Positions 1-64,000 of a DNA stretch of 64,000 nucleotides are shown here, one piece after another (the stretch's first letter is position 1; every line of letters begins with the position of its first letter). Origin of the DNA: Timaviella obliquedivisa GSE-PSE-MK23-08B (GTDB lineage Bacteria; Cyanobacteriota; Cyanobacteriia; Elainellales; Elainellaceae); contig JAHHII010000001.1 in NCBI GenBank assembly GCA_019358855.1, positions 248,001 through 312,000 on the forward strand. Reading direction: 5' to 3'. A program made the translations under genes and the position numbers. The notes under the pieces were generated by a model. The model was not told the origin of the DNA and did not search any database. It was given only the letters and a program-made list of their open reading frames with translations.

Positions 1-132
1 GTCACTGTTAGGGCTATCCATTTCCCGCCGATACCCCTCAATCGTCCACATTCCTCCCAAACTGCGCCGATCTAGCTCAACTACCGCCTCTAACTGATCT
101 GGCTCTAATGCCTTCAACTCCAAAACTTTCAT
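1..132 (-). CDS. rimI: RimI-like GNAT acetyltransferase (N-terminal part, runs off the window)
   Basis: Only the first 44 codons are inside the window; the gene continues to the left. The start is the ATG read at 132-130. The visible N-terminus (MKVLELKALEPDQL, then VVELDRRSLGGMWT) has the look of cyanobacterial ribosomal-protein-alanine N-acetyltransferases, which acetylate the N-terminus of ribosomal protein S18. In the cyanobacterial genomes I know it often sits divergent to lysA, as here. The acetyl-CoA binding motif would lie in the missing part, so the call rests on the N-terminus and the neighbourhood. Confidence 0.65.
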   Translation of the reverse strand, partial: MKVLELKALEPDQLEAVVELDRRSLGGMWTIEGYRREMDSPNSD

Positions 133-263
133 GAAATTCTAAAGTCAATTCAAAATATCTGACGTTTGCACACAGCCCTAGATTGTACACTGGTAACTTA
201 TTGGCAGTTGGGCAATGCTCTAGAGCCAAAGCAAAGCTAAGTTTTTAAGGATTAAGAACGCGA

Positions 264-1655
264 ATGGTATCGACTCCTGCAAGAGAGTGGGTGAACTCAG
301 GTCGTCAGTACCTGCCCACTCCCACTATGCCCAACCCTTCCCCGAATCAACACCTTCTGCCGCTAACGGCTCAGGTTAATAGCCAAGACCATTTAGAAGT
401 GGGTGGCTGTGATGTGCCCGAACTGGCTCAACGCTTCGGCACCCCTCTCTATATCTTGGACGAGGATACTTTGCGAACCGCTTGTCGGCAGTATCGGCAA
501 GCTTTCCAGCGTTACTATCCGGGTGAATCTTTAGTGATCTATGCCTCTAAAGCTTGGAACTGCTTGGCAGTCTGCGCGATCGCTGCGAGTGAAGGCTTAG
601 GCATTGACGTGGTTTCTGAAGGCGAACTTCACACCGCATTGCAGGCAGGAATTAAGCCTGAGCTAACTTACCTGCACGGTAATAACAAGTCAGTCGATGA
701 GCTACAACTGGCGATCGCCTCAAATTGCACGATTGTAGTTGATAACTGGCTAGAGCTAAAAACATTAGTGGAATTGGTAGAGCGTCCCGTTCGCATCATG
801 CTACGCCTCACTCCTGGAATTGAGTGCCACACCCACGAATACATTCGCACTGGACATTTAGATAGTAAGTTCGGCTTTGACCCCGATCAACTGGAGCAAG
901 TCTTCGCGTTTGTTAGCCAGCAGCCTTACTTAAATTGCATTGGACTTCATGCTCACATTGGCTCCCAAATCTTTGAGTTGCAACCTCATCAAGACTTGGC
1001 AGGTGTGATGGTGCAATGGTTCAAAAAAGCGGCTGAATACGGGCTGCCTATGCGAGAACTAGATATTGGTGGCGGGCTAGGAATCTGCTACACCGAAGCC
1101 GACGATCCACCCAGCATTGACGATTGGGCTAAAGTAATTTGCGAAAACATTGTCAAAGCTTGTCAAGAACAAAACGTTCCTTTGCCCAAAATTATTGCTG
1201 AACCAGGGCGATCGCTGATCGGCTCATCTTGTGTTACGGCGTACCGTGTCGGTAGCCAAAAAGTAGTTCCTGGCATCCGGACTTACGTCACTGTTGATGG
1301 TGGTATGTCCGATAATCCGCGTCCGATTACGTATCAAGCTGTTTGTCGGGCAGTTGTGGCAAATCAAATGTCGGCAGAGGCAACAGAGACAGTGGCGATC
1401 GCCGGAAAACACTGCGAATCAGGCGATATTGTCATTAAAGAAGCCAATCTTCCGCCTACACAGCCTGGAGATATCCTCGTCGTCTTAGCGACCGGAGCAT
1501 ACAATTACAGCATGGCTTCTAACTACAATCGTTTGCCTCGTCCGGCAGCCGTTTTAGTTCAAGCAGGTGAGGCAAATGTTATCATTCAGCGAGAAAATTA
1601 CCAAGATTTAATGCGGCACGATCGCTTGCCCGATCATCTGCTTGAAAAAGGGTGA
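264..1655 (+). CDS. lysA: Diaminopimelate decarboxylase
   Basis: Makes L-lysine and CO2 from meso-diaminopimelate, the last step of lysine synthesis; a PLP enzyme of the fold III (alanine racemase-like) type. Visible: the PLP lysine in VIYASKAWNC (K96), the HAHIGSQIF segment, the phosphate-binding GGGLGICY near 268, EPGRSLIG near 313, and the active-site GKHCESGD with its cysteine near 383, which acts across the dimer. The length (463 aa) includes the 40-residue N-terminal extension usual in cyanobacteria. AAGGA lies ahead of the ATG. It is followed 57 bp later by cdaA and uppS on the same strand, a gene order common in cyanobacteria. Confidence 0.96.
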   Translation: MVSTPAREWVNSGRQYLPTPTMPNPSPNQHLLPLTAQVNSQDHLEVGGCDVPELAQRFGTPLYILDEDTLRTACRQYRQAFQRYYPGESLVIYASKAWNCLAVCAIAASEGLGIDVVSEGELHTALQAGIKPELTYLHGNNKSVDELQLAIASNCTIVVDNWLELKTLVELVERPVRIMLRLTPGIECHTHEYIRTGHLDSKFGFDPDQLEQVFAFVSQQPYLNCIGLHAHIGSQIFELQPHQDLAGVMVQWFKKAAEYGLPMRELDIGGGLGICYTEADDPPSIDDWAKVICENIVKACQEQNVPLPKIIAEPGRSLIGSSCVTAYRVGSQKVVPGIRTYVTVDGGMSDNPRPITYQAVCRAVVANQMSAEATETVAIAGKHCESGDIVIKEANLPPTQPGDILVVLATGAYNYSMASNYNRLPRPAAVLVQAGEANVIIQRENYQDLMRHDRLPDHLLEKG

Positions 1656-1712
1656 AGAATCGCCGATCTTCGCTTCGCCTTTCAGTAGCACGAGTAATCC
1701 AGAGTCTACCAA

Positions 1713-2663
1713 ATGTCATCTCTGAGGGAGCAATTGCAGGCACCACTTCAATGGGCTTTATCCTGGATGTATCAAGCCATTGACCTTCATTCTGTTTTTC
1801 TGCGTGCAGTTGACATTGGACTAGTGCTGGTGTTGACCTATATTATTCTGGTCATTATTGGCGAGCGACGAACGCTCTGGATGGTGCGCGGCTTAATTGT
1901 CATGATGCTGGCGCTGGCACTGAGTCGAGCATTTAAACTAGAACTGCTGACGTTTGTCCTAGAGATGCTGGTGATTGGCTCAGCGGTGGCAATGGCGTTG
2001 ATTCTTCAAGCAGAATTTCGGCGATTGCTGGAGCAATTGGGTCGAGGCGAAGTGATGCAGCTCTTTCATCCATCGCGCGAGTTAATTCCTCGATCTGATA
2101 GTGTAATGGATGAAATTGTAGACGCTGTCAAAGAGCTTTCTCAAAATCGCACAGGAGCACTGCTGATTCTAGAAACCGATCGCCCCATTGATGAGCGAGA
2201 CTTTACAGTTGCCGGAGTGAGGTTAAACGCAGAAGTGTCTAAAGAGCTACTGCAAACAATTTTTCAAACTACAACCTTGCTACACGATGGTGCCGTGTTT
2301 ATTAGAGGTTCAAGGGTAGTTTCTGCCGGGGTGATTTTGCCCATTTCCGAGCGCACCGCCTCGCGCCAACTGGGAACTCGCCATCGAGCCGCAATGGGAA
2401 TTACTGAGCGAGTCGAAAATTGTGTTTGTGTCGTTGTATCTGAAGAAACAGGGTCTATTTCCCTGGCAGAACGGGGAACGTTAAATCGTCCGCTTACCAG
2501 CAGTAAACTGAAAGAATTACTGTTGCAGCGATTCTCTCAAGGTGCTGACCGTGAGGCAGTTGCACCGCAGTTGCGGACGCTGGGTCGCCAACTTCGCACT
2601 CAAATAAAAGCATTGCTTTCACGATTTCGCTCTTCATCATCGGCTTCTCGGGAGAAAAAATGA
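1713..2663 (+). CDS. cdaA: Diadenylate cyclase, CdaA/DacA type
   Basis: Makes cyclic di-AMP from two ATP at the inner membrane; in cyanobacteria this messenger is linked to osmotic and day-night control. Three hydrophobic helices lie at about residues 35-50, 58-73 and 80-99, followed by a DisA_N cyclase domain with the two signature motifs DGA (192-194, in [11 protein letters not shown]) and RHR (223-225, in [10 protein letters not shown]). The C-terminus after 270 is basic and serine-rich. Its TGA overlaps the ATG of uppS by 4 bp, so the two are probably translationally coupled. Confidence 0.94.
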
Positions 2664-3421
2664 CAGCTAAGCCTATCACGCTACAAGAGTTACCCACTGA
2701 TTTGCGCCGCGATCGCCTTCCTCAGCACGTTGCAGTCATCATGGATGGCAATGGTCGTTGGGCTAAAAAACAGGGCTTACCTCGCATCATGGGTCATCGG
2801 CGCGGGGTCGATACCCTCAAAGAACTGTTGCGCTGTTGCAAAGACTGGGGCATTGGGGCGCTAACCGCCTATGCCTTTTCGACCGAGAACTGGGGACGAC
2901 CGCAAGAAGAAGTTAATTTTCTGATGATGCTATTCGAGCGGGTGCTGCGCCAAGAGCTACGGGAAATGATGCAAGAGGATGTGCAAATTGAGTTTGTGGG
3001 TAACCTGAATGCCTTACCAGAATCGCTTCAGCAGGAAATTGCCAAATCTGTAGACGAGACGCGCCACAACACAGGCACGAAGTTTCGGGTTGCCACTAAT
3101 TATGGCGGTCGGCAAGAAATCATCCAGGCTTGTCGGGCGATCGCTTTACAAGTGCAACAAGGGCACCTCCAACCCGACGAAATTGATGAAGCTATCTTTG
3201 AACGTCATCTTTACACAGCGGGCACCTGTGACCCAGATCTCCTGATTCGCACCAGCGGCGAAATGCGCATCAGCAATTTTCTGCTGTGGCAAGTGGCATA
3301 CGCCGAGCTATATGTAACCAACACCCTCTGGCCCGACTTTGACCGAGCAGAGTTCCATCAGGCGCTTTGTGCCTACCAAGCACGCGATCGACGTTTTGGA
3401 AAAGTCTCAGCCGTTCACTAA
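2660..3421 (+). CDS. uppS: Undecaprenyl (polyprenyl) diphosphate synthase
   Basis: Cis-prenyltransferase that extends farnesyl diphosphate with isopentenyl units to give the lipid carrier for peptidoglycan and surface glycans. The signature motifs are present: [10 protein letters not shown] with catalytic Asp29, GHRRGVD (45-51), [11 protein letters not shown], and [19 protein letters not shown]. The length of 253 aa is normal for the family. It starts inside the end of cdaA. A weak inverted repeat, TTTTGG-TAAA-CCAAAA (3433-3448), follows the stop and may mark the transcript end. Confidence 0.96.
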
Positions 3422-3546
3422 GTTCGTCAAAATTTTGGTAAACCAAAAGTATTAACAAAGCTAACGAGAACTATGACTGTTCGTTAAGACTGAATTCAGA
3501 CCGGGAATAATCACCATAAGTTCATAAAAATGTAAAGAGACGAACT

Positions 3547-4023
3547 ATGTTGAGTCAGCTAGAACGTCTGAGCGGTGAGGTGGATGGTCGGTATGCCAGC
3601 GACGCAGAACTCCAGTTTTTAACAGACTACGTTCAATCCTTCAACCTTAGAGTACAGACCTACCAGAAACTCCAAGAAGTAGAGATTGCTCTAGTGCAGC
3701 AAGCTTATATGAAGCTGCGATCGCAAGACCCAAACTTCTTCAAAAATGGCACCGAAGATGTCAGCGGCAAGTGGAAACGAGACACCCTCAGAGTCCTACG
3801 ATATGTCGCGATCGCAGTTTTAATGGATGACCCCGAAACCTTACGAGAACGATTTCTTCTCTGGTTTCAAACTATCATGCGAGCCTTTAGCGCAGAAAAA
3901 GCTTGCAACGCCACATACAGCGTCCTACAAGAAATTGTCAAGCAAAACTTGCCTGCCCCCCAAGCTAACTTGGTTTGTCCTATTTTAGAATTAACTCGCC
4001 GTTCCTTAGGAACTGTGTCCTAG
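3547..4023 (+). CDS. Phycobiliprotein-like protein, first copy, probably without chromophore
   Basis: A 158-aa helical protein of the phycobilisome (globin-like) family. The stretch KWKRDTLRVLRYVAIAVLMD lines up with the chromophore segment KCARD..LR of phycocyanin and allophycocyanin, but the bilin-attaching cysteine is replaced by Trp, so a covalently bound bilin is not expected. It opens a plus-strand group of six genes with two V4R proteins and a kinase. A related protein, Slr0146, belongs to the Synechocystis slr0144-slr0152 operon linked to photosystem II assembly. Its paralogue is at 5185. No sharp promoter was recognised in the 125 bp upstream. Confidence 0.8.
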   Translation: MLSQLERLSGEVDGRYASDAELQFLTDYVQSFNLRVQTYQKLQEVEIALVQQAYMKLRSQDPNFFKNGTEDVSGKWKRDTLRVLRYVAIAVLMDDPETLRERFLLWFQTIMRAFSAEKACNATYSVLQEIVKQNLPAPQANLVCPILELTRRSLGTVS

Positions 4024-4115
4024 CCCTACATTTTGCTTCTACACTTCAGCATTGATCTCCCGTTTTTCCCTCTCATTCATCTCCTTCTAATATCCTCTTC
4101 ACTCCTTACAATCCT

Positions 4116-4802
4116 ATGGTGATCGTTGCGTCTGATAGCCAGCATCCCGTCAAGCTCAAACATCCTAAGAAACATAACCACTACGGGTTTCGTGAGTTCT
4201 TCCAGTTTGACCCTGATCGAGGCACAATCACAGATTGGAATGGTGCCCAAAACCTGCTCACAACCGAAGATTTCATTATTGGGCTAGTAGAAGGGCTAGA
4301 AGAAGAAGTCGGTGACTCTGCGGCTGCCATTATGTATACCATTGGCTGCGAGTGGGGACAAAAAGATGCCTTCTTCTTTGAGAAATGGTTTGAAAAAGAG
4401 TTTGACCGCAGTATGCGTCAAGCCAATCTACTATTTTTGCTAGAAACCTGGTGGTGGCCTTTCACCTCGCAGGGTTGGGGGCGTTGGGAAGTCGATATGG
4501 GCGATCGCCGTCAAGGATTCATGTTCATCAACATTTTCGACTCTGCCGTGGCTCGGACTTTAGGCGATGTCGGTAAGCCCGTCTGCTATCTTTACGCTGG
4601 ACTGTTTTCAGGTTTTTTTACTGAGCTAGTTCGCAAGCAACTGGGCTGCATCGAAATCCAGTGCTATTCCATGGGCGAAACCTACTGCAAGTTTCTGTTA
4701 GGCGGACAAGACCGGATTGATGCCGCTTCTTTTTGGATGAATGAAGGCGCGAACGCCAAAGATATTGAAAAGCGTCTGCGCGACGGGGAGTTACTCCGAT
4801 GA
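4116..4802 (+). CDS. V4R-domain protein, first copy (Slr0144/Slr0147-like)
   Basis: A 228-aa protein whose second half carries a V4R (4-vinyl reductase-like) domain, a small-molecule-binding fold shared with the BchJ family. The family hallmark near the C-terminus is present: CIEIQCYSMGETYCKFLLG, with three cysteines around residues 178-192. The N-terminal region has acidic and aromatic patches (ETWWWPFTSQGWGRWEVD). By family and context it probably binds a tetrapyrrole or other hydrophobic ligand during photosystem II assembly; that role is inference. Its stop overlaps the start of the next gene by 4 bp (ATGA). Confidence 0.82.
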   Translation: MVIVASDSQHPVKLKHPKKHNHYGFREFFQFDPDRGTITDWNGAQNLLTTEDFIIGLVEGLEEEVGDSAAAIMYTIGCEWGQKDAFFFEKWFEKEFDRSMRQANLLFLLETWWWPFTSQGWGRWEVDMGDRRQGFMFINIFDSAVARTLGDVGKPVCYLYAGLFSGFFTELVRKQLGCIEIQCYSMGETYCKFLLGGQDRIDAASFWMNEGANAKDIEKRLRDGELLR

Positions 4803-5137
4803 GCCCTGTACTAGCCCCTACCAATGGCTCTAAGCCCCAAGTGAAAACAAGTTCTTGGCTCCAACAAACGGTTCAGCAGTTCTTCAACGGCTTTAACTGG
4901 GAAGACCAGCCCCCTGAAGTTCAACAGTTGCGCGCAGCATCTCAGGCGGATGACGCAGCCCCTCTCAGCTTAAAGCTAACTGTTAGTCAGTTTTTCGGCT
5001 CGATCAATTGGGAAGGTAATCGCTCGATCGCCGCGCCTATCCATCAAGAACTCACATTTCCCGAGGATTTATTGGCGATCGATGTTCCACCCGAAGATGA
5101 CGGCTTTACCTTAGATGACTTCTCAGGCTTATTTTAA
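4799..5137 (+). CDS. Short two-motif protein in the PAP-like operon (Slr0145 position)
   Basis: A 112-aa protein with no domain I can name. Two copies of one short motif stand out: TVQQFFNGFNWED (residues about 25-37) and TVSQFFGSINWEG (about 61-73), joined by an acidic, probably flexible linker. The C-terminus is acidic and ends in LDDFSGLF. This looks like an adaptor with two docking peptides rather than an enzyme. The start overlaps the preceding V4R gene by 4 bp, so both are made together. It occupies the position of slr0145 between V4R and phycobiliprotein-like genes; homology to Slr0145 itself was not tested. Confidence 0.75.
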   Translation: MSPVLAPTNGSKPQVKTSSWLQQTVQQFFNGFNWEDQPPEVQQLRAASQADDAAPLSLKLTVSQFFGSINWEGNRSIAAPIHQELTFPEDLLAIDVPPEDDGFTLDDFSGLF

Positions 5138-5184
5138 GGTTGTCTTTTTGACTGATTCTCTCACTCCATCACTATGTCATCCCC

Positions 5185-5688
5185 ATGAATCCACAAATTG
5201 AAGCGGTGTTTGACGATGCCGATAATCGCTACTTAAAGCCAGAAGAACTAGGACTCTTGAGTCAGTACACTCAGTCCATTCCCGCCCGTCTAGAAACTTA
5301 TCAAAGCCTGAGAGATTACGAGTTAGAGATCATGCAATGGGCTGCCGATCAACTTCAAGCAGAGATGCCCATTGAGCCTGTGGAGGATTTGGAGCGCAGT
5401 ATTAAGAATGGTCTACTGATGCTGCGCTGTTGTGCCATGGCAATGTTGGTGAATGATCAGGGTTTGATCCGCGATCGCTTTTTGGTTTGGGCTAGTTCCA
5501 TGACGACAGTCTATGATTCGCATCTTATCGATACAAAATTGTACGACTTGATCAATCGTCGGCTTAACCAAGTATTAGGAGTCGAGCGGATGGGGCTTCT
5601 AATGCCAATGCTGATCTATGCCCAAGACGTGCCTTCTATTTTGTCCCAGCCAATCCCTGAAGAGAATGGAATTGCGATCGGTTGGTAG
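5185..5688 (+). CDS. Phycobiliprotein-like protein, second copy (Slr0146-like)
   Basis: A 167-aa member of the phycobilisome fold family, a diverged paralogue of the gene at 3547: both begin with an acidic region, then a Y-x-S/L-Q helix (TQSIPARLETYQSLRDYE here, VQSFNLRVQTYQKLQEVE there), and both end with a PxL/PMLIY helix. In the chromophore segment LERSIKNGLLMLRCC no cysteine occupies the bilin position, so it is likely colourless. It lies 47 bp after the preceding gene and 58 bp before the second V4R gene, repeating the order phycobiliprotein-like then V4R. Confidence 0.78.
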   Translation: MNPQIEAVFDDADNRYLKPEELGLLSQYTQSIPARLETYQSLRDYELEIMQWAADQLQAEMPIEPVEDLERSIKNGLLMLRCCAMAMLVNDQGLIRDRFLVWASSMTTVYDSHLIDTKLYDLINRRLNQVLGVERMGLLMPMLIYAQDVPSILSQPIPEENGIAIGW

Positions 5689-5746
5689 GTTAGGAGCAGA
5701 GGCACTACCTTTACAGAAAACGTCCACTTATCCTCACTTTTTTGCC

Positions 5747-6406
5747 ATGATTTCTGTTTCTGATTTGCTGACCAATAATCGCATCCCTGGTAACTGCTTT
5801 GCCGTTGGGGGTTATGTGCAAGGTGACCTGGAAATGGGGTTACTCGAAAATCGGCAGGGCGATCGCCTCATTGCTCTGCCCGAAACTTTGATTCAAGCGA
5901 TTTACGCAGGGCTAGACAAAGAAACAGGACAAGCTTCTCGGCTAGTGCTGTTCAACTGTGGTCGGTGGTGGGGCAAAAACTTTTACACTCGCTTCTGTGA
6001 GCAGTTAACCAGCTACTATGGTCAAGCACCCGCAGACATGCCCATGATTCAATTTCTTCAGGCACTACAGCAATGTTGGGTCGTTCACGGTTGGGGAAAA
6101 ATTGACCTCGACCAAACTTATCAAAATCGGGGTTTTCTAGTAGTTAAAATTTGGAACTCTGCTTTTGCCAAACACGCACTCCAAGCCACTCATCCTTCTT
6201 GTTCTCTTGAGGCTGGAATTCTCACCTCATTCTTAAGTCAACTGACAGGACGGGATCTGCACTGTGTGCAAACAACTTGCGAGTCCATGGGCGCAGATTG
6301 TAACCATTTCGTTCTAGGACTAGAAAAGCGCGTCACTCCAGCCGAAGCCATGGTAACCAAACTCGACCACGATGCTATTATGCAAACCCTTTGCCAGGGG
6401 TCATAA
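5747..6406 (+). CDS. V4R-domain protein, second copy (Slr0147-like)
   Basis: A 219-aa V4R protein. The C-terminal signature TTCESMGADCNHFVLG matches the cysteine pattern of the first copy at 4116, and the body (NRGFLVVKIWNSAFAKHA, CSLEAGILTSFLSQLTG) follows the same fold. The frame is open further upstream to 5618, but that would overlap the preceding gene by 71 bp and adds residues with no family resemblance, so the ATG at 5747 (MISVSDLLTNN) is chosen. It is followed 13 bp later by the kinase gene. It probably binds a hydrophobic cofactor or pigment precursor; the ligand cannot be read from sequence. Confidence 0.82.
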   Translation: MISVSDLLTNNRIPGNCFAVGGYVQGDLEMGLLENRQGDRLIALPETLIQAIYAGLDKETGQASRLVLFNCGRWWGKNFYTRFCEQLTSYYGQAPADMPMIQFLQALQQCWVVHGWGKIDLDQTYQNRGFLVVKIWNSAFAKHALQATHPSCSLEAGILTSFLSQLTGRDLHCVQTTCESMGADCNHFVLGLEKRVTPAEAMVTKLDHDAIMQTLCQGS

Positions 6407-6419
6407 CTAGGACTTCACC

Positions 6420-8273
6420 TTGTCAAACCCACCCAGGAGCCCACTAAAGCGTTCAAAGTACCGCATCCTTGGACTGGTTGGACAAGGACAATTTGGGCAT
6501 GTGTACTGTGCAGTCAATCGGCAAACAGGTCTGCTTGTTGCCCTGAAAAGTCTCGACCAGCAACGATTTCCCACCCATAAATTTCTCCGCGAACTCCGGT
6601 TTCTGCTCAGCTTCCAGCATCCTAATATTGTCACCTGTCAAGCATTAGAGCATACGGCGACAGGGCGGTATTTGGTGATGGACTACTGCGAGGGCGGTAC
6701 GTTACGGAGTTTAATGACAGACAGACAGCATTTAACCCTGCGTCAACGCCTCAAGCTAATTATTGATATTCTTCAGGGTCTAGATCATGCCCATAGTCGA
6801 GGGATTACTCATTGTGATATTAAGCCAGAGAATATTCTACTGAGTTTGCAGCCCATAGGCTGGACGGCAAGGGTTTCTGATTTTGGGATTGCCCATTTTA
6901 ATCAAGAAGTGGGGCAGCGGGGATTGGGCAATACTGGGTCGCCTGCATACATGGCTCCGGAGCGCTTTTACGGGCAACATCCCTTAAACTCCGATCTGTA
7001 TGCGGTTGGCATCCTGCTGTTCGAGCTACTACTAGGGCATCGTCCGTTTTCAGGTACGCCTAGTGAGTTAATGCTGGCTCACCTCAATTGCCCTGTTAAA
7101 ATTCCTGAGACGATTCCAGAGGCTTGGCGCTCTATTATTTTGATAGCGTTGCAAAAGCTATCAGCTCGTCGGTTTTGCTCTGCCAAGGCAATGCTGGCAG
7201 CAATTCGAGAGGTGGCGACTCAAGAGGGTCTGGGGATATGGCTTGATCCGCAGGCTCCTGTACCTTTACCCGAAGTGCCAAGATTTTCCTCGACTGTTCC
7301 CTTTGTATTTCGCCAACGGGAAACCCTGAAACAACCTGTTACTGCCCTGGCTACCCAGTTTTCCAAAGAGGAATGTTCTCCTAAAATCCCATCATTATTT
7401 GAGGTATGGCATCGGATTTTTCCGGAGGACGCTATCCAAAATTTGCTTATCCGACCACAGGGCTGCTTTGTATTGACAAAGCGATCGCTTCATTTACTGC
7501 CTTGTGTTGCAGCAATCAATGAAACATTAAAAACGCATTTGCTGTTGGGACTGACCCATGATTATGTGGCGGCTATTGAACCAAAAGGACGTTGGTTTGT
7601 GACTTTGGAAAATACGAGAGCCGCGAAGCTGTGCTTTTGGCGGCTACAAAGTGACTCCTTGCAGGCAGAGAGCGACCCTTGCGGTATCTGCGAAGCAGCG
7701 CGCGCTATCCGCCTGACCTGCTCTACTATTACGCTTCAATCGATCCCGATCCTCCTGCCGTTCCTATTCGCCCTAGATGCCCGCCATGTTGCCGTCCTAA
7801 CCAGAACTCCTGCCCATCAGCAGACGCAAAGCGATCGCCATGGGAAAGGTAGCACGTCAGTTCAGTTGCTAACTCGGCGAGGAACCCAAGTAGGGGTTTT
7901 GAAGTTGCCTGTACGGATAGGACAAGCGGTTCAAACCTGCGTGCCCTATCAATTGCTAGCAACAGATATCGATAACCCAGAGTCAATTTTACTCATTGAC
8001 CTCAAGCCTTATCGCATCTTGCGATTGCGAGTGGGAATCGTGCCCAAGTTCTTGAGTGCAACAACGTGGGGATTTATTCTGGCAGACGCGCTCGGCACCA
8101 TTATGTTTTTTGCCAAAGACGGAGAGGTTTTAGGACGGGTACAAGGCTTTACCGAGATGACGGCGATCGCGTCTTGTGGCACCCACAACATCCAAGTTGC
8201 GACCTGGAATGGTCACGAGGGTAGACTTTATACCTCAGACCTGAGAGATCTAGAGATAGACCTGCTGTTTTGA
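6420..8273 (+). CDS. Ser/Thr protein kinase, SpkG-like, with unknown C-terminal half
   Basis: Eukaryotic-type kinase, 617 aa. The kinase domain fills about residues 15-275 and is complete: glycine loop GQGQFG (21-26), Lys43 in VALKSL, catalytic HCD (131-133, Cys where most kinases have Arg), DIKPENIL, DFG (154-156) and APE (179-181). HCD instead of HRD suggests activity does not need activation-loop phosphorylation. Residues 290-617 are beta-rich without a motif I recognise. The start is TTG, supported by AGGA 7-8 nt upstream. It closes the PAP-like operon as slr0152 (spkG) does in Synechocystis, and may phosphorylate its neighbours; the substrate is unknown. Confidence 0.88.
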   Translation: MSNPPRSPLKRSKYRILGLVGQGQFGHVYCAVNRQTGLLVALKSLDQQRFPTHKFLRELRFLLSFQHPNIVTCQALEHTATGRYLVMDYCEGGTLRSLMTDRQHLTLRQRLKLIIDILQGLDHAHSRGITHCDIKPENILLSLQPIGWTARVSDFGIAHFNQEVGQRGLGNTGSPAYMAPERFYGQHPLNSDLYAVGILLFELLLGHRPFSGTPSELMLAHLNCPVKIPETIPEAWRSIILIALQKLSARRFCSAKAMLAAIREVATQEGLGIWLDPQAPVPLPEVPRFSSTVPFVFRQRETLKQPVTALATQFSKEECSPKIPSLFEVWHRIFPEDAIQNLLIRPQGCFVLTKRSLHLLPCVAAINETLKTHLLLGLTHDYVAAIEPKGRWFVTLENTRAAKLCFWRLQSDSLQAESDPCGICEAARAIRLTCSTITLQSIPILLPFLFALDARHVAVLTRTPAHQQTQSDRHGKGSTSVQLLTRRGTQVGVLKLPVRIGQAVQTCVPYQLLATDIDNPESILLIDLKPYRILRLRVGIVPKFLSATTWGFILADALGTIMFFAKDGEVLGRVQGFTEMTAIASCGTHNIQVATWNGHEGRLYTSDLRDLEIDLLF

Positions 8274-8294
8274 GCCTCTGTGTGCCCAAGCCCC

Positions 8295-8657
8295 TCAAGC
8301 AGAGTAGCTATATTCGCTGATTGACAACACCTCTAACGTCCGATGTAACTCGTTTGCCGCCTTCTGAAAATCGTTGCGGTTGCTTAATTTATCAACTCGA
8401 TACAGCAGCGAACCCCGATCAAATAACAGCACAGTAGGTAGGGTTGTCAATTGGTAGGAGCTAGAGAGGCGAAGGTTTTCGTCAGCATTGATATCCACAA
8501 TTTTAAGCTGTTTGCCCCATGCTGATTGAACCTCACTCAGCATGGGACTTACTAACTTGCAAACGCCACACCAAGGGGCCCAAAAGTTAACTAAAACAGG
8601 GGTTGAACTTGCTAAAACTTCCTGCTTGAAACTTAGTTGGTTAACCGTAAGCATCAT
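8295..8657 (-). CDS. Thioredoxin-family protein
   Basis: A 120-aa single-domain thioredoxin. Active site WCGVCK with Cys30 and Cys33, preceded by VNFWAP; the cis-proline region reads TLPTVLLF. The dipeptide between the cysteines is GV rather than the GP of classical TrxA, which tunes redox potential and partner choice. The start could be the first or second Met (MMLTV); AGGTAAAG lies just ahead. It is convergent with the kinase gene. The 15-residue tail (LSISEYSYSA) is unusual for a minimal thioredoxin. Confidence 0.88.
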   Translation of the reverse strand: MMLTVNQLSFKQEVLASSTPVLVNFWAPWCGVCKLVSPMLSEVQSAWGKQLKIVDINADENLRLSSSYQLTTLPTVLLFDRGSLLYRVDKLSNRNDFQKAANELHRTLEVLSISEYSYSA

Positions 8658-8726
8658 GATTCTTTACCTATTTTTTCTAAAAAGATAAATTCAAACAAAG
8701 AGATTTAAACAAACGTTGGGATCATG

Positions 8727-9455
8727 CTACCAGCCTACGTTCCCTGTGGCATAGATCAAAATTGGATGGGCAAACCAAAATCCAAGGACAAAAATGATGA
8801 TCCCGACATAGGCAGGACGGAGAAACTCTTTCAGAGCAAAGGTTTGACGACCTTGCACGATCGCCAAAAAAGGAATGATAGAAGTTCGGGATCTCAAGGT
8901 TTCAAAGGATTCGCCATAGCGCGCTTGGAGGCGACGATCGCCATGCCAAACCGCAAACAGATGATGCAGGATCAATCCCAAAGAAGTCACCATCATAAAA
9001 CTTGTCCCTAACCAGAGCGCATGGGCAACGCACCAAATCACCTGTCCAACCATTTGGGGATGACGGGTGATCCGAATAATGCCAGTTTCATAGAGATGAA
9101 ACTGTGGTTTTTGAATAGCGGCAACTTCCAGAAGATTGAAAGTAGAGGGGTAAAGAAATAGAAAGGAAATGGCTGAAAGAATCCAGATTGTTGTTTGAAT
9201 GCCAGGAATCCCTTGCAGGTTCCAAAGGCGCAGCCCATCGTAGCGGTGATTAATAAAGTAGATGATCAAAACAGTGGCGAAGGGCACGCTGACCAAGGCA
9301 AACAGAACCCGGTAGAGCCTTGCGCCGATCAATTTTTCGCCTCTGGGTCGTAGAGCCGCAAGACCGCTGTGGGCGATCGCAAACCCCAACAACAACCCCA
9401 CCATGACAACGTGACTCTGAAAAGATCCCTGGCTGTTGACAAGCCCATTAAACAT
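8727..9455 (-). CDS. NnrU-family membrane protein, 15-cis-zeta-carotene isomerase (Z-ISO)-like
   Basis: A 242-aa integral membrane protein with about six hydrophobic helices. The segment RITRHPQMVGQVIWC and the later HHLFAVWHGDRRL with RYGESF strongly resemble plant Z-ISO, the haem-containing isomerase that converts the 15-cis bond of zeta-carotene during carotenoid synthesis. The conserved histidines in these two segments would be the haem ligands in that model. Cyanobacteria are usually thought to isomerise through CrtH or light, so a Z-ISO function here is inference; the broader NnrU family is safe. Confidence 0.75.
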   Translation of the reverse strand: MFNGLVNSQGSFQSHVVMVGLLLGFAIAHSGLAALRPRGEKLIGARLYRVLFALVSVPFATVLIIYFINHRYDGLRLWNLQGIPGIQTTIWILSAISFLFLYPSTFNLLEVAAIQKPQFHLYETGIIRITRHPQMVGQVIWCVAHALWLGTSFMMVTSLGLILHHLFAVWHGDRRLQARYGESFETLRSRTSIIPFLAIVQGRQTFALKEFLRPAYVGIIIFVLGFWFAHPILIYATGNVGW

Positions 9456-9651
9456 ATTATTTCTTTACATTTTTGAATTTTCTTCAGCATATCAGCCTTA
9501 TAGAGGGTTCTGATAGGCAGAAGCTAACGACCTAATGAGAATTTAGAGCCGAGACTACAACAATGGAACAATAGAAAGAAGAGTTGCAAGATGTTTCAAT
9601 TAGGCAGTAAGATTATAGACTGTGCAAATTATCCGAACATAAGGCAAACTC

Positions 9652-9849
9652 ATGCCCAAACTTAAGACTCGTAAGGCAGCTGCCAAGCGCTTCCAAAAGA
9701 GCGGAACTGGCAAGCTCATGCGCCGCAAAGCGTTCAAGAATCACTTGTTGCAGCACAAATCTACCAAGCGTAAGCGCACCCTTTCTGGGTTAGCAGTTGT
9801 TAATGAGCGCGATGCTGATAACGTACAACTGATGCTTCCTTACCTCTAA
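9652..9849 (+). CDS. rpmI: 50S ribosomal protein L35
   Basis: A 65-aa, highly basic protein of the large ribosomal subunit. It begins [14 protein letters not shown] and contains the family stretch [13 protein letters not shown]. It lies 160 bp ahead of rplT on the same strand, the normal bacterial order, but without infC upstream. The spacing to rplT is larger than in many bacteria and no regulatory mimic of 23S rRNA was recognised there. Confidence 0.98.
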
Positions 9850-10009
9850 AAATCCGGGTTGAGAACATCTTTGAATCAAAGACACTGTTCCATAACTCAG
9901 GCTAGGGCTAGGTCGAGTTTCTACCACCTACCGCCTGCCACTGGCAAGTACTTTAGCAACTGCCAATGCTCACTGTTCTACTCATACTTCAAGCGTAGGA
10001 AATTGTTCT

Positions 10010-10360
10010 ATGACTCGTGTAAAACGCGGTAATGTGGCTCGTAAGCGCCGCAAGAAGATTCTAAAATTAGCTAAGGGCTTCCGGGGTTCTCACTCTCGGT
10101 TATTCCGGACGGCTAACCAACAGGTGATGAAGGCGCTGCGGAATGCCTACCGCGATCGCCGCAAGCGTAAGCGTGACTTTCGCCGTCTTTGGATTACCCG
10201 CATCAATGCAGCGGCTCGCCAGCATGGCATCAGCTACAGCAAGCTGATGGGTGCTTTAAAGAAAGCAAACATTGAAATCAACCGGAAAATGCTGTCTCAA
10301 ATGGCTATCCTTGACCCGGCTGGGTTTGCAAAAGTGGTTGAACTTGCCCAAAAGGGATAA
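10010..10360 (+). CDS. rplT: 50S ribosomal protein L20
   Basis: A 116-aa basic protein that binds 23S rRNA early in assembly of the large subunit. It begins [20 protein letters not shown] and keeps the family stretch [18 protein letters not shown]; the C-terminal globular part ends [11 protein letters not shown]. Length and sequence are standard. The predicted terminator of this transcript is at 10410-10435, inside the beginning of the next reading frame. Confidence 0.98.
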
Positions 10361-10369
10361 ATTTGCACC

Positions 10370-11278
10370 ATGACGCTGGCTAATCTACTAGCTAAGTATT
10401 CTGAGAGGAGGGCACGAGGAAATCGTGCCCTTTTTAATTGTGGGCAGTTTTTAACTGGCTTGCTTGGGTTCATGGCTTTAGGAGCGATGACCCTGCCCGT
10501 TGCTACCGCCGCAGATCTAGCAGAGATTCGGGAGCGGGGATACATTATTGTCGGGGTGAAGGATAACTTGCGTCCTTTAGGGTTTCGGAATGCAGCAGGG
10601 CAGCTGGAAGGCTTAGAAATTGATCTGGCGCGACAAATTGCCCAAGACATCCTGGGTAATGCTGAGGCAATTACCTTACAACCTCTCACAAATTCAAACC
10701 GCATCCCTGCCCTTTTAGCAGATGAGGTTGATCTAGTCATTGCCAGAGTTACTGCTACGCCTTCTCGCGCTCGCCTGGTCGATTTCAGCACTCCCTATTA
10801 TTTAGATGGCACAACGTTTATAGCCCGAAGCGCCCTAACTCTAAAAGATTTGCAACAACAATCGATCGCCGTCTTGAATGGGTCGGAAACAATCGCGGTG
10901 GTGCGATCGCGTTTCCCCCAAGCTCGTCTGGTGGGCGTTGATTCTTATGAAGCAGCCCAAGAGCTTCTAGAAGCCAACCAGGTTAGTGCATTCGCGGCAG
11001 ACGCTACGGTTCTAACGGGCTGGGTGCAAGAATTTCCACAGTATTATCTGTTGCCCCAATTGGTTTCGACCGCAGCACTGGCAGTGGCAATGCCCCGAGG
11101 ATTGCAGTACGAGGATTTACGACAGCGGGTGAATGGGGCGATTATCAATTGGCAAGCCCAAGGATTTTTAAGGCAAAGCATTTTGAATTGGGGATTACCC
11201 GCAGAGGGTATACCGGCTTTAAGGATTAATCTAGGTCAGGAGACACCTCAAAGGACAGAGCTAGCCCCTAACCTCTAG
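10370..11278 (+). CDS. Solute-binding protein, polar amino-acid type (SBP_bac_3)
   Basis: Periplasmic ligand-binding protein of the family that feeds amino-acid ABC transporters. The mature part begins near ADLAEIRERGYIIVGVKDNL; LEIDLARQIAQDILG and the hinge region with LVDFSTPYY are typical. The full 302-aa frame gives a plausible signal peptide (charged ERRARGNR, hydrophobic FLTGLLGFMALGAM, cleavage after VATA), but the rplT terminator lies within it. Alternative starts are TTG at 10460 and ATG at 10472, which give a short, uncharged leader. No permease or ATPase gene is adjacent, so it is an orphan. Confidence 0.82.
   Translation: MTLANLLAKYSERRARGNRALFNCGQFLTGLLGFMALGAMTLPVATAADLAEIRERGYIIVGVKDNLRPLGFRNAAGQLEGLEIDLARQIAQDILGNAEAITLQPLTNSNRIPALLADEVDLVIARVTATPSRARLVDFSTPYYLDGTTFIARSALTLKDLQQQSIAVLNGSETIAVVRSRFPQARLVGVDSYEAAQELLEANQVSAFAADATVLTGWVQEFPQYYLLPQLVSTAALAVAMPRGLQYEDLRQRVNGAIINWQAQGFLRQSILNWGLPAEGIPALRINLGQETPQRTELAPNL
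10410..10435 (+). terminator. Rho-independent terminator after rplT
   Basis: Eight-base-pair stem GGGCACGA/TCGTGCCC with loop GGAAA, followed by five T. It is placed 50 bp after the rplT stop, as expected for the end of the rpmI-rplT transcript, but it falls within the first codons of the open frame of the next gene. Confidence 0.8.
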
Positions 11279-11300
11279 GAAGCTTCAATTGCAGAATATC

Positions 11301-11342
11301 GTATCGATCGATACAAAGTAACTTAATGAATTCCCCTAACGT
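11301..11342 (+). promoter_or_regulatory. NtcA-activated promoter of ntcB
   Basis: GTATCGATCGATAC at 11301-11314 is an exact GTA-N8-TAC operator for NtcA, the cyanobacterial nitrogen regulator of the CRP family. Exactly 22 bp later comes TAACGT (11337-11342), a perfect TA-N3-T minus-10 box. This is the canonical class II NtcA promoter; the start of transcription should be near 11349, about 70 bp before the ntcB start. Confidence 0.88.
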
Positions 11343-11417
11343 GGCGATACAGGTGAAAGCGGTCAGCAAAGCGCCTGTAATCTATTGATCCAATTGCTTT
11401 AGTCAGTTTTTAAGATT

Positions 11418-12353
11418 ATGCGTCTGGAACAATTGCAAGCTTTTTTGGCAGTGGTGGAAGCAGGCAGCTTTCAGCAGGCAACCCAGCGCTGTAAGGTGAC
11501 TCAGTCTACCATTAGCCGCCAAATTCAGGGCTTGGAAGCAGAGTTAGGAATGCCGCTGTTTCACCGAACTTCTCAGTCAAAGTTAACTTTGGCAGGCGAA
11601 ATGTTTTTGCCTCGTGCCCGTCGGATTTGCCTGGAATGGGCGAATGCTTCTTCAGAGTTAGCAAAGTTGGTTTCGGGCAACCAACCCGAACTTTGTGTAG
11701 CGGCAATTCATTCGGCTTCTGCCCATCATTTGCCCCCGGTTTTACAGCAGTTTTGCCAGGACTATCCAGCCGTTCAGTTGCGCGTTACCTCTTTAGGCAG
11801 CGATCGCGCTCTTAAAGTTCTGCGAGATGGATTGGTTGACGTGGCGATCGTCATGAATAATCGCTTCTTGACTGCCAGCCCTGAAATGGTGGTGGATATT
11901 TTGTATGAGGAGCCAGTGGAGGTGCTGATGGCGACTGGTCATCCTTTAAGCCAGTACGACCAGGTGCCCTGGGCAGCGATCGCAGAATATCCTCAAGTAG
12001 TGTTTAAAGATGGGTATGGAATGCAACGAATGGTGCAAGAGCAGTTCCAGCGCAATGGGCTACAGCTTAAACCCATGGTAGAGTTGAATACCCTTGACGG
12101 GTTTAGAGGCATGGTACGCCAAAGCGATCTTGTTGCCCTCTTGCCTCGTTCTGCCCTCATGGAAATTGGCAATGATCCTACTTTGGTGGTTCGTCCAACT
12201 GCAAAACCTGTATTAAGCCGTCAGGTAGTTCTTGTCACGACTCAGGATCGTCTCGATATCCCACCGATTCAGCATTTCCGTGCCCTTGTCAAAAAGCTTG
12301 TCAGTAGTCCACTGGCAACTCCCTTAATCCCCACCCCCTTTCCTATTCCATGA
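11418..12353 (+). CDS. ntcB: LysR-type regulator NtcB (nitrate assimilation activator)
   Basis: A 311-aa LysR-family activator. The helix-turn-helix is at residues 1-60 (MRLEQLQAFLAVVEAGSFQQ, then CKVTQSTISRQIQGLE), and residues 90-300 form the effector domain (ASAHHLPPVLQQF, LGSDRALKVL, KDGYGMQRMV). The wording of these segments matches my memory of cyanobacterial NtcB, which with NtcA turns on nitrate and nitrite assimilation genes when nitrite is present. The perfect NtcA promoter in front supports this identity; CmpR- and RbcR-type regulators are the alternative. It overlaps the next gene by 4 bp (ATGA). No nir or nar genes are in the window. Confidence 0.85.
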   Translation: MRLEQLQAFLAVVEAGSFQQATQRCKVTQSTISRQIQGLEAELGMPLFHRTSQSKLTLAGEMFLPRARRICLEWANASSELAKLVSGNQPELCVAAIHSASAHHLPPVLQQFCQDYPAVQLRVTSLGSDRALKVLRDGLVDVAIVMNNRFLTASPEMVVDILYEEPVEVLMATGHPLSQYDQVPWAAIAEYPQVVFKDGYGMQRMVQEQFQRNGLQLKPMVELNTLDGFRGMVRQSDLVALLPRSALMEIGNDPTLVVRPTAKPVLSRQVVLVTTQDRLDIPPIQHFRALVKKLVSSPLATPLIPTPFPIP

Positions 12354-13435
12354 GCGTTGTCTTCCGAGAACTTCTCCGCAAAGTGGGCAGTGGTTCCCAT
12401 ACTAGCGAAAACCTCACCCGTGCTGAAGCGGCAACGGCGACTGAAATGATGCTACGGCAAGAAGCCACGCCAGCCCAGATTGGTGCATTCATGATTGCCC
12501 ATCGCATTAAGCGCCCAACGGGGGAAGAGTTAGCAGGTATTTTAGATGCCTATGATCATTTGGGCCCTAAGCTTAGAGGCTTTTCAGCGGCTTACCCAAC
12601 AGTTGTCATGGGCATTCCTTATGATGGGCGATCGCGCACGGCTCCCATCAGCCCCATCACTGCGCTAATCTTGACTGCTGCCGGATGTCCTGTCGTCATG
12701 CATGGTGGACGACGGATGCCTACAAAGGAGGGCATACCCTTAGTAGAGGTTTGGCAAGGCTTGGGCGTGGATTGGACGCATCTCTCCTTAGAACAGGCGC
12801 AACAGGTTTTTGAGAGAACCCGCTTAGGGTTTGTTTATTTGCCACAGCACTTTCCCTATGCTGAAGAGATGGTGACGTATCGAGAGGAATTAGGGAAGCG
12901 TCCGCCTTTTGCGACTGCCGAACTGTTTTGGTGCCCTTACGAGGGCGATTCTTTAATGATTTCGGGTTTTGTCCATCCGCCCACCGAGGAGATGGCGCGA
13001 GCAGCGTTTGCCTTGCGAGGAGTGCAGCGCTTGATCACGGTGAAAGGGCTAGAGGGAAGCTGTGATTTGCCGCGCGATCGCACTTGCATTGTAGGCATTA
13101 AACAGCCTAGCGCAGAAGCCGAATTCGATCGCCTTCTGCTACATCCCCGCGACTATGGATTTGCAGCCCCAGAACTGGCACTGCCGTCTTCAGAGCAACT
13201 ATGGGCTGATCTACAGGCAGCAGTGCAGGGTAAGACAGGTGAGATGTTGGAATCGGCGGTTTGGAATGGTGGGTTTTACTTGTGGCAAGCAGGCGTTTGC
13301 TCCACCTTAGAGGCGGGCTTGGAACAAGCGAGAACAACGTTAGGAAATGGACAGGTGGCGGCACACTTGGCGGAAGTTGTTGAGGCGATCGCGAGTGCAA
13401 CGGCACCAGAATTTACTCCGGCTGCCATTGACTAG
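12350..13435 (+). CDS. TrpD-like glycosyltransferase family 3 protein (anthranilate phosphoribosyltransferase-like)
   Basis: A 361-aa protein of the TrpD/nucleoside phosphorylase fold. The N-terminal helical part has the family signature LTRAEAATATEMMLRQEATP and QIGAFMIAHRIKRPTGEEL; the catalytic side reads VVMHGGRRMPTKEG. Several phosphate-contacting glycine motifs of true TrpD (the GTGGD loop) are altered: here the site reads GIPYDGRSRTAPISP. It is therefore probably a TrpD2-like paralogue, not the tryptophan enzyme. It is co-transcribed with ntcB through a 4-bp overlap, so it should be nitrogen-controlled. Its end overlaps the end of cobI on the other strand by 23 bp. Confidence 0.82.
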   Translation: MSVVFRELLRKVGSGSHTSENLTRAEAATATEMMLRQEATPAQIGAFMIAHRIKRPTGEELAGILDAYDHLGPKLRGFSAAYPTVVMGIPYDGRSRTAPISPITALILTAAGCPVVMHGGRRMPTKEGIPLVEVWQGLGVDWTHLSLEQAQQVFERTRLGFVYLPQHFPYAEEMVTYREELGKRPPFATAELFWCPYEGDSLMISGFVHPPTEEMARAAFALRGVQRLITVKGLEGSCDLPRDRTCIVGIKQPSAEAEFDRLLLHPRDYGFAAPELALPSSEQLWADLQAAVQGKTGEMLESAVWNGGFYLWQAGVCSTLEAGLEQARTTLGNGQVAAHLAEVVEAIASATAPEFTPAAID

Positions 13436-14120
13436 GAATCGAAATTAAGGCAAAGTAAGGCACTTCTGCCGGATTAACGTCTCGAATCGGCACAATTTTC
13501 TGGTTTGGCATCGTTGCTCGTTCAATGTAATGCGCCCTCTCAAGAAGCCCCATTTTCTCCAGGACGCTGTATACCTTTGAGAAGTTTTTTCCAAGTTTAA
13601 TGATGACTGCGGCATCGGCGATCGCCAATCGTTCTGCCAAAATTTCTGCGGGTAAAATGCCAGGTAACACCACGAAAACATCATTGCGATAAGTCAGCGG
13701 AGTTTCCAACATTGACGCACTTGCCATGATCGAAGATACACCCGGAACCACCTCAGTTTGAAACTGATGGGACAAACGGTTGAACAAATACATGAACGTG
13801 CCGTAGAAGAACGGATCGCCTTCACACAACACCACCACATCTTGCCCTGCATTCAAATATCCTGCCAGCTTCAATGCCGCCTCATCATAATAAGGCTGGG
13901 ATGACTGCTCTAACTTGAACGGATACCATAAAGGAACTTCAATTTGATCTTTCCGTAAATAGTCTGCCACGATCGATCGCGACAAACTTTTACCACCATC
14001 CGACACAGGATAAGCCACCACAGGCGCAGCTTGCAACAGCCGATACGCCTTCAAAGTCAATAGCTCTGGGTCACCCGAACCTAAGCCCAATCCATAAAGC
14101 CGACCCATAGAATGTTCCAT
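13413..14120 (-). CDS. cobI: Precorrin-2 C(20)-methyltransferase
   Basis: SAM-dependent tetrapyrrole methylase of the cobalamin pathway that methylates C20 of precorrin-2. The 235-aa protein has the family start GRLYGLGLGSGDPELLTLKA and the second SAM loop VVVLCEGDPFFYGTFMYL, then VPGVSSIMA. It is the third gene of a minus-strand operon after cobG and cobH; its ATG directly abuts the stop of cobH. The gene converges on the TrpD-like gene with a 23-bp overlap of the coding ends. Confidence 0.94.
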   Translation of the reverse strand: MEHSMGRLYGLGLGSGDPELLTLKAYRLLQAAPVVAYPVSDGGKSLSRSIVADYLRKDQIEVPLWYPFKLEQSSQPYYDEAALKLAGYLNAGQDVVVLCEGDPFFYGTFMYLFNRLSHQFQTEVVPGVSSIMASASMLETPLTYRNDVFVVLPGILPAEILAERLAIADAAVIIKLGKNFSKVYSVLEKMGLLERAHYIERATMPNQKIVPIRDVNPAEVPYFALISIPSQWQPE

Positions 14121-14750
14121 TTAATATTCCTCCAGTTTTGCTAATGCATTAATCGCCGCTGCTGCCATAGCGCTGCCGCCTCGACGACCTTGCAAGGTAA
14201 TAAAAGGTACGCCCCGGCTATTTTCAGCCAGAGCCGCCTTTGATTCTGCTGCTCCCACAAATCCGACCGGAAATCCTAAAATGAGCGCGGGTTTAGGTGC
14301 GCCTTCGTCCAGCAGTTCCAGCAGACGAAAGAGAGCAGTTGGGGCATTACCGATCGCCACTACCGCGCCTTCTAAGTGCGATCGCCACAGTTCCATTGCC
14401 GCCGCCGATCGCGTGTTTCCGATCTTTTGCGCCAGTGACGGAACCTCGGTTGCGTTTAGCGTACAAATGACTGCATTATCGGCGGGTAATCGCTTGCGAG
14501 TAACGCCTTCCGCCACCATTTGAGAATCACAGAGGATAGGACAACCCGACTGCAAAGCCGCTCGTCCAATGCTGCCCGCATTTGTAGAAGCCGCCAAATC
14601 TTTAACAATATCGGTCATACCACAGGTATGAATGAGGCGGACGGCAACAGAAATCAAGTCTTCGGGCAAGTCTTCTAACTGCGCTTCGGCGCGAATAATA
14701 GCAAAGGAGTTGCGGTAAATTTCATTGCCATCTCGAATGTAATCAATCAT
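14121..14750 (-). CDS. cobH: Precorrin-8X methylmutase (CobH/CbiC)
   Basis: Moves a methyl group from C11 to C12 of precorrin-8X to give hydrogenobyrinate (or the cobalt form). The 209-aa length is standard. Family features are SFAIIRAEAQLEDLPEDL near the N-terminus, RLIHTCGMTDIV with the catalytic histidine, and LILGFPVGFVGAAESK near the C-terminus. The start overlaps the end of cobG by 4 bp and the end abuts cobI, so the three genes form a tight operon controlled by the cobalamin riboswitch upstream of cobG. Confidence 0.95.
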   Translation of the reverse strand: MIDYIRDGNEIYRNSFAIIRAEAQLEDLPEDLISVAVRLIHTCGMTDIVKDLAASTNAGSIGRAALQSGCPILCDSQMVAEGVTRKRLPADNAVICTLNATEVPSLAQKIGNTRSAAAMELWRSHLEGAVVAIGNAPTALFRLLELLDEGAPKPALILGFPVGFVGAAESKAALAENSRGVPFITLQGRRGGSAMAAAAINALAKLEEY

Positions 14751-16258
14751 TTAATCTCCTCTTGATCTGCATCGCACCATTGACGTAACTGAGTGATGGA
14801 GTACTGATTGAAAAACGTGCGAAAAGATTGATTCTGAGAAGTTCGTTGCTGTTGATAAATCTGGAGAATTCGTAGAATTCTTGATGACAAGTGTTCTGGA
14901 AATACCTCCGTATACAGTCGACCAAAAGGGCGATCGCTTATGGGTATCTCAGACCCGTTCTCGCCGACGTAAATTTGATAGGCTTGACGCTGTTCAATCC
15001 ATGTTCCAACTAACGTCAAATCACTGGCACCATGATGAGCACAGGATTTAGGACAACCGCTAAAATGAATTGTGATCGGTAGGTCAAGTTTAATCTTTTT
15101 ATTTAAGTGTTCTGCCAACGCGAGCGCATCGGACTGAGTATCAGTTGCAGATGATGCACACATTTTTCCAGCGCAAGAAATCAACCCACTGTAGATATGC
15201 GTTGATGAATAATGAAGGTCTAGCTGTTGCATCTGTCGTTGAACTTGAGGAAGAACAGCATTAGGAACGTTAGGAAGCAAAAGATTTTGCCAAGGTGTAA
15301 GACGCAAGGTATGATCGCCCCATTCATCTACTAAATCTGCTAATCCCTTTAGCTGCCAAGATTCTAGCCGTCCTAATGGTAAGCTTATTCCCACATAAGA
15401 AAGATGAGATTGACGCTGGGCATGAATGCCAATATGAGTATGAGATTGAGACCTAAGTGGGACAAGCTCAGATGGCAGAGGAAGTAATGAAAGTTGAGCG
15501 CGATCGCACAATTCCTGAACACCGATATTTTGAATTAACTGCTTTACGCGCAGCTTACGAACTCCATCATGATCTTGGCTAGCTTTGAGATAGACTTTTG
15601 CTAAAGAAGCGATCGCCCCCAGACATTCTTCAGGTTTAATGATCCCAACTGGAATACCTGCTAAATAAAGGCAAAAGTGAACGCCATTCAGGTCGATCGC
15701 TCTCAGCAAAATATCGTTATGGGGAGCGATCGCTACCTGCTCACCACCATCGACTCCAATGCTAAACTTTGCTGATAAGTCTGCCAACTCTAAATGGCTA
15801 GAAAGATACTCGTCCAGTTCTTTAACCAATGGAGTCGTGTCAATGAGTTGGGCTACGTCAATTCCCGCCGTTGGACTCGCCATAATATTACGCAGATGAT
15901 CAACCGCACTTAGCCGCGCTGCCAATCCTGCCTCTTGAAGCTGATTCAAAACCTCTAGTGGAATTTCGGCAGGCAGTCCGCGAATTTGTAGATTGGCGCG
16001 ATTAGTAACTTGCAGCGGCTTACCCAGGCGACCCCTTGCGGGTATCTCAAAGAGATCGCTAACCGCAGCTAACACCCGCGCTTGCTGACTGCTCAGATTT
16101 CCTCCCGGAGTCCGAATCCGAATTAACCGCCCATCTTTAGCAAAAGTTGGGTAGAACAATCCAGGACAAGCATCATAGGCGATCGGCGGCTGAAAATCTG
16201 TTGAAACCTGTGAACTTTGAGTCTTGCAGTCAAGCGATTGAGGCGACAAGCGAAACAC
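14747..16258 (-). CDS. cobG: Precorrin-3B synthase (CobG, nitrite/sulfite reductase-like)
   Basis: A 503-aa iron-sulfur protein with the two-lobed nitrite/sulfite reductase fold. In the aerobic pathway CobG oxidises precorrin-3A to precorrin-3B. The cluster-binding cysteines are visible as CAGKMC and, about 40 residues later, CPKSCAHHG. The first in-frame start is GTG at 16258, but GGAAGGAG lies only 1 nt before it; TTG at 16249 has the same Shine-Dalgarno sequence at 8 nt and is the better initiation site. It leads the cobG-cobH-cobI operon. Assimilatory sulfite or nitrite reductase is the alternative, disfavoured by the operon. Confidence 0.9.
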   Translation of the reverse strand: MFRLSPQSLDCKTQSSQVSTDFQPPIAYDACPGLFYPTFAKDGRLIRIRTPGGNLSSQQARVLAAVSDLFEIPARGRLGKPLQVTNRANLQIRGLPAEIPLEVLNQLQEAGLAARLSAVDHLRNIMASPTAGIDVAQLIDTTPLVKELDEYLSSHLELADLSAKFSIGVDGGEQVAIAPHNDILLRAIDLNGVHFCLYLAGIPVGIIKPEECLGAIASLAKVYLKASQDHDGVRKLRVKQLIQNIGVQELCDRAQLSLLPLPSELVPLRSQSHTHIGIHAQRQSHLSYVGISLPLGRLESWQLKGLADLVDEWGDHTLRLTPWQNLLLPNVPNAVLPQVQRQMQQLDLHYSSTHIYSGLISCAGKMCASSATDTQSDALALAEHLNKKIKLDLPITIHFSGCPKSCAHHGASDLTLVGTWIEQRQAYQIYVGENGSEIPISDRPFGRLYTEVFPEHLSSRILRILQIYQQQRTSQNQSFRTFFNQYSITQLRQWCDADQEEIK

Positions 16259-16287
16259 TCCTTCCCTGTGAAACGCAGGAAACTGAG

Positions 16288-16312
16288 AAAAATGATGCCT
16301 GATTTAGGCATC
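16288..16312 (-). terminator. Attenuator hairpin of the cobalamin riboswitch
   Basis: On the minus strand GATGCCT-AAATC-AGGCATC forms a 7-bp stem with a 5-nt loop, followed by A and five T. It lies between the aptamer and the cobG start, about 35 nt before the first codon. It is the expression platform of the riboswitch and controls transcription, not translation. Confidence 0.78.
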
Positions 16313-16463
16313 CCTGGAGCTGGTATTCTGGCTTTGAGTCAGGCTGAATTAGCTTCACCCCTTCTCTTTCACAGTTGCGGCACAGTGTCGGAATTGCACC
16401 GAACTTTCCCAGCCCAAGCCTGAGAAATATATCATGGGCGTGGCTGTCGATGATGAGATGCCT
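16294..16463 (-). ncRNA. Cobalamin riboswitch with intrinsic terminator, upstream of cobG
   Basis: Read on the minus strand, 16440 to 16310 holds the class I cobalamin aptamer core: GGGAAAGTTCGGTGCAATTCC, then GCCGCAACTGTGA, and the B12-box region AAGCCAGAATACCAGC. The conserved order and spacing fit the family. A 5' segment AGGCATC (16463-16457) can close the aptamer as P1 with GATGCCT (16312-16306). The same GATGCCT can instead pair with AGGCATC (16300-16294), forming a terminator followed by ATTTTT. B12 level therefore probably sets read-through into cobG-cobH-cobI. Confidence 0.9.
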
Positions 16464-16532
16464 CATCTTTCTTATCGTTCTAAGGGCTTATCGTTCTAGG
16501 GAAAGTTTAATACTCGGTATAATCCAAAAATA

Positions 16533-17759
16533 ATGACCCAAAAATGGTTAGCGGTAGTAGGAATTGGAGAGGATGGGCTACTGGGCTTAACCCCGATCGC
16601 CCAGTTTTTGGTCGAACAAGCTCAGGTCATTGTTGGGGGCGATCGCCATCTCGCCATGCTGCCTCCTGGCGATCAACGTGAGAAAATTTACTGGACTTCG
16701 CCCATCGAAAGTTCTATCAACGAAATCTTGAACCGTCGTGGGCGATCGGTCTGTGTGTTAGCCAGCGGCGATCCGCTCAATTATGGCATTGGTACCACTC
16801 TGCTGCGTCGAGTGGCGATCGAGGAAATGACGATTATCCCTGCGCCCTCGGCATTCAGCCTTGCCTGTGCCCGTCTCGGTTGGTCGCTGACCGAAGTGGA
16901 ATCCCTCAGCCTCTGTGGTCGTAGTCCTGCCCTACTCCACGTAGCCCTTTATCCGGGTGCGCGGCTCCTCGTTCTCAGCGAAGATAGCCATACTCCTGCT
17001 ACAGTCGCCCAACTATTGACAGAGCAAGGCTGGGGAGAAAGTCAAATTACTGTTCTTCAACGCATGGGCGGTGATGACGAGCACGTTACGACAGGGAGGG
17101 CTGCAACCTGGGCAGAGCAAGATTTAGTCAGCCTCAACTTTGCAGATTTAAATACTTTAGCGATCGCCCTCCCCATCCAATCCACTCCTCGTTCCTTATC
17201 CCGATTAGCAGGCATCCCCGACACCGCCTACCACCACGACGGACAACTCACCAAACGCGAAGTTCGGGCAGTCACCCTTGCCGCCCTTGCACCCCAGCCG
17301 GGACAACTTTTATGGGACGTAGGCGCAGGCTGTGGCTCCATTGGCATTGAATGGATGCGTAGCCACGGGCGATGCCGAGCGGTCGCCATTGAGCAAAACA
17401 GCGATCGGCTACAAATGATTGCCGATAATGCCACCGCACTAGGCACTCCTAACCTTAAGCTAGTGAGCGGACAAGCGCCTGCGGCACTCCACGATCTACC
17501 AGAACCCGATGCCATTTTTATTGGTGGCGGCGTTACAGCAGCAGAGATGATAGAGACTTGCTGGAATGCCTTACGATCGGGCGGGCGTTTGGTCATTAAT
17601 GCGGTCACCGTAGAGAGTGAGATGGTGATCTTGCAGTGGCACAGCCAACTAGGGGGCGAGTTAAGCCGCATTGCCATTCAACGGGCAGAACCCATCGGCA
17701 AATTTTTAGGATGGAAGGCAATGGCACCCGTCACTCAATGGCGGGTTATGAAGCGCTAA
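16533..17759 (+). CDS. cobL: Precorrin-6Y C5,15-methyltransferase (decarboxylating), CobL/CbiET fusion
   Basis: A 408-aa fused enzyme: the N-terminal half is a tetrapyrrole methylase (CbiE; WLAVVGIGEDGLLGL, VCVLASGDPLNYGIG), and the C-terminal half is a class I methyltransferase (CbiT; LLWDVGAGCGSIGIEWMRS near residue 260). It methylates C5 and C15 and removes the acetate carboxyl at C12. It is transcribed away from cobG; the riboswitch sits on the opposite strand of the shared region, so cobL is not directly under it. Confidence 0.95.
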   Translation: MTQKWLAVVGIGEDGLLGLTPIAQFLVEQAQVIVGGDRHLAMLPPGDQREKIYWTSPIESSINEILNRRGRSVCVLASGDPLNYGIGTTLLRRVAIEEMTIIPAPSAFSLACARLGWSLTEVESLSLCGRSPALLHVALYPGARLLVLSEDSHTPATVAQLLTEQGWGESQITVLQRMGGDDEHVTTGRAATWAEQDLVSLNFADLNTLAIALPIQSTPRSLSRLAGIPDTAYHHDGQLTKREVRAVTLAALAPQPGQLLWDVGAGCGSIGIEWMRSHGRCRAVAIEQNSDRLQMIADNATALGTPNLKLVSGQAPAALHDLPEPDAIFIGGGVTAAEMIETCWNALRSGGRLVINAVTVESEMVILQWHSQLGGELSRIAIQRAEPIGKFLGWKAMAPVTQWRVMKR

Positions 17760-17788
17760 GATGGCTTAGAACTTCTTAGATTTCCCGA

Positions 17789-18646
17789 ATGCCCAGGTCA
17801 AAACAACTCACGATCTCCAAAGCAACCCGCTACCAAAATGCAGCATTGACTTACTATTTAGGTCTAACCGATTCGCCTTACCTGCACTACGGATACTGGG
17901 AACCCATCCCTGCGGCTGAAGACTTGACGATCGCCAAACTCGGTGTTGCGCAGGCAGCGTATTCGGCAAAGCTCTTAGGGTTCATGCCCAAAGGCATTAA
18001 AACCGTATTGGATGTGGGCTGCGGCATTGGCGGAAATGCGGCGTACTTGTTAGAGCGCGGCTTTGATGTGGAGGGACTTGCTCCTGACCCTTTTCAGCAA
18101 GAGCGGTTTCTCAAGCTCACACAGAATCGGGCAATTTTCCATCTCAGCCAATTTGAAACGTTCACACCGACCCATCCCTATGACCTAGTGTTATTAAGCG
18201 AGAGCAGTCAATACATGGCGGCGATCGATATTGCTCAATGCGCTGCCGCTGCTTTAAATCCCGGCGGCTACCTGCTCCTTGCCGATATGATGCGCTCCGA
18301 TGCTCACTACACTGAAGGCATTTTCTCTAACTGTCATGTTGTGATGGATCTGCACGCGGCACTAGAGCAGGCTGGATTTAGGTTGGTGAAAAGTGAAGAT
18401 ATTTCTGCCCAGGCTGCACCTACGATTGAGTTATATATTGATGTGTTCCGACGGTTTGGACTCAGCACCATTCGTTACTTGGCAGACTTAGTGGCGATCG
18501 CCGTTCCACCCTTACACACGCTTTTACGATGGGCATATCGTCGTTGGGCAAAAAAGCTGGTGGTGGAAGGATTAGAAGCAGGTAAAATTTTTGAGAAGCA
18601 TCTCTGTTATCAAATCCAGCTTTGGCAGTTAGTAAAGTCAGATTAA
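17789..18646 (+). CDS. Class I SAM-dependent methyltransferase
   Basis: A 285-aa methyltransferase with motif I VLDVGCGIGGNAAYL near residue 75 and motif IV/post-I DLVLLSESSQYM. An N-terminal region of about 65 residues (YYLGLTDSPYLHYGYWEP) resembles the lid of small-molecule methyltransferases such as the sterol/tocopherol type. The C-terminus is basic with a hydrophobic helix (LADLVAIAVPPLHTLLRWAY), suggesting membrane contact. It begins 29 bp after cobL and may be co-transcribed, but nothing in it points to corrin substrates. Confidence 0.8.
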   Translation: MPRSKQLTISKATRYQNAALTYYLGLTDSPYLHYGYWEPIPAAEDLTIAKLGVAQAAYSAKLLGFMPKGIKTVLDVGCGIGGNAAYLLERGFDVEGLAPDPFQQERFLKLTQNRAIFHLSQFETFTPTHPYDLVLLSESSQYMAAIDIAQCAAAALNPGGYLLLADMMRSDAHYTEGIFSNCHVVMDLHAALEQAGFRLVKSEDISAQAAPTIELYIDVFRRFGLSTIRYLADLVAIAVPPLHTLLRWAYRRWAKKLVVEGLEAGKIFEKHLCYQIQLWQLVKSD

Positions 18647-18668
18647 TGGGGGCTTACACTTTGAGCTT

Positions 18669-19103
18669 TCAGATTGGCAAATGGAGCAGTTGCTGAACCG
18701 TATAAGGACATTTGGCTGGAAATATGTCTAGGGGCTTTTGCGTTTCCTTTGCTGCATCCCGGCGAGCGCGGCGGTAATATTTTTCTACCCACTCTGGGTT
18801 TTGAAGAAAACGCTGCAAGCTAGGAGTATCTTCTAAGCAATCCTGGATCTTGTCTCGACAGTTAGAAAGGGTATCGTTCCAACTTTTGGTTCTCCGCTCA
18901 GGCTGATACTGGCACTTAAGCAAATACATCATAAGAATCTGCAAGTAGCTACCCAGTTCCTTTTGCTCGCTGCGACCCAATGTTTCTAGTTCCTCAACCA
19001 AATTTTCAATGTCTAAGCTTGCCCACTGCCCTTTCCGCAAGCACTCAGCTTGTTGTTGAGTCCATTGCATGAAGTCTTGATCATAGAGTGTTGCTTTACT
19101 CAT
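18669..19103 (-). CDS. DUF29 family protein
   Basis: A 144-aa protein of the DUF29 family, which is widespread and multicopy in cyanobacteria and has no known function. The family pattern is clear: LYDQDFMQWTQQQAECLRKG at the start, LVEELETLGRSEQKEL, then LLKCQYQPERRTKSW. It is helical, soluble and has no signal peptide. It sits at the edge of a stretch of small accessory genes (18.7-20.5 kb). Confidence 0.88.
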   Translation of the reverse strand: MSKATLYDQDFMQWTQQQAECLRKGQWASLDIENLVEELETLGRSEQKELGSYLQILMMYLLKCQYQPERRTKSWNDTLSNCRDKIQDCLEDTPSLQRFLQNPEWVEKYYRRARRDAAKETQKPLDIFPAKCPYTVQQLLHLPI

Positions 19104-19350
19104 TTAGATGTCGCTCTGAAATTCAGAAAGAGTCACGTTCAGCGTAGAGTGCGCTTCAGTGGAAGTGTTAGCAACAGCGTAACGCATCACTCAACCAGAT
19201 CAATAGCGATCGCATTACTTGTTCTTTATCTTCTATTTATGATGACTATTCAGTGGCTAGGCGATCGCTACCTAAACATCTTCAAGTGTAAATCTTGAGG
19301 TTGGTTTCCTGTGGATTGATGAGTTACAGTTAGAGGCTAATTCGATACGA

Positions 19351-19617
19351 TTATAGATCACGGTAGACTTCGCGCCGATGACGGACATAATGAATCAAAA
19401 CTTGTTTGAGGTGGGTGTCTACCTCGTAAATAATGCGGTAATCCCCAACACGGATTCGATAAAGTCTTTCGGTGCCGACAAGTTTGAGCGCCTGGGGTGG
19501 TGATGGTGCAGCTTTTAAGCTTTCTATACGAACCAGAATGCGATCGCAATTTTCTGCGGATAACTTCCGTAAGTCCTTTTCTACCGATGGCTGAAAGATG
19601 ACCTCATACAGATCCAT
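19351..19617 (-). CDS. RelE/ParE-type toxin
   Basis: An 88-aa RelE-superfamily toxin, which would cut mRNA on the ribosome. Typical features are YEVIFQPSVEKDLRKL at the N-terminus, KLVGTERLYRIRVGDYRIIY in the middle and VLIHYVRHRREVYRD at the C-terminus, with the arginines expected at the active face. Its start overlaps the end of the antitoxin gene by 14 nt, the usual antitoxin-first order. No repeats or transposase flank the pair. Confidence 0.9.
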   Translation of the reverse strand: MDLYEVIFQPSVEKDLRKLSAENCDRILVRIESLKAAPSPPQALKLVGTERLYRIRVGDYRIIYEVDTHLKQVLIHYVRHRREVYRDL

Positions 19618-19795
19618 GATGACTCAACCGTTGTCTCATCTCTTCTAAGCTAATGGACTGTTCTTGTCGTCGTTCTGCAACGATCGCTAAATCATGAAGA
19701 TCTTCTAGTAGTTTCTCATATTGCTCAATCGTTAAGATCACGGCGGTTTTATTACCGTTGGCATCAGTAATGTACTGTTCCTGTGCTGTACTCAT
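19604..19795 (-). CDS. Phd/YefM-type antitoxin
   Basis: A 63-aa partner of the RelE toxin. The N-terminal part (QYITDANGNKTAVILTIEQY) is the dimerising DNA-binding fold of the Phd/YefM family; the C-terminal 25 residues would wrap the toxin. It is the first gene of the pair, and by analogy represses its own promoter in the 17-nt gap and upstream toward the divergent gene at 19843. Confidence 0.85.
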   Translation of the reverse strand: MSTAQEQYITDANGNKTAVILTIEQYEKLLEDLHDLAIVAERRQEQSISLEEMRQRLSHHGSV

Positions 19796-19842
19796 GGTAG
19801 TTTCTCTAAAGGATGGTTGGCTATTCTACGGCAAAGCGATCA

Positions 19843-20505
19843 ATGAAACTTTTAACAATAGATGAATTTAACCAAGCAGTAGGGGGGTGTGTTAGCCAAG
19901 TTTTTTTTAAGAAAGATCCTTGGTATTCATCATTTCAACCTCGAATAGCAGTCAGAAGAATAATTTACCCTATCAATGCTGTAATTGAGGGAGTTACCCT
20001 CAATGCTATTTGTGAAGCTGCTGAATCTGTTGGTGACGAGGGGTGCTACGTTGCAGATTTAAAATATAACAGGGAGCTATCGGACTATGTAGAGTATGCC
20101 CCTGTCTACTTGGACATTGCTGAGTTTCGAGAAGGATATGTTTTTGACTATGGAACCTTCATGATTTGCTCACCCTCTAGCTCTTGGGGAGTTCTGGGAT
20201 CAGTTGAACATCATGCGTTAATTGGCGGCACCCACAACTTTATGGAAGTTTTTGAGCATGATTCACCAGATCTTGAAACTCAACTCAATGAATTTTTGAG
20301 ATATCACAAGACCTACGCAACTCCTAGTGCTCTTGTAAATTTCTTGCCTGTGCTAAAAGACTTATTGTCGCATCTATACTCTACTGAAAGAGCAAAGCAG
20401 TTGATTAAAAAAGCAGGTTTCTTGAATATGCTGAATGATGTCTTAATGCATCTATATTCTGCTGAGAAAGTTGAACAGTGGATTAAAAAAGAAGACTTGA
20501 TCTAA
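19843..20505 (+). CDS. Hypothetical protein with duplicated C-terminal segment
   Basis: I recognise no family. Starting at ATG 19843 (MKLLTIDEF) gives 220 aa; an upstream ATG at 19813 adds ten residues of doubtful value. The C-terminus holds a tandem duplication: LLSHLYSTERAKQLIKKAGF followed by VLMHLYSAEKVEQWIKKEDL. The gene is visibly richer in A+T than its neighbours and has no HIP1 site, which suggests recent acquisition. It lies between the toxin-antitoxin pair and ndhD; its transcript probably ends at the hairpin at 20635-20652. Confidence 0.6.
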   Translation: MKLLTIDEFNQAVGGCVSQVFFKKDPWYSSFQPRIAVRRIIYPINAVIEGVTLNAICEAAESVGDEGCYVADLKYNRELSDYVEYAPVYLDIAEFREGYVFDYGTFMICSPSSSWGVLGSVEHHALIGGTHNFMEVFEHDSPDLETQLNEFLRYHKTYATPSALVNFLPVLKDLLSHLYSTERAKQLIKKAGFLNMLNDVLMHLYSAEKVEQWIKKEDLI

Positions 20506-20628
20506 AATCATGCGTTACGTTGTTGCCAACATATCCACAAGATTGGCGATCGCCCCATCTGCTGCCACAAGTTGCTAGATTTTGACGAATCTTAGCTTGC
20601 TTCTTTTACAAAAGCTATTACTAAGTAC

Positions 20629-20656
20629 AAAAAAGCCCTCCGAGTGGAGGGCTTTT
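20629..20656 (-). terminator. Bidirectional terminator between ndhD and the hypothetical gene
   Basis: Seven-bp stem GCCCTCC/GGAGGGC with loop GAGT (20635-20652). On the minus strand it is followed by six T, ending ndhD 24 nt after its stop; on the plus strand by four T, so it can also end the transcript of the gene at 19843. Confidence 0.85.
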
Positions 20657-20675
20657 AGAGAGGGCTGAGAAGAAT

Positions 20676-22346
20676 CTATTTAACTATTCCTAAAATAACT
20701 TCCGGCTCTCTAATTCTTGGGAAAGCAAACCCTTTAGCATAAAGCTGGGGATTGGCTTGAGAAACTTGATGGTACGACTCCCGCACATGGGTATTTACGG
20801 CAACCGTTGTTGCATCATACATCTGAGTCATCAGCTTAGGATAAAACCCGATGCCAATAATCAGTGACAGGAAGCAAGCCGCAATGAACACTTCTCTGGG
20901 GCTGGCATCACTGAAGATTGCATCGGCAGGCAGAACGCAATCGGTACCAAAGCAAGACGCTTCTTGATCTCCATCACTGGTCATGACAGCACCAATGTCG
21001 CACATATTGCCCTGCCCATAGAAAACTTGGCGCAGCATTGAGAGCAAGTAAATAGGGGTAAGAATCACGCCAACAGCAGAGAGGACGACTGTAACAATGC
21101 GAAAGACAAAACTGTAGGTATCGCTGGTGGTAATTCCCACAAAGACGGCAATTTCACTGGCAAAACCGCTCATCCCAGGTAACGCTAACGATGCCATGGA
21201 GCTAATGGTAAAGAGCGCGAATACCTTAGGCATTGCTTGACCAATGCCGCCCATCTCATCCATTGCCATCGTGTGAGTGCGATCGTAGGTCACGCCTGCC
21301 AGGAAAAATAGCACTGCCGCAATTAAGCCGTGGGAGATCATTTGCAACAGTGCACCGCTGATGCCAACATCTGTGAAGGAAGCAATACCTAGCAGCACAA
21401 AGCCCATGTGCGACACCGACGAATACGCCAAACGCCGCTTCATGTTGGTTTGGGCAAAGGAGTTAAACGCTCCGTAAATGATGTTGATGACACCTAGAAT
21501 AGCTAAGACGGGCGCGAAGTAAACGTGGGCATTGGGCAGTACTTCCAAATTGAGGCGAATTAAGCCGTATCCTCCCATCTTCAGCAATACGCCTGCCAGA
21601 ATCATAGATACGGGTGCAGAGGCTTCGCCATGGGCATCGGGTAGCCAGGTGTGCAGAGGAAAGATGGCTAACTTAACGCCAAAGGCAATCAGCAACCCAG
21701 CGTAAACCAGTAGCTCCATGAGCAGCGGGTATTGTTTCTGCGCTAGCTCGGCGATATCAAAGGTAGGATTACCGCCGTAAAGACCCAGTGCTAAGCCCGC
21801 GACCAAAATAAAGATGGAGGAGGCTGCGGTGTATAGCAAAAACTTAGTGGCTGCATAGCGTCGCTTTTGTCCACCCCAAATACAAACGAGGAGATAGACA
21901 GGAATTAGCTCGACTTCCCACATGATGAAAAAGAGCAGAATATCTTGAGCGATGAACACGCCAATTTGGGCGGCGTACAACATCAGCATGAGGAAGTAGA
22001 AGAGGCGAGGACGGCGATCGACGCGCCAGGCGGCAAACATTGCCAGTGTAGTCACCAAACTGGCTAGCAGCACCAGAGGGGCAGACAGACCATCGACTGA
22101 AACTGACCAATTCAGACCAATTTGGGGTATCCAAGCGTACTTTTCCACAAGCTGAAACGTCGAACTGCTTGCGTCGTAATGATTCCAGAAGGTGTAGCAT
22201 ATCAAGAAAAAATCTGCGAGACCTACACCCATGGCATACCACCGAATCAGCTTGCCTTGTTTGTCAGGCAGCACGGGGATAAGCAAGGAAGCAACGAGGG
22301 GGAGCAGGACGATCGCGGTAAGCCAAGGAAATTGATCCGCTGTCAT
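20676..22346 (-). CDS. ndhD: NAD(P)H-quinone oxidoreductase subunit 4 (NdhD)
   Basis: A 556-aa proton-pumping subunit of NDH-1 in the thylakoid membrane, with about 14 helices. Marker segments are [18 protein letters not shown] (with the key Glu), [18 protein letters not shown] and [13 protein letters not shown]. The sequence fits the NdhD1/D2 respiratory and cyclic-flow type better than the NdhD3/D4 CO2-uptake type, but paralogues need a tree to separate. No other ndh gene is adjacent, which is common for ndhD in cyanobacteria. It ends at a clear terminator. Confidence 0.95.
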
Positions 22347-22507
22347 GGCAGTAGGAATTAATACTTATTAATGTGCTGCCCATATATTACTAGACTTTGT
22401 AACGATTTGTTATCAGTCTTTTCCCTGTACATTTAGCGTCACAGAGGTATCCATCTTCAAAGCTTAGTCTGAAGAGTTAACGGATAAATTGTTCAATTCA
22501 GTAAAAA

Positions 22508-23068
22508 CTACCCTTCTTGCCACAGCCGCTCTAGTTGATAACGCCAAGCTTTCAGAACCTCGCCTCGCTCTTGTGAGCCTTGTTCCATGCCGCCTAACAC
22601 GCCCTCTTGGTAAAGGCGATCGAGCATTTGTAGGGTAGCTTCTAGCGATTGTCCTTGCAGCTTTGCGACGCTAATGATCTGGCGTACCTGAGTTTCTGCC
22701 AATTGGCTAAAGCTCTCTGACAAACCTCGTTGAGGAAGAGCCACAAGCTGAGCGATCGCAGACTGAAAATCTGTGCTAGTTAGGCTTTCTAAGCTGTGCT
22801 GGAACACACCCCAGAGAATTTCTTGAAAGATGGCGTAGCGGGTTTCTTGGGTTTCATCAAAGTTGGCTGCCATCAGCTGGGGCAGAAATGGCTCAGCTTC
22901 TTGAGCAGATGTAATAGTAATGAGCGATCGCAGCCATTTTTGGTCTTCAGACAACAGCACCAGCAACCGCAGACTGTCTGCTTCAACCTGCCAGGAATCA
23001 GGTTCTTTCGCCTGGACAGTATCGCCAAAGATCTGAGCCAGCGTAGTAGTGATTTCTGAAGGAGTCAT
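22508..23068 (-). CDS. Conserved hypothetical protein
   Basis: A 186-aa soluble, mostly helical protein with no motif I can name. The N-terminal third (LAQIFGDTVQAKEPDSWQVE, LRLLVLLSEDQKWLRS) looks like a small alpha/beta domain of the kind found in secretion-type chaperones; the rest is acidic helices, ending LKAWRYQLERLWQEG. It lies between ndhD and the peroxiredoxin gene on the same strand, with gaps of about 90-160 bp. The start ATG at 23068 is the first in frame. Confidence 0.7.
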   Translation of the reverse strand: MTPSEITTTLAQIFGDTVQAKEPDSWQVEADSLRLLVLLSEDQKWLRSLITITSAQEAEPFLPQLMAANFDETQETRYAIFQEILWGVFQHSLESLTSTDFQSAIAQLVALPQRGLSESFSQLAETQVRQIISVAKLQGQSLEATLQMLDRLYQEGVLGGMEQGSQERGEVLKAWRYQLERLWQEG

Positions 23069-23159
23069 AGCCTAAAAAAATGGGACAGGGGAACTAAGAG
23101 CAGCTTAGCTGATCTTCAATTCCCCTGTCCCTATGTTTCTAATACTTATTCCCTAGTGC

Positions 23160-23798
23160 TTATTTGTCGGGTTGAGGAGTCATCCGCAAGTAGGGCTTAA
23201 CTTGGGTGTAGCCCTTAGGAAACTTCTCTGCCAGTTCAGCAGGATCAGTAATAGAGGGAACAATGACGCAGTCGCCGCCATCAGTCCAGTTTGCTGGGGT
23301 GGCAACGCTGTAATGGTCGGTGAGTTGCAACGAGTCAACGACTCGCAGAATTTCGTCAAAGTTGCGTCCGGTGCTAGCAGGATACGTTAGGGTGAGGCGC
23401 AGCTTTTTGTTGGGATCGATGATAAACACCGATCGCACCGTCAACGTATTATTCGCGTTGGGGTGAATCATGTCGTACAGGTCAGAAACCTTGCGATCGG
23501 GGTCTGCCAAGATGGGGTAGTTTAACGCCGAGCCTTGGGTTTCTTCAATATCACCTACCCAGCCCATATGGGAATCAACATCGTCTACGCTAAGGGCGAT
23601 CGCCTTAACGTTGCGCTTATCAAACTCGGGCTTAAGTTTTGCGACAGTTCCCAGTTCGGTGGTGCAAACAGGGGTAAAGTCTTTAGGGTGAGAGAATAGG
23701 ATTACCCAGCTATCACCCGCCCACTCGTGAAAGCTAATCGAGCCTGTAGTTGAATCTTGAACAAAATCGGGAACGGTATCACCAAGTCTTAGTGCCAT
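23160..23798 (-). CDS. 1-Cys peroxiredoxin (Prx6 type)
   Basis: A 212-aa peroxidase that reduces hydrogen peroxide and lipid peroxides. The peroxidatic Cys45 sits in DFTPVCTTELG; no resolving cysteine of the 2-Cys type is present, although one more cysteine occurs late (GGDCVIVPS). The Prx6 C-terminal extension with WTDGGDCVIVPSI and FPKGYTQVKPYLR is complete. It resembles Synechocystis Slr1198. It probably has its own transcript. Confidence 0.95.
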   Translation of the reverse strand: MALRLGDTVPDFVQDSTTGSISFHEWAGDSWVILFSHPKDFTPVCTTELGTVAKLKPEFDKRNVKAIALSVDDVDSHMGWVGDIEETQGSALNYPILADPDRKVSDLYDMIHPNANNTLTVRSVFIIDPNKKLRLTLTYPASTGRNFDEILRVVDSLQLTDHYSVATPANWTDGGDCVIVPSITDPAELAEKFPKGYTQVKPYLRMTPQPDK

Positions 23799-23905
23799 AA
23801 CTAAATGTCCTGCTCTATTACATGTTTTTCGAGTCTAACGCTCTATCATCTCATTAACTCCGGTATTCCGAGCGGAGTTTAGAGGTTTCTTAACGATCTT
23901 ATCTT

Positions 23906-24838
23906 CTATTGAGACGATCTGCGACCCATCGCAATACCCAAAGAGCCAACAACGACAAAGAAAGCCCCTGTAACTGCTAAGAAAGTAATGGGTTCTGAAG
24001 GAATCAGGGTAGGAAACAGCCACGAAACTAAAAAGACTGCACTCAGGGTCACGATCGGGGTCGTCGAAAGAACGGCACTGACTTTAGAAGCCTCCCAATG
24101 ATCTAGGGCTTCGGCGAAAGCGCCGTAGGCAACAAAGGTATTGAGCGCACTAAACAACAGCATTCCCCATTGTAAAGGCGTGAGGGTTTGAAGACTTGCA
24201 GGCGAAGTGAAAGGGGCAAACAGCAGAGCGCCGCCACCATAGATAACTAGCATGATGATTGACGATGGAACTTGCTGCAACAATTGCTTTTGCGCCAGAG
24301 CATAGATCGCCCAGACGGCTGCGGCAATGACAATGTAAACACTGCCCCACAAAAATTGGGTGGGCGCAGTAGCCAGATGCTGTAACTGTTCGTTGAAGAA
24401 GAGCAGCATTCCTAAAAGCAAAGTGCCTAGCGCTCCCCATTGTTGGAGGGTGTAGCGTTCTTTGAAGATAATCAAGCCGCCAATGCCCATCATCACAGGG
24501 GCAAGTTGAATAATGACTTGGGCGTTGCTAGGAGAAGTGTCTTGAAGTCCTTTGAGATAAAAAAGATAGTTGGCAGCCAGAAAGAGAGTGGCGATCGCCA
24601 GTAAATCCAACCGAGTTTTTCCTAACTTGCGCCGTCCTGTGCTCAACTCTCCTTTAACTCCAAGATAGATTGCCAACAACCAAAACGAAACCAAGAACCG
24701 AAACCACGTCACCGTATAAACATCAACCGCCTGCAAAACAACTTTGAGAGCGATCGGCAGAACGCCCCATAAGCTTACTGTAACTAGCGCCAGAGACAAA
24801 CCTAAACGCCATCGACCGGAACTCTGGTGCAGTCGCAT
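23906..24838 (-). CDS. EamA/DMT-family permease
   Basis: A 310-aa membrane protein with ten predicted helices in two EamA repeats (about 12-145 and 160-300). The first ends near FKERYTLQQWGALGTLLLG, a typical repeat end. The family exports amino acids or other metabolites; the substrate cannot be read here. The start ATG at 24838 gives a short charged N-terminus (MRLHQSSGRWRLG) before the first helix. Confidence 0.88.
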   Translation of the reverse strand: MRLHQSSGRWRLGLSLALVTVSLWGVLPIALKVVLQAVDVYTVTWFRFLVSFWLLAIYLGVKGELSTGRRKLGKTRLDLLAIATLFLAANYLFYLKGLQDTSPSNAQVIIQLAPVMMGIGGLIIFKERYTLQQWGALGTLLLGMLLFFNEQLQHLATAPTQFLWGSVYIVIAAAVWAIYALAQKQLLQQVPSSIIMLVIYGGGALLFAPFTSPASLQTLTPLQWGMLLFSALNTFVAYGAFAEALDHWEASKVSAVLSTTPIVTLSAVFLVSWLFPTLIPSEPITFLAVTGAFFVVVGSLGIAMGRRSSQ

Positions 24839-25003
24839 TCATAACCTCAAGACAACGGGGTAGAAAACACCAATCAACCCTAAGACTAACGAATGATTTC
24901 GAGATATTAAGCATTCCTCTAAAATCTAAACAAGCAATCTTAAGCAGTGCAGACTGTACTACTGTAATTAATATCCCCGCCTAGGCGTTGCAGAAATCTC
25001 TAT

Positions 25004-25300
25004 ATGGCTCTATTCTTTTTCTTGCTTTCTAGTTTGATCCAGGTCATTCAGCCGTTTTTAACTCCCCTTTGTTTTGTGGTGGCTTGGGGAATTATTTTAA
25101 TTACGGGTTGGAGCATTCTTGCAGGGTTACGAGATGGAGTAAAGCAGCTTAGACAATTGCATCAAATTCCTTGTGCAAATTGTCAATTTTTCACTAATAG
25201 TTACTATCTGAAGTGTCCTGTGCATCCATCAATGGCGCTGTCGGAAGAGGCGATCGGGTGTCGAGATTATCAGGCAGGCGATCGAGTTGGAAATCATTAA
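25004..25300 (+). CDS. Small membrane protein with cysteine-rich tail
   Basis: A 98-aa protein not assigned to a family. Residues about 3-42 are very hydrophobic (one long or two short membrane helices). The remaining soluble tail has five cysteines in the pattern C-x2-C, C-x-V-H and IGCRDY (IPCANCQFF, LKCPVHPS), which suggests a metal or Fe-S site. It ends 2 bp before the cupin gene, so the two are one transcript. Confidence 0.7.
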   Translation: MALFFFLLSSLIQVIQPFLTPLCFVVAWGIILITGWSILAGLRDGVKQLRQLHQIPCANCQFFTNSYYLKCPVHPSMALSEEAIGCRDYQAGDRVGNH

Positions 25301-25302
25301 CA

Positions 25303-25662
25303 ATGCTGATTCAAAAGTTAAATAATTGCCCAGAGTTTGTTGCTGGAGATGGCACTTTGCTACGAGAATTGCTGCATCCTGACAAACAGGCGATCGCCTC
25401 ACGCTACAGTTTGGCTCATGCGATCGTGCCTCCTGGTAAAGTCTCCATTCTCCATGCCCTGGCAACCACCGAGGTCTATTATATTCTGAGCGGCATTGGT
25501 GAAATGCACATTAACGACGAAACCCAGACCGTTGAGCCAGGTGACGCAGTCTATATTCCCGCCAATGCTAAACAGTTTATTCAGAACAGTGGAGCCGAGC
25601 CGCTAGTGTTTATCTGCATCGTTGACCCTGCTTGGCAAAAGGCAGATGAAACAATTTACTGA
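25303..25662 (+). CDS. Single-domain cupin protein
   Basis: A 119-aa cupin barrel. Motif 1 is partly degenerate (SILHALATTEVYYILSGIGEMH: first His and the Glu kept), motif 2 is PGDAVYIPANAKQFIQN, lacking the usual histidine. The metal site may therefore be incomplete. The frame is open upstream to 25213, overlapping the preceding gene, but the ATG at 25303 (MLIQKLNN) is the natural start, 2 bp after that stop. The function is unknown; small cupins can be isomerases, dioxygenases or sugar-binding proteins. Confidence 0.82.
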   Translation: MLIQKLNNCPEFVAGDGTLLRELLHPDKQAIASRYSLAHAIVPPGKVSILHALATTEVYYILSGIGEMHINDETQTVEPGDAVYIPANAKQFIQNSGAEPLVFICIVDPAWQKADETIY

Positions 25663-25700
25663 GTTCAAGCTCCGTTCAATCTTGTAGAGGGTAGATTCCC

Positions 25701-25784
25701 CGCCCCTTGGGGCGTAAGTGCCTAATTAAAAAAGGGCTGTTTGATAGCCCGTCCGCTTGCGGCAGGGTCGTTCTTTAGCACTTA
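25701..25784. other. Multi-stem inverted-repeat block downstream of the cupin gene
   Basis: CGCCCCTTGGGGCG (25701-25714) is a perfect palindrome. Next, TAAGTGC (25715-25721) can pair with GCACTTA (25778-25784), enclosing two further hairpins: GGGCT/AGCCC (25734-25750) and CCGC-TT-GCGG (25753-25762). Together they would fold as a hairpin followed by a three-way junction. This is a structured 3' end, a small RNA, or the remnant of a transposon end. It lies in the 387-bp gap before amtB. Confidence 0.45.
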
Positions 25785-25865
25785 AATCAGAGATGATTGC
25801 TCTACTCTGCAATAAGTCTCTGTAACTCTCTTTAGAATGCAGACAACTATTGAATGCTCCACTCT

Positions 25866-25908
25866 GTATTTTTCAATACAGAATTGCCTTACTAGAAATT
25901 GATGAAAT
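25866..25908 (+). promoter_or_regulatory. NtcA-type promoter of amtB
   Basis: GTATTTTTCAATAC (25866-25879) is an exact GTA-N8-TAC NtcA operator. A minus-10-like TGAAAT begins 23 bp later (25903-25908), near the 22-bp spacing of class II NtcA promoters. The site lies 170 bp ahead of amtB, an ammonium transporter gene that is a known NtcA target in cyanobacteria. Confidence 0.78.
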
Positions 25909-26048
25909 AGGAACACTGAAAAAGGTTCTCCTCAGAAAACTTCACTAATGTTCTTACTGAATTTTCTCGCGGAACCGTTTTTGACATTCGTAACTGAGTC
26001 ACTACAAGCTAGTCAGGAAATTTGTTTTAGCTCAGAGCGATACCACTC

Positions 26049-27680
26049 ATGTCCAAGGAATTTGCATTCATTATGTCTAAATTAGCTTATCGAAAAAGGA
26101 AGCCTAGAGGTTGGCGAACGATCGCCCGAATGCCTATCAGCGCTGGTTTTAACGACTTGCTGAATAGTTTAAAAGATGTGGGTAAGCTTTCTCCAAGTTG
26201 GCAAGCCTGTATCCCACTAGCAGCGCTGCTAGTAGGCATATCTGCCTTCTCAGTTTCTGCCCAAACCGCGCCAACTCTTGCCGAAGTGAGTCAAGCAACT
26301 CAGGAACTGAAGGTGGGCATCGATACCATGTGGGTCATGGTGGCAGGGATGCTGGTCTTCTTCATGAATGCTGGGTTCTGCATGTTAGAAACAGGCTTTT
26401 GCCGCCAGAAAAATGCAGTCAACGTTCTCTCTAAAAACCTGATCGTATTTGCCCTTTCTACAATTGCTTTCTGGATATTAGGCTTCGGTTTGATGTTTGG
26501 AAATGGCAATGGGTTTATGGGGAGTGAAGGACTATTTCTTCTCTCTGGTGCTGACAATAGTCCTGCCATGGGAGACGCTTACCAAGGTGCCTATTCCTCC
26601 CTCAGTTGGACAGGCGTACCTTTACTGGCAAAGTTTTTCTTTCAACTAGTGTTTGCCGGAACGGCTGCAACCATCGTGTCAGGTGCAGTAGCAGAGCGCA
26701 TCAAGTTCTTTGATTTTCTCATTTTCAGTGTGCTGCTAGTGGGTGTGGCTTACCCAATTACGGGACACTGGATTTGGGGTGGCGGCTGGTTGGCGGGCGC
26801 AGGCTTTTTCGACTTTGCAGGTTCTACTGTAGTTCACTCAGTAGGCGGTTGGGCAGCACTCATGGGTGCAGCATTTTTGGGATCTCGGATTGGTCGGTAC
26901 AATTCGGATGGTTCCTCGACTGCAATGCCGGGTCACAACATGAGCATTGCAACGTTGGGTGCTTTAATTCTCTGGCTAGGCTGGTTTGGGTTTAATCCTG
27001 GCTCAACGATGGCTGTCGGCAACGGTTCGTTAATTGCCCACATTGCAATTACGACTAATACGGCGGGTGCTTTCGGCGCTGTTGCTGCGACTATTACTGC
27101 TTGGCTGGTGCTGGGCAAGCCTGACTTATCCATGATCATTAATGGTCTGTTAGCAGGTCTGGTTGCTGTAACGGCATCTTGTGCTTTTGTAGGCATCATT
27201 CCTGCTGCCATCATTGGCATCGTAGGTGGTGTTTTAGTTGTCTTCGCAGTTGTTTTCTTCGACAATATCAAGATTGACGATCCAGTGGGCGCAGTTTCGG
27301 TTCACTTGATTAATGGCATCTGGGGAACTTTGGCTGTAGGGCTGTTTGCTGTTGGACCTAGTGATGCTGCAGGCGCATTGTATAGCGCTGGCCCTGCGGC
27401 AGGTTTATTTATGGGCGGTGGTATTGCTCAACTGTGGGTTCAGTTTTTGGGCGTGATTACAGTGGGTGGCGTGACAGTGCTGTTGTCTTCTATTTTCTGG
27501 CTAGCTCTGAAAGCAACGCTGGGGATTCGAGTTAGCGAAGAAGAAGAGACTGTGGGTCTGGACATTAGCGAACATGGCATGGAGGCTTATAGCGGCTTCA
27601 TTAAGGATACGAGTGGTATGAGTGGAACTCGATCTGCGTTGTATCCTAGTGGTTCGCAAGAGTCGCCCAGTAACCTTTAG
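26049..27680 (+). CDS. amtB: Ammonium transporter (Amt1-like)
   Basis: A 543-aa Amt/MEP/Rh channel with eleven predicted helices that carries ammonium across the plasma membrane. Landmarks are FFMNAGFCMLETGF near the N-terminus, GHWIWGGGWLAGAGFFDFAG, STVVHSVGGWAALMGA, LWLGWFGFNPGS and AVSVHLINGIWGTLAVGLF with the twin-histidine pore residues. About 70 residues precede the first channel helix; they include a signal-like segment ending SVSAQ, so the real start may be an internal ATG (26073 or 26130). The NtcA operator upstream predicts induction by nitrogen shortage, and PII (47338) would gate the channel. Confidence 0.95.
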   Translation: MSKEFAFIMSKLAYRKRKPRGWRTIARMPISAGFNDLLNSLKDVGKLSPSWQACIPLAALLVGISAFSVSAQTAPTLAEVSQATQELKVGIDTMWVMVAGMLVFFMNAGFCMLETGFCRQKNAVNVLSKNLIVFALSTIAFWILGFGLMFGNGNGFMGSEGLFLLSGADNSPAMGDAYQGAYSSLSWTGVPLLAKFFFQLVFAGTAATIVSGAVAERIKFFDFLIFSVLLVGVAYPITGHWIWGGGWLAGAGFFDFAGSTVVHSVGGWAALMGAAFLGSRIGRYNSDGSSTAMPGHNMSIATLGALILWLGWFGFNPGSTMAVGNGSLIAHIAITTNTAGAFGAVAATITAWLVLGKPDLSMIINGLLAGLVAVTASCAFVGIIPAAIIGIVGGVLVVFAVVFFDNIKIDDPVGAVSVHLINGIWGTLAVGLFAVGPSDAAGALYSAGPAAGLFMGGGIAQLWVQFLGVITVGGVTVLLSSIFWLALKATLGIRVSEEEETVGLDISEHGMEAYSGFIKDTSGMSGTRSALYPSGSQESPSNL

Positions 27681-27946
27681 GGGGCGATCGCCAGGTTTAT
27701 TCACTATCTAGTCTGATTTACATAAGCTACAGAGCTAGTGAAATTCACTGGCTCTGTTTTTTGGATTTGAACAGATTTTTTCTTTTTCTTTGGCTTTGAT
27801 CTGATTCTAGCGGGGTAGCTTAGCTTAGTATGTGATTTATTTCCTTGGGCTGAGCCGTGGTAGATAACAGGCAATGGGGACGAGTAGAAGACTGCACAGA
27901 AGACAGATTTCTCATTAAGAGGTTTTTTAACCGTCAGTTTCGAGAG

Positions 27947-28768
27947 ATGGCGATCGCCTATAAGTTTTCGCCCTTCTTTCTGCGAATGCACTTATTGCCA
28001 ACCTGGGTCTTTTGGTCGTTAGCGGCTAATGGAGCGTTAGTCTTAGTCGTCGGGATATTTCTGTGGCGGCAGATGGGCTTACCGGCTCCGGCTCGTCTGT
28101 CGAACCCCGCAGAAGCCGTAGCGATGCCGATTGATGCATCACATAGCTATCAGCAGTCGTTAGGACAGCTAAAGGATGATGCTCAGCTTGTTACTGTTCT
28201 CAAACCCAAGCATTTAGCAATTTTGGCTGGAGATTCTCTTAGCCTAAGGTTTCCATCAGGAAAATTGTCAGAATATCGAGTGTTAAACCAGGGAATTTCG
28301 GGCGAGACTACAGCAGGATTATTGAAACGGTTAAATGTATTTGACCAAACTCAGCCTGACGTAATTTTTGTCATGATTGGAATTAATGACTTACTGCGAG
28401 GCAAGTCAGATGATGAGATTTTAAGTGACCAGCAGCGGGTGATGGAGAACCTTAAAGCCGCTCATCCTGATACAAGGATTGTCATGCAATCGATATTGCC
28501 CCATGCCGTTGAACAGGTAACTTGGGAAGGGCACGATCGCCTCCTTGCGATTCCAAACCGACGCATCAGGGCGCTCAATGAAGAAATAGAGGCGATCGCT
28601 CAGGCTGAATCTGTTGACTTCTTTAATCTTTATCCGCTCTTTGCAGACTCTCAGGGTAACCTGCGCCGCGAACTCAGTTCAGACGGGTTGCACTTAAGCC
28701 TTCAAGGATATGAAGTGTGGGGAATTGCCTTGCAGGTTTACGGAGAAGAAATTTTGAAGCAGAAATAG
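27947..28768 (+). CDS. SGNH/GDSL-family lipase or esterase, membrane-anchored
   Basis: A 273-aa hydrolase starting at ATG 27947 (MAIAYKFSPFF); the frame is open 90 nt further up but without family resemblance. One membrane helix at about 20-40 anchors it with the catalytic domain outside. Catalytic blocks: I, AGDSLSLRF with Ser96; III, GINDLL; V, SSDGLHLSLQGY with Asp and His. Block II has the glycine in NQGISGETT. The substrate is unknown; relatives act on lipids, acylated sugars or lysophospholipids. Confidence 0.85.
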   Translation: MAIAYKFSPFFLRMHLLPTWVFWSLAANGALVLVVGIFLWRQMGLPAPARLSNPAEAVAMPIDASHSYQQSLGQLKDDAQLVTVLKPKHLAILAGDSLSLRFPSGKLSEYRVLNQGISGETTAGLLKRLNVFDQTQPDVIFVMIGINDLLRGKSDDEILSDQQRVMENLKAAHPDTRIVMQSILPHAVEQVTWEGHDRLLAIPNRRIRALNEEIEAIAQAESVDFFNLYPLFADSQGNLRRELSSDGLHLSLQGYEVWGIALQVYGEEILKQK

Positions 28769-28811
28769 TTGGGCGATCGGTTAGTCGAGCGGTTAAAAAG
28801 CTGATCCTCTA

Positions 28812-28963
28812 AGAGGATGTCTGAGAAGTATCAAGGATTCTTACACTCGCCCCCCAACCCCCCATTTTGGGGGACTTCCGAGCCACTCCTTCTTCAAAGT
28901 CCCCCAAAATGGGGGATTTAGGGGGCGGATTGGATAGCAACCTAGACTTCTCAGACAACCTCT
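28812..28963. mobile_element. MITE-like element 1 with terminal inverted repeats
   Basis: A 152-bp element bounded by 18-bp inverted repeats with one mismatch: AGAGGATGTCTGAGAAGT (28812-28829) and ACTTCTCAGACAACCTCT (28946-28963). Inside lies a long hairpin with CCCCCATTTTGGGGGAC on one arm and GTCCCCCAAAATGGGGG on the other, shared with element 2 at 49680. It has no coding sequence. Such elements are moved by full-size insertion sequences with the same ends; none is in this window. I could not define a target-site duplication. Confidence 0.75.
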
Positions 28964-28967
28964 AAAA

Positions 28968-29933
28968 CTAGAGACTGCCTTTGCGGGCGCGATCGATCTC
29001 TCGCTGTAATTCCTCTACCTCGCGTTGGAGCCTTGCCACTTCAGCTACATCAGACGATACCGCCACATCCACTGCGCCTTCGCCTGTCCGTCGATAGTTG
29101 CCCTGGCGAATTTGCTGATACTCCTCAGAAACCGACCATTCTTGCAAATACTGCACCCGCTCTAGGGCAAAAGGATGGGTCAGAAAAACGCCTTGGGGCA
29201 GGTTATTGTACAGCAAAAATTTGTAGACCTGGTTAAAGCCGTCTTGATTTAGCCCTTCGTAGCGCTTGGCTTGGGCAATAAATTCGGGCAGGCTGATTTC
29301 GTTGGCATAGCGAGAACTGCCTCCAGCTAGGCGCATCATGCTGTAGAGAACAGGGTTGGGGTCGTCTAAAACTAAAAGAGCAGCGCGATCGGCAGAGAGT
29401 TCAGCTTTACGCAGCCATTCGTAAAAGGACATCATTAACCCCGTGCTAACCAGGGTGCTTAAGCCAAAGGTCATATCGGTTAGCCCGGCAGCCAGATTAA
29501 TTGCCCAGGTTGCCATTTGATTCAGAGTCGTGTGTCCGCATTTAATGTGTCCTAACTCATGGGCGATCGTCGCCCTCAGTTCCGCCTCACTCATTAAATC
29601 TAGCAGTGCTGTATTTAGCACCACAGAAGGCTTCTCTTGCCCCAGCGCATAAGCATTAACCGATGGAGATTGAGACACAAAAATAGCAGGTTCTGGCGAC
29701 ACATCTAAATCGCGGGCGCATTCTCTAAACGCATGGTAAACCGAAGAATACTGCCGAGGTCCAACCTCAATGCTATTCCCCATTAAAAACAAATGTCGAG
29801 GTCGTTCATATGTGAACTCTACAAACTTGCGGGCAATCAGATCAAAGCCCGGAACACTTCTCAATGCTTGTTCTGCTTGAGCGTCGAGGGGGTGGCGAAA
29901 GGCTTCGCTAGAGATCCCAGTGTAGGTTGGCAT
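28968..29933 (-). CDS. M48-family metallopeptidase
   Basis: A 321-aa zinc peptidase. The zinc site HELGHIKCGH is at residues 125-134, and the downstream glutamate lies in RKAELSADRAALLV. Two hydrophobic stretches (LAAGLTDMTFGLSTLVSTGL) suggest membrane association. The C-terminus is a short coiled coil (LQREVEELQREIDRARK). The chosen ATG at 29933 (MPTYTGISSEAFRHPLD) matches the family start; a GTG at 29966 is also in frame but lies behind a hairpin. M48 peptidases degrade damaged membrane proteins. Confidence 0.9.
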   Translation of the reverse strand: MPTYTGISSEAFRHPLDAQAEQALRSVPGFDLIARKFVEFTYERPRHLFLMGNSIEVGPRQYSSVYHAFRECARDLDVSPEPAIFVSQSPSVNAYALGQEKPSVVLNTALLDLMSEAELRATIAHELGHIKCGHTTLNQMATWAINLAAGLTDMTFGLSTLVSTGLMMSFYEWLRKAELSADRAALLVLDDPNPVLYSMMRLAGGSSRYANEISLPEFIAQAKRYEGLNQDGFNQVYKFLLYNNLPQGVFLTHPFALERVQYLQEWSVSEEYQQIRQGNYRRTGEGAVDVAVSSDVAEVARLQREVEELQREIDRARKGSL

Positions 29934-29959
29934 GGAAATAATATTAGAAGAGAGTTCAA

Positions 29960-29976
29960 GGGGCACTTTCTGCCCC
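29960..29976 (-). terminator. Intergenic hairpin between two minus-strand genes
   Basis: GGGGCA-GAAAG-TGCCCC read on the minus strand, directly after the stop at 29986. Only a weak T run follows, so it may be a 3'-end processing hairpin rather than a full terminator. Its place ahead of the M48 gene supports the ATG at 29933 over the GTG at 29966. Confidence 0.45.
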
Positions 29977-29985
29977 TATTGCATT

Positions 29986-30657
29986 CTAACGAGTAGAGCT
30001 ATTCTGTAGGGCAAAGTCTGACTGTAGAGTCAAATCTAAGTCTTCCTGCGGGTTGATCACAATTACTTCAACCTCTTCCCGATCGCGAATTAGAACAGAA
30101 GCAAGTGCGCCTAAACCTGCTCCACCCAAAACTTCTAGGATATCAATGCTACCTAAAATTTCTGACAAAACAGCCGCTGCCGCTGCCCCGATCGCAGCCC
30201 CTTGCAAAATTTTGGGGTCGCTGCGTTTGTTAATAGTCTCTCGGCGGGTAATTACGTTAGAGGTGGCATCAATAGAAGTCCTGCTGCTGCGCCCATCAAT
30301 AACCAGGCTCTGAGCAACGAACTGCGTGCCATCGCCAGTAGGTTCAAGTTCGCCCTCAATCACGCTGCCCTCAGGGATTAAAACCGTGCCGCCGCTAGTT
30401 GTGATGTCTTGGGCAACTTCTAGCTCAATCGGTGCGGTTTCACCTGGAGTCACAATGATCCTTTCTTTGTCAAAAGTGACAGGAATTTCAGTGCCTGAAG
30501 GAATCGTGTTTCTCCAGCTATCGGGGAAGCGCTGCGCCACTTGCATAGGAGCAGCCGTTGCAGGCTTAATAAAAGCTAAAGGGATGGCGATCGTTGAAAG
30601 AGTACTCATCGCCAAAGTCAGAGCAGTACCCGATTTCCAGCGGTTGCGAAGTAGCAT
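29986..30657 (-). CDS. Exported conserved hypothetical protein
   Basis: A 223-aa protein with a signal peptide (MLLRNRWKSGTALTLAMSTL, cleavage after ATAAPMQ). The start at 30657 is fixed by a strong GGAGG 10 nt upstream. The middle is a beta-rich domain reminiscent of conjugation-type VirB10/TrbI barrels (IPSGTEIPVTFDKERI, GTVLIPEGSVIEGELEP); then comes a glycine/alanine-rich hydrophobic stretch (GAAIGAAAAAVLSEILGS, GGAGLGALASVLI) like glycine-zipper outer-membrane proteins. It is probably an envelope protein; its role is unknown. Confidence 0.75.
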   Translation of the reverse strand: MLLRNRWKSGTALTLAMSTLSTIAIPLAFIKPATAAPMQVAQRFPDSWRNTIPSGTEIPVTFDKERIIVTPGETAPIELEVAQDITTSGGTVLIPEGSVIEGELEPTGDGTQFVAQSLVIDGRSSRTSIDATSNVITRRETINKRSDPKILQGAAIGAAAAAVLSEILGSIDILEVLGGAGLGALASVLIRDREEVEVIVINPQEDLDLTLQSDFALQNSSTR

Positions 30658-30855
30658 AGGGTGATTTCCTCCAGAGTGAAATTTTAAAGACATTCCTTGA
30701 TACATCCATTACTGTTCTTGACCTGAACTAGAAGGGAATGTTCCCAAATTTTTCTAAACTCTCCGGACGAAGTACTGTAGGTTGTGTTTTAGTAACAGGG
30801 ATTATCTAAGTTGGAGACTCTTTAAATTGAGTCTAGTCAACTTAGCAGGTTTAAT

Positions 30856-31233
30856 CTAGTTGGCTACCCATTCACGACAGCCTGCCAAGCCAAGGCTTGG
30901 GTTTTGCAAATAGAGGTTATCTGGCACCCAAATTTTGACTTTACGGTCTGCACCAACTTGGTATAAATAGGCGGCATCAGGGCGATAGTAGTTGACCCCC
31001 ACCCGTAGGTTGGAATAGTCATCTTCACAAATTTCAAACCCAAACCGTACAATAATTTGCGCCACCAAGCACTCCGGAGTATCGGCAAACTCGCCAGAGG
31101 TTTCTCGCTCTTGCCAAAATTTGTCCAGGAAGGGCATCAAGATCGGCAGCATTCGGTTAGGTGAGCCATTGCGACTGGCGTAAATAATGGCAAGATTGCC
31201 CTCAACGAGGATGTGGCAGGACTTGCTGGGCAT
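30856..31233 (-). CDS. Conserved hypothetical protein
   Basis: A 125-aa soluble protein with a mixed alpha/beta pattern that I do not recognise as a named family. It has no signal peptide or membrane segment. Runs such as PILMPFLDKFWQERETSGEF, AQIIVRFGFEICEDDYS and VKIWVPDNLYLQNPSLG look conserved rather than random, and codon use matches the neighbours. It lies 30 bp after larB on the same strand, so the two may be co-transcribed. Confidence 0.65.
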   Translation of the reverse strand: MPSKSCHILVEGNLAIIYASRNGSPNRMLPILMPFLDKFWQERETSGEFADTPECLVAQIIVRFGFEICEDDYSNLRVGVNYYRPDAAYLYQVGADRKVKIWVPDNLYLQNPSLGLAGCREWVAN

Positions 31234-31263
31234 CAGGTTTTCTCCTTAGGCGTAAATTTAATT

Positions 31264-32055
31264 CTATGCCTCCTTCTGCATTCTTTCTCCTACTTTGCCA
31301 GCTGTTCTTAAGATTTGTCCGGCTAACATTGCTGCACCAAAACCGTTGTCAATGTTGACGACCCCAATTCCTACGGCACAGGAATTTAGCATAGTTAGTA
31401 GAGCAGAAAGCCCATTAAAGCTAGCTCCATAGCCAATGCTGGTAGGCACGGCAATGACAGGGCAGCCAGCTAGCCCGGCAACGACGCTAGGCAATGCCCC
31501 TTCCATTCCGGCGATGACAATTAACACATCGGCATCATAGATCAGGTGACGATTTTGCAAGAGGCGGTGAATGCCCGCTACGCCTACATCCCAGAGGCGC
31601 TTGACCTGGAAGCCGCAGAGTTCGGCTGTAATGGCGGCTTCTTCGGCAACGGGTAGGTCGGCGGTGCCTGCCGAGAGCAGAGTAATGGTGCCAGGATAAC
31701 GGGCGGTGAGTGTCGGTGGAGCGATCGCGGCAATTCTGGCAGTGGCAAAGTATTGCAACTCGGGTATTTTTTTTTGAAGCTGCGTGGCGACTTCTGCCCC
31801 AATTCGGGTTGCCATGACGACCGGGTTATGAAGCCGCAGCGCGCCCATGATCTGGATAATTTGATCGGGGGTTTTGTCTTGTCCCCAAATCACTTCGGGG
31901 AAGCCTGTGCGGAGCGATCGGTGGTGGTCAATATTGGCGAAGTCAGAAACAGGCTCAAAGTCAAAGTGGCGGAGCTTTTCGAGAGCGGCATCGGGGCTGA
32001 GGCTGCCTTGGGCAACAGCATCAAGTAGGTTACGGATGGCTTCAGGTTGGGTCAC
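31264..32055 (-). CDS. larB: Nickel pincer cofactor biosynthesis protein LarB
   Basis: A 263-aa protein with an AIR carboxylase (PurE-like) domain at about residues 110-255. LarB carboxylates and hydrolyses nicotinic acid adenine dinucleotide, the first step toward the nickel-pincer cofactor of lactate racemase. Visible features: an N-terminal helical part with VIWGQDKTPDQI, then ITLLSAGTADLPVAEEA, VIAGMEGALPSVVAGL and PTSIGYGASFNGLSALL. LarC and LarE are not nearby, so it is an isolated member here. Confidence 0.92.
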   Translation of the reverse strand: MTQPEAIRNLLDAVAQGSLSPDAALEKLRHFDFEPVSDFANIDHHRSLRTGFPEVIWGQDKTPDQIIQIMGALRLHNPVVMATRIGAEVATQLQKKIPELQYFATARIAAIAPPTLTARYPGTITLLSAGTADLPVAEEAAITAELCGFQVKRLWDVGVAGIHRLLQNRHLIYDADVLIVIAGMEGALPSVVAGLAGCPVIAVPTSIGYGASFNGLSALLTMLNSCAVGIGVVNIDNGFGAAMLAGQILRTAGKVGERMQKEA

Positions 32056-32124
32056 GGCTGGTGTATGAATTCCGTACTAGAACACTTCAATTATGTTGCT
32101 TTAATAAAATTCAGTCTCTCCTCG

Positions 32125-32154
32125 TTGTACTTACGTAAGTAGAGGAGATATGGT
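32125..32154 (+). promoter_or_regulatory. Candidate promoter over a 14-bp palindrome
   Basis: TACTTACGTAAGTA (32128-32141) is a perfect palindrome of operator type. It overlaps a possible plus-strand promoter: TTGTAC (32125-32130), 18 bp, TATGGT (32149-32154). No plus-strand gene follows, only a terminator 54 bp on. It might instead be an operator for larB, whose start is 73 bp away on the other strand. Confidence 0.35.
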
Positions 32155-32207
32155 GTATTGAAGCTAACACAGACGAGTTGGCTGACATAGGAAGTTAATC
32201 AGGATCT

Positions 32208-32234
32208 AGAGCGTAAGAGATTGCGCTCTTTTTT
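32208..32234 (+). terminator. Plus-strand terminator with no upstream plus-strand gene
   Basis: AGAGCG (32208-32213) pairs with CGCTCT (32224-32229) around a 10-nt loop, then a run of T to 32234. The minus strand lacks a T run after this hairpin, so it cannot serve the flanking minus-strand genes. It implies a short plus-strand transcript from the larB-tyrS gap. Confidence 0.6.
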
Positions 32235-32256
32235 CCCTTCAAGCACTGGTTTTCCT

Positions 32257-33471
32257 CTAAAGCACCAGTCGCACAAATTTGTTCTTGCCTACTTGCAGAA
32301 CTTTTCCCTGTAGCTCTGCCGCACTTTCAAAGACGAGGTTAAGGTCTTCAATGCGATCGCCATCCAGCCGCACCGCGCCACCCTGGATTTGTCGGCGCGC
32401 GTCCGAACTACCGCTGCACAAGCCACTGGCACTCAGAATATAGAATAGCTTTGCGGGGAACTGGATTGCTTCCAGGGAAAACTCTGGCACCGCATCGGCT
32501 TGTTTGGCGTTGCCTTGAACCAGGGTAATTGCAGCTTTTTGGGCTTCCAACGCCGCTGCTTCGCCATGATATTGAGTGACTACCGTTAGGGCAAGGAGTT
32601 TCTGGCGATCGCGCGGATTCTCTGGCAGTTCAGCCAGTGGCAGGTTAGTCAATAGCTCAAAATACTGAGTAATTTGGCTATCCGCCGTCTTTTCCAGCTT
32701 AGAGTACATACTGAGGGCATCTTCCTGTAGTCCTACAAAATTTCCGAGAGACTTAGACATTTTCTGCACCCCGTCTGTACCAATTAAAATTGGCATCAAC
32801 AAGCCAAACTGCGGACGCTGACCAAAATGGCGCTGCAAGTCTCGTCCTACTGCCAAATTAAACTTTTGATCAGTTCCACCCAACTCCACATCTGCCTCTA
32901 GCGCTACTGAATCGTAGCCCTGCATCAGCGGGTACAGGAACTCATGGAGGTAAATAGGATTCTCTTTCTTGTAGCGTTCGGAAAATCCTTCTTTTGCCAG
33001 CATTTGCCCTACGGTCATCGTTGCTAAAAGCTCTTGGATCTTCCCCAAGTCGAGCTTAAACAGCCACTCGGAGTTATAGCGAATCTCCAGCCGTCCGAGC
33101 GTGTCGAAGTCTAGGATGGGGCGCACCTGATCAATATAGGTTTGGGCGTTCTGAAGAACTTCTGCCTCAGTCAACTGTTTGCGCACTTCCGACTTGCCCG
33201 TGGGGTCGCCAATGCGAGCCGTAAAGTCACCAATCAGCAAAATGGCAGTATGTCCGGCATCTTGAAACGCCCGTAGTTTACGAATGACGATGCTGTGTCC
33301 CAAATGAATATCTGAGCCAGTCGGGTCAATGCCAAACTTAATGCGGAGAGGGCGATTGCTTTTCTCTAGCCTTGCCTCCAAGTTCTCGTCGGGGTCAGTC
33401 GAGGTGGGCTGATTGGGAAAGATTTCATGGGTGCCCCGATGCAGCCAGGGAAAAGATTGAGATAGATTCAT
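32257..33471 (-). CDS. tyrS: Tyrosyl-tRNA synthetase
   Basis: Class I aminoacyl-tRNA synthetase that charges tRNA-Tyr. It is 404 aa, with the HIGH-type motif HLGH (56-59), [13 protein letters not shown], and the KMSKS loop in [13 protein letters not shown] (about 238-242). A C-terminal S4 RNA-binding domain carries [17 protein letters not shown]. It fits the TyrZ-like class. No T-box leader was seen upstream (33471-33624), which fits cyanobacteria. Confidence 0.97.
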
Positions 33472-33623
33472 AGAAGACTATTTAACCGCGATCGCTGACC
33501 AATATCAAAATAAAACTACAATTAAACCTCACTATCTGGGCAGGGTAAACCCTTCAAGACTTTTCACAGCATTTGCCAAACTAGACACTATAATCACAAG
33601 CATTCAAGGAAAAAACCATAGCT

Positions 33624-35567
33624 GTGTCATCCAATACTGCTGAACCTAACCGCGCTTCTCAGAAACCTCCTAGTAAGGCAAGGCTTACTAAGCCCCTTTC
33701 GCCTACGCGTGAGTACCTCCAAGGGGTCGCGCAGGTGACAGCCGGAACGCTGCTAGGGCTGACCATGCTGGCAAGCTCGATCGCGGCAGGAGGCTTGGTG
33801 GGCTTGGCGATTAGCTTTCGCAATTTGCCCGATGTGCGGGTGCTGCGGAACTATATTCCTTCAGAAACTAGCTACGTTTATGACATCAACGGCACCCTGT
33901 TGACCAGTATGCATGATGAAGCCAACCGAGAAGTGGTTGACCTTAACGATATTACGCCGAATTTAAAACGAGCCACATTGGCGATCGAAGATAGCTATTT
34001 TTTCTCTCATCAGGGCGTTAACCCAATGGGGATTGCACGAGCCAGTCTTGCCAACTATCAAACAGGGAGAACAGTCCAAGGTGGCTCGACAGTCACCATG
34101 CAGTTAGTCAAAAATCTGTTCTTAAACCCAGAGCAATCAATCAAGCGAAAGGTTGCTGAAGCTGTTTTGTCCCTGCGGTTAGAGCAAGTGTTTACGAAGG
34201 ATCAAATCCTGCAGATGTACCTCAATCAGGTGTATTGGGGACATAATACCTACGGTGCTCAGACTGCCGCCAGGAGCTACTTTAATAAGTCAGCAGCAGA
34301 CCTGACCTTGGGGGAATCGGCAATGATGGCAGGCATTATTGCTGCCCCCGAAACCTTTAGCCCTTTTGTCGATTATCAGTTGGCAAGGAAACGGCAGGCG
34401 ATCGTTTTAAACAGAATGCGAGAGCTAAATTGGATTACTGCTGCTGAGGAAAAAACCGCCCGTCTTCAAGAAATTAAGTTAGGACAAATTACCTCTTTCC
34501 GGCAAAGCCAGTCGCCCTACCTCACAGATGCCGTTGTCCAAGAACTGAAAAACCGCTTTGGCAAAGATGCCGTTATTAAAGGCGGAATGCGAATCCAGAC
34601 GACTGTTGATCTCAACTTTCAGCGCATGGCAGAAGAGAGCGTGCGAGAAAGCTTTTATCGCATTCAGTCCGGTGGCGTTTATGCCGACCAAATGGCACTG
34701 GCTGCCGTTGATCCCCGCACTCATTTTGTGAAGGCAATGGTTGGCGGCGTTGACTATAAGCAAAGCCAATACAACCGGGCGACCCAAGCCCAACGGCAGC
34801 CCGGTTCGGCGTTCAAGCCCTTTGTTTATTACACGGCTTTTGCTAGTGGTCGGTGGGCACCCGACTCTACCATTTCTGACTCGCCCGTCAGCTATCCCGA
34901 CGGCGACGCTTACTACAGTCCACGAAACTACGACGGTGGCTTTTCAGGGCCCATTTCAATTCGGACTGCCCTTGCCCTTTCTCGCAACGTTCCTGCCATA
35001 CGTTTAGGGCAAGATGTCGGTCTTAATCGTGTCATTGAAATATGTCGAACGCTAGGCATTAAGAGTCCAATGGAGCCTGTAATCTCTCTGCCTCTTGGCT
35101 CGGTCGATCTAACCCCGATGGAGATGGCTGCGGCGTATGCTACTTTTGCTAGTGGCGGCTGGCAGTCACCAACTACCACGATCGCCCAAGTCACCGACAG
35201 TAAGGGCAACCTCCTTCTCGACAATACACCTAAGCCCCAACTTGTCCTTGACCCGTGGGCAAGCGCTGCCCTAACTGAGACACTGGAAAGCGTTATCACA
35301 AATGGCACGGGTAGAGGCGCACAAATTGGTCGTCCTGCTGCAGGTAAAACTGGAACCACATCATCAGAGCGAGATATTTGGTTTACAGGCTATGTACCGC
35401 AGCTTTCAGTGGCGATTTGGGTAGGAAATGATAACTATGCCCCCATTGGACAAGGGGCAACAGGCGGCGTATTTATGGCTCCCGCTTGGAGAGACTTTAT
35501 GGTGAGAGCATTAGAAAATACGCCTGTCGAAGACTTTGCGCCTTCGTCGAACTTTACACGACCTTAA
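33624..35567 (+). CDS. Class A penicillin-binding protein (PBP1A-like)
   Basis: A 647-aa bifunctional peptidoglycan synthase. The start is GTG with AGGA 12 nt upstream. One membrane helix lies at about 45-70. The GT51 glycosyltransferase holds the catalytic Glu in IEDSYFFSHQGV (about 121), QGGSTVTMQLVKN, and RKVAEAVLSLRLEQ. The transpeptidase has SAFK (catalytic Ser about 395), SRN near LSRNVPAIRLG, and KTGT (about 575). All three catalytic motifs are intact. The 40-residue cytoplasmic tail is basic and proline-rich. Confidence 0.95.
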   Translation: MSSNTAEPNRASQKPPSKARLTKPLSPTREYLQGVAQVTAGTLLGLTMLASSIAAGGLVGLAISFRNLPDVRVLRNYIPSETSYVYDINGTLLTSMHDEANREVVDLNDITPNLKRATLAIEDSYFFSHQGVNPMGIARASLANYQTGRTVQGGSTVTMQLVKNLFLNPEQSIKRKVAEAVLSLRLEQVFTKDQILQMYLNQVYWGHNTYGAQTAARSYFNKSAADLTLGESAMMAGIIAAPETFSPFVDYQLARKRQAIVLNRMRELNWITAAEEKTARLQEIKLGQITSFRQSQSPYLTDAVVQELKNRFGKDAVIKGGMRIQTTVDLNFQRMAEESVRESFYRIQSGGVYADQMALAAVDPRTHFVKAMVGGVDYKQSQYNRATQAQRQPGSAFKPFVYYTAFASGRWAPDSTISDSPVSYPDGDAYYSPRNYDGGFSGPISIRTALALSRNVPAIRLGQDVGLNRVIEICRTLGIKSPMEPVISLPLGSVDLTPMEMAAAYATFASGGWQSPTTTIAQVTDSKGNLLLDNTPKPQLVLDPWASAALTETLESVITNGTGRGAQIGRPAAGKTGTTSSERDIWFTGYVPQLSVAIWVGNDNYAPIGQGATGGVFMAPAWRDFMVRALENTPVEDFAPSSNFTRP

Positions 35568-35587
35568 GCTTGATCAAAGCTACTGCA

Positions 35588-35911
35588 CTAGGTTTGGCGT
35601 TCTAGCTCGGCTTTCATTCGCTCTAGCGTATAGTTCATCTGGTCGAACATTTGCTGGGGCGTGATGCCGAATTGATTAAGCTGTGTTTTCATTTGCTCGA
35701 CGGTCATCTGTGCCATGAAATCTTCAGATAGCTCGAAGCGTTTCATGAAAATACGGTAACGATCCATCATCGCTTCCATTTGTTCGATGAACATCTTTTT
35801 CCCTTCGCGATCGAACTTGCCATAGTCAGAACCGAGTTGGGTAAGGGATTGATAATCCTCGAACAATTTTTTGGCTTCTTGTTGAACAATATCAGAATCA
35901 AAGAATCCCAT
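35588..35911 (-). CDS. DUF1825 family protein
   Basis: A 107-aa, highly helical acidic protein of a small family largely restricted to cyanobacteria. It begins MGFFDSDIVQQEAKKLFEDY; the frame is open 33 nt further upstream (MHLEKHQPQAA), but family members start at MGFF. The function is unknown. It converges on the PBP gene with 20 bp between the stops. Confidence 0.88.
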   Translation of the reverse strand: MGFFDSDIVQQEAKKLFEDYQSLTQLGSDYGKFDREGKKMFIEQMEAMMDRYRIFMKRFELSEDFMAQMTVEQMKTQLNQFGITPQQMFDQMNYTLERMKAELERQT

Positions 35912-36223
35912 TGCTGCCTGTGGTTGGTGTTTTTCTAGGTGCATGATTTATGGCTAGTAAACCATGAAATCTGAAACCTATTAGTTTTAATTTTAGTGCA
36001 GCTTTTGATTGGCTTAGAGGCGGTTTCCTCTACAAGAATGGAGTGGTCAAGAGGATAGCGATTACATTGATGTTGGTTGCTTCATTCATCTATGCTGCCT
36101 TCATAAAATATAGATGGAAGGCAATTCTACGGGGACACTATCACATTAGCTACAACTGATCGATCGCCTATAGATTGCTCGTTTGGCGATCGATCAGTTA
36201 ACAATTGCACTTTAACCCCATAG
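35912..36223. other. Intergenic region with a possible 38-aa membrane peptide
   Basis: No solid gene here. On the plus strand an open frame from GTG 36043 to TGA 36159 would encode a 38-aa peptide with one hydrophobic helix (IAITLMLVASFIYAAF) and a basic end (KYRWKAILR). The start lacks a good ribosome site, so it stays a possibility. The far end carries the inverted repeat at 36154-36199. Confidence 0.25.
36154..36199. repeat. 15-bp perfect inverted repeat built on GATCGATC
   Basis: AACTGATCGATCGCC (36154-36168) and GGCGATCGATCAGTT (36185-36199) are exact complements around a 16-nt loop. It lies 25 bp beyond the stop of the SLH gene on the minus strand. No T run follows on either strand, so a simple terminator is unlikely; a 3' stabilising hairpin or a protein site is possible. 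Confidence 0.7.
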
Positions 36224-37198
36224 TTAACGCGGATTAATAACATAAGCAGTCGCTGGATTATTAGCCAGCGGCGTTATTCTGCCTTTGGTTACTAGCGCCT
36301 GATGAACCCATGCCGCAACCTCTCCACGGGTCGCAGGTTGATTAGGGTTGAGCACTTTAGGATCTGGGTAATTAACTACAATGCCAGCTTGCGTTGCAGC
36401 TGCAATATCACCTACAACCTCCTGTGGAATCTGGTCAGCGTCTACATAGTACTCACTTACAGAAGGAGACTGTTTCGTAGGCTGCTGAGTTTGGGCAGGA
36501 GAATTTTCGACAGGCTGAGCGATCGCCTGGGATGAGTCAGGGGCGGGGCTGGCTTGTGCTGGACGATTGACAAGCGGTTGCATTAGCATAGTCATAGCTA
36601 TGGGATACATTAATGCTCTTCGTTTTGGCGCTTGAGGACGAGCAGCTTGATTACTGACTGGGCTAGGCATAGCTTGATCAGGGGAACTTAGGACAGCAGC
36701 AACGGGTTGAACATCCGGGGTCGAAGCTTGTAAATCTAAGTTTTGCGCTAGAGATGAGATTGCGCTGGCTTTTGTGACAGGCTGCTGAGGGCGAAAAGAA
36801 CCATCAGGATAACCTTGAACAAAGCCCATCTCGTATGCTTCTTCGATCGCCGGAGCCGCCCAATACCCTTCTGGAACGTCTTTATAAACGCTGCCATCAG
36901 CTAGTTGTTGTTCGTCTTCTCGGTCAAATGCATCTCGAATAATAGCAGCAAACTCGTCGCGACCCATGGGTTGGTTAGGGCGAAAAGTCCCATCGGGATA
37001 GCCTGAAACGATGTTTTGTTCGGCTAATGGTTGAATAAAGGGCTGTGCCCAGTAGCCTTGGGTATCTGAGAAGCGCAGGGTAGTGGGAGCAGCAACTGAA
37101 GTGGAAATAGGTAACGTCAAGGCTGCGATCGCGCCTACGGTGATGCTAGTAGTTGTTACCAATCCAAGAGTAATAGATCTTTGAGAAAGATAAATCAT
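36224..37198 (-). CDS. SLH-domain envelope protein
   Basis: A 324-aa exported protein. A signal segment (TTSITVGAIAALTLPISTSV) is followed by two clear S-layer homology repeats (FSDTQGYWAQPFIQPLAEQN with YPDGTFRPNQPMGRDEF; YKDVPEGYWAAPAIEEAYEM with YPDGSFRPQQPVTKA). A long linker rich in Pro, Gln and Ser leads to a third, C-terminal SLH-like repeat (VLNPNQPATRGEVAAWV). SLH domains bind cell-wall polymers. The gene is AT-rich in its leader and its own unit. Confidence 0.9.
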   Translation of the reverse strand: MIYLSQRSITLGLVTTTSITVGAIAALTLPISTSVAAPTTLRFSDTQGYWAQPFIQPLAEQNIVSGYPDGTFRPNQPMGRDEFAAIIRDAFDREDEQQLADGSVYKDVPEGYWAAPAIEEAYEMGFVQGYPDGSFRPQQPVTKASAISSLAQNLDLQASTPDVQPVAAVLSSPDQAMPSPVSNQAARPQAPKRRALMYPIAMTMLMQPLVNRPAQASPAPDSSQAIAQPVENSPAQTQQPTKQSPSVSEYYVDADQIPQEVVGDIAAATQAGIVVNYPDPKVLNPNQPATRGEVAAWVHQALVTKGRITPLANNPATAYVINPR

Positions 37199-37410
37199 AA
37201 TTTCTCCTGTAAGTTTGATGTAGATGATTTTAGAGTCAACTACGATTTCAAACTAGATTAATCGTTTTAAGCTCTCACTTTCCTCCATCACCTGACAGAG
37301 AAAAGAATCAGTAAAGATTTAAATAGAGCTAGTGGATTTCCGCGATCGAGGTGATCTCAACCTGAAATGTCATACTTCTGCTGCATTGACTAAATGAAAT
37401 CACCCATGGG

Positions 37411-37581
37411 TCACGTTTGTCCTGCATTGACTTGATCAAAACCTTGTTGGATACCAGCGATCGTTTCCAACTGATCGAGCAGTTGGCGCAACTTTACAGC
37501 ATCAAGTTTAGTTGGATCGAGAAAAGTCACAAAAACTTGAGTCGAGTTGCCCACATCTTGAGTTAACTTGGCGATCTGAAC
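37411..37581 (-). pseudogene. Short reading-frame remnant
   Basis: An open stretch of 56 codons on the minus strand reads QIAKLTQDVGNSTQVFVTFL, then DPTKLDAVKLRQLLDQLETI, ending in TGA. Composition looks like real protein, but there is no start codon at its head and a TAG closes the frame just upstream. It may be the tail of a decayed gene; I cannot name the family. The rest of 37198-37657 shows nothing beyond the short direct repeat CTGCATTGACT (37380 and 37421). Confidence 0.35.
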
Positions 37582-37656
37582 CTAACCATATTGATCGTTG
37601 TCAATGTAATTATTGTTCTAATTCTACTTAGTTCCCACCGTATGAGCTATCCTGTG

Positions 37657-38220
37657 CTATTCCGTTAACCAAGCAAAGAGTTGTCCTACTGTAAGTAAGA
37701 AGGATTCGGCAAATGGAGGGACGGGAATGCGATCGCCCATTCCCTCATATACTGCAACATGCTGATCTGAGAAATAAATAAACACCAGCTTTTCTTCAGG
37801 GTCAATTAGCCAGCTCATTTGAGTGCTATGGGCAAGGCAGTAAAGAATATTCCGAACCACCTTAGTTTGGCGCGGGTCAGGAGAGAGAATCTCAATTATC
37901 CAGTCAGGAGCGATCGCAAAAACATTAGCAAATTCGCCTTTTTTATCACACGGAATGCGCTCCCAGGTGAACACCGTCACATCAGGAACAACCGAGCGAT
38001 CGCCAAAGGTACAGCGCAATTCAGGATAGGCACGGGCAATTCGATTTGGTCTAAGCGCCAGGTTAATGGTTGGAACAATCTCACCTTGAACCGTGCTGTG
38101 TTTTCCTTGAGGCATAGGTTTTTGAATCATTCGAGCCTCAACAAATTCGCTAGCGGGTTTAGTTTCCGGTAGCTTCAAGAACTCTTTGAGGGTTAAAAAC
38201 TTTGCTGGGGTTTGAACCAT
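37657..38220 (-). CDS. Uma2-family (DUF820) putative endonuclease
   Basis: A 187-aa member of the Uma2/DUF820 family, a PD-(D/E)XK nuclease-like fold that occurs in many copies in filamentous cyanobacteria. Family marks are TLKEFLKLPETKPASEFVEA, VVPDVTVFTWERIP and PDWIIEILSPDPRQTKVVRN with the acidic catalytic residues. The start MVQTPAKFLT at 38220 is preferred to the first ATG at 38250. The biological role is not known. Confidence 0.9.
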   Translation of the reverse strand: MVQTPAKFLTLKEFLKLPETKPASEFVEARMIQKPMPQGKHSTVQGEIVPTINLALRPNRIARAYPELRCTFGDRSVVPDVTVFTWERIPCDKKGEFANVFAIAPDWIIEILSPDPRQTKVVRNILYCLAHSTQMSWLIDPEEKLVFIYFSDQHVAVYEGMGDRIPVPPFAESFLLTVGQLFAWLTE

Positions 38221-38368
38221 GATCTGGGTCAAGTGGAGTGATGCCAGCATTCTACGCTAACCCATAATGTTTACACTACCTGACGGGAAACGATCGCAAA
38301 CTACAAATTCCAGTAAGTTTCTGTAGCATCCTAGCGTTAGGATCGATAAGCTCTACCCGTCTGGATTT

Positions 38369-39622
38369 ATGGTCAAGAAACTGCCAATGGGGTTGCCCCC
38401 GCTCGATCGCCAAGTTTGGATTTTAATCATTGGTCGGTTACTTTCTAATATTGGGACGGGTTTTGTGCTTTTTTCTGCACCCGTTTTCTTTGTCAACCAA
38501 GTTGGGCTTTCTGCGGCGGCAGTAGGTTTAGGAATTGGCAGTGAGTCGATTACGGGGGTAATGAGTCGAATTCTGGGCGGCTCTTTGTCAGATTCGCCAC
38601 GATGGGGACGACGTAAAACGCTGATGATGGCAGTAGTGTTTTCGGCGATCGCGGATCTTGTACTAGCCACTAGCCACAATTTTCCCTCTTTTTTGGCTGG
38701 TAATTTGCTGTCGGGTATTGGCGTAGGGCTGTACTGGCCCTCTGCTGAGTCGATGGTGGCGGATTTGGCACCCTTGGAATATCGCAATGAAGCTTTTGCG
38801 TTGAATCGGTTAGCAGATAGCTTGGGGCTGAGTTTGGGTGTGGTGATTGGGGGCGCTTGGATTGCGGCAACGGGCGCTTATCGGGCGTTGTTTTGGGTGG
38901 ATGCAATTTCGTTTTTAGTATTTTTAGTTGTGGCGGCAGTGGCGCTGCGCGAGTCGCGTCCGGTGGTGGCGGGTGAGTTGCAGAAGCGAAGTTTATTCCA
39001 AGGGTGGGGCGAGGCTTTGGGCGATCGCACCCTCAGAATTTTTGTGTTGGTCAATATTTTGTTCACCACATATTTAGCATTAGTGAGCAGCACCTTACCG
39101 ATTTACTTTACTAATTTTGTGAGCAATGCCGAAACGGGTGAGTTTAGTTCTAAGGTCTTAAGTGCGCTGTTTGCAGGATATGTAGCGTTAGCCGCTTTTA
39201 CCCAACTGCCGATCGCTCGTTTCTTAAAGCGCTGGAGCCATCCCCAAGCCCTAACGATATCGGCGCTGCTATGGGCAGTTGGCTTCGGAGTCATGTGGCT
39301 GACTGGAACCGTTGCCCAAAATCAGATTGCTTGGGCGGCACTGGGACTGGGCGTAATGGCGATCGCCACAGTTTCCTATACGCCTGCTGCCTCGTCGATT
39401 GTCACCGGGTTAGCACCTGCGGCGCTGCGGGGCGTTTATTTATCGATCAATTCTTTGTGTTGGGCGGCGGGTTATTTCATTGGTCCGGCAGTGGGCGGCT
39501 GGGCAATGGATCACGATCGGGCGATCGCGGTGAGATTTTGGATCGTTGCAGCGTTAAGTGTGGCGATCGCAGTGACGATCGCCCAAGTTTTACACCATCG
39601 GTTCCGCAAAGCTAAAGCTTGA
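38369..39622 (+). CDS. Major facilitator superfamily transporter
   Basis: A 417-aa transporter with twelve hydrophobic helices. The MFS loop 2-3 motif is visible as GGSLSDSPRWGRRKTLMM (about residue 70-87), with helix 4 and 5 signatures NLLSGIGVGLYWPSAESM. The family most often exports drugs or metabolites; the substrate is unknown. It ends 3 bp before the end of the convergent ABC operon, without a visible terminator between. Confidence 0.88.
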   Translation: MVKKLPMGLPPLDRQVWILIIGRLLSNIGTGFVLFSAPVFFVNQVGLSAAAVGLGIGSESITGVMSRILGGSLSDSPRWGRRKTLMMAVVFSAIADLVLATSHNFPSFLAGNLLSGIGVGLYWPSAESMVADLAPLEYRNEAFALNRLADSLGLSLGVVIGGAWIAATGAYRALFWVDAISFLVFLVVAAVALRESRPVVAGELQKRSLFQGWGEALGDRTLRIFVLVNILFTTYLALVSSTLPIYFTNFVSNAETGEFSSKVLSALFAGYVALAAFTQLPIARFLKRWSHPQALTISALLWAVGFGVMWLTGTVAQNQIAWAALGLGVMAIATVSYTPAASSIVTGLAPAALRGVYLSINSLCWAAGYFIGPAVGGWAMDHDRAIAVRFWIVAALSVAIAVTIAQVLHHRFRKAKA

Positions 39623-39625
39623 ACG

Positions 39626-40348
39626 TTACAAGACTTTTTCTAAAAACTGACAAGCGCGATCGCTTTTAGGCGTTGAAAAGAATACCTCTGGCGTTGCATC
39701 TTCTGCCAAACGTCCTTCATCCAAAAACAAAATGCGATCGGCAACCTCCCGTGCAAAACCCATCTCGTGAGTGACGATCGCCATGGTCATTCCAGTGGTT
39801 GCCAGATGTTGCATGACTTCTAACACCTCCTTCACCATTTCTGGATCAAGGGCAGAAGTAGGTTCGTCAAACAGCATCACTTCCGGTTCCATTGCCAAGG
39901 CACGGGCGATCGCCACCCGCTGCTTTTGTCCACCCGACAACCGAGACGGGTAAACCTCTGCCTTCTCTGACAATCCTACCTTTGCCAGTAGATCTAGACC
40001 CAGTTCGTGCGCCGCTGCGTGGGATAACTTTTTCACTTTAATCGGCGCATAAGTAACGTTTTCTAACACAGTCATGTGAGGGAATAAATTAAAGTGCTGG
40101 AACACCATGCCCACGTTTTGCCGCACCCTCATAATATCGATTTTAGGATTGGTAATGTCTACATTGTCGATATACACTTTGCCCTTAGTCGGCACCTCTA
40201 ACAAATTCATACATCGCAATAGCGTTGATTTACCCGAACCCGAAGGTCCAATAATTGCTACCACTTGCCCCTTAGAAATCTCTGTAGAAATTTCCTTGAG
40301 CACATTTAACTTACCAAATGATTTACAGAGAAATTCAGTTCTAATCAC
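39626..40348 (-). CDS. Amino-acid ABC transporter ATP-binding protein (GlnQ/HisP-like)
   Basis: A 240-aa ATPase that powers a polar amino-acid importer. Walker A is GPSGSGKST (about 34-42), the signature [15 protein letters not shown], Walker [15 protein letters not shown], and the switch histidine in IVTHEMGFA. Its start overlaps the permease gene by 8 bp. It forms one unit with the permease at 40341 and binding protein at 41051, so a complete three-part transporter is present. Closest in type to glutamine/glutamate systems, but specificity is open. Confidence 0.94.
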
Positions 40349-41054
40349 TTTGTCGTAGCCTCACTTCTAACGTTTTGCCCACCCAAGCCAGCCCCATCAC
40401 CAAGATGTAGTAAATCACGCCGATGAATATTAACGGTTCAAAGTAAACGAATTTCTCGGCAGCTACTACTTGTCCACGGCGCATCAAGTCCAGTACGCCC
40501 ACCGTCGAAACCAGCGAAGAATCTTTCAGCAACGCAATACTTTCGTTGATGAGGGCTGGCATAATATTTTTGAACGCTTGCGGCAAAATCACATCTCCCA
40601 TCATCAGCTTATAGGGAACCCCTAACGATTTCGCCGCCTCGCTTTGCCCTTTATCAACCGCTAAAATTCCGCCCCGAATGGTTTCAGAGGTGTATGCCGC
40701 CGAGTTCAGGGCAAAGGTCGCCACCCCGGCTTCGAGGGCAGAAATGCTGTATCCCGTCAGTTGGGGTGTGGCGTAGTACACCAAAGCCAATTGCAGCAAT
40801 AGGGGCGTACCGCGAAACACCGAGGTATAAAAGTCGGCAAAGATTCGCAGCGGTCGCCATCCCGAAATCTTGAACAGCGACAGAATAGTGCCCCAAAGAA
40901 AGCCCAACAGGGCAGAGAGAAATGTGAACTGTAGAGTTTGCCCCATTCCTCCCAAAATGAAAGGAATAGAAGGAACAATCTTTGAAAAATCCAGGCTAAG
41001 TCCGCCAGGTGCGGTTTGGGCAATGATCCATACGATCGGGTGAATCATGCTCAA
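40341..41054 (-). CDS. Amino-acid ABC transporter permease (HisM/GlnP type)
   Basis: A 237-aa inner-membrane protein with about five helices. The EAA motif that docks to the ATPase is visible as [20 protein letters not shown], and [16 protein letters not shown] is the typical early permease segment. It overlaps the binding-protein gene by 4 bp and the ATPase gene by 8 bp. Only one permease gene is present, so it probably works as a homodimer. Confidence 0.93.
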
Positions 41055-41836
41055 CTTGCCTTTTGCAGGGCTGGACTATCTTCCCCAAACCATTTGTTCA
41101 CCAGTTCTTCCAACTTACCGCTGGACTTCATTTCTTGCAGCACAGGGTTAAACTGAGCCGGGAGCGGAGAGCCTTTGGGGAAAGCGATCGCCGAACCTGC
41201 GGCTTCTTCATTAGGCAGGACATTGAACTCTAAATCTGGATTAGCGGCAATATATCCTTTCGCTACCGTATCTTCAATAATTGCCGCCTCAATGCGACCC
41301 GCCTTAATCTCCTGCACCATCTCATTAATTTTGTTCAAGGGCTGCATGGTAATACCTGGCATTTTCTCAGCAATTCCCTGCTGAATAGAACCGAGTTGTA
41401 CACCCACTTTTTTACCTTTCAGGTTGTCCGCTGTCGCTAAGCCAGCGCCCTTTTTGGCAACGATCGTGTTCTTTGCCTCGTAGTAAATCTCGGAGAAATC
41501 GACGCTCTTTTTCCGTTCTTCTGTCGGAGTCATGCCCGCCATTACCAAGTCAGCCCGCTTGGCTTGCAGTGCAGGAATAAGACCATTGAAATCAATGTTG
41601 TTAATTTGCAACGTTTTTCCATTCTTTTCGGCAATATATTTGGCAATGTCAACATCAAACCCAATAATTTCTTCCTTGCCGCTAGAACTATCGATAAATT
41701 CATAGGGTGGATAATCGGCTGAAGTTGCCATGATAAGGGCGTTGCTGTTAGTGCTTGATGAATTGCAAGCGGTAACCACCGACAGGGTTAGCAACATGCT
41801 GAAAAGAGCAGTTAGTAAAAATTTGAAGCGTTTCAT
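41051..41836 (-). CDS. Amino-acid ABC transporter solute-binding lipoprotein
   Basis: A 261-aa ligand-binding lipoprotein. The start at 41836 (MKRFKFLLTALF) is supported by GGAG 6 nt upstream. The lipobox is SVVTAC with Cys at about 24; a Ser/Asn spacer follows. The domain opens with MATSADYPPYEFID and has GFDVDIAKYIAEK, LVMAGMTPTEERKKSVDFSE and VGVQLGSIQQGIAEK, typical of SBP_bac_3. The first gene of the transporter operon; no strict NtcA site was found upstream. Confidence 0.93.
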   Translation of the reverse strand: MKRFKFLLTALFSMLLTLSVVTACNSSSTNSNALIMATSADYPPYEFIDSSSGKEEIIGFDVDIAKYIAEKNGKTLQINNIDFNGLIPALQAKRADLVMAGMTPTEERKKSVDFSEIYYEAKNTIVAKKGAGLATADNLKGKKVGVQLGSIQQGIAEKMPGITMQPLNKINEMVQEIKAGRIEAAIIEDTVAKGYIAANPDLEFNVLPNEEAAGSAIAFPKGSPLPAQFNPVLQEMKSSGKLEELVNKWFGEDSPALQKAS

Positions 41837-42088
41837 ATGAGTCTCCAGGGAACAGTGTTTGGCTGTGAATACAGCAAGCACAGCCTTAATATCTACAAGA
41901 GTATTGAGATCAATCCTGTGTGTTTCGTTACTGTTTCACTTTACATTGTGCCAATTGCTGAAGCCTTAGTTTCTGTTGCTTTGAAAATATTCATTTGAAC
42001 TGCTTAAATAAACGGTGCAATCCTACGAACAGGGCGTATTGGCTCAGGAAATTTGAGGGCAGAATAAAGCAAAATTAAGGTACGGGGC

Positions 42089-42874
42089 ATGAACAGATTT
42101 TGTTGGCTGGCTGGAGCACTTTCTCCATTAATTGTTCTAGGGTTTGCACTGCCTGGCTGGGCAGATGTGGCGGTGCCGATGGACGATGTGTTGCCCAAGC
42201 TTCAAGAGACGACCCAAATCCCCATTCTGTTGCCCAGTCAAGTGCCGATGGATGAAGTGTTTTTAGATGTGGAAGCGGAGAGCGATCGCTATTACGTCGG
42301 TTTCGACTATCGCCCTGATTGTCGATCGTTAACGGCTTGCCACTTTGGTGAAATTATGGCGGAGCAAGGCAACTCAATGTCTGCTCCTGGTAACGCCGAG
42401 AAAATAATGTTAGCAGATGGTACGTCTGCTACGTTCTTTAGTACCTGTGGCGCGCACTGTACGGCGAGTGTGCAATGGCAATACGGTGGTGTAATGTATC
42501 GAGTCATGGTAAAGAATGGTGAGCGGGAGGGTACGATCGCCTTAGCAAATTCGGCAATACTTAGGGGCGATCGGCGTTCCTCTTCAAGTTCTGATGCTGG
42601 TTCTGTTGCTCGTTCTTCTTCAAGTTCTACAACTCGTGTTATGACTCCTCCCAGTAGCGGTATGGCGCGTCTTAAAACCCTTGACTCTGGTTCTGCCATC
42701 AATATTCGTGCAGAGGCAAGCACTACGGCTGAAATCCTTCATATGGGGTATTCTGGCGATCGGGTAGAGATTATTAGCCACGTTAACGGAGAGGGTGATT
42801 ATCGCTGGTATAATATTCGGTTTCCTCAATCGGGCGCAATAGGCTGGGTGCGGGGAGATTTTGTTGTGCCTTAA
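42089..42874 (+). CDS. Exported protein with C-terminal bacterial SH3 domain
   Basis: A 261-aa secreted protein. A signal peptide (CWLAGALSPLIVLGFALPG, cleavage after GWA) is followed by an unassigned domain with paired cysteines (CRSLTAC, CGAHC), a Ser-rich linker (about 165-195) and an SH3b domain (GSAINIRAEASTTAEILHMG to AIGWVRGDFVVP). SH3b domains bind peptidoglycan or other wall peptides. The gene stands alone. Confidence 0.85.
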   Translation: MNRFCWLAGALSPLIVLGFALPGWADVAVPMDDVLPKLQETTQIPILLPSQVPMDEVFLDVEAESDRYYVGFDYRPDCRSLTACHFGEIMAEQGNSMSAPGNAEKIMLADGTSATFFSTCGAHCTASVQWQYGGVMYRVMVKNGEREGTIALANSAILRGDRRSSSSSDAGSVARSSSSSTTRVMTPPSSGMARLKTLDSGSAINIRAEASTTAEILHMGYSGDRVEIISHVNGEGDYRWYNIRFPQSGAIGWVRGDFVVP

Positions 42875-42958
42875 TGATTTTAGGTTGCATTGAGAAGCTG
42901 GGCGTTTAAGATACTGTGCTGGGTCAAACCTGTGGTAAAGCGAGGCGGATGAGCGGCT

Positions 42959-43270
42959 TTAACTCTCCTCATCTGCCCAGGTGGCGATCGCTCTGAACAC
43001 TTCAGGAATGAAAAACTCTGGCTCTGGCACAAACTCCAGCGTTGTTTCTCGCAAACCTAAATAGCCCGATTCGCCGTAGGAAATCAGGACTCGTTGCAGG
43101 GCAAGCCACACCTCAGACTCGTACTCCCAATCGCGATCAAAAGGTGCGTGTCCGGCGATCGCCCGTAATGTCCAAAAGTAAGTGTTTCGCACCACAGAAC
43201 CCGTCTTTTTGTAAGGCGGCACATCATCCTTATGCAGAAATAAAACGTCGTTGTCAATTCTGGCTCTCAC
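42959..43270 (-). CDS. Hypothetical protein, partner of the gene at 43267
   Basis: A 103-aa acidic protein that I cannot assign. It has segments MRARIDNDVLFLHKDDVPPY, WTLRAIAGHAPFDRDWEYE and LISYGESGYLGLRETTLEFV, which look conserved. It overlaps the preceding coiled-coil gene by 4 bp, so the two are a coupled pair. There is no toxin or nuclease motif that I can see. Confidence 0.6.
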   Translation of the reverse strand: MRARIDNDVLFLHKDDVPPYKKTGSVVRNTYFWTLRAIAGHAPFDRDWEYESEVWLALQRVLISYGESGYLGLRETTLEFVPEPEFFIPEVFRAIATWADEES

Positions 43271-43518
43271 GAGTTGTTTTCACCCTCTCCACGCTGATTT
43301 AGTAAGTAGTCTAAGATTCTCCGAGACTCTAGCCGTAAACCTGTGATTTCTTGCTGCATATCGTTTTGCTGCGCTGCCAAGGTGCCAACCATCCCCACCA
43401 CATCTGTGATGCTGGCTCGCAGGTCATTAATTTGACTTTGTTGTTGTTGAACGGCTAGTAGCGTGGTTTCCGCTAAAGCTTCAAGGCGATCGATTCGGTT
43501 AGGTAGGTTAGTCGTCAT
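43267..43518 (-). CDS. Small coiled-coil protein
   Basis: An 83-aa protein starting at MTTNLPNRIDRLEAL. Nearly all of it is a coiled coil (LEALAETTLLAVQQQQSQIN, VGTLAAQQNDMQQEITGL, ESRRILDYLLNQ). Similar short coiled-coil proteins are frequent in cyanobacteria next to small acidic genes. The frame is open to 43572, but the first 18 codons overlap the divergent GT39 gene and are unlikely to be used. Coupled to 42959 by a 4-bp overlap. Confidence 0.7.
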   Translation of the reverse strand: MTTNLPNRIDRLEALAETTLLAVQQQQSQINDLRASITDVVGMVGTLAAQQNDMQQEITGLRLESRRILDYLLNQRGEGENNS

Positions 43519-43570
43519 AATTAGGCGATCGATGATAGGATTACTCGTTGCTGTTGAGGGGATAGAATGC

Positions 43571-45196
43571 ATGAAAAATCACGCCAAACATACTGCGTCA
43601 AAAGGGCTGAGAAGCATACTTACTATTGTAATCATCCTGGGCATCGCCTTTCGATTCATCAACCTCGATCGCAAAGTCTACTGGCACGATGAAGTTTACA
43701 CTTCTATGCGGGCGGCAGGGTTTACCCGTGGTGAAATTGATGAGGAACTGTTTCAAAATAAAATTATTCCGGCTTCCACCCTACAAAAGTTTCAACAAAT
43801 TAAACCCGGCAGCACCGTTGCCGATACCATTAATTCCCTCAAAGTCGAAGATCCGCAGCATCCGCCACTGTATTTTTTAATGGCGCGATTTTGGATGCAG
43901 AATTTTGGAGGTTCGCTGATTGCCTCTCGTCTGCTGCCAGCATTGCTGAGCCTGGTCAGTTTGCCGCTGATGTATAAATTGGCAATGGAATTATTTAAGT
44001 CTCAGCGGGTGGCGTGGATGGCAACCGCGCTTTTAGCCATTTCGCCGTTTGATATTTTGTTTGCCCAAACGGCAAGGCAGTATGGCTTACTCACGACTTT
44101 GATAATAGGCAGCAGCTTATCTTTGTTGCGCGCTGCTTCGCAGATACCGCAAGGGTCGCTCCGTCACTCTAGTTGGAAAAATTGGACGGTTTACGGTATT
44201 GCCGTCGCCCTAGGACTCTACACTCATCCGTTTTTTGCTCTTACTTTGATCGGACAAGGCGTATTTATCCTTCTGAACAGTCGCTACTTTAAATCTCGTA
44301 AAGGCAGCGTTGCCCCTGTTGCCCCAGGCATCAATCACTGGCTAGGATTTACTGGCGCGATCGCCCTTGCCCTTTTGCTCTATGCCCCCTGGATTCAAGT
44401 TCTCTACAGCAACGCCCAACGCGCTGCCGCCACTACAGATTGGGCGCGCATTCCCCAACCATTTTCCTACCTCGCCAAACTCTGGACACTCAGCTTTACT
44501 TCGCTGTTCATCGATCTTGACTTTGGCTTTGACAATCCTTGGAACTTTCTACTGCGTGTTCCTTTTGTAATATTAATTCTGAGCGCATTCTATTTTGTTT
44601 ATCGACGCACGCCTCGGCGAGTCTGGTTATTTATTCTAACTTCCGTGTTCGTGCCTTTTCTGCTGCTGGCACTGCCCGATCTACTTCAAGGCGGCAAGCG
44701 ATCGGCAGTTAGTCGTTATCTCATCTCCTGCTATCCTGGCATTCAATTGGCAGTAGTGTATTTGCTGGCGATCGGGTTAACCACTGGCAGAGCGTTCTGG
44801 CGCGGAGCCTTAGCGGTGGTCATAACTGCCAGCTTTATTTCTTGTGGCACTAGCGCTTTGGCGGAAAGCTGGTGGAATAAAGATTTGAGCTATGACAACG
44901 CAACGGTTTCTCGGTTGGTGAATGCTGAGGCTGCTAAGAATCCGGTGCTGATTAGCGACATTGGCGATGACTTCACCAACACGGGTGACTTGATTTCTTT
45001 GAGCTTTCGATTAAAAGATAATGTGCGACTGTTTTTGATGAGCCGTCCTTCTAACTTTGAGGCAATTGCCCAAGAATCCGAGGTTCTGTTATTTCGCCCG
45101 TCTAATGCTATCCGAGAAGCGATCGCCCAAAAAGGTTGGAGGCTTCAAATGGTTTCTGCCCCCGGTAGACTGTGGCGCTTAATCCGCACCGCTTGA
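43571..45196 (+). CDS. Glycosyltransferase family 39-like membrane protein
   Basis: A 541-aa polytopic protein with about ten to twelve helices. The first loop carries the acidic pair YWHDEVYTSMRAAG typical of GT39/GT83 dolichyl/undecaprenyl-phosphate sugar transferases, and the second cytosolic loop has the pattern DPQHPPLYFLMARFW. It would move a sugar from a lipid carrier to a protein or lipid outside. The start is ATG 43571 (MKNHAKHTAS); the frame is open further but overlaps the divergent gene. Confidence 0.85.
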   Translation: MKNHAKHTASKGLRSILTIVIILGIAFRFINLDRKVYWHDEVYTSMRAAGFTRGEIDEELFQNKIIPASTLQKFQQIKPGSTVADTINSLKVEDPQHPPLYFLMARFWMQNFGGSLIASRLLPALLSLVSLPLMYKLAMELFKSQRVAWMATALLAISPFDILFAQTARQYGLLTTLIIGSSLSLLRAASQIPQGSLRHSSWKNWTVYGIAVALGLYTHPFFALTLIGQGVFILLNSRYFKSRKGSVAPVAPGINHWLGFTGAIALALLLYAPWIQVLYSNAQRAAATTDWARIPQPFSYLAKLWTLSFTSLFIDLDFGFDNPWNFLLRVPFVILILSAFYFVYRRTPRRVWLFILTSVFVPFLLLALPDLLQGGKRSAVSRYLISCYPGIQLAVVYLLAIGLTTGRAFWRGALAVVITASFISCGTSALAESWWNKDLSYDNATVSRLVNAEAAKNPVLISDIGDDFTNTGDLISLSFRLKDNVRLFLMSRPSNFEAIAQESEVLLFRPSNAIREAIAQKGWRLQMVSAPGRLWRLIRTA

Positions 45197-45256
45197 GCGC
45201 TAAAATAAAAATCCTGACCTGAAATCTCACTGATGCCTTTGTCTCCCCTATTCGCC

Positions 45257-45640
45257 ATGCAACCCACCGTAGAGGAACTTGCCGCCCTCGACCACAAACT
45301 ATCCAAACGCTTCATCGAACTCGACCCCGATGGCTATTTTTTAATCTACCTTGACCGCGACGCAAATCTGATTTGTGCCAAGCACTTTGCCAACGTCATC
45401 AACGAAAAAGGTTTAGCCTGCGACCCGATTACGGGTGAACCCATTTCCACCAAAGCAAAAGCCGACCGCGCTCCCACAAAGTTATTTACGGGCAGAACCG
45501 CCAAAGAGCTAGCTATCAAGATCTTTGAAGAAAACAAGCCCGCCCCGATCGCCTTTCCCGACCATGCAGCATACTTGGGGCGAGAGTTCGTCCGGGCAGA
45601 AATTGCGCTGATTAATGGGGCAGAATATGTGCAGGATTAG
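45257..45640 (+). CDS. DUF4346 family protein
   Basis: A 127-aa protein of a family typical for cyanobacteria and of unknown function, sometimes found fused to dihydropteroate synthase-like domains. Conserved parts are DPDGYFLIYLDRDANLICAK, GLACDPITGEP and FTGRTAKELAIKIFEE, ending HAAYLGREFVRAEIALINGA. An upstream ATG at 45233 adds 8 residues; neither start has a clear ribosome site. Confidence 0.82.
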   Translation: MQPTVEELAALDHKLSKRFIELDPDGYFLIYLDRDANLICAKHFANVINEKGLACDPITGEPISTKAKADRAPTKLFTGRTAKELAIKIFEENKPAPIAFPDHAAYLGREFVRAEIALINGAEYVQD

Positions 45641-45778
45641 CTGATTATAGGGCTTGAATTTCTCTGGCTTAACTTTGAATTTAGAGTCGAGTGTCGGTTT
45701 TCCGTCCCTATTTCCAGCGTTTCCCGCCATCAAAGCTCTGAAAGATTTTGTATAACAGAAGTAAGCTAACCTTCTCCT

Positions 45779-46258
45779 ATGCCTCCGATGCCTGAAGAAA
45801 TTTACCGTCAAGAAGATGCTCAGCAAATTCTGCAATTGGCGATCGCTCGTCAAGCAGAAGAAGGTGAACTTTCCCGTACCCAGCTTTTTGAAATTGCCGC
45901 CGAACTCAACATTGCTCCTATCGATATTCAAGCCGCAGAGCAAGAATGGTTTGCGAACAAAGGCATATTAAGAGAGCAAGAGTCTTTTAACTTATTCCGT
46001 AAAAGTAAGTTCCAGCAGCGTTTGACTAAATTCCTCATCATCAACGGGTTTTTCATTGCTCTTGATTTGCTAACTGGAAGTGGCATCGGTTGGTCGCTTT
46101 ACATCCTGCTTTTCTGGGGTTTGGGTATGGCGCTCAACGCTTGGAAAACGTTTCAAACGAGCGGCGAAGATTACGATATTGCCTTCCAGCGCTGGCGGCA
46201 AACTCGTCAGCTTAAAAAATCAGTCAATGGCTTGGTGAATCGGCTGTTGGGCGTTTAG
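45779..46258 (+). CDS. 2TM-domain protein
   Basis: A 159-aa protein. The N-terminal half is a helical acidic region (QEDAQQILQLAIARQAEEGE) like the SHOCT-type DNA or protein-binding modules often paired with this domain; the C-terminal half is the 2TM domain (FLIINGFFIALDLLTGSGIG and SLYILLFWGLGMALNAWKTF) with a basic end. The following gene starts on the next base after its stop, so the two are co-translated. Confidence 0.85.
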   Translation: MPPMPEEIYRQEDAQQILQLAIARQAEEGELSRTQLFEIAAELNIAPIDIQAAEQEWFANKGILREQESFNLFRKSKFQQRLTKFLIINGFFIALDLLTGSGIGWSLYILLFWGLGMALNAWKTFQTSGEDYDIAFQRWRQTRQLKKSVNGLVNRLLGV

Positions 46259-46555
46259 ATGGGCATCTCTGAACCGCATCATTGTGTTTTGGTTTGCCAG
46301 TATCATTCCTGTGCTCGAAATAGGGCTGCTAAAGTTCTAGAAGCGTTTCAACTAGCTGTTCCCCTGGGCGTACTGGTCACTGCAAGTGGTTGTCTAGGAC
46401 AATGTTCATCGGGTTCTACAGTTTATATCACACCCGATCGCACTTGGTATTGCCGCGTTAAGCCCGAAGATGTTGCAGAAATTGTGGCACAGCATTTACA
46501 ACTCAACCAACCCGTAGCGCGATTATTACATCCTCGCTTTCATCATGCCAATTAA
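46259..46555 (+). CDS. Thioredoxin-like [2Fe-2S] ferredoxin
   Basis: A 98-aa protein with the cysteine pattern of thioredoxin-like 2Fe-2S ferredoxins (as in NuoE and Shethna-type proteins): VCQYHSC (C-x4-C) and later SGCLGQCSSG (C-x3-C). It would be a small soluble electron carrier. It directly abuts the 2TM gene, and a NIL-ferredoxin gene follows 178 bp later, giving a small redox cluster beside glnB. Confidence 0.85.
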   Translation: MGISEPHHCVLVCQYHSCARNRAAKVLEAFQLAVPLGVLVTASGCLGQCSSGSTVYITPDRTWYCRVKPEDVAEIVAQHLQLNQPVARLLHPRFHHAN

Positions 46556-46733
46556 GTCGGGGTTGGCTTCTCAATATAAGCGCGTAGAAATTGATATTTC
46601 TGAGTACAAAAGAGTAGAGATTAAGGTGGCTAACCTAGTGGTGAAAGAGACGATGACTGCCCACATCAATTAGGATGAAGAATGGAATCCACTGCACTCT
46701 TCGAGATACCCGCAAGGGGTCGCCCTTCTCTCT

Positions 46734-47138
46734 ATGAAAAAAAGGGTCACGCTGACTTTTCCAAAACGCTACGTGCACACACCCGTCACCTACCGACTGG
46801 CAAAAGATTTTAATGTGGCTGCCAGCATCATTCGGGCGCAGGTCACGCCTAACCAAATTGGCACCCTGGTCGTAGAGCTATCGGGAGACATTGACCAGTT
46901 AGATGCCGCCTTAGACTGGATGCGATCGCACGATATAGCCGTTTCTTTAGCTAGTCGAGAGATTGCGATTGATGATGATGTCTGCGTTCATTGCGGCTTG
47001 TGTACGGGCATCTGTCCCACCGAAGCACTGACTTTAGATCCCCAGACCTTTAAGTTAAACTTCACGCGATCGCGCTGTGTTGTCTGCGAGCAGTGTATTC
47101 CTACCTGCCCTGTGCAAGCTATTTCTACAAACCTTTAA
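46734..47138 (+). CDS. NIL domain plus 4Fe-4S ferredoxin
   Basis: A 134-aa fusion. Residues 1-75 form a NIL domain (KRVTLTFPKRYVHTP, YRLAKDFNVAASIIRAQVTP), named after a ligand-binding module of methionine ABC ATPases. Residues 80-134 carry two 4Fe-4S motifs: CVHCGLCTGICPTEAL and CVVCEQCIPTCPVQAI. In other bacteria such proteins act in sulfur-amino-acid (homocysteine) synthesis; that role here is inference. Confidence 0.88.
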   Translation: MKKRVTLTFPKRYVHTPVTYRLAKDFNVAASIIRAQVTPNQIGTLVVELSGDIDQLDAALDWMRSHDIAVSLASREIAIDDDVCVHCGLCTGICPTEALTLDPQTFKLNFTRSRCVVCEQCIPTCPVQAISTNL

Positions 47139-47246
47139 TCCTCTACTACTGCCAATTTTGAATAAGATATTGAGAGATTGTAAGGGAAATCATCCATAAT
47201 CAATCTCTAGTGGCAATATTGAGTGTTGTGCCCTATCCTGGCGACC

Positions 47247-47676
<430 letters not shown>

Positions 47677-47701
47677 AGAGAGATTGTAGTTCTGCTTATC
47701 C

Positions 47702-47733
47702 AAGTCCCTGAATTCTCTAGAATTCAGGGACTT
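47702..47733. terminator. Hairpin between convergent glnB and rdgB
   Basis: A perfect 14-bp stem, AAGTCCCTGAATTC/GAATTCAGGGACTT, with the loop TCTA. It lies 25 bp after glnB and 9 bp before the end of rdgB on the other strand. The T runs are broken, so it is a likely bidirectional terminator without being classical. Confidence 0.65.
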
Positions 47734-47741
47734 GTCGCTGT

Positions 47742-48317
47742 TTAAGCCAGGTTTTTAAGCTGAGGCAAAAGTGCTTGAAAGGCTCGTCCGCGATGACTGA
47801 TCAGATGCTTGACCTGAGCAGGCATTTCAGCAAAGGTCATTTGCTGAGATGGGACGTAGAATACTGGATCGTACCCAAAGCCGTCCTTTCCTTGGGGTGC
47901 GTAAAGAATTTCGCCGGGGCAAATGCCCTCGGTTTGTAGGGCGATCGCGCCATTAGGACGAGCCACAGCCACAGCACAGACAAACTGTGCTGCCCGGCTC
48001 TTTTCGTTACCCAGTTCTGCTAACAGTCGCTCAATACGGTTCTGGTCTGAGGTGCCATACCTTGCCGAAAAAATTCCGGGTGCGCCTCTAAGAGCATCAA
48101 CTTGCAGCCCAGAATCATCGGCGATCGTCCATTCTCCTAAAGCTTTTGCAACCTCGGAGGCTTTGAGGCAAGCGTTCTCTAAAAATGTGGCTCCTGTCTC
48201 CTCCACTTCCAGTTCGGCGGGTTTAAGCAGTAGTTGCCATCCCAATTCAGGATCAGTGAGATAGGCTTGTATTTCTTTAAGTTTGCCAGGGTTGCTGGTG
48301 GCGACAATCAAACGCAT
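47742..48317 (-). CDS. rdgB: XTP/dITP diphosphatase (RdgB/HAM1)
   Basis: House-cleaning nucleotide pyrophosphatase that removes inosine and xanthosine triphosphates before they enter DNA or RNA. It is 191 aa with the family start LIVATSNPGKLKEI, the core TIADDSGLQVDALRGAPGIF with the metal-binding acids, and GKDGFGYDPVFYVP, then ISHRGRAFQAL. The start ATG is at 48317. Confidence 0.96.
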   Translation of the reverse strand: MRLIVATSNPGKLKEIQAYLTDPELGWQLLLKPAELEVEETGATFLENACLKASEVAKALGEWTIADDSGLQVDALRGAPGIFSARYGTSDQNRIERLLAELGNEKSRAAQFVCAVAVARPNGAIALQTEGICPGEILYAPQGKDGFGYDPVFYVPSQQMTFAEMPAQVKHLISHRGRAFQALLPQLKNLA

Positions 48318-48497
48318 GAGAGGTTTTTTACGAGTTTAGCTTCTCAGACTTTTTGCCCAAGAGTACCAGTTTTGCACATCTCTGAACCGCCCTTATCCCC
48401 TAACCTTCCCTCAAAGAGAGGAGAGCTAGAAGTAGAAGTCTTTCTTACCAATAAATAAGCCAATCCTGTTCCTACTTTATCTAGTTGAGCGGTCAAC

Positions 48498-48781
48498 TCA
48501 TGCACCTGACTCCAACTGCGATCGCAACCCTTCCAAGTTCTCCTGCACGATCGCCAAATGTGAATGATTGGCGGATAAGCTTTCTCGAAGATAGAGAGCG
48601 ATCGCTCATAGAACGCTTCTGCTTCACTGTGGAGTCTCTGAGAGTTGTAGAGCATTACTAGATTGTTGAGGCGGGTAGCGATATCGGGATGGTCGGCTCC
48701 CAGTTGCCGTTCCATGATGTCGAGCGATCGACTAATGGTCGCAAAACTGTTAACTATCCTCAACTCCGTCGCGGCTATCAT
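48498..48781 (-). pseudogene. Broken TPR (kinesin-light-chain type) protein fragment
   Basis: The fragment reads ISRSLDIMERQLGADHPDIA, RLNNLVMLYNSQRLHSEAEA, FYERSLSIFEKAYPP and then loses the frame. In the next frame it continues NHSHLAIVQENLEGLRSQLE with stop at 48500-48498. One missing base (about 48573-48578) restores a normal TPR repeat. It also lacks the usual N-terminal repeats. So it is a double-damaged copy of a long TPR_12 protein of the kind common in filamentous cyanobacteria. Confidence 0.75.
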
Positions 48782-48882
48782 TAAAAACAGCCATAATCAA
48801 CCGGAAACTAATGATAGACATATCCCACCGCCGTTTGGTCTTTGCCAACGCCGCCTAGCCTAGCGATTGCGCCTAATTGCTC

Positions 48883-49614
48883 TCAATAGAGAAGACGTTG
48901 ATACCCAATCTGATAGGCAGCGGTTTGGCATATTACAGTGCTGTATTGATTACTCCGAGTACGCAGAACACAAGTGCCTTCAACGTTGCCAGCCTCAGTT
49001 CCGACGTATACTTGTCCACTGATATAGCCTCTAGTATTTTCTTGCGTACGTGTATTTTCTTGCGTACGTGTTGGAGTAGAGAGAGTCACAAACGCTATCG
49101 GAGCACCCTCAAAGATGTAGGTAAAGTAGTAGAGTTCTCCAATCTGCTCAAGTTGGAAAGACTTGCAGGTATCTTCAACTTTGTCATTGATACTAAGCTC
49201 ACAGAGGGCAGGATCTTCGTCTTTATATATTGTTGTTCGTTCTGTGGCATCAGCCTGTTCATTCCTAACAGGCTGCCGTTCGGTTTCTGTTTGCCTGGCA
49301 TCTTGTTCTTCCTCCTGCCGTTGTCTGGCAGCCTCACGATCCTGGCGCTCTTGTTCCCTAGCTGCCTCCTGTTCCTGACGATCGCGCTCTGCCTGTTCTC
49401 TTCGTGCCCTTTCCTCTTGACGCTGCCTCTCACTATTAACTGTGTCAAGCACCCGATCTATAGTCCTAAAGAGATCTGCTAGGAGCGTAGGCTCCGATCG
49501 ATCAGACAAGGTTGGACTGACCGAAGGAGCGGGGACTTGACTCAAAGCAAAATCTGGTGAAGCACCTAGAAGAGGAATAAGAACAATGCTTGATAGATTA
49601 ACAACACGCTTCAT
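48883..49614 (-). CDS. Exported hypothetical protein with charged coiled coil
   Basis: A 243-aa protein starting MKRVVNLSSIVLIPLL, with a signal-like start (cleavage near FALSQ). Residues about 60-120 are a long Arg/Glu/Gln helix (SERQRQEERARREQAERDRQ). The C-terminal domain has four to five cysteines (ALCELSINDKVEDTC, GTCVLRTRS, VICQTAAYQ) and probably disulfides. It carries a perfect 18-bp tandem duplication giving TRTQEN twice. I recognise no family. A + strand antisense frame here is only its shadow. Confidence 0.65.
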   Translation of the reverse strand: MKRVVNLSSIVLIPLLGASPDFALSQVPAPSVSPTLSDRSEPTLLADLFRTIDRVLDTVNSERQRQEERARREQAERDRQEQEAAREQERQDREAARQRQEEEQDARQTETERQPVRNEQADATERTTIYKDEDPALCELSINDKVEDTCKSFQLEQIGELYYFTYIFEGAPIAFVTLSTPTRTQENTRTQENTRGYISGQVYVGTEAGNVEGTCVLRTRSNQYSTVICQTAAYQIGYQRLLY

Positions 49615-49679
49615 AGAGAAATTCCCCAAGCCTATTAGAATATTGGTACAGAATAAGATCGTGCTATTTAACCGGACAG

Positions 49680-49834
49680 GTTAGGAAGTTGCAATTAAAT
49701 AACGCCCCGAACCGCTCCCTAAATCCCCCATTTTGGGGGACCTCCGAACCTTTCAAAGTCCCCCAAAATGGGGGATTTAGGGGGCTAAAATTAATGCATC
49801 TCACTGGTGTTTTATTTTCACGCAACTCCCTTAC
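49680..49834. mobile_element. MITE-like element 2
   Basis: About 155 bp bounded by imperfect inverted repeats (17 of 23 positions): left GTTAGGAAGTTGC from 49680, right GCAACTCCCTTAC ending 49834. The core hairpin, CCCCCATTTTGGGGGAC and GTCCCCCAAAATGGGGG with the flank ATTTAGGGGG, matches element 1 at 28812, though the ends differ. It is non-coding and sits in the gap after the hypothetical gene at 48883. Confidence 0.65.
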
Positions 49835-50067
49835 TAGACTCAGCGTCTTTTTGTAGCCGGGATTTCTGACGGGCTGTCCCTAAATTCCAATTTTGAGCAG
49901 AACTACTTTATTTAAAAAGAATAACCCTAAAATTCTCATAAATATGCCTGAATGCGTCGTCTTTAGCTGTAAAACTCAAAGCAATTGACAGAAAAATTAG
50001 CACTCTAGCTTTTTTCTCAAAAATAAGTTAGTCCTGCTAAATAAGAGGGACTTAAATTAAGGATATA

Positions 50068-50181
50068 AGGAGATTTCCGAATCAGAATACACCCGTGGGG
50101 CAGGCATCTTGCCTACATACTGCTTTCAATGCAGGCAAGATGCCTGCCCCACAAAGGGATTTTAATTGATAGAAATCTCCT
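50068..50181. mobile_element. MITE-like element 3 with 20-bp inner stem
   Basis: A 114-bp element. The ends AGGAGATTTC (50068-50077) and GAAATCTCCT (50172-50181) are inverted repeats. Inside is a perfect 20-bp inverted repeat, GTGGGGCAGGCATCTTGCCT (50095-50114) with its complement at 50133-50152. It is unrelated in sequence to elements 1 and 2. With element 2 it fills most of the 590-bp gap 49614-50202; the rest shows nothing. Confidence 0.65.
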
Positions 50182-50201
50182 AACCCTAAAATATCAACCA
50201 C

Positions 50202-51665
50202 TCAAATCGCCTTCGCCCAACTTTCTGCCCAAGCCAAATTTTGCCGCACATCTGCCATCGTCAAAGCTTCGGAGTAAAGCCGCAAAACAGGCTCTGTTCC
50301 ACTAAATCGAATTAATAGCCAGCTTTGATTGGCAAGCTGAAACTTGTACCCATCCACGGTTAAGCACTCCGTCACTGCCTGCCCCGCGATCGCTTTTGGC
50401 AGGTTAGTCTCTAGTTCGTTCAACAACCGCGATCGCACTTCCATATTCGCTAGCGGCAAATCGGTGCGGTCATAAGTCGAGCTATACCCTGTAGTCTGTT
50501 GAAGCTGACGATAGCGATCGCTCAAATCCATTCCCGATTGCACCATCGCCTCCAACACATAGAGCGCCGACAGCAACGCATCTCGCTCAGGGATGTGATT
50601 GCCGTAGCCGATGCCACCCGACTCTTCGCCCCCCAACAGCACTTTGGCTTCTAACATGCGATCGGCAATGTATTTATAGCCGATCGCCGTTTCATGAACC
50701 GAAAGATTGTGCAGCTTCGCTACCTTGGGAATCAGGTTAGAACCACTGATTGTTTTGACAATTTCGCCCTCAAATCCTCGATGCACAGACAAATGTTCAA
50801 TCAAAATCGGGATCAACACCTGAGAACTGAGAAAGCCTCCCTGCCCATCTACTGCGGCAATGCGATCGCTGTCTCCATCGAACACTAAACCGACTGACAA
50901 CGCTGCACCTGGCTGCTGACGATACTCCTTCATGGCTCGAAATAATCCTGAAAGGTAGCGAGGTAAAGGCTCGGGCGCGCCTCCACCAAACAGCGGATCG
51001 CGATCGCTGTTGAGTTCCTGAATCGAAGCCCCCAATAACTGCGCTAATCCTCCAGCCGCCGCTCCATGCATGACATCGGCAAACACCATCAGCTTGCCCT
51101 GCACGATCGCTTCTTGAATTTCCTCAATGTTGACCTTGCTGCGCAACGCCTCACAGTAGCTCTGCCAAGGATTAAACGTTTGGAGTGATCCTGCCTCTGC
51201 CGCAGGGAGTTGCGTTCCTTCCTTCAGCATTGCCTCAATCTTCTGCGTCACATCTGGCGTTACCGACCCACCAAAAGCGCTTTTCACCTTAAGCCCAGAG
51301 TAGATCCCAGGATTATGGCTGGCTGTGATGACCAACGCCCCCAGGGCATTTTGCTGCTTTGCTGCCCAACTGTAAGCAGGCGTAGGCGCGTAGCCTTCCG
51401 AAAGCATCACATTATAGCCTGCTGTTGTGACTGCCTCAGCGGTGGCACTGGCAAATTCTTCTGAGAGGAAGCGGCGATCGTAACCCACAATGACGGTGCG
51501 ATCGCGGTCTGGACTGCCATAGGTTTGCTCCAATGCCAGCGCTGCGAGCGGCGCAACTTTGATCAGTCGTTCAACAGTGAAGTCAGCAGCAATTACCCCT
51601 CGCCAGCCATCGGTGCCAAAGGTAATGGGTTTTGTAACAAGAGACGCAGGAGAAAAAGGAGCCAT
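50202..51665 (-). CDS. Phosphoglucomutase/phosphomannomutase family protein
   Basis: A 487-aa alpha-D-phosphohexomutase that swaps phosphate between C1 and C6 of a hexose phosphate. The four domains are present: catalytic TASHNP with the phosphoserine (about 115), metal loop DGDSDRIAAVD, sugar-binding GGEESGGIGYG, and phosphate-binding RFSGTEPVLRLY. The start is ATG 51665 with FGTDGWRG following. Whether it prefers glucose or mannose cannot be told; the main glycogen-linked Pgm in cyanobacteria is a longer protein. Confidence 0.93.
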   Translation of the reverse strand: MAPFSPASLVTKPITFGTDGWRGVIAADFTVERLIKVAPLAALALEQTYGSPDRDRTVIVGYDRRFLSEEFASATAEAVTTAGYNVMLSEGYAPTPAYSWAAKQQNALGALVITASHNPGIYSGLKVKSAFGGSVTPDVTQKIEAMLKEGTQLPAAEAGSLQTFNPWQSYCEALRSKVNIEEIQEAIVQGKLMVFADVMHGAAAGGLAQLLGASIQELNSDRDPLFGGGAPEPLPRYLSGLFRAMKEYRQQPGAALSVGLVFDGDSDRIAAVDGQGGFLSSQVLIPILIEHLSVHRGFEGEIVKTISGSNLIPKVAKLHNLSVHETAIGYKYIADRMLEAKVLLGGEESGGIGYGNHIPERDALLSALYVLEAMVQSGMDLSDRYRQLQQTTGYSSTYDRTDLPLANMEVRSRLLNELETNLPKAIAGQAVTECLTVDGYKFQLANQSWLLIRFSGTEPVLRLYSEALTMADVRQNLAWAESWAKAI

Positions 51666-51767
51666 AAATTTAGGGGAATGAACAACCTTGAAGCTGTCTT
51701 GAGTTTACCTAGGAATAGGGGGGGAGCCGACCCGCTGAGTCATCTTTTCAGAGTAAGGGTAAGCGAA

Positions 51768-53426
51768 TCAGGGAAGATCGAGAGATTCAACGCGATCGCG
51801 CCCTCGTCGTTTTGCTTCGTAAAGGGCTGCATCTGCCCGCTGCAAGACATCCCAGGCAGAGCGATCGAACTGTGGCTCCTGCTGTGCCATACCAAAACTA
51901 GCAGTGAATTGAATTAAGCCTGCTTTAGATTGAACAGGGTTGCTCCGAATCAATTGCCGCAGACGTTCTGCGACTTCTGCCGCTTTCTCAAGATAGGTTT
52001 CGGTGAGAATGATGACAAATTCTTCGCCGCCATAGCGATATGCCGGGGTTTCATGGCGGAGTTGATTTTGTAAACGCTGTGCTAATGCTTGGAGCACTTC
52101 ATCGCCTGCTAAGTGTCCGTAGGTATCGTTGATTCGTTTGAAGTGGTCAATATCGCAAACAATGATGCTAAAGGGCTGCTGAATAGTCCAAGCTGTAGAA
52201 TTACTCAGTTGTTCTAGCTCTTGCTCTAGGGCACGGCGATTGAGTAACTGGGTCAACTCGTCGCGCATGATTTCCATGCGGAGGGAATTGTTTTGCAGAC
52301 GCAGAATTTCTTTTTTGTGCCAGAGGCTTTGATAGTGCTGGGCATTAGTGAGGGCGATCGCCGCCTGATCTGCTGCATGTCGAACCGTTTGGAGTTCATC
52401 AAGTAAGTAAGATCGCTCTTGTTGATATGACAACAGTGCTACAGCGCCAAAAAAATCATCTTGAATGAACAAGGGCACCAGCAACACAGCATGCGCCCCA
52501 ACGTCTCTCAGCCAAAATTGAAGCGAGTCAGGATTGCGTTCATTTAAGCTCACTTCTAAGTAAGAAGCGCCGCCCTGTAAAAATATTTCAATTACGTCTT
52601 GCCAGCAGTTTTGGTGGGCTTGGCTTTGTCGTAGCGGGGGCAGCGATCGCTCAGGATGATCCCACGTGGCAAGCACATTAACCCGCTCTTGACGCAGATC
52701 GACCAGAATAGAGCGATCGCAATTCAACCCATGACCCAACTCTGCCACAATCCGCCCGACAATTTCATTCGGATTAAGAGTGGAATTAAGCAGCCGCGAA
52801 ATGCGCCCAATCAAAGCCGCCTGTTGTCTCGATTGCTCTAGCCGCTGCCGCCAGTACAAGGCGCTGTAAGCCAGCCCTAACTGGCTACAAGTTACCTCCA
52901 GGCAATCCAACTCCTCTAAACTCCAGCCCCGAATTTCACACCTTTCTGCTGATGCTGCGGCAGGAATATCGGGGCGCTTAAGCTGCAACACAAATTGTAA
53001 GGGGTTTGCCACGGCGATAAGTTCCTGAATCGTTGGAGCTAAAAATCCGCCGCGAATCGTGACTGGAATAATCAGGTCGCCTGTTTGAAGCTGAGTAGTT
53101 TGAGGAGAATGTTGTTGGTCGAGGAACCACTGGGGCAGAGAATTTAGGCAAAATGGCTGAATGGATAAGTTGCTTAGGTCACTATCCCGTGAATAAAATG
53201 ACGCGTCTATCGAGCCAATAAACAAAGACTGGCTTGCCACCTCAGCAGTGGTATACACTCGAATATTGTCTGAGACTCCTAGCTCCAAACCCGTCCACAG
53301 CAAGCAATCCGCCTTATAGTTGACCGTGATTTTCTCTACTATCTGACGGAGCAAAGAATCAACAGAATCTAAGTTTAATACGGCTGCTTTAACCCAGAGG
53401 TAGAGATGTTTCCAGGTTGTTTTCAT
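51768..53426 (-). CDS. GAF-GGDEF diguanylate cyclase
   Basis: A 552-aa signalling protein that would make cyclic di-GMP. The N-terminal third is unassigned; a GAF domain spans about 200-365 (NSTLNPNEIVGRIVAELGHG, CDRSILVDLRQERV, HAVLLVPLFIQDDFFGAVAL). The GGDEF domain (about 390-552) has VCDIDHFKRINDTYGHLAGD and the active-site GGEEF (about 464-468). The inhibitory I-site RxxD ahead of it reads RHET, so product inhibition is probably absent. The GAF domain lacks an obvious bilin cysteine context. Confidence 0.92.
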   Translation of the reverse strand: MKTTWKHLYLWVKAAVLNLDSVDSLLRQIVEKITVNYKADCLLWTGLELGVSDNIRVYTTAEVASQSLFIGSIDASFYSRDSDLSNLSIQPFCLNSLPQWFLDQQHSPQTTQLQTGDLIIPVTIRGGFLAPTIQELIAVANPLQFVLQLKRPDIPAAASAERCEIRGWSLEELDCLEVTCSQLGLAYSALYWRQRLEQSRQQAALIGRISRLLNSTLNPNEIVGRIVAELGHGLNCDRSILVDLRQERVNVLATWDHPERSLPPLRQSQAHQNCWQDVIEIFLQGGASYLEVSLNERNPDSLQFWLRDVGAHAVLLVPLFIQDDFFGAVALLSYQQERSYLLDELQTVRHAADQAAIALTNAQHYQSLWHKKEILRLQNNSLRMEIMRDELTQLLNRRALEQELEQLSNSTAWTIQQPFSIIVCDIDHFKRINDTYGHLAGDEVLQALAQRLQNQLRHETPAYRYGGEEFVIILTETYLEKAAEVAERLRQLIRSNPVQSKAGLIQFTASFGMAQQEPQFDRSAWDVLQRADAALYEAKRRGRDRVESLDLP

Positions 53427-53763
53427 GGGTTTTCCCAGAAGTGCTGATTTTGAGTGAACTCCGGCACAAACAAAACCAGAGACGGAAGTAGTAAGTATGG
53501 ATTTTTATAAGTAATAAGTAAGACTCATTATGCCTCGGCGTATATTCTGAGGCATACCCAGACTTCAGTATAAATTGCTAGTTTTACAGCGAGAGGTTTT
53601 GTAAGAGATTGTTAAGGATTAAGGGATTGCTTAACTGTGTTTCTTGTTTATGTTTCTTGTTTGGGTAGATGGCATTGAGTACCAAAATATTTAGAGAACA
53701 GTTTTTTCAGTCTACTTCTAACCGATCTGTTCCCTTTCTCAAAGTGACAGAATATTAGCTGTC
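53427..53763. other. Intergenic region, 337 bp
   Basis: No gene here. It holds one small hairpin, ATGCCTC (53530-53536) with GAGGCAT (53549-53555), and a direct repeat of GTTTCTTGTTT near 53640-53665. The leading part is probably the promoter of the GGDEF gene. Nothing else stands out. Confidence 0.4.
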
Positions 53764-54522
53764 CTAGCCAGATGTTCGTTCAACCCACTCTGGAATGTAA
53801 ATCCAAGCCTTGTTGAGTTCTAAGTCGATCGCACGGTAATTGGGCTCTTTTTTTTCAACCAGCGCCCAGAAGTGCTGGGAGTGATCAAGGTGAATGGTGT
53901 GACATAGCTCGTGAATGAGGACGTAGCGGACTAAGTGGGGCGGCAAAAACAGAAGCTTGAAATTGAGGCTGATGTTCTTTTTACTAGAACAGCTTGCCCA
54001 TAGAGTTTTTTGACCTCGAACCGAAATTTGGTTGCAGGATAAGTTGATCTCATGGCTGATGAGGCGAAGCCAGGGGGTCAGGTGCGTTTCGGCTTTGCGC
54101 TTTAGCCAGTATTGAAGGGCTAGGGAACAGTTGGGTTGCTCGACCTTGCCCTGAATAATGATTTGGTGAGGGGCGGGGGTGCTGAAGGTGATTTGAGGTT
54201 GCTCGGTGGGCTGGTAGTGGATTGTCCATTCTTCTAGGAGCGATCGCAGGCTGAGTTGCTCTGGAAAAGTAGGGCTAGGGATTTGGGGCGATTGAACTAA
54301 TTCGTGGGTAAGCGATCGCCGCTCTGCTGCAATTCTTTGGGTCGTCTTGGCAATCCATTCCTGTCGCTTCTGCAAAATTTCTGGAATCTGCTGCATATCA
54401 AAGCCGCGCGGCACGACAATCTCAACCTCACTGAGGTGAGAAACCTTGATGCTGACGTGCTTAGCGCGATCGCTAACTCGAACGTTGTAGGACGGGGGTT
54501 TAGAGGATTTAGCCTTTGCCAT
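53764..54522 (-). CDS. YgjP-like metallopeptidase (DUF45)
   Basis: A 252-aa protein of the DUF45/YgjP family with the zinc motif HELCH at residues 204-208 and a third ligand in HLDHSQHFW. It is built like a minimal gluzincin/SprT-like peptidase with a WASCSSKKNISLNFKL strand before the active helix. In other bacteria the gene sits by restriction-modification systems; here it is beside a Nudix gene. The substrate is unknown. Confidence 0.88.
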   Translation of the reverse strand: MAKAKSSKPPSYNVRVSDRAKHVSIKVSHLSEVEIVVPRGFDMQQIPEILQKRQEWIAKTTQRIAAERRSLTHELVQSPQIPSPTFPEQLSLRSLLEEWTIHYQPTEQPQITFSTPAPHQIIIQGKVEQPNCSLALQYWLKRKAETHLTPWLRLISHEINLSCNQISVRGQKTLWASCSSKKNISLNFKLLFLPPHLVRYVLIHELCHTIHLDHSQHFWALVEKKEPNYRAIDLELNKAWIYIPEWVERTSG

Positions 54523-54570
54523 ATCCTTACTTTACTGGGTTGCCTGGGTTCTTGTCGTCGGTGGGCAAAT

Positions 54571-55044
54571 CTAATGAAGCCGCTCAAGATGCTCTTGAAA
54601 AAAATCTAATAAAAGCTGTTGATGTGGCTTTCCGAGCGGGCAAACGTAACCCGCTTTTTCAGAATAACAGCCGCCTTGCCGAATTTCTTCAAGCGTCAAA
54701 AATCTCATATCCCAACCTTCATGAAGCTGAAGATCGGCTAGGTCAACCGTCAGCGGAGCCTGGTAAACATGGCGGACAACTTGGGGATCATTGTAGGAAC
54801 GGAAGTAGGTGAGATTAGGCGGATCGTAGCTAATTTCTTCTAGGAGTTCTCGGTGAATGGCAGCTTCATGACTTTCACCTGGATCTAAATGTCCTCCAAA
54901 AAATGCCCAATGTCCTGGATAGGCAATGGTGGGAATATTGTCTCGAAGCTGCATCAAAAACCGATCGTTTTGATAGAGAATGGCGATCGCCACCACAGGA
55001 CGAGGCAGCGTTGTTACAACGGCATGGGTCACGGTATGGGTCAT
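54571..55044 (-). CDS. Nudix hydrolase
   Basis: A 157-aa Nudix enzyme that cleaves nucleoside diphosphates linked to another group. The Nudix box GHLDPGESHEAAIHRELLEE (51-70, G-x5-E-x7-R-E-x2-E-E) is complete, continuing into ISYDPP. Length and the FFGGHLDPGE form fit MutT/ADP-ribose types; the substrate is open. A 48-bp gap separates it from the YgjP gene downstream, same strand. Confidence 0.92.
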   Translation of the reverse strand: MTHTVTHAVVTTLPRPVVAIAILYQNDRFLMQLRDNIPTIAYPGHWAFFGGHLDPGESHEAAIHRELLEEISYDPPNLTYFRSYNDPQVVRHVYQAPLTVDLADLQLHEGWDMRFLTLEEIRQGGCYSEKAGYVCPLGKPHQQLLLDFFQEHLERLH

Positions 55045-55062
55045 TGAGCAACCTCTGACTTT

Positions 55063-55431
55063 TTAAGATTGGGGGTCTAATTGTTCCTGCTCTTCAATAT
55101 AAGCTTCGCTAAACTCCTGTCCATCTACAGAAATTTTTTCATATCGCACCTGCCCTTTGATGTAAACGCGATCGCCTTTTTTGGGCTTGGCTTTGGTGGT
55201 GAGTACCCAAATCTTCCCTGTGCTGTCTTGAAGTTGATAGATCTGAGCGTTGATCAAGGGGACGCGCTCACTCACCTGTCCTTTGAGATAAACCGTCGAG
55301 GTCAGCCAGTGGCGCTGAGGATGCGCCTGCACGTCTTGAACCAAGGTGACTCTGCTACAACCCGTTAAACCAATGAGCAGAGAAATAAAGCTAATTTGAA
55401 AAAATGTTGGAGGAAAATCAGGATTCGCCAT
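55063..55431 (-). CDS. Lipoprotein with OB-fold-like domain
   Basis: A 122-aa protein with a signal segment ending in the lipobox LIGLTGC (Cys about 25). The rest is a small beta barrel (VYLKGQVSERVPLINAQIYQ, IWVLTTKAKPKKGDRVYIKG) of the OB type found in tRNA-anti/YdeI-like proteins. It is probably attached to the membrane facing the periplasm. It lies 18 bp ahead of the Nudix gene, so both may be one operon. Confidence 0.78.
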   Translation of the reverse strand: MANPDFPPTFFQISFISLLIGLTGCSRVTLVQDVQAHPQRHWLTSTVYLKGQVSERVPLINAQIYQLQDSTGKIWVLTTKAKPKKGDRVYIKGQVRYEKISVDGQEFSEAYIEEQEQLDPQS

Positions 55432-55544
55432 GACAGAAACTCAATCTGAGTGCTAAATCTGCGAGACTGAGGAAGTTGCGATCGCAACAGAAAGATTCCG
55501 TCTCGGTTTCGCCCCTTAATCTACCCGATTTCCACACCCCAAAC

Positions 55545-56414
55545 ATGGCTGGTTTATTGGACGGCAAAGCGCTTGCAGCTAAGATGCAAGCCGAACTCAC
55601 AGAGCAGGTCAGAGGACTTCAAGCCCAGGCAGGCAGACCGCCCGGACTAGCGGTGCTAATGGTGGGCAACAACCCTGCAAGTGCGGCATACGTTGGGCAA
55701 AAAGAAAAAGCTTGTGCCCGCGTAGGCATCACTTCTTTTGGCAAGCATTTTGCAGAGGATGTGACTCAAGCAGAGCTAGAGCAAACCATCCACGCCCTTA
55801 ACCAAAATGAGCAGGTAGACGGGATTCTTGTCCAACTGCCTCTGCCCGATCGCCTGAATTCGGTCGCCCTGCTGAACAAAATTGACCCCGACAAAGACGC
55901 GGATGGCTTGCATCCTATCAATTTGGGACGGCTGCTACGAGGAGAATCTGGGCTAAGAAGCTGTACGCCTGCCGGAGTTATGGGTCTGTTGGAGGAATAT
56001 CAAATTAGTCTCAAAGGTAAACAGGCGGTAGTTTTAGGGCGCAGTATTTTGGTAGGTAAACCCTTAGCGCTAATGCTATTAGAGCAAGATGCCACTGTGA
56101 CGATCGCCCATTCCCGCACGCCCGATTTAGCGGCGATCGCCCGCACTGCCGACATCTTGGTGGCAGCCGTTGGACGCATTGGGCTAGTTACGCCAGCCAT
56201 GGTTAAGCCGGGAGCCGTAGTGATTGATGTGGGCATTAACCGGACGACCGATGAAACAACCGGAAAATTCCGTCTGGTGGGAGACGTGCAGTTTGAGGCA
56301 TTGCAAGATATTGCCTCCTGGATTACGCCAGTTCCGGGTGGAGTTGGCGCGATGACTGTGACCATGCTGTTGCACAATACAGTATGGAGTTATCGGCAAC
56401 GCTTAGGATTATAA
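55545..56414 (+). CDS. folD: Bifunctional methylenetetrahydrofolate dehydrogenase/cyclohydrolase
   Basis: A 289-aa cytosolic enzyme of one-carbon metabolism that interconverts methylene-, methenyl- and formyl-tetrahydrofolate with NADP. Marks: [17 protein letters not shown] with the catalytic Lys, [40 protein letters not shown] (NADP loop), and [15 protein letters not shown] at the end. The natural start is ATG 55545 ([11 protein letters not shown]); the longer frame from 55476 adds residues without family match. It is followed 17 bp on by crtE, a conserved cyanobacterial pairing. Confidence 0.96.
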
Positions 56415-56430
56415 AGGTGTTGGGAGCGAA

Positions 56431-57372
56431 ATGATGGTTATTTCAGCAAATACGAATCAAGGGATGCGGACACCAGAAGAGCCTTTGCCAAACTTTGATT
56501 TGGCGGCTTACTTAAAGAGACAGCAGGCAGCGGTAGAAGTGGCGCTGGATGGGGCGATCGCCATTGGTTACCCCGAAACTATCTATGAAGCCATGCGCTA
56601 TTCCCTCATGGCAGGCGGCAAACGGCTTCGACCCATTCTTTGCCTCGCCACTTGCGAACTCATGAGCGGCACCTCTGACTTGGCAATGCCAACCGCTTGT
56701 TCGCTAGAAATGATCCACACCATGTCTCTGATCCACGACGATTTGCCTGCGATGGATAACGACGATTACCGTCGAGGCAAATTGACCAATCACAAAGTCT
56801 ATGGTGAAGACATTGCCATTTTGGCAGGAGATGGGTTGCTGGCTTACGCGTTTGAGTTCATGGCGACTCAAACTCAGGCTCCCGCCGATCGCGTTTTAAA
56901 AGCGATCGCCCATCTTAGTAAAGCCGTTAGCGCAGCCGGACTAGTGGGCGGACAAGTTGTGGACTTAGAGTCTGAAGGAAAACCGGGTGTCACGCTAGAA
57001 ACTCTCAACTATATTCATCGTCACAAAACTGGAGCTTTGCTCGAATCCTCTGTCGTGTGCGGAGCTATCTTGGCAGGTGCCGCTGATGACGACTTGGAAC
57101 GCCTCTCCCGCTACGCCCAAAACATTGGGCTCGCCTTCCAAATCATCGACGATGTGCTAGACATCACCGCCACCCAGGCAGAACTTGGCAAAACCGCAGG
57201 CAAAGACCTCCAATCTCAAAAAGCCACCTACCCCAGCTTTTGGGGCATTGACGAGTCAAAACGCCAAGCCGACCAACTGATTGCCGCTGCCAAAGCAGAA
57301 CTACAGACTTTTGGCACCCAAGCTCAGCCTCTCCTTGCCCTAGGAGACTACATCACGGCTCGCAAAAACTAA
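56431..57372 (+). CDS. crtE: Geranylgeranyl diphosphate synthase
   Basis: A 313-aa trans-prenyltransferase that makes the C20 precursor of carotenoids, phytol and other isoprenoids. The first Asp-rich motif is [12 protein letters not shown] (103-112), the second QIIDDVLD; the product-size positions before the first motif (MIHTMSL) fit GGPP synthase. It begins 17 bp after folD and is followed by a DUF212 gene 34 bp later, so three genes likely share a transcript. Confidence 0.95.
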
Positions 57373-57405
57373 TCCTCATTCTCTCCACCCTTAACCTAAA
57401 TCCCC

Positions 57406-57861
57406 ATGCAGGACTTCCCCGCTATCCTGAATAACCCCGTTCTCCTGGTTTCATTGTTTGCTTGTGTGCTAGCTCAGCTGATTAAAGTAGTGGTTGAACT
57501 GGTTCAACACGGCAAGCTTGACTTTCGTAGTTTGGTGGGCACAGGCGGAATGCCCAGCGCCCATTCAGCGCTAGTCACAGCTTTGGCAACTGGCATTGGG
57601 CAAACCGCAGGCTGGGATAGTGGAACCTTTGCGATCGCCATTATCTTCGCCATCATCGTTATGTACGATGCCTCAGGAGTCCGTCAAGCTGCCGGAAAGC
57701 AAGCCCGCATCCTCAACCAAATCATGGATGAACTCTCCCAAGGCGAAACCAAATTTACAGAAGATCGCCTCAAAGAATTGCTGGGGCATACCCCAGTTCA
57801 AGTCATCGCGGGGGCTGCCCTAGGGACAGTAGTTTCTTGGATTGCGGCTCCTACCTACTAA
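57406..57861 (+). CDS. Divergent PAP2 family (DUF212) membrane protein
   Basis: A 151-aa membrane protein with four helices. The phosphatase-like motif GTGGMPSAHSALVTALATG and the later VMYDASGVRQAAGKQA match the DUF212 branch of the PAP2 acid phosphatase family. In cyanobacteria it is conserved behind crtE, and probably removes phosphate from a lipid diphosphate; activity is not proven. It follows crtE by 34 bp. Confidence 0.9.
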   Translation: MQDFPAILNNPVLLVSLFACVLAQLIKVVVELVQHGKLDFRSLVGTGGMPSAHSALVTALATGIGQTAGWDSGTFAIAIIFAIIVMYDASGVRQAAGKQARILNQIMDELSQGETKFTEDRLKELLGHTPVQVIAGAALGTVVSWIAAPTY

Positions 57862-57903
57862 TTTTTACAATCCTATCTATAGCACCACCTAGAACTTGAG
57901 GTT

Positions 57904-58662
57904 TTAACGCCGCACATCAGCCGTTAGCAGCACCACGCCCCGGCTATCAACCAGCACTGCCGTCAAGCCTGCTTGGGTCAACTGACTCAGCACCGTAGAA
58001 GCAGAACTGGCATTAGTTCCCTGAGCTGCCAGCAGATAGGGGCGCTGCTCAAACGATACTAAGCCCACATTGCGATTCGTCACATTACGGACATCAGCCG
58101 CAATCTCTGGACGGTTGAAATAGCTGACTAGCACTGCGTAGCCAGACCCTAAAGGTTGGGGATTGTAGCTGGCGCTAGTTGCAGTGGTGGTGGGCGTAGT
58201 CGGTGTGGTGGGTGTAGTATTGGGTCTTGGGAAGGAGCCAGCGCCAGAAGTGGTAGGAGGATTGGGAGCCGTAGAAACTGAAGTAGAGTTAGGGCTAGAA
58301 ACGATCGCCTGTAGCCCTGCTTGGTCGCTCAAGTACTTTGCCCAAGCGTTAGCCACATCAGCACTGGCAAACCCTTCCACTCGCACCACACTTTCGTTGA
58401 GGTAATTACAGGGAGTTAACAACGCATTAGCAGGCAATAGCTGTCGTAGTTGAGATTGAGTATCGGTTCTGGGGTTGCGCACTAGCAGCAAATACTCGTT
58501 GGCTCTAGGAGATTGACAGGCCGTTCGAGTTTGGGCGATCGCGCTTTGGTTTAACCCAGAACCTATCGAAAGTCCCGTTGTCAAAACCACCCACCCCAAC
58601 GCCGCAGAAAATTTTGTCATTTTAGATCTGATCACTTGGGGCATGACTTGAGGAAATTGCAT
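57904..58662 (-). CDS. Exported SPOR-like hypothetical protein
   Basis: A 252-aa exported protein. A long signal region (residues 1-43, hydrophobic VVLTTGLSIGSGLN) ends near AIAQT. Two similar beta-alpha modules follow, residues 50-115 (NEYLLLVRNPRTDTQSQLRQ) and 172-250 (GYAVLVSYFNRPEIAADVRN), each like a SPOR fold, joined by a Pro/Thr-rich linker (TTPTTPTTPTTTATS). SPOR domains bind denuded peptidoglycan; a wall role is likely but unproven. Confidence 0.75.
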   Translation of the reverse strand: MQFPQVMPQVIRSKMTKFSAALGWVVLTTGLSIGSGLNQSAIAQTRTACQSPRANEYLLLVRNPRTDTQSQLRQLLPANALLTPCNYLNESVVRVEGFASADVANAWAKYLSDQAGLQAIVSSPNSTSVSTAPNPPTTSGAGSFPRPNTTPTTPTTPTTTATSASYNPQPLGSGYAVLVSYFNRPEIAADVRNVTNRNVGLVSFEQRPYLLAAQGTNASSASTVLSQLTQAGLTAVLVDSRGVVLLTADVRR

Positions 58663-58722
58663 AAAAACGTTCCTTTGAAAATAGGGGATGAGTATAGATT
58701 TAGCCCCTTTGCCCCCGATTCT

Positions 58723-59052
58723 CTAGCTCACTGGAACCAAGGATGCTAAGGGTTCTGGAATAGTAGCAGAGGGAGCCTGAAACTCGCCCGTACTCACGTA
58801 TTCAAGCCGCAGCTTAAGCCAGGTAATAAATTGAGGATTGGTAGAAATAATTGCCACAGCGGGCTGAGGACATTTTGCCTTCAGGCTTGCCATTTCTGGA
58901 GCTTCTAAAAAAGCGGGCTGATGGACTAACCAAAAATCTATTTCTTTTTCCTGTTCGTGGTAATGCCGGATCCGCTCCTTCAGGGCTTCCTCAGTGGGTT
59001 CGTCTTCCAACATATACTTGCGGCTAGCTAAGACATAGTAGTAGGTGTTCAT
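58723..59052 (-). CDS. ycf54: Ycf54 family protein (Mg-protoporphyrin ME cyclase accessory factor)
   Basis: A 109-aa protein starting MNTYYYVLASRKYMLE at 59052. The block KEIDFWLVHQPAFLEAPEM, then STNPQFITWLKLRLEYVSTG, matches Ycf54, the accessory subunit that stabilises the Mg-protoporphyrin IX monomethyl ester oxidative cyclase in chlorophyll synthesis. Loss of Ycf54 in Synechocystis lowers chlorophyll. The frame is open further (MIEILRLKF), but that adds residues absent from the family. Confidence 0.92.
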   Translation of the reverse strand: MNTYYYVLASRKYMLEDEPTEEALKERIRHYHEQEKEIDFWLVHQPAFLEAPEMASLKAKCPQPAVAIISTNPQFITWLKLRLEYVSTGEFQAPSATIPEPLASLVPVS

Positions 59053-59084
59053 GAATTTGAGTCTTAAGATTTCAATCAATTTCG

Positions 59085-59822
59085 TTAACTAATTTTACCG
59101 TTCATTGTCTCCCGAATTGCCTGCTTCATCTCCCGTACTGCTCGCTCCATCCCGACCAGAACAGCGCGACTGACAATAGTGTGACCAATGTTTAACTCCT
59201 CCATGCCTGGAAGAGCCGCGATCGGATGAACGTTCCAGTAGGTCAACCCATGTCCTGCGTTGATGCGAAGTCCAGCCGCGATCGCCGCTTCACACCCTTG
59301 CCTCAACACTGCCAACTCTTTCTCCCGTCCTTTTTCATCCTTCGCCTCAGCATATTGCCCAGTATGCAACTCAATAAACTGTGCCTGTACGGTCGCGGAT
59401 GCCTCGATCTGGCGATCGTCGGCATCAATAAACAAGCTCACCGGAATGCCTGCCCCTTGCAGCACTGCTACCACCTGCTTCATCCGGTCTAGCTGACCTG
59501 CAATATCTAAGCCACCTTCGGTTGTAATTTCTTCGCGCTTTTCAGGAACAAGGGTGACGTAATTTGGCAGGATATCGAGGGCGATCGCCACCATCTCGTC
59601 CGTCGCCGCCATTTCCAGGTTTAGGTGTGTCCGTACCGTTTGCCGCAGCAGCTTTACGTCCCGATCCTGCATGTGCCGTCGATCTTCTCGCAAATGTACC
59701 GTAATTCCATCTGCGCCCCCTATTTCTGCCAACACCGCTGCTGCTACAGGATCAGGCTCAACGGTTCGTCTGGCTTGCCGGACAGTTGCCACATGGTCAA
59801 TATTTACCCCTAAGGTCGGCAT
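59085..59822 (-). CDS. pdxJ: Pyridoxine 5'-phosphate synthase
   Basis: Condenses 1-deoxy-xylulose 5-phosphate with 3-amino-2-oxopropyl phosphate, the last step of de novo vitamin B6 synthesis. TIM-barrel enzyme of 245 aa. It begins [18 protein letters not shown], then [31 protein letters not shown] and [12 protein letters not shown], with the phosphate loop [11 protein letters not shown]. The usual start is ATG 59822; GTG at 59828 has a GGAGGA at 10 nt and could be the true one. Confidence 0.96.
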
Positions 59823-59964
59823 TCTCACAGTATTTCTATCCTCCACGCTCTCGCCTTGATTCTACAGGCTAGGACAAAAATTCCCCATCTTGCTCCAATA
59901 ACTCTGAAAGCCCCCTTTTTCCGTAAGTTTACAACTCTTATCATTGAGAGTATTTTTCCCCAAG

Positions 59965-60027
59965 TATTCCACAAGCTTTCCACAGGGACGAATGAGTTTT
60001 CCACAGGTTTTGAGGGGGTTTTCCACA
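59965..60027 (+). other. Cluster of four DnaA boxes, candidate replication origin
   Basis: Four boxes in the same direction: TATTCCACA (59965), CTTTCCACA (59976), TTTTCCACA (59997) and TTTTCCACA (60019). TTTTCCACA is the cyanobacterial DnaA-box consensus. The starts are 11, 21 and 22 bp apart, close to whole helical turns, so bound DnaA would lie on one face. They lie in a 600-bp region between divergent pdxJ and the DUF2811 gene. Nearby T-rich stretches could unwind. dnaA and dnaN are not in the window; a DnaA-regulated promoter is the alternative. Confidence 0.65.
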
Positions 60028-60428
60028 GCTCTATACGAAGTGACGTGGGTTCACGGATTTCTTGGGGAATAACGAGTTGGCAACGAATCAGCCCTGATCT
60101 TCCTGAGATTACGTTAAGGAATGTAACAAAAAAGCTCTAGGAAGCTTATTATGCCGTTGGGCTTCTTGGTCGCCTGCAAAAACTGCACAAGTGTTCTGCA
60201 TTGACAACCCTACCCCCCCATAGCGTACATTGATGCGACCAACCTTAAAGAGCGCTCCAAAACGACTCAACTCAAATCACCCATAGCATTTCCATATAAG
60301 GTGTTTGAGTCGGCAATAGCTGGAGTTAGCTCAACTTTTGGCTGCATACATCACAGTTATTCACTTAGATTTACTTAACAGGCTCATTCACCATGTACTC
60401 TTCGTACTCTTCCGATACAGAGGTTTCT

Positions 60429-60653
60429 ATGAATTCAAACGTCAGCATTTTGGCTGAGATTCCTGAAGATTTGCACGAATCGCTTCAAGATTATCTGGAA
60501 ACGCACCCCGATTGGGATCACGATCGCGTCTTTGCTGCGGCTCTATCGCTGTTCTTGCTGCAAAATGGCTGTAGCAACACGCCTGATTCTTCTCGTAGCT
60601 ACCGTCGGGCAGCACGGGTTTATTTAGATTCGCTGTTTAAGCACGCGGTATGA
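60429..60653 (+). CDS. DUF2811 family protein
   Basis: A 74-aa protein of a small cyanobacterial family of unknown role. It starts MNSNVSILAEIPEDLHESLQ; GAGG lies 6 nt ahead of this ATG, which favours 60429 over the ATG at 60393. The core DYLETHPDWDHDRVFAAALS and LFLLQN is typical. It is probably a small ribbon-helix-helix-like or helical protein. First gene to the right of the DnaA-box cluster. Confidence 0.85.
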   Translation: MNSNVSILAEIPEDLHESLQDYLETHPDWDHDRVFAAALSLFLLQNGCSNTPDSSRSYRRAARVYLDSLFKHAV

Positions 60654-60795
60654 GTTTGAGTCTACAGGATGGGATCTGAGGAAAGGACAGGGGGAAAGCG
60701 TCCAGCGCCCTTCACTACATGCCCCCTTCCCCTCTCCTACAGATTCCCCACTCCCGGTAGAATAGGGTTCTAGATAAGAAGAGGATTTATAACCC

Positions 60796-61386
60796 ATGCC
60801 CTATCTCTGGTTTAAGGCTTTTCATATTGTGGGCGTTGTTGTTTGGTTTGCGGGGTTGTTTTATTTGGTACGGCTATTTGTGTACCATGCCGAAACCCTT
60901 GAACAGCCTGAACCTGCAAGAAGCATTTTGCACAACCAATATCAAATTATGGAGAAGCGGCTCTATAAGCTGATTACAACTCCAGGTATGGTGCTAACCG
61001 TGGGGATGGCGATCGCTATGCTGATAACGGCTCCCGCGCTTCTTAAAGAAACCTGGCTTCAGGTCAAGATGTCTTTAGTGGGCGTTCTGATTATTTACCA
61101 TCATCTTTGTGCTCGTTGGATGAAGCAGCTTGCGGCTGGGGAGTTTAAGTTTACGGGGCAGCAGTTTCGATGGCTCAATGAAGTACCTACTGTGTTTCTG
61201 GTGATCATTGTCCTATTAGCGATTTTTAAAAATAACTTTCCCACTAGCGCTGCCAGTTGGGGTATTTTCGCCATGGTTGTGGCGATGGCGGCAATTATTC
61301 AGCTTTATGCTCGTAAGCGCCGATTAGATAAAGAGCGTGCGATCGCTGAGGCAGGAGAAGCAGCAGTAGAAGGATCTGTATCGTAA
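60796..61386 (+). CDS. hemJ: Protoporphyrinogen IX oxidase HemJ
   Basis: A 196-aa membrane enzyme with four main helices that oxidises protoporphyrinogen IX to protoporphyrin IX in haem and chlorophyll synthesis. Conserved features are the early FHIVGVVVWFAGLFYLVRLF with the haem-ligand His10, the segment MEKRLYKLITTPGMVLTV, and VKMSLVGVLIIYHHLCARWM. Most cyanobacteria use HemJ in place of HemG or HemY. A strong terminator follows at 61449-61491. Confidence 0.94.
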   Translation: MPYLWFKAFHIVGVVVWFAGLFYLVRLFVYHAETLEQPEPARSILHNQYQIMEKRLYKLITTPGMVLTVGMAIAMLITAPALLKETWLQVKMSLVGVLIIYHHLCARWMKQLAAGEFKFTGQQFRWLNEVPTVFLVIIVLLAIFKNNFPTSAASWGIFAMVVAMAAIIQLYARKRRLDKERAIAEAGEAAVEGSVS

Positions 61387-61448
61387 AAATTGCTAACCGC
61401 AACCTAGATACAACTTTGGGTAGAAGGAGGTTAAGCTGTAATTCGATA

Positions 61449-61491
61449 AGCTCCATGGGTACTAGAAAAAGTAAACCCATGGAGCTTTTTT
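61449..61491 (+). terminator. Terminator of hemJ that contains the ribosome site of the next gene
   Basis: AGCTCCATGGGT (61449-61460) pairs perfectly over 12 bp with ACCCATGGAGCT (61475-61486); six T follow to 61491, and the next ATG is at 61492. The 3' arm holds GGAG (61481-61484), 7 nt ahead of that ATG, so it is both a terminator arm and the Shine-Dalgarno sequence of the next gene. Confidence 0.85.
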
Positions 61492-61866
61492 ATGATTAAT
61501 TTATTTTCTCAGGCGATCGCTCGTCTCAATTCTTTTATCAGATCATTTCAAGTTAAACAGTTTTTTGCAGTTGCTTTAGTAGGAGCCATCCTCTTGCTTG
61601 CTCCTGCTGAAACGACCAAAAACAACCCAGACTTAGGTCGGCGCATTGATAACGTTTTAGAAAGAGGAGACTCAGAAAGACCCACTACTACTAGACAATG
61701 GCAACAAGAAGCCCGTGAAGTAGAGGGTAAACCTGGCGAACGGCTAAAAAGAATTGGTGAAGAATCCAAAGAAGCCATTAAGGAATTTGGTGGTCTTTAC
61801 CCAGACACAGCCGAAAGAAGTGGTGAAAATTTACAAGATAATGTGGAGTTTCAGGGCGATCGGTAG
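61492..61866 (+). CDS. Exported/membrane hypothetical protein (low-temperature-induced-like family)
   Basis: A 124-aa protein. One hydrophobic helix (VKQFFAVALVGAILLLAPA, about 21-39) is followed by a charged, probably disordered domain: NPDLGRRIDNVLERGD, REVEGKPGERLKRIGEES and KEFGGLYPDTAERSGENLQ. This composition recalls the cyanobacterial low-temperature-induced proteins, but I hold the family as likely, not sure. The start codon stands right behind the hemJ terminator and its ribosome site is inside that hairpin. Confidence 0.72.
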   Translation: MINLFSQAIARLNSFIRSFQVKQFFAVALVGAILLLAPAETTKNNPDLGRRIDNVLERGDSERPTTTRQWQQEAREVEGKPGERLKRIGEESKEAIKEFGGLYPDTAERSGENLQDNVEFQGDR

Positions 61867-61947
61867 TTTTAAGGCTTAAGGTAGTTTTAAGGCTTAAGGT
61901 AGGCAGGGGGCGCGTGTGATGCGATCGACATTCGCGCCTAACAGGAT

Positions 61948-62148
61948 TTACTGTGCAGTTTCGCTGAGGGCAATATTCTTACGCATCCAGTCGTTGGCGA
62001 TCGTTTGGATATTGGTTCCTTTGGCATCGGCAATGTCTTGGAGGAAGGCGATGAGGGCGCTTTCGAAGTAGATGGGCAATTCAAATTGGGCATCTGGATG
62101 GTAGAACTTGCCGCGTTGCCCCTGGGAGAAGTCGTAGGATTCTTTCAT
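61948..62148 (-). CDS. Small BrnA/CopG-like hypothetical protein, orphan antitoxin-like
   Basis: A 66-aa protein starting MKESYDFSQGQRGKFYHPDA. The end (SALIAFLQDIADAKGTNIQT, then IANDWMRKNI) looks like the ribbon-helix-helix module of BrnA/CopG antitoxins. No toxin gene lies next to it, so it is an orphan or serves another job. The first in-frame start would be at 62175, but 62148 is the family start. The assignment is by likeness only. Confidence 0.7.
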   Translation of the reverse strand: MKESYDFSQGQRGKFYHPDAQFELPIYFESALIAFLQDIADAKGTNIQTIANDWMRKNIALSETAQ

Positions 62149-62301
62149 AACAGTCCTTAATGCCGGGGATAGCACAACTGCCGCAAGCTTAGCCGATAAT
62201 TCTTTGCTGCGGCAACTTATAGATCTGTAGGGAGACGAGGGAAGGCGATCGCTGATTCTATCTTCTCTAAATCAATAAACGAGTGAGCAAAGAGTCCTTC
62301 C

Positions 62302-62475
62302 GCCCACTTCTTTCAGTAGATCACGCATCCCAAAATAATATTCACCCACCCTAAAACAACATTTGCCCACTTGTTTCAGTTGAGCGCGCACCCCAAAATA
62401 GTATTTGCCGACTCAAATACCATTTTTGCCGACTTATTTAAGGCGATCGCGCACTTAATCCTAATTTTTGACAGG
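62302..62475. repeat. 63-bp degenerate tandem repeat, about 2.7 copies
   Basis: Unit 1 is 62302-62364, unit 2 is 62365-62427 and a partial unit 3 runs from 62428 to about 62475. Each begins GCC(C/G)ACTT, has (C/G)GCGCA or CACGCA near position 22 and CCCAAAATA near 28-36. The period is exactly 63 bp, a multiple of three. On the minus strand two units read as KYYFGVRAQLKQVG and EYYFGMRDLLKEVG, but stop codons interrupt a longer frame. It fills most of the 404-bp gap before the helicase gene. Confidence 0.75.
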
Positions 62476-62551
62476 AGTTGATACTCGCGGATGAATGATG
62501 AGGCAAAGCAACACAAGCAGATTGACAAGATCTCGTTTTGGCTGCTCCATT

Positions 62552-64000
62552 TCAGCCGCGATCGCTCTTGTCCTGGGATACAGCCTGCGGAAATCGCTGG
62601 GCTAGGGCAGGTAACACTGAACAAGCCTCTCGATCGCTCAGGTTTTCTGGCTTGCTCCAAGTGAAGGGAGCCAGGCGCGCGGCTGACATCCATAAAAGTT
62701 TACGGGCGCGGGTCATTGCCACATATAGCAGCCGAAATTCTTCTGCTGTCTTAAGCAAACCCGCGCGATTCCAAGCCGCCTCGATATTGGGCAGAATTCC
62801 TTCGCCGTGGATATGGGCACGGATTTGTGCCCTAGCCACTTCAGAGAGCGTGAAGTTACCCAGAAATTGGGCTTGAGGTAAAACCCGAAGACTACCGGGA
62901 ATCAAAGAGTCGTGAAGAAAGGGTAGAAACACGTAGTCCCAATCTAGACCTTTGGCTTTGTGCATCGTCATAATAGTTAGCTGACGAGGGCGGATATATC
63001 GAGCTTCAGAATCGTCGGCTTCAACAGGTTCAAAGCGCTCGGAGCGGACAAGTTCGCTCAGGGCTTCAAGTACAGCAACCATTGATGAGTCAGCAGAAGT
63101 TTGTTGAGAGATCCGCTCTGCAAGTTTATCGGCGCTTGCTAGCTCGGCTTGGTCATATTGCAAGGTCATTGCCAGGAAAGAAATGAGTTGGTAATGGGGC
63201 AGTTCTAGTCGGGCACGAAGCAACCCTGCACAATAGCGACGAGCGCGTAGGACGGGTTCGGGTTGGGGTGGATCGAGAGGGGCAGGATAGAGGAATTGTT
63301 CGGGGAAACTGACTAAGCGGTTGAGGTCTTGAGGCGGAATGAGTTGACGATCGCTCAACACTCTGAGCGCTGCTTTCAGGTAATCGGGCGAATGGGGGCG
63401 ATCGAGAAATTGCAACAGGGTCAAAATTTCGGCAGGCACATGGGAATGACGATCGCGATCGCCCACGTCGTAGATTTCAATTCCTATTTCTTCTAGGTTT
63501 GTCTCAATTCCATACTGAGCCGGATTGCGTAACACCTCTGCTAGAAACTTTCCCTGCCGATTTTCTCGGACTAATACTGCTGCTCGTGCCTCTGGATTAT
63601 GAGTCAGGCGATCGGCAACCCGTTGGGCGATTAAATCAACGCTGCGATAAATGTCGCTAGGAAAGCAAATCTCCAAACCTTTTCCTTCAGCCACAGGGTT
63701 CGCATCGGCTTGTGGATCATTGGTAGAAACGGGATGAATGTACTGGTGACGAAAAGGTTGTGTCGAACCGATCTGATGGATTGTCTCAATCTCAGGGAGG
63801 GAGTAGCGAGTGTTGACCCAATCAAGGGTAAAGTTGGCTGCGTCGATAATAATTTGGGTACTGCGTCCGGCTTGATCCATCTCAGCTAAGCGACCTTCGG
63901 TTTGACAGCGTTGACAGAAGTCGTTAAAGAAGGAGGGGTCGGCAGGGGTGAAGGTAGAATTGATGGCTTGATTGGGGTCGCCCACCCGAATCAGATTAAG
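62552..64000 (-). CDS. UvrD/PcrA-type superfamily 1 helicase (C-terminal part, runs off the window)
   Basis: The C-terminal 483 codons of a large helicase; the N-terminal ATP-binding motifs lie beyond the right edge. The visible part starts with LNLIRVGDPNQAINSTF, which is SF1 motif III (GDPNQAI), then motif V/Va LTIMTMHKAKGLDWDYVFLP and motif VI LLYVAMTRARKLLWM. The family unwinds DNA in repair and recombination. The middle domain (about 160-330) is divergent from PcrA, so it may be a separate UvrD-like paralogue. The stop is at 62554-62552. Confidence 0.9.
   Translation of the reverse strand, partial: LNLIRVGDPNQAINSTFTPADPSFFNDFCQRCQTEGRLAEMDQAGRSTQIIIDAANFTLDWVNTRYSLPEIETIHQIGSTQPFRHQYIHPVSTNDPQADANPVAEGKGLEICFPSDIYRSVDLIAQRVADRLTHNPEARAAVLVRENRQGKFLAEVLRNPAQYGIETNLEEIGIEIYDVGDRDRHSHVPAEILTLLQFLDRPHSPDYLKAALRVLSDRQLIPPQDLNRLVSFPEQFLYPAPLDPPQPEPVLRARRYCAGLLRARLELPHYQLISFLAMTLQYDQAELASADKLAERISQQTSADSSMVAVLEALSELVRSERFEPVEADDSEARYIRPRQLTIMTMHKAKGLDWDYVFLPFLHDSLIPGSLRVLPQAQFLGNFTLSEVARAQIRAHIHGEGILPNIEAAWNRAGLLKTAEEFRLLYVAMTRARKLLWMSAARLAPFTWSKPENLSDREACSVLPALAQRFPQAVSQDKSDRG

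Follow-up and report, generated by a model that had tools for sequence, protein, structure and literature searches.

A helically phased array of predicted DnaA boxes upstream of the DUF2811 gene is conserved across Cyanobacteriia

Analysis of a 64,000-nucleotide stretch of the Timaviella obliquedivisa genome (hereafter the window) revealed five DnaA-type boxes, on one strand and in helical phase, ahead of a gene encoding a DUF2811 protein. Comparison with other genomes of the class Cyanobacteriia suggests that the array is an old DnaA target with precise spacing, and we consider it likely to act in cis on the DUF2811 gene, as a conserved regulatory region to which DnaA would bind. The coordinates of the array, its flanking elements and the neighbouring genes are listed in Table 1.

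Table 1 Features of the DUF2811 upstream region, in window coordinates
Feature	Position	Strand	Basis or remark
pdxJ, divergent neighbour, outside the conserved unit	59085..59846	-	Gene calls; the array does not follow pdxJ
HLR1-like (possible RpaB) element TTTACAACTCTTATCA, directly upstream of the array	59928..59943	+	13/16 HLR1 positions
DnaA-box-like TTTTCCCCA, first box of the array	59954..59962	+	Box scan; conserved in family alignment
DnaA box TATTCCACA	59965..59973	+	Box scan; family alignment
DnaA box CTTTCCACA	59976..59984	+	Box scan; family alignment
Exact DnaA box TTTTCCACA	59997..60005	+	Box scan; family alignment
Exact DnaA box TTTTCCACA, last box, reference for distances	60019..60027	+	Box scan; family alignment
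Inverted box-like TGGGGAATA, 44 bp past last-box start	60063..60071	-	Conserved in relatives (family alignment)
Conserved TGTAAC element TGTAACAAAAA, 103 bp from last-box start	60122..60132	+	Kept across related regions
Promoter-like block CATTGACAA...CCCCC...ATTGATGCGACC	60199..60240	+	Conserved in relatives
DUF2811 gene (PF10929), 74 aa, conserved start	60429..60653	+	Profile match

A preliminary description of this DNA had reported four in-phase boxes of the cyanobacterial DnaA type, lying between divergent genes with T-rich tracts on both sides. Re-scanning of the sequence reproduced the positions and spacings of all four and revealed a fifth that had been missed, TTTTCCCCA, 11 bp upstream and in phase with the others, giving start-to-start steps of 11, 11, 21 and 22 bp. 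The assignment to the cyanobacterial DnaA type is well supported, TTTTCCACA being the box given in the available portion of PMC4674748. The flanking genes are indeed divergent, with pdxJ on the left and the DUF2811 gene on the right. The T-rich tracts are less well borne out, since the flanks are only mildly AT-rich, with an AT content of 0.53–0.57 in bins of 80–230 bp, which a short unwinding element could escape, compared with a window value of 0.516. Boxes are not enriched over the full window, which contains 22 matches with at most one mismatch against 19.97 expected, and five of these 22 are packed into 74 bp. When homologous upstream regions were resampled with a first-order Markov model, in-phase chains of at least three boxes appeared in 0 of 1700 resamplings, and chains of at least two in 2 of 1700. 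A search of the window for RNA elements gave no Rfam match at the gathering score, and a simple scan for sigma-70 sites and terminators gave site numbers no higher than shuffles suggest.

The position next to pdxJ given in the preliminary description proved incidental. DUF2811 is also present at only three of 80 pdxJ loci, those of Elainella saxicola (L015), Oculatellaceae Prado106 (L022) and Elainella sp. Prado103 (L055), and the same three are the only ones of the 80 with at least three boxes in 130 bp, or with a pair including an exact box. L015 qualifies with two one-mismatch boxes; when two mismatches are allowed, all five positions are recovered, with steps of 21, 21, 11 and 11 bp. An array tied to pdxJ was rejected. 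In-phase chains were found in the pdxJ flanks of 0 of 61 controls (those of the 80 loci longer than 8000 bases). Within the same order, DUF2811 occurs in 35 of 36 genomes, and 29 of the 30 loci read there have at least two boxes upstream, the thirtieth being truncated where its contig ends. Across Cyanobacteriia, 71 genomes with DUF2811 were compared: 67 have an upstream in-phase chain of two or more boxes and 54 a chain of three or more, counting boxes with at most one mismatch, or with two mismatches if ending in TCCCCA. Clustered boxes upstream of a gene and conserved with it, as here in 67 of 71 genomes, are consistent with a DnaA-regulated promoter. A slightly different upstream windowing gave 68 and 55 of the 71 on the forward strand, and 1 and 0 on the reverse strand. 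All 24 families sampled include a genome with at least three in-phase boxes upstream of DUF2811. The four genomes short of a two-box chain are G088 and G181, both without dnaA, G167, where the contig ends, and G209. At least two in-phase boxes are kept in 16 of 16 genomes examined from family f6, which we take to be the Nostocaceae; in family f19, with several DUF2811 paralogues, the array often has only one to three boxes. Eight in-phase boxes precede DUF2811 in G119 (L264), of which six are TTATCCCCA or TTATCCACA, variants that suggest a shifted DnaA-box preference in family f17.

Conserved elements accompany the array at fixed distances. Of 100 regions, 57 yielded TGTAACAAAAA, which lies 102–104 bp from the last box in 49 of them, and 44 yielded the end motif of the promoter-like block, AATGATGCGACC, which lies 208–213 bp from that box in 37 of them; the TGTAAC motif was not found in 43 of the regions, nor the promoter motif in 56. 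Shuffled sequences gave 1.35 and 0.1 finds per 100, respectively. These 100 regions are those of the 71 genomes, including paralogues, plus others from additional close relatives in the window's family, and are not independent because of this mixture. The outlier distances were 82, 91, 93, 105, 113, 115 and 116 (twice) for TGTAACAAAAA, and 198, 215, 218, 220 (twice) and 222 (twice) for the promoter block. Eleven of the 15 sit 9–13 bp off the usual value, about one helical turn, and a shifted distance may also come from another box being recognised as the last. Across genomes, the last box and the protein domain are separated by anything from about 246 to 619 bp, and the fixed relation is therefore that of the array to the promoter block, not to the gene. 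We presume that the block comprises the DUF2811 promoter and start region; where the motifs are found, the geometry is fixed in the manner of a DnaA-regulated promoter region, with the promoter itself predicted from sequence. On the other side of the array, a stretch at 59918 that overlaps the HLR1-like element matches 14 of 16 positions of the HLR1 consensus, which was taken from the available part of PMC11633204. Of 99 related regions, five have a perfect HLR1 match upstream, placed at −91 relative to the last box in four of them and at −102 in the fifth, and a score of at least 13 was reached in 33 of 99 related regions versus 8 of 99 shuffled ones. The HLR1/RpaB reading of this motif is offered as a lead only.

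The preliminary description had interpreted the boxes as a candidate chromosomal origin, and had named a larger DnaA-box cluster elsewhere among the observations that would speak against it. Origins were assessed from box counts, the positions of dnaA and dnaN, AT content and the GC skew of the whole contig. The genome-wide box check located a larger cluster at C16:28748-28942. It lies upstream of dnaN and packs into 195 bp five exact boxes, distributed over both strands, and two with one mismatch. It is the densest in the genome and has the same boxes in steps of 21 and 11 bp, with an AT content of 0.56–0.68 versus 0.53–0.57 at the array flanks. Exact TTTTCCACA occurs 52 times genome-wide (4.91 Mb, 29 contigs), against 37 for the reversed control. 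The array, on contig C1, adjoins neither dnaA, on C25, nor dnaN, on C16. The GC skew of the 677-kb contig, in a genome of 29 contigs, has an irregular profile whose minimum falls near 665 kb, with none at the array (308 kb); GC skew is said to be unusable for locating origins in cyanobacteria (PMC5987646, in part). Predicted cyanobacterial oriC regions, with this same box type, are bordered on one side by dnaN in 55 of 68 species (passages of PMC4674748), and passages of both PMC4674748 and PMC5987646 place oriC away from dnaN in some cyanobacteria. G061 and G123, complete genomes from other families, carry a large two-strand cluster away from dnaN and separate from each one's DUF2811 array; that of G061 adjoins dnaA. 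Mainly because of the larger dnaN-side cluster we reject the oriC reading, and the array is probably not the oriC of T. obliquedivisa. A more general role as chromosomal origin or second origin could draw on the presence of five in-phase boxes in an intergenic region, on the use of several origins by some cyanobacteria (PMC7198777, in part) and on the location of oriC away from dnaN in some of them (passages of PMC4674748 and PMC5987646). We nevertheless give it almost no weight, considering the two-strand clusters upstream of dnaN in the same genome and apart from the DUF2811 array in G061 and G123, the lack of a marked AT-rich stretch in the array region, and the conserved promoter-like block that takes up its downstream side; the lack of a skew minimum at the site points the same way, but in an uninformative profile.

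Large two-strand clusters that look like oriC regions away from dnaN were read at two loci: L225:3001-3218, with seven exact and three one-mismatch boxes, and L217:1680-1876, with ten exact boxes, beside dnaA.

In 388 class genomes, DnaA domain IV was not found in 20, DUF2811 in 13, and both in 10. Among the 334 of good quality (completeness 90% or more, contamination 5% or less), dnaA is kept in 321 and absent from 13, DUF2811 is absent from 12, and both are absent from 10 (Fisher p = 4e-15, not corrected for descent). In the set of 80 class genomes, 68 of 68 with dnaA also have DUF2811. DUF2811 thus tends to be lost along with dnaA in cyanobacteria. The double losses comprise six genomes of family f12 together with G165, G183, G189 (1110 contigs) and G085. 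The last, a single contig rated 99% complete with Ycf54 present, gave no match for dnaA, dnaN, guaA or DUF2811; it is an odd assembly or unusual biology, an unreliable case either way, and was discounted as a double loss because the dnaN and guaA matches are also missing. Two good-quality genomes, the drafts G242 and G327 (380 and 460 contigs), have dnaA and no DUF2811 match, as does the 69% complete G002. Conversely, DUF2811 is present with no dnaA match in seven incomplete genomes (62–83% complete) and in three good dnaA-less ones (G088, G181 and G217). The control small gene Ycf54 was detected in 13 of 13 dnaA-less good genomes, and is broken by stops in G181.

Three dnaA losses lie inside genera with dnaA-bearing members (labelled g33, g35 and g64). 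The pair from g35 is the most telling case for boxes depending on dnaA: in G155, where dnaA is present, five boxes form a chain and the promoter block is there too, whereas G088, without dnaA, keeps DUF2811 and CATTGACAA and has no box with at most one mismatch in 900 bp. In g64, the dnaA-bearing G177 has three boxes in a chain. Of its dnaA-less members, G217 has an intact DUF2811 and one exact box, and G181 has no exact box and a DUF2811 with two stops; this genome shows general decay, because the broken DUF2811 is accompanied by a broken Ycf54. Exact phased pairs were found in 46 of 76 class genomes with dnaA and in 1 of 13 without it, where they sit on a 26.7-kb contig. The boxes accordingly depend on the presence of dnaA, as far as can be read from the small number of independent dnaA losses in which DUF2811 was retained (G088, and partly G181 and G217).

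A scan of 194 genomes of the phylum for the exact pair TTTTCCACA-N12/13-TTTTCCACA found it in 47, all within the 89 of the class Cyanobacteriia, and the reversed control pattern was found in 1 of 194. The exact pairs merge to 73 clusters, 32 upstream of DUF2811, 16 upstream of dnaN and 25 elsewhere, with constant orientation: all 32 DUF2811 clusters point at the gene, and all 16 dnaN clusters point away. Follow-up gene searches covered 80 of the 89 class genomes; the other nine (G098, G106, G137, G161, G183, G187, G195, G197 and G203) are without an exact pair, and their dnaA and DUF2811 were covered in the larger genome set. Seven of the 25 other clusters lie directly 3' of guaA (G031, G043, G061, G067, G079, G096 and G169), and three adjoin a putative CDF transporter gene, an identification that is our own reading. 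In L219 and L231 the array is flanked by converging guaA and CDF-like transporter genes. Not every phased array is therefore a promoter element, and the guaA-side arrays are possibly non-promoter DnaA sites like datA or DARS. Such an array is not a general feature, a phased chain 3' of the gene being found at 4 of 30 guaA loci; the remaining 26, including that of T. obliquedivisa, are without one.

The array ahead of DUF2811 might itself titrate or recharge DnaA as datA or DARS do, controlling replication timing and lying beside DUF2811 by ancient linkage. Its box type and phasing are those of the dnaN-side cluster, and its boxes are gone in a genome that lost dnaA. Other phased arrays also lie beside guaA or the CDF-type gene, where a promoter role is unlikely because two of the loci clearly place them between converging genes. 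We regard such a role for the DUF2811 array as improbable, since a passive site would not be expected to keep a constant orientation to DUF2811, or a constant distance to the promoter with shifts of about one turn, and since DUF2811 itself is lost with dnaA.

The DUF2811 protein offers a further possibility. An in-frame ATG at 60393 would lengthen the product by 12 aa. Two structure models, with mean pLDDT of 65 and 62 (low confidence), contain helices only. A Foldseek search with the first gave no confident fold match (best E 1.0), a profile search of solved structures returned nothing significant, and an NCBIfam search gave no match. The family was matched in only one of 14 control genomes, that of Synechococcus elongatus. 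DUF2811 is small, its sequence recalls, to our eye, ribbon-helix-helix regulators, and repeats upstream of a protein's own gene are typical of autoregulation; the boxes could then serve as an operator bound by the DUF2811 protein or by a different regulator that happens to use a DnaA-like box. We find this very unlikely, because the same repeats with the same phasing occur at the dnaN-side cluster, and because the boxes are gone in G088, which lost dnaA and kept DUF2811. The models, of low confidence, show helices only, where a ribbon-helix-helix regulator would have a strand-helix-helix fold, and the first is without a confident fold match.

In the cis-regulatory reading that we prefer, DnaA monomers would occupy about five boxes, 11, 21 or 22 bp apart on the same helix face, and form an oligomer resembling the one at oriC. 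This oligomer would act on the DUF2811 promoter from about 210 bp upstream in a fixed helical phase, probably with a second factor at the conserved elements flanking the array, and the level of DUF2811 would follow the quantity or state of DnaA. We lean slightly towards activation over repression, given how far upstream the site lies and that genomes lacking dnaA have usually lost the gene as well. The product probably works in a DnaA-linked process, because the gene tends to be lost with dnaA. More tentatively, and at somewhat less than an even chance, DnaA, the array and DUF2811 may constitute an ancient module in which DUF2811 feeds back on DnaA or on chromosome copy control, which would explain both the retention of dnaA and the joint loss. 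In that event a second job, other than origin firing, would keep dnaA in cyanobacteria that replicate without DnaA, and loss of this job would explain why DUF2811 vanishes with dnaA.

Action of DnaA on genes through box clusters is a known kind of system. In Bacillus subtilis, DnaA-box clusters in eight intergenic regions are used by DnaA for gene regulation (cited in the available text of PMC7198777). Like the array, they are intergenic boxes outside oriC, upstream of a gene and presumably DnaA-bound, but they belong to another phylum and another gene; the array is set apart by its single orientation, 11/21/22 bp phasing, fixed distance to the promoter block, class-wide occurrence and a gene co-lost with dnaA. 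The DnaA regulon of Escherichia coli features double boxes 2–3 bp apart (PMC11317965, in part). The weaker boxes of the array are also 2 bp apart (the 11-bp step), whereas its strong boxes are 12–13 bp apart, and no array precedes a DUF2811 gene there. In cyanobacteria, the oriC lying upstream of dnaN shares TTTTCCACA boxes and steps of 21 and 11 bp (passages of PMC4674748), but the dnaN cluster of T. obliquedivisa has boxes on both strands, whereas the array is one-stranded and beside a promoter-like block. Tight spacing to that block also distinguishes it from datA, DARS1 and DARS2 of E. coli, which resemble it as DnaA-box loci away from oriC (PMC12371093, in part).

Searches of titles and abstract starts in the openly licensed literature found no report of a DnaA array ahead of DUF2811, and the name DUF2811 was absent from the openly licensed literature searched. 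The term DUF is likewise absent from the available text of PMC7198777, in which the ChIP-qPCR passages concern oriC. A class-wide, promoter-phased DnaA array with a target gene co-lost with dnaA was not seen in the openly licensed literature. In three model cyanobacteria, dnaA can be disrupted with no effect on growth when conditions are optimal, and the authors regard the role of DnaA in species of this kind as unclear (passages of PMC7198777). Regulation of DUF2811 is a candidate answer to what DnaA does where replication does not need it. The class-conserved array and the co-lost gene provide a site and a gene for testing the role of DnaA, as well as a functional lead for DUF2811. The retention of boxes in family f6, if this is the Nostocaceae, matters because Nostoc PCC 7120 replicates without DnaA. 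The latter is stated in the available text of PMC7198777.

Several other box groups were observed. Phased arrays 3' of guaA lie near position 3000 in L219, L231, L214, L218, L213 and L222. In T. obliquedivisa, three exact in-phase boxes with steps of 21 and 22 bp are found at C1:434246-434297 (L010:9747-9798), flanked by a 198-aa ORF and by what we read as rpsD, with guaA some 5 kb away. Four exact TTTTCCACA lie on the minus strand within 650 bp at C1:315252-315895 (L009:15253-15896), 7 kb from the array, inside a 596-aa coding frame and without phasing. Finally, a 26.7-kb contig of G143, a genome without dnaA, carries tandem TTTTCCACA with identical spacers (L228, G143:C2), which in our reading look like plasmid iterons.
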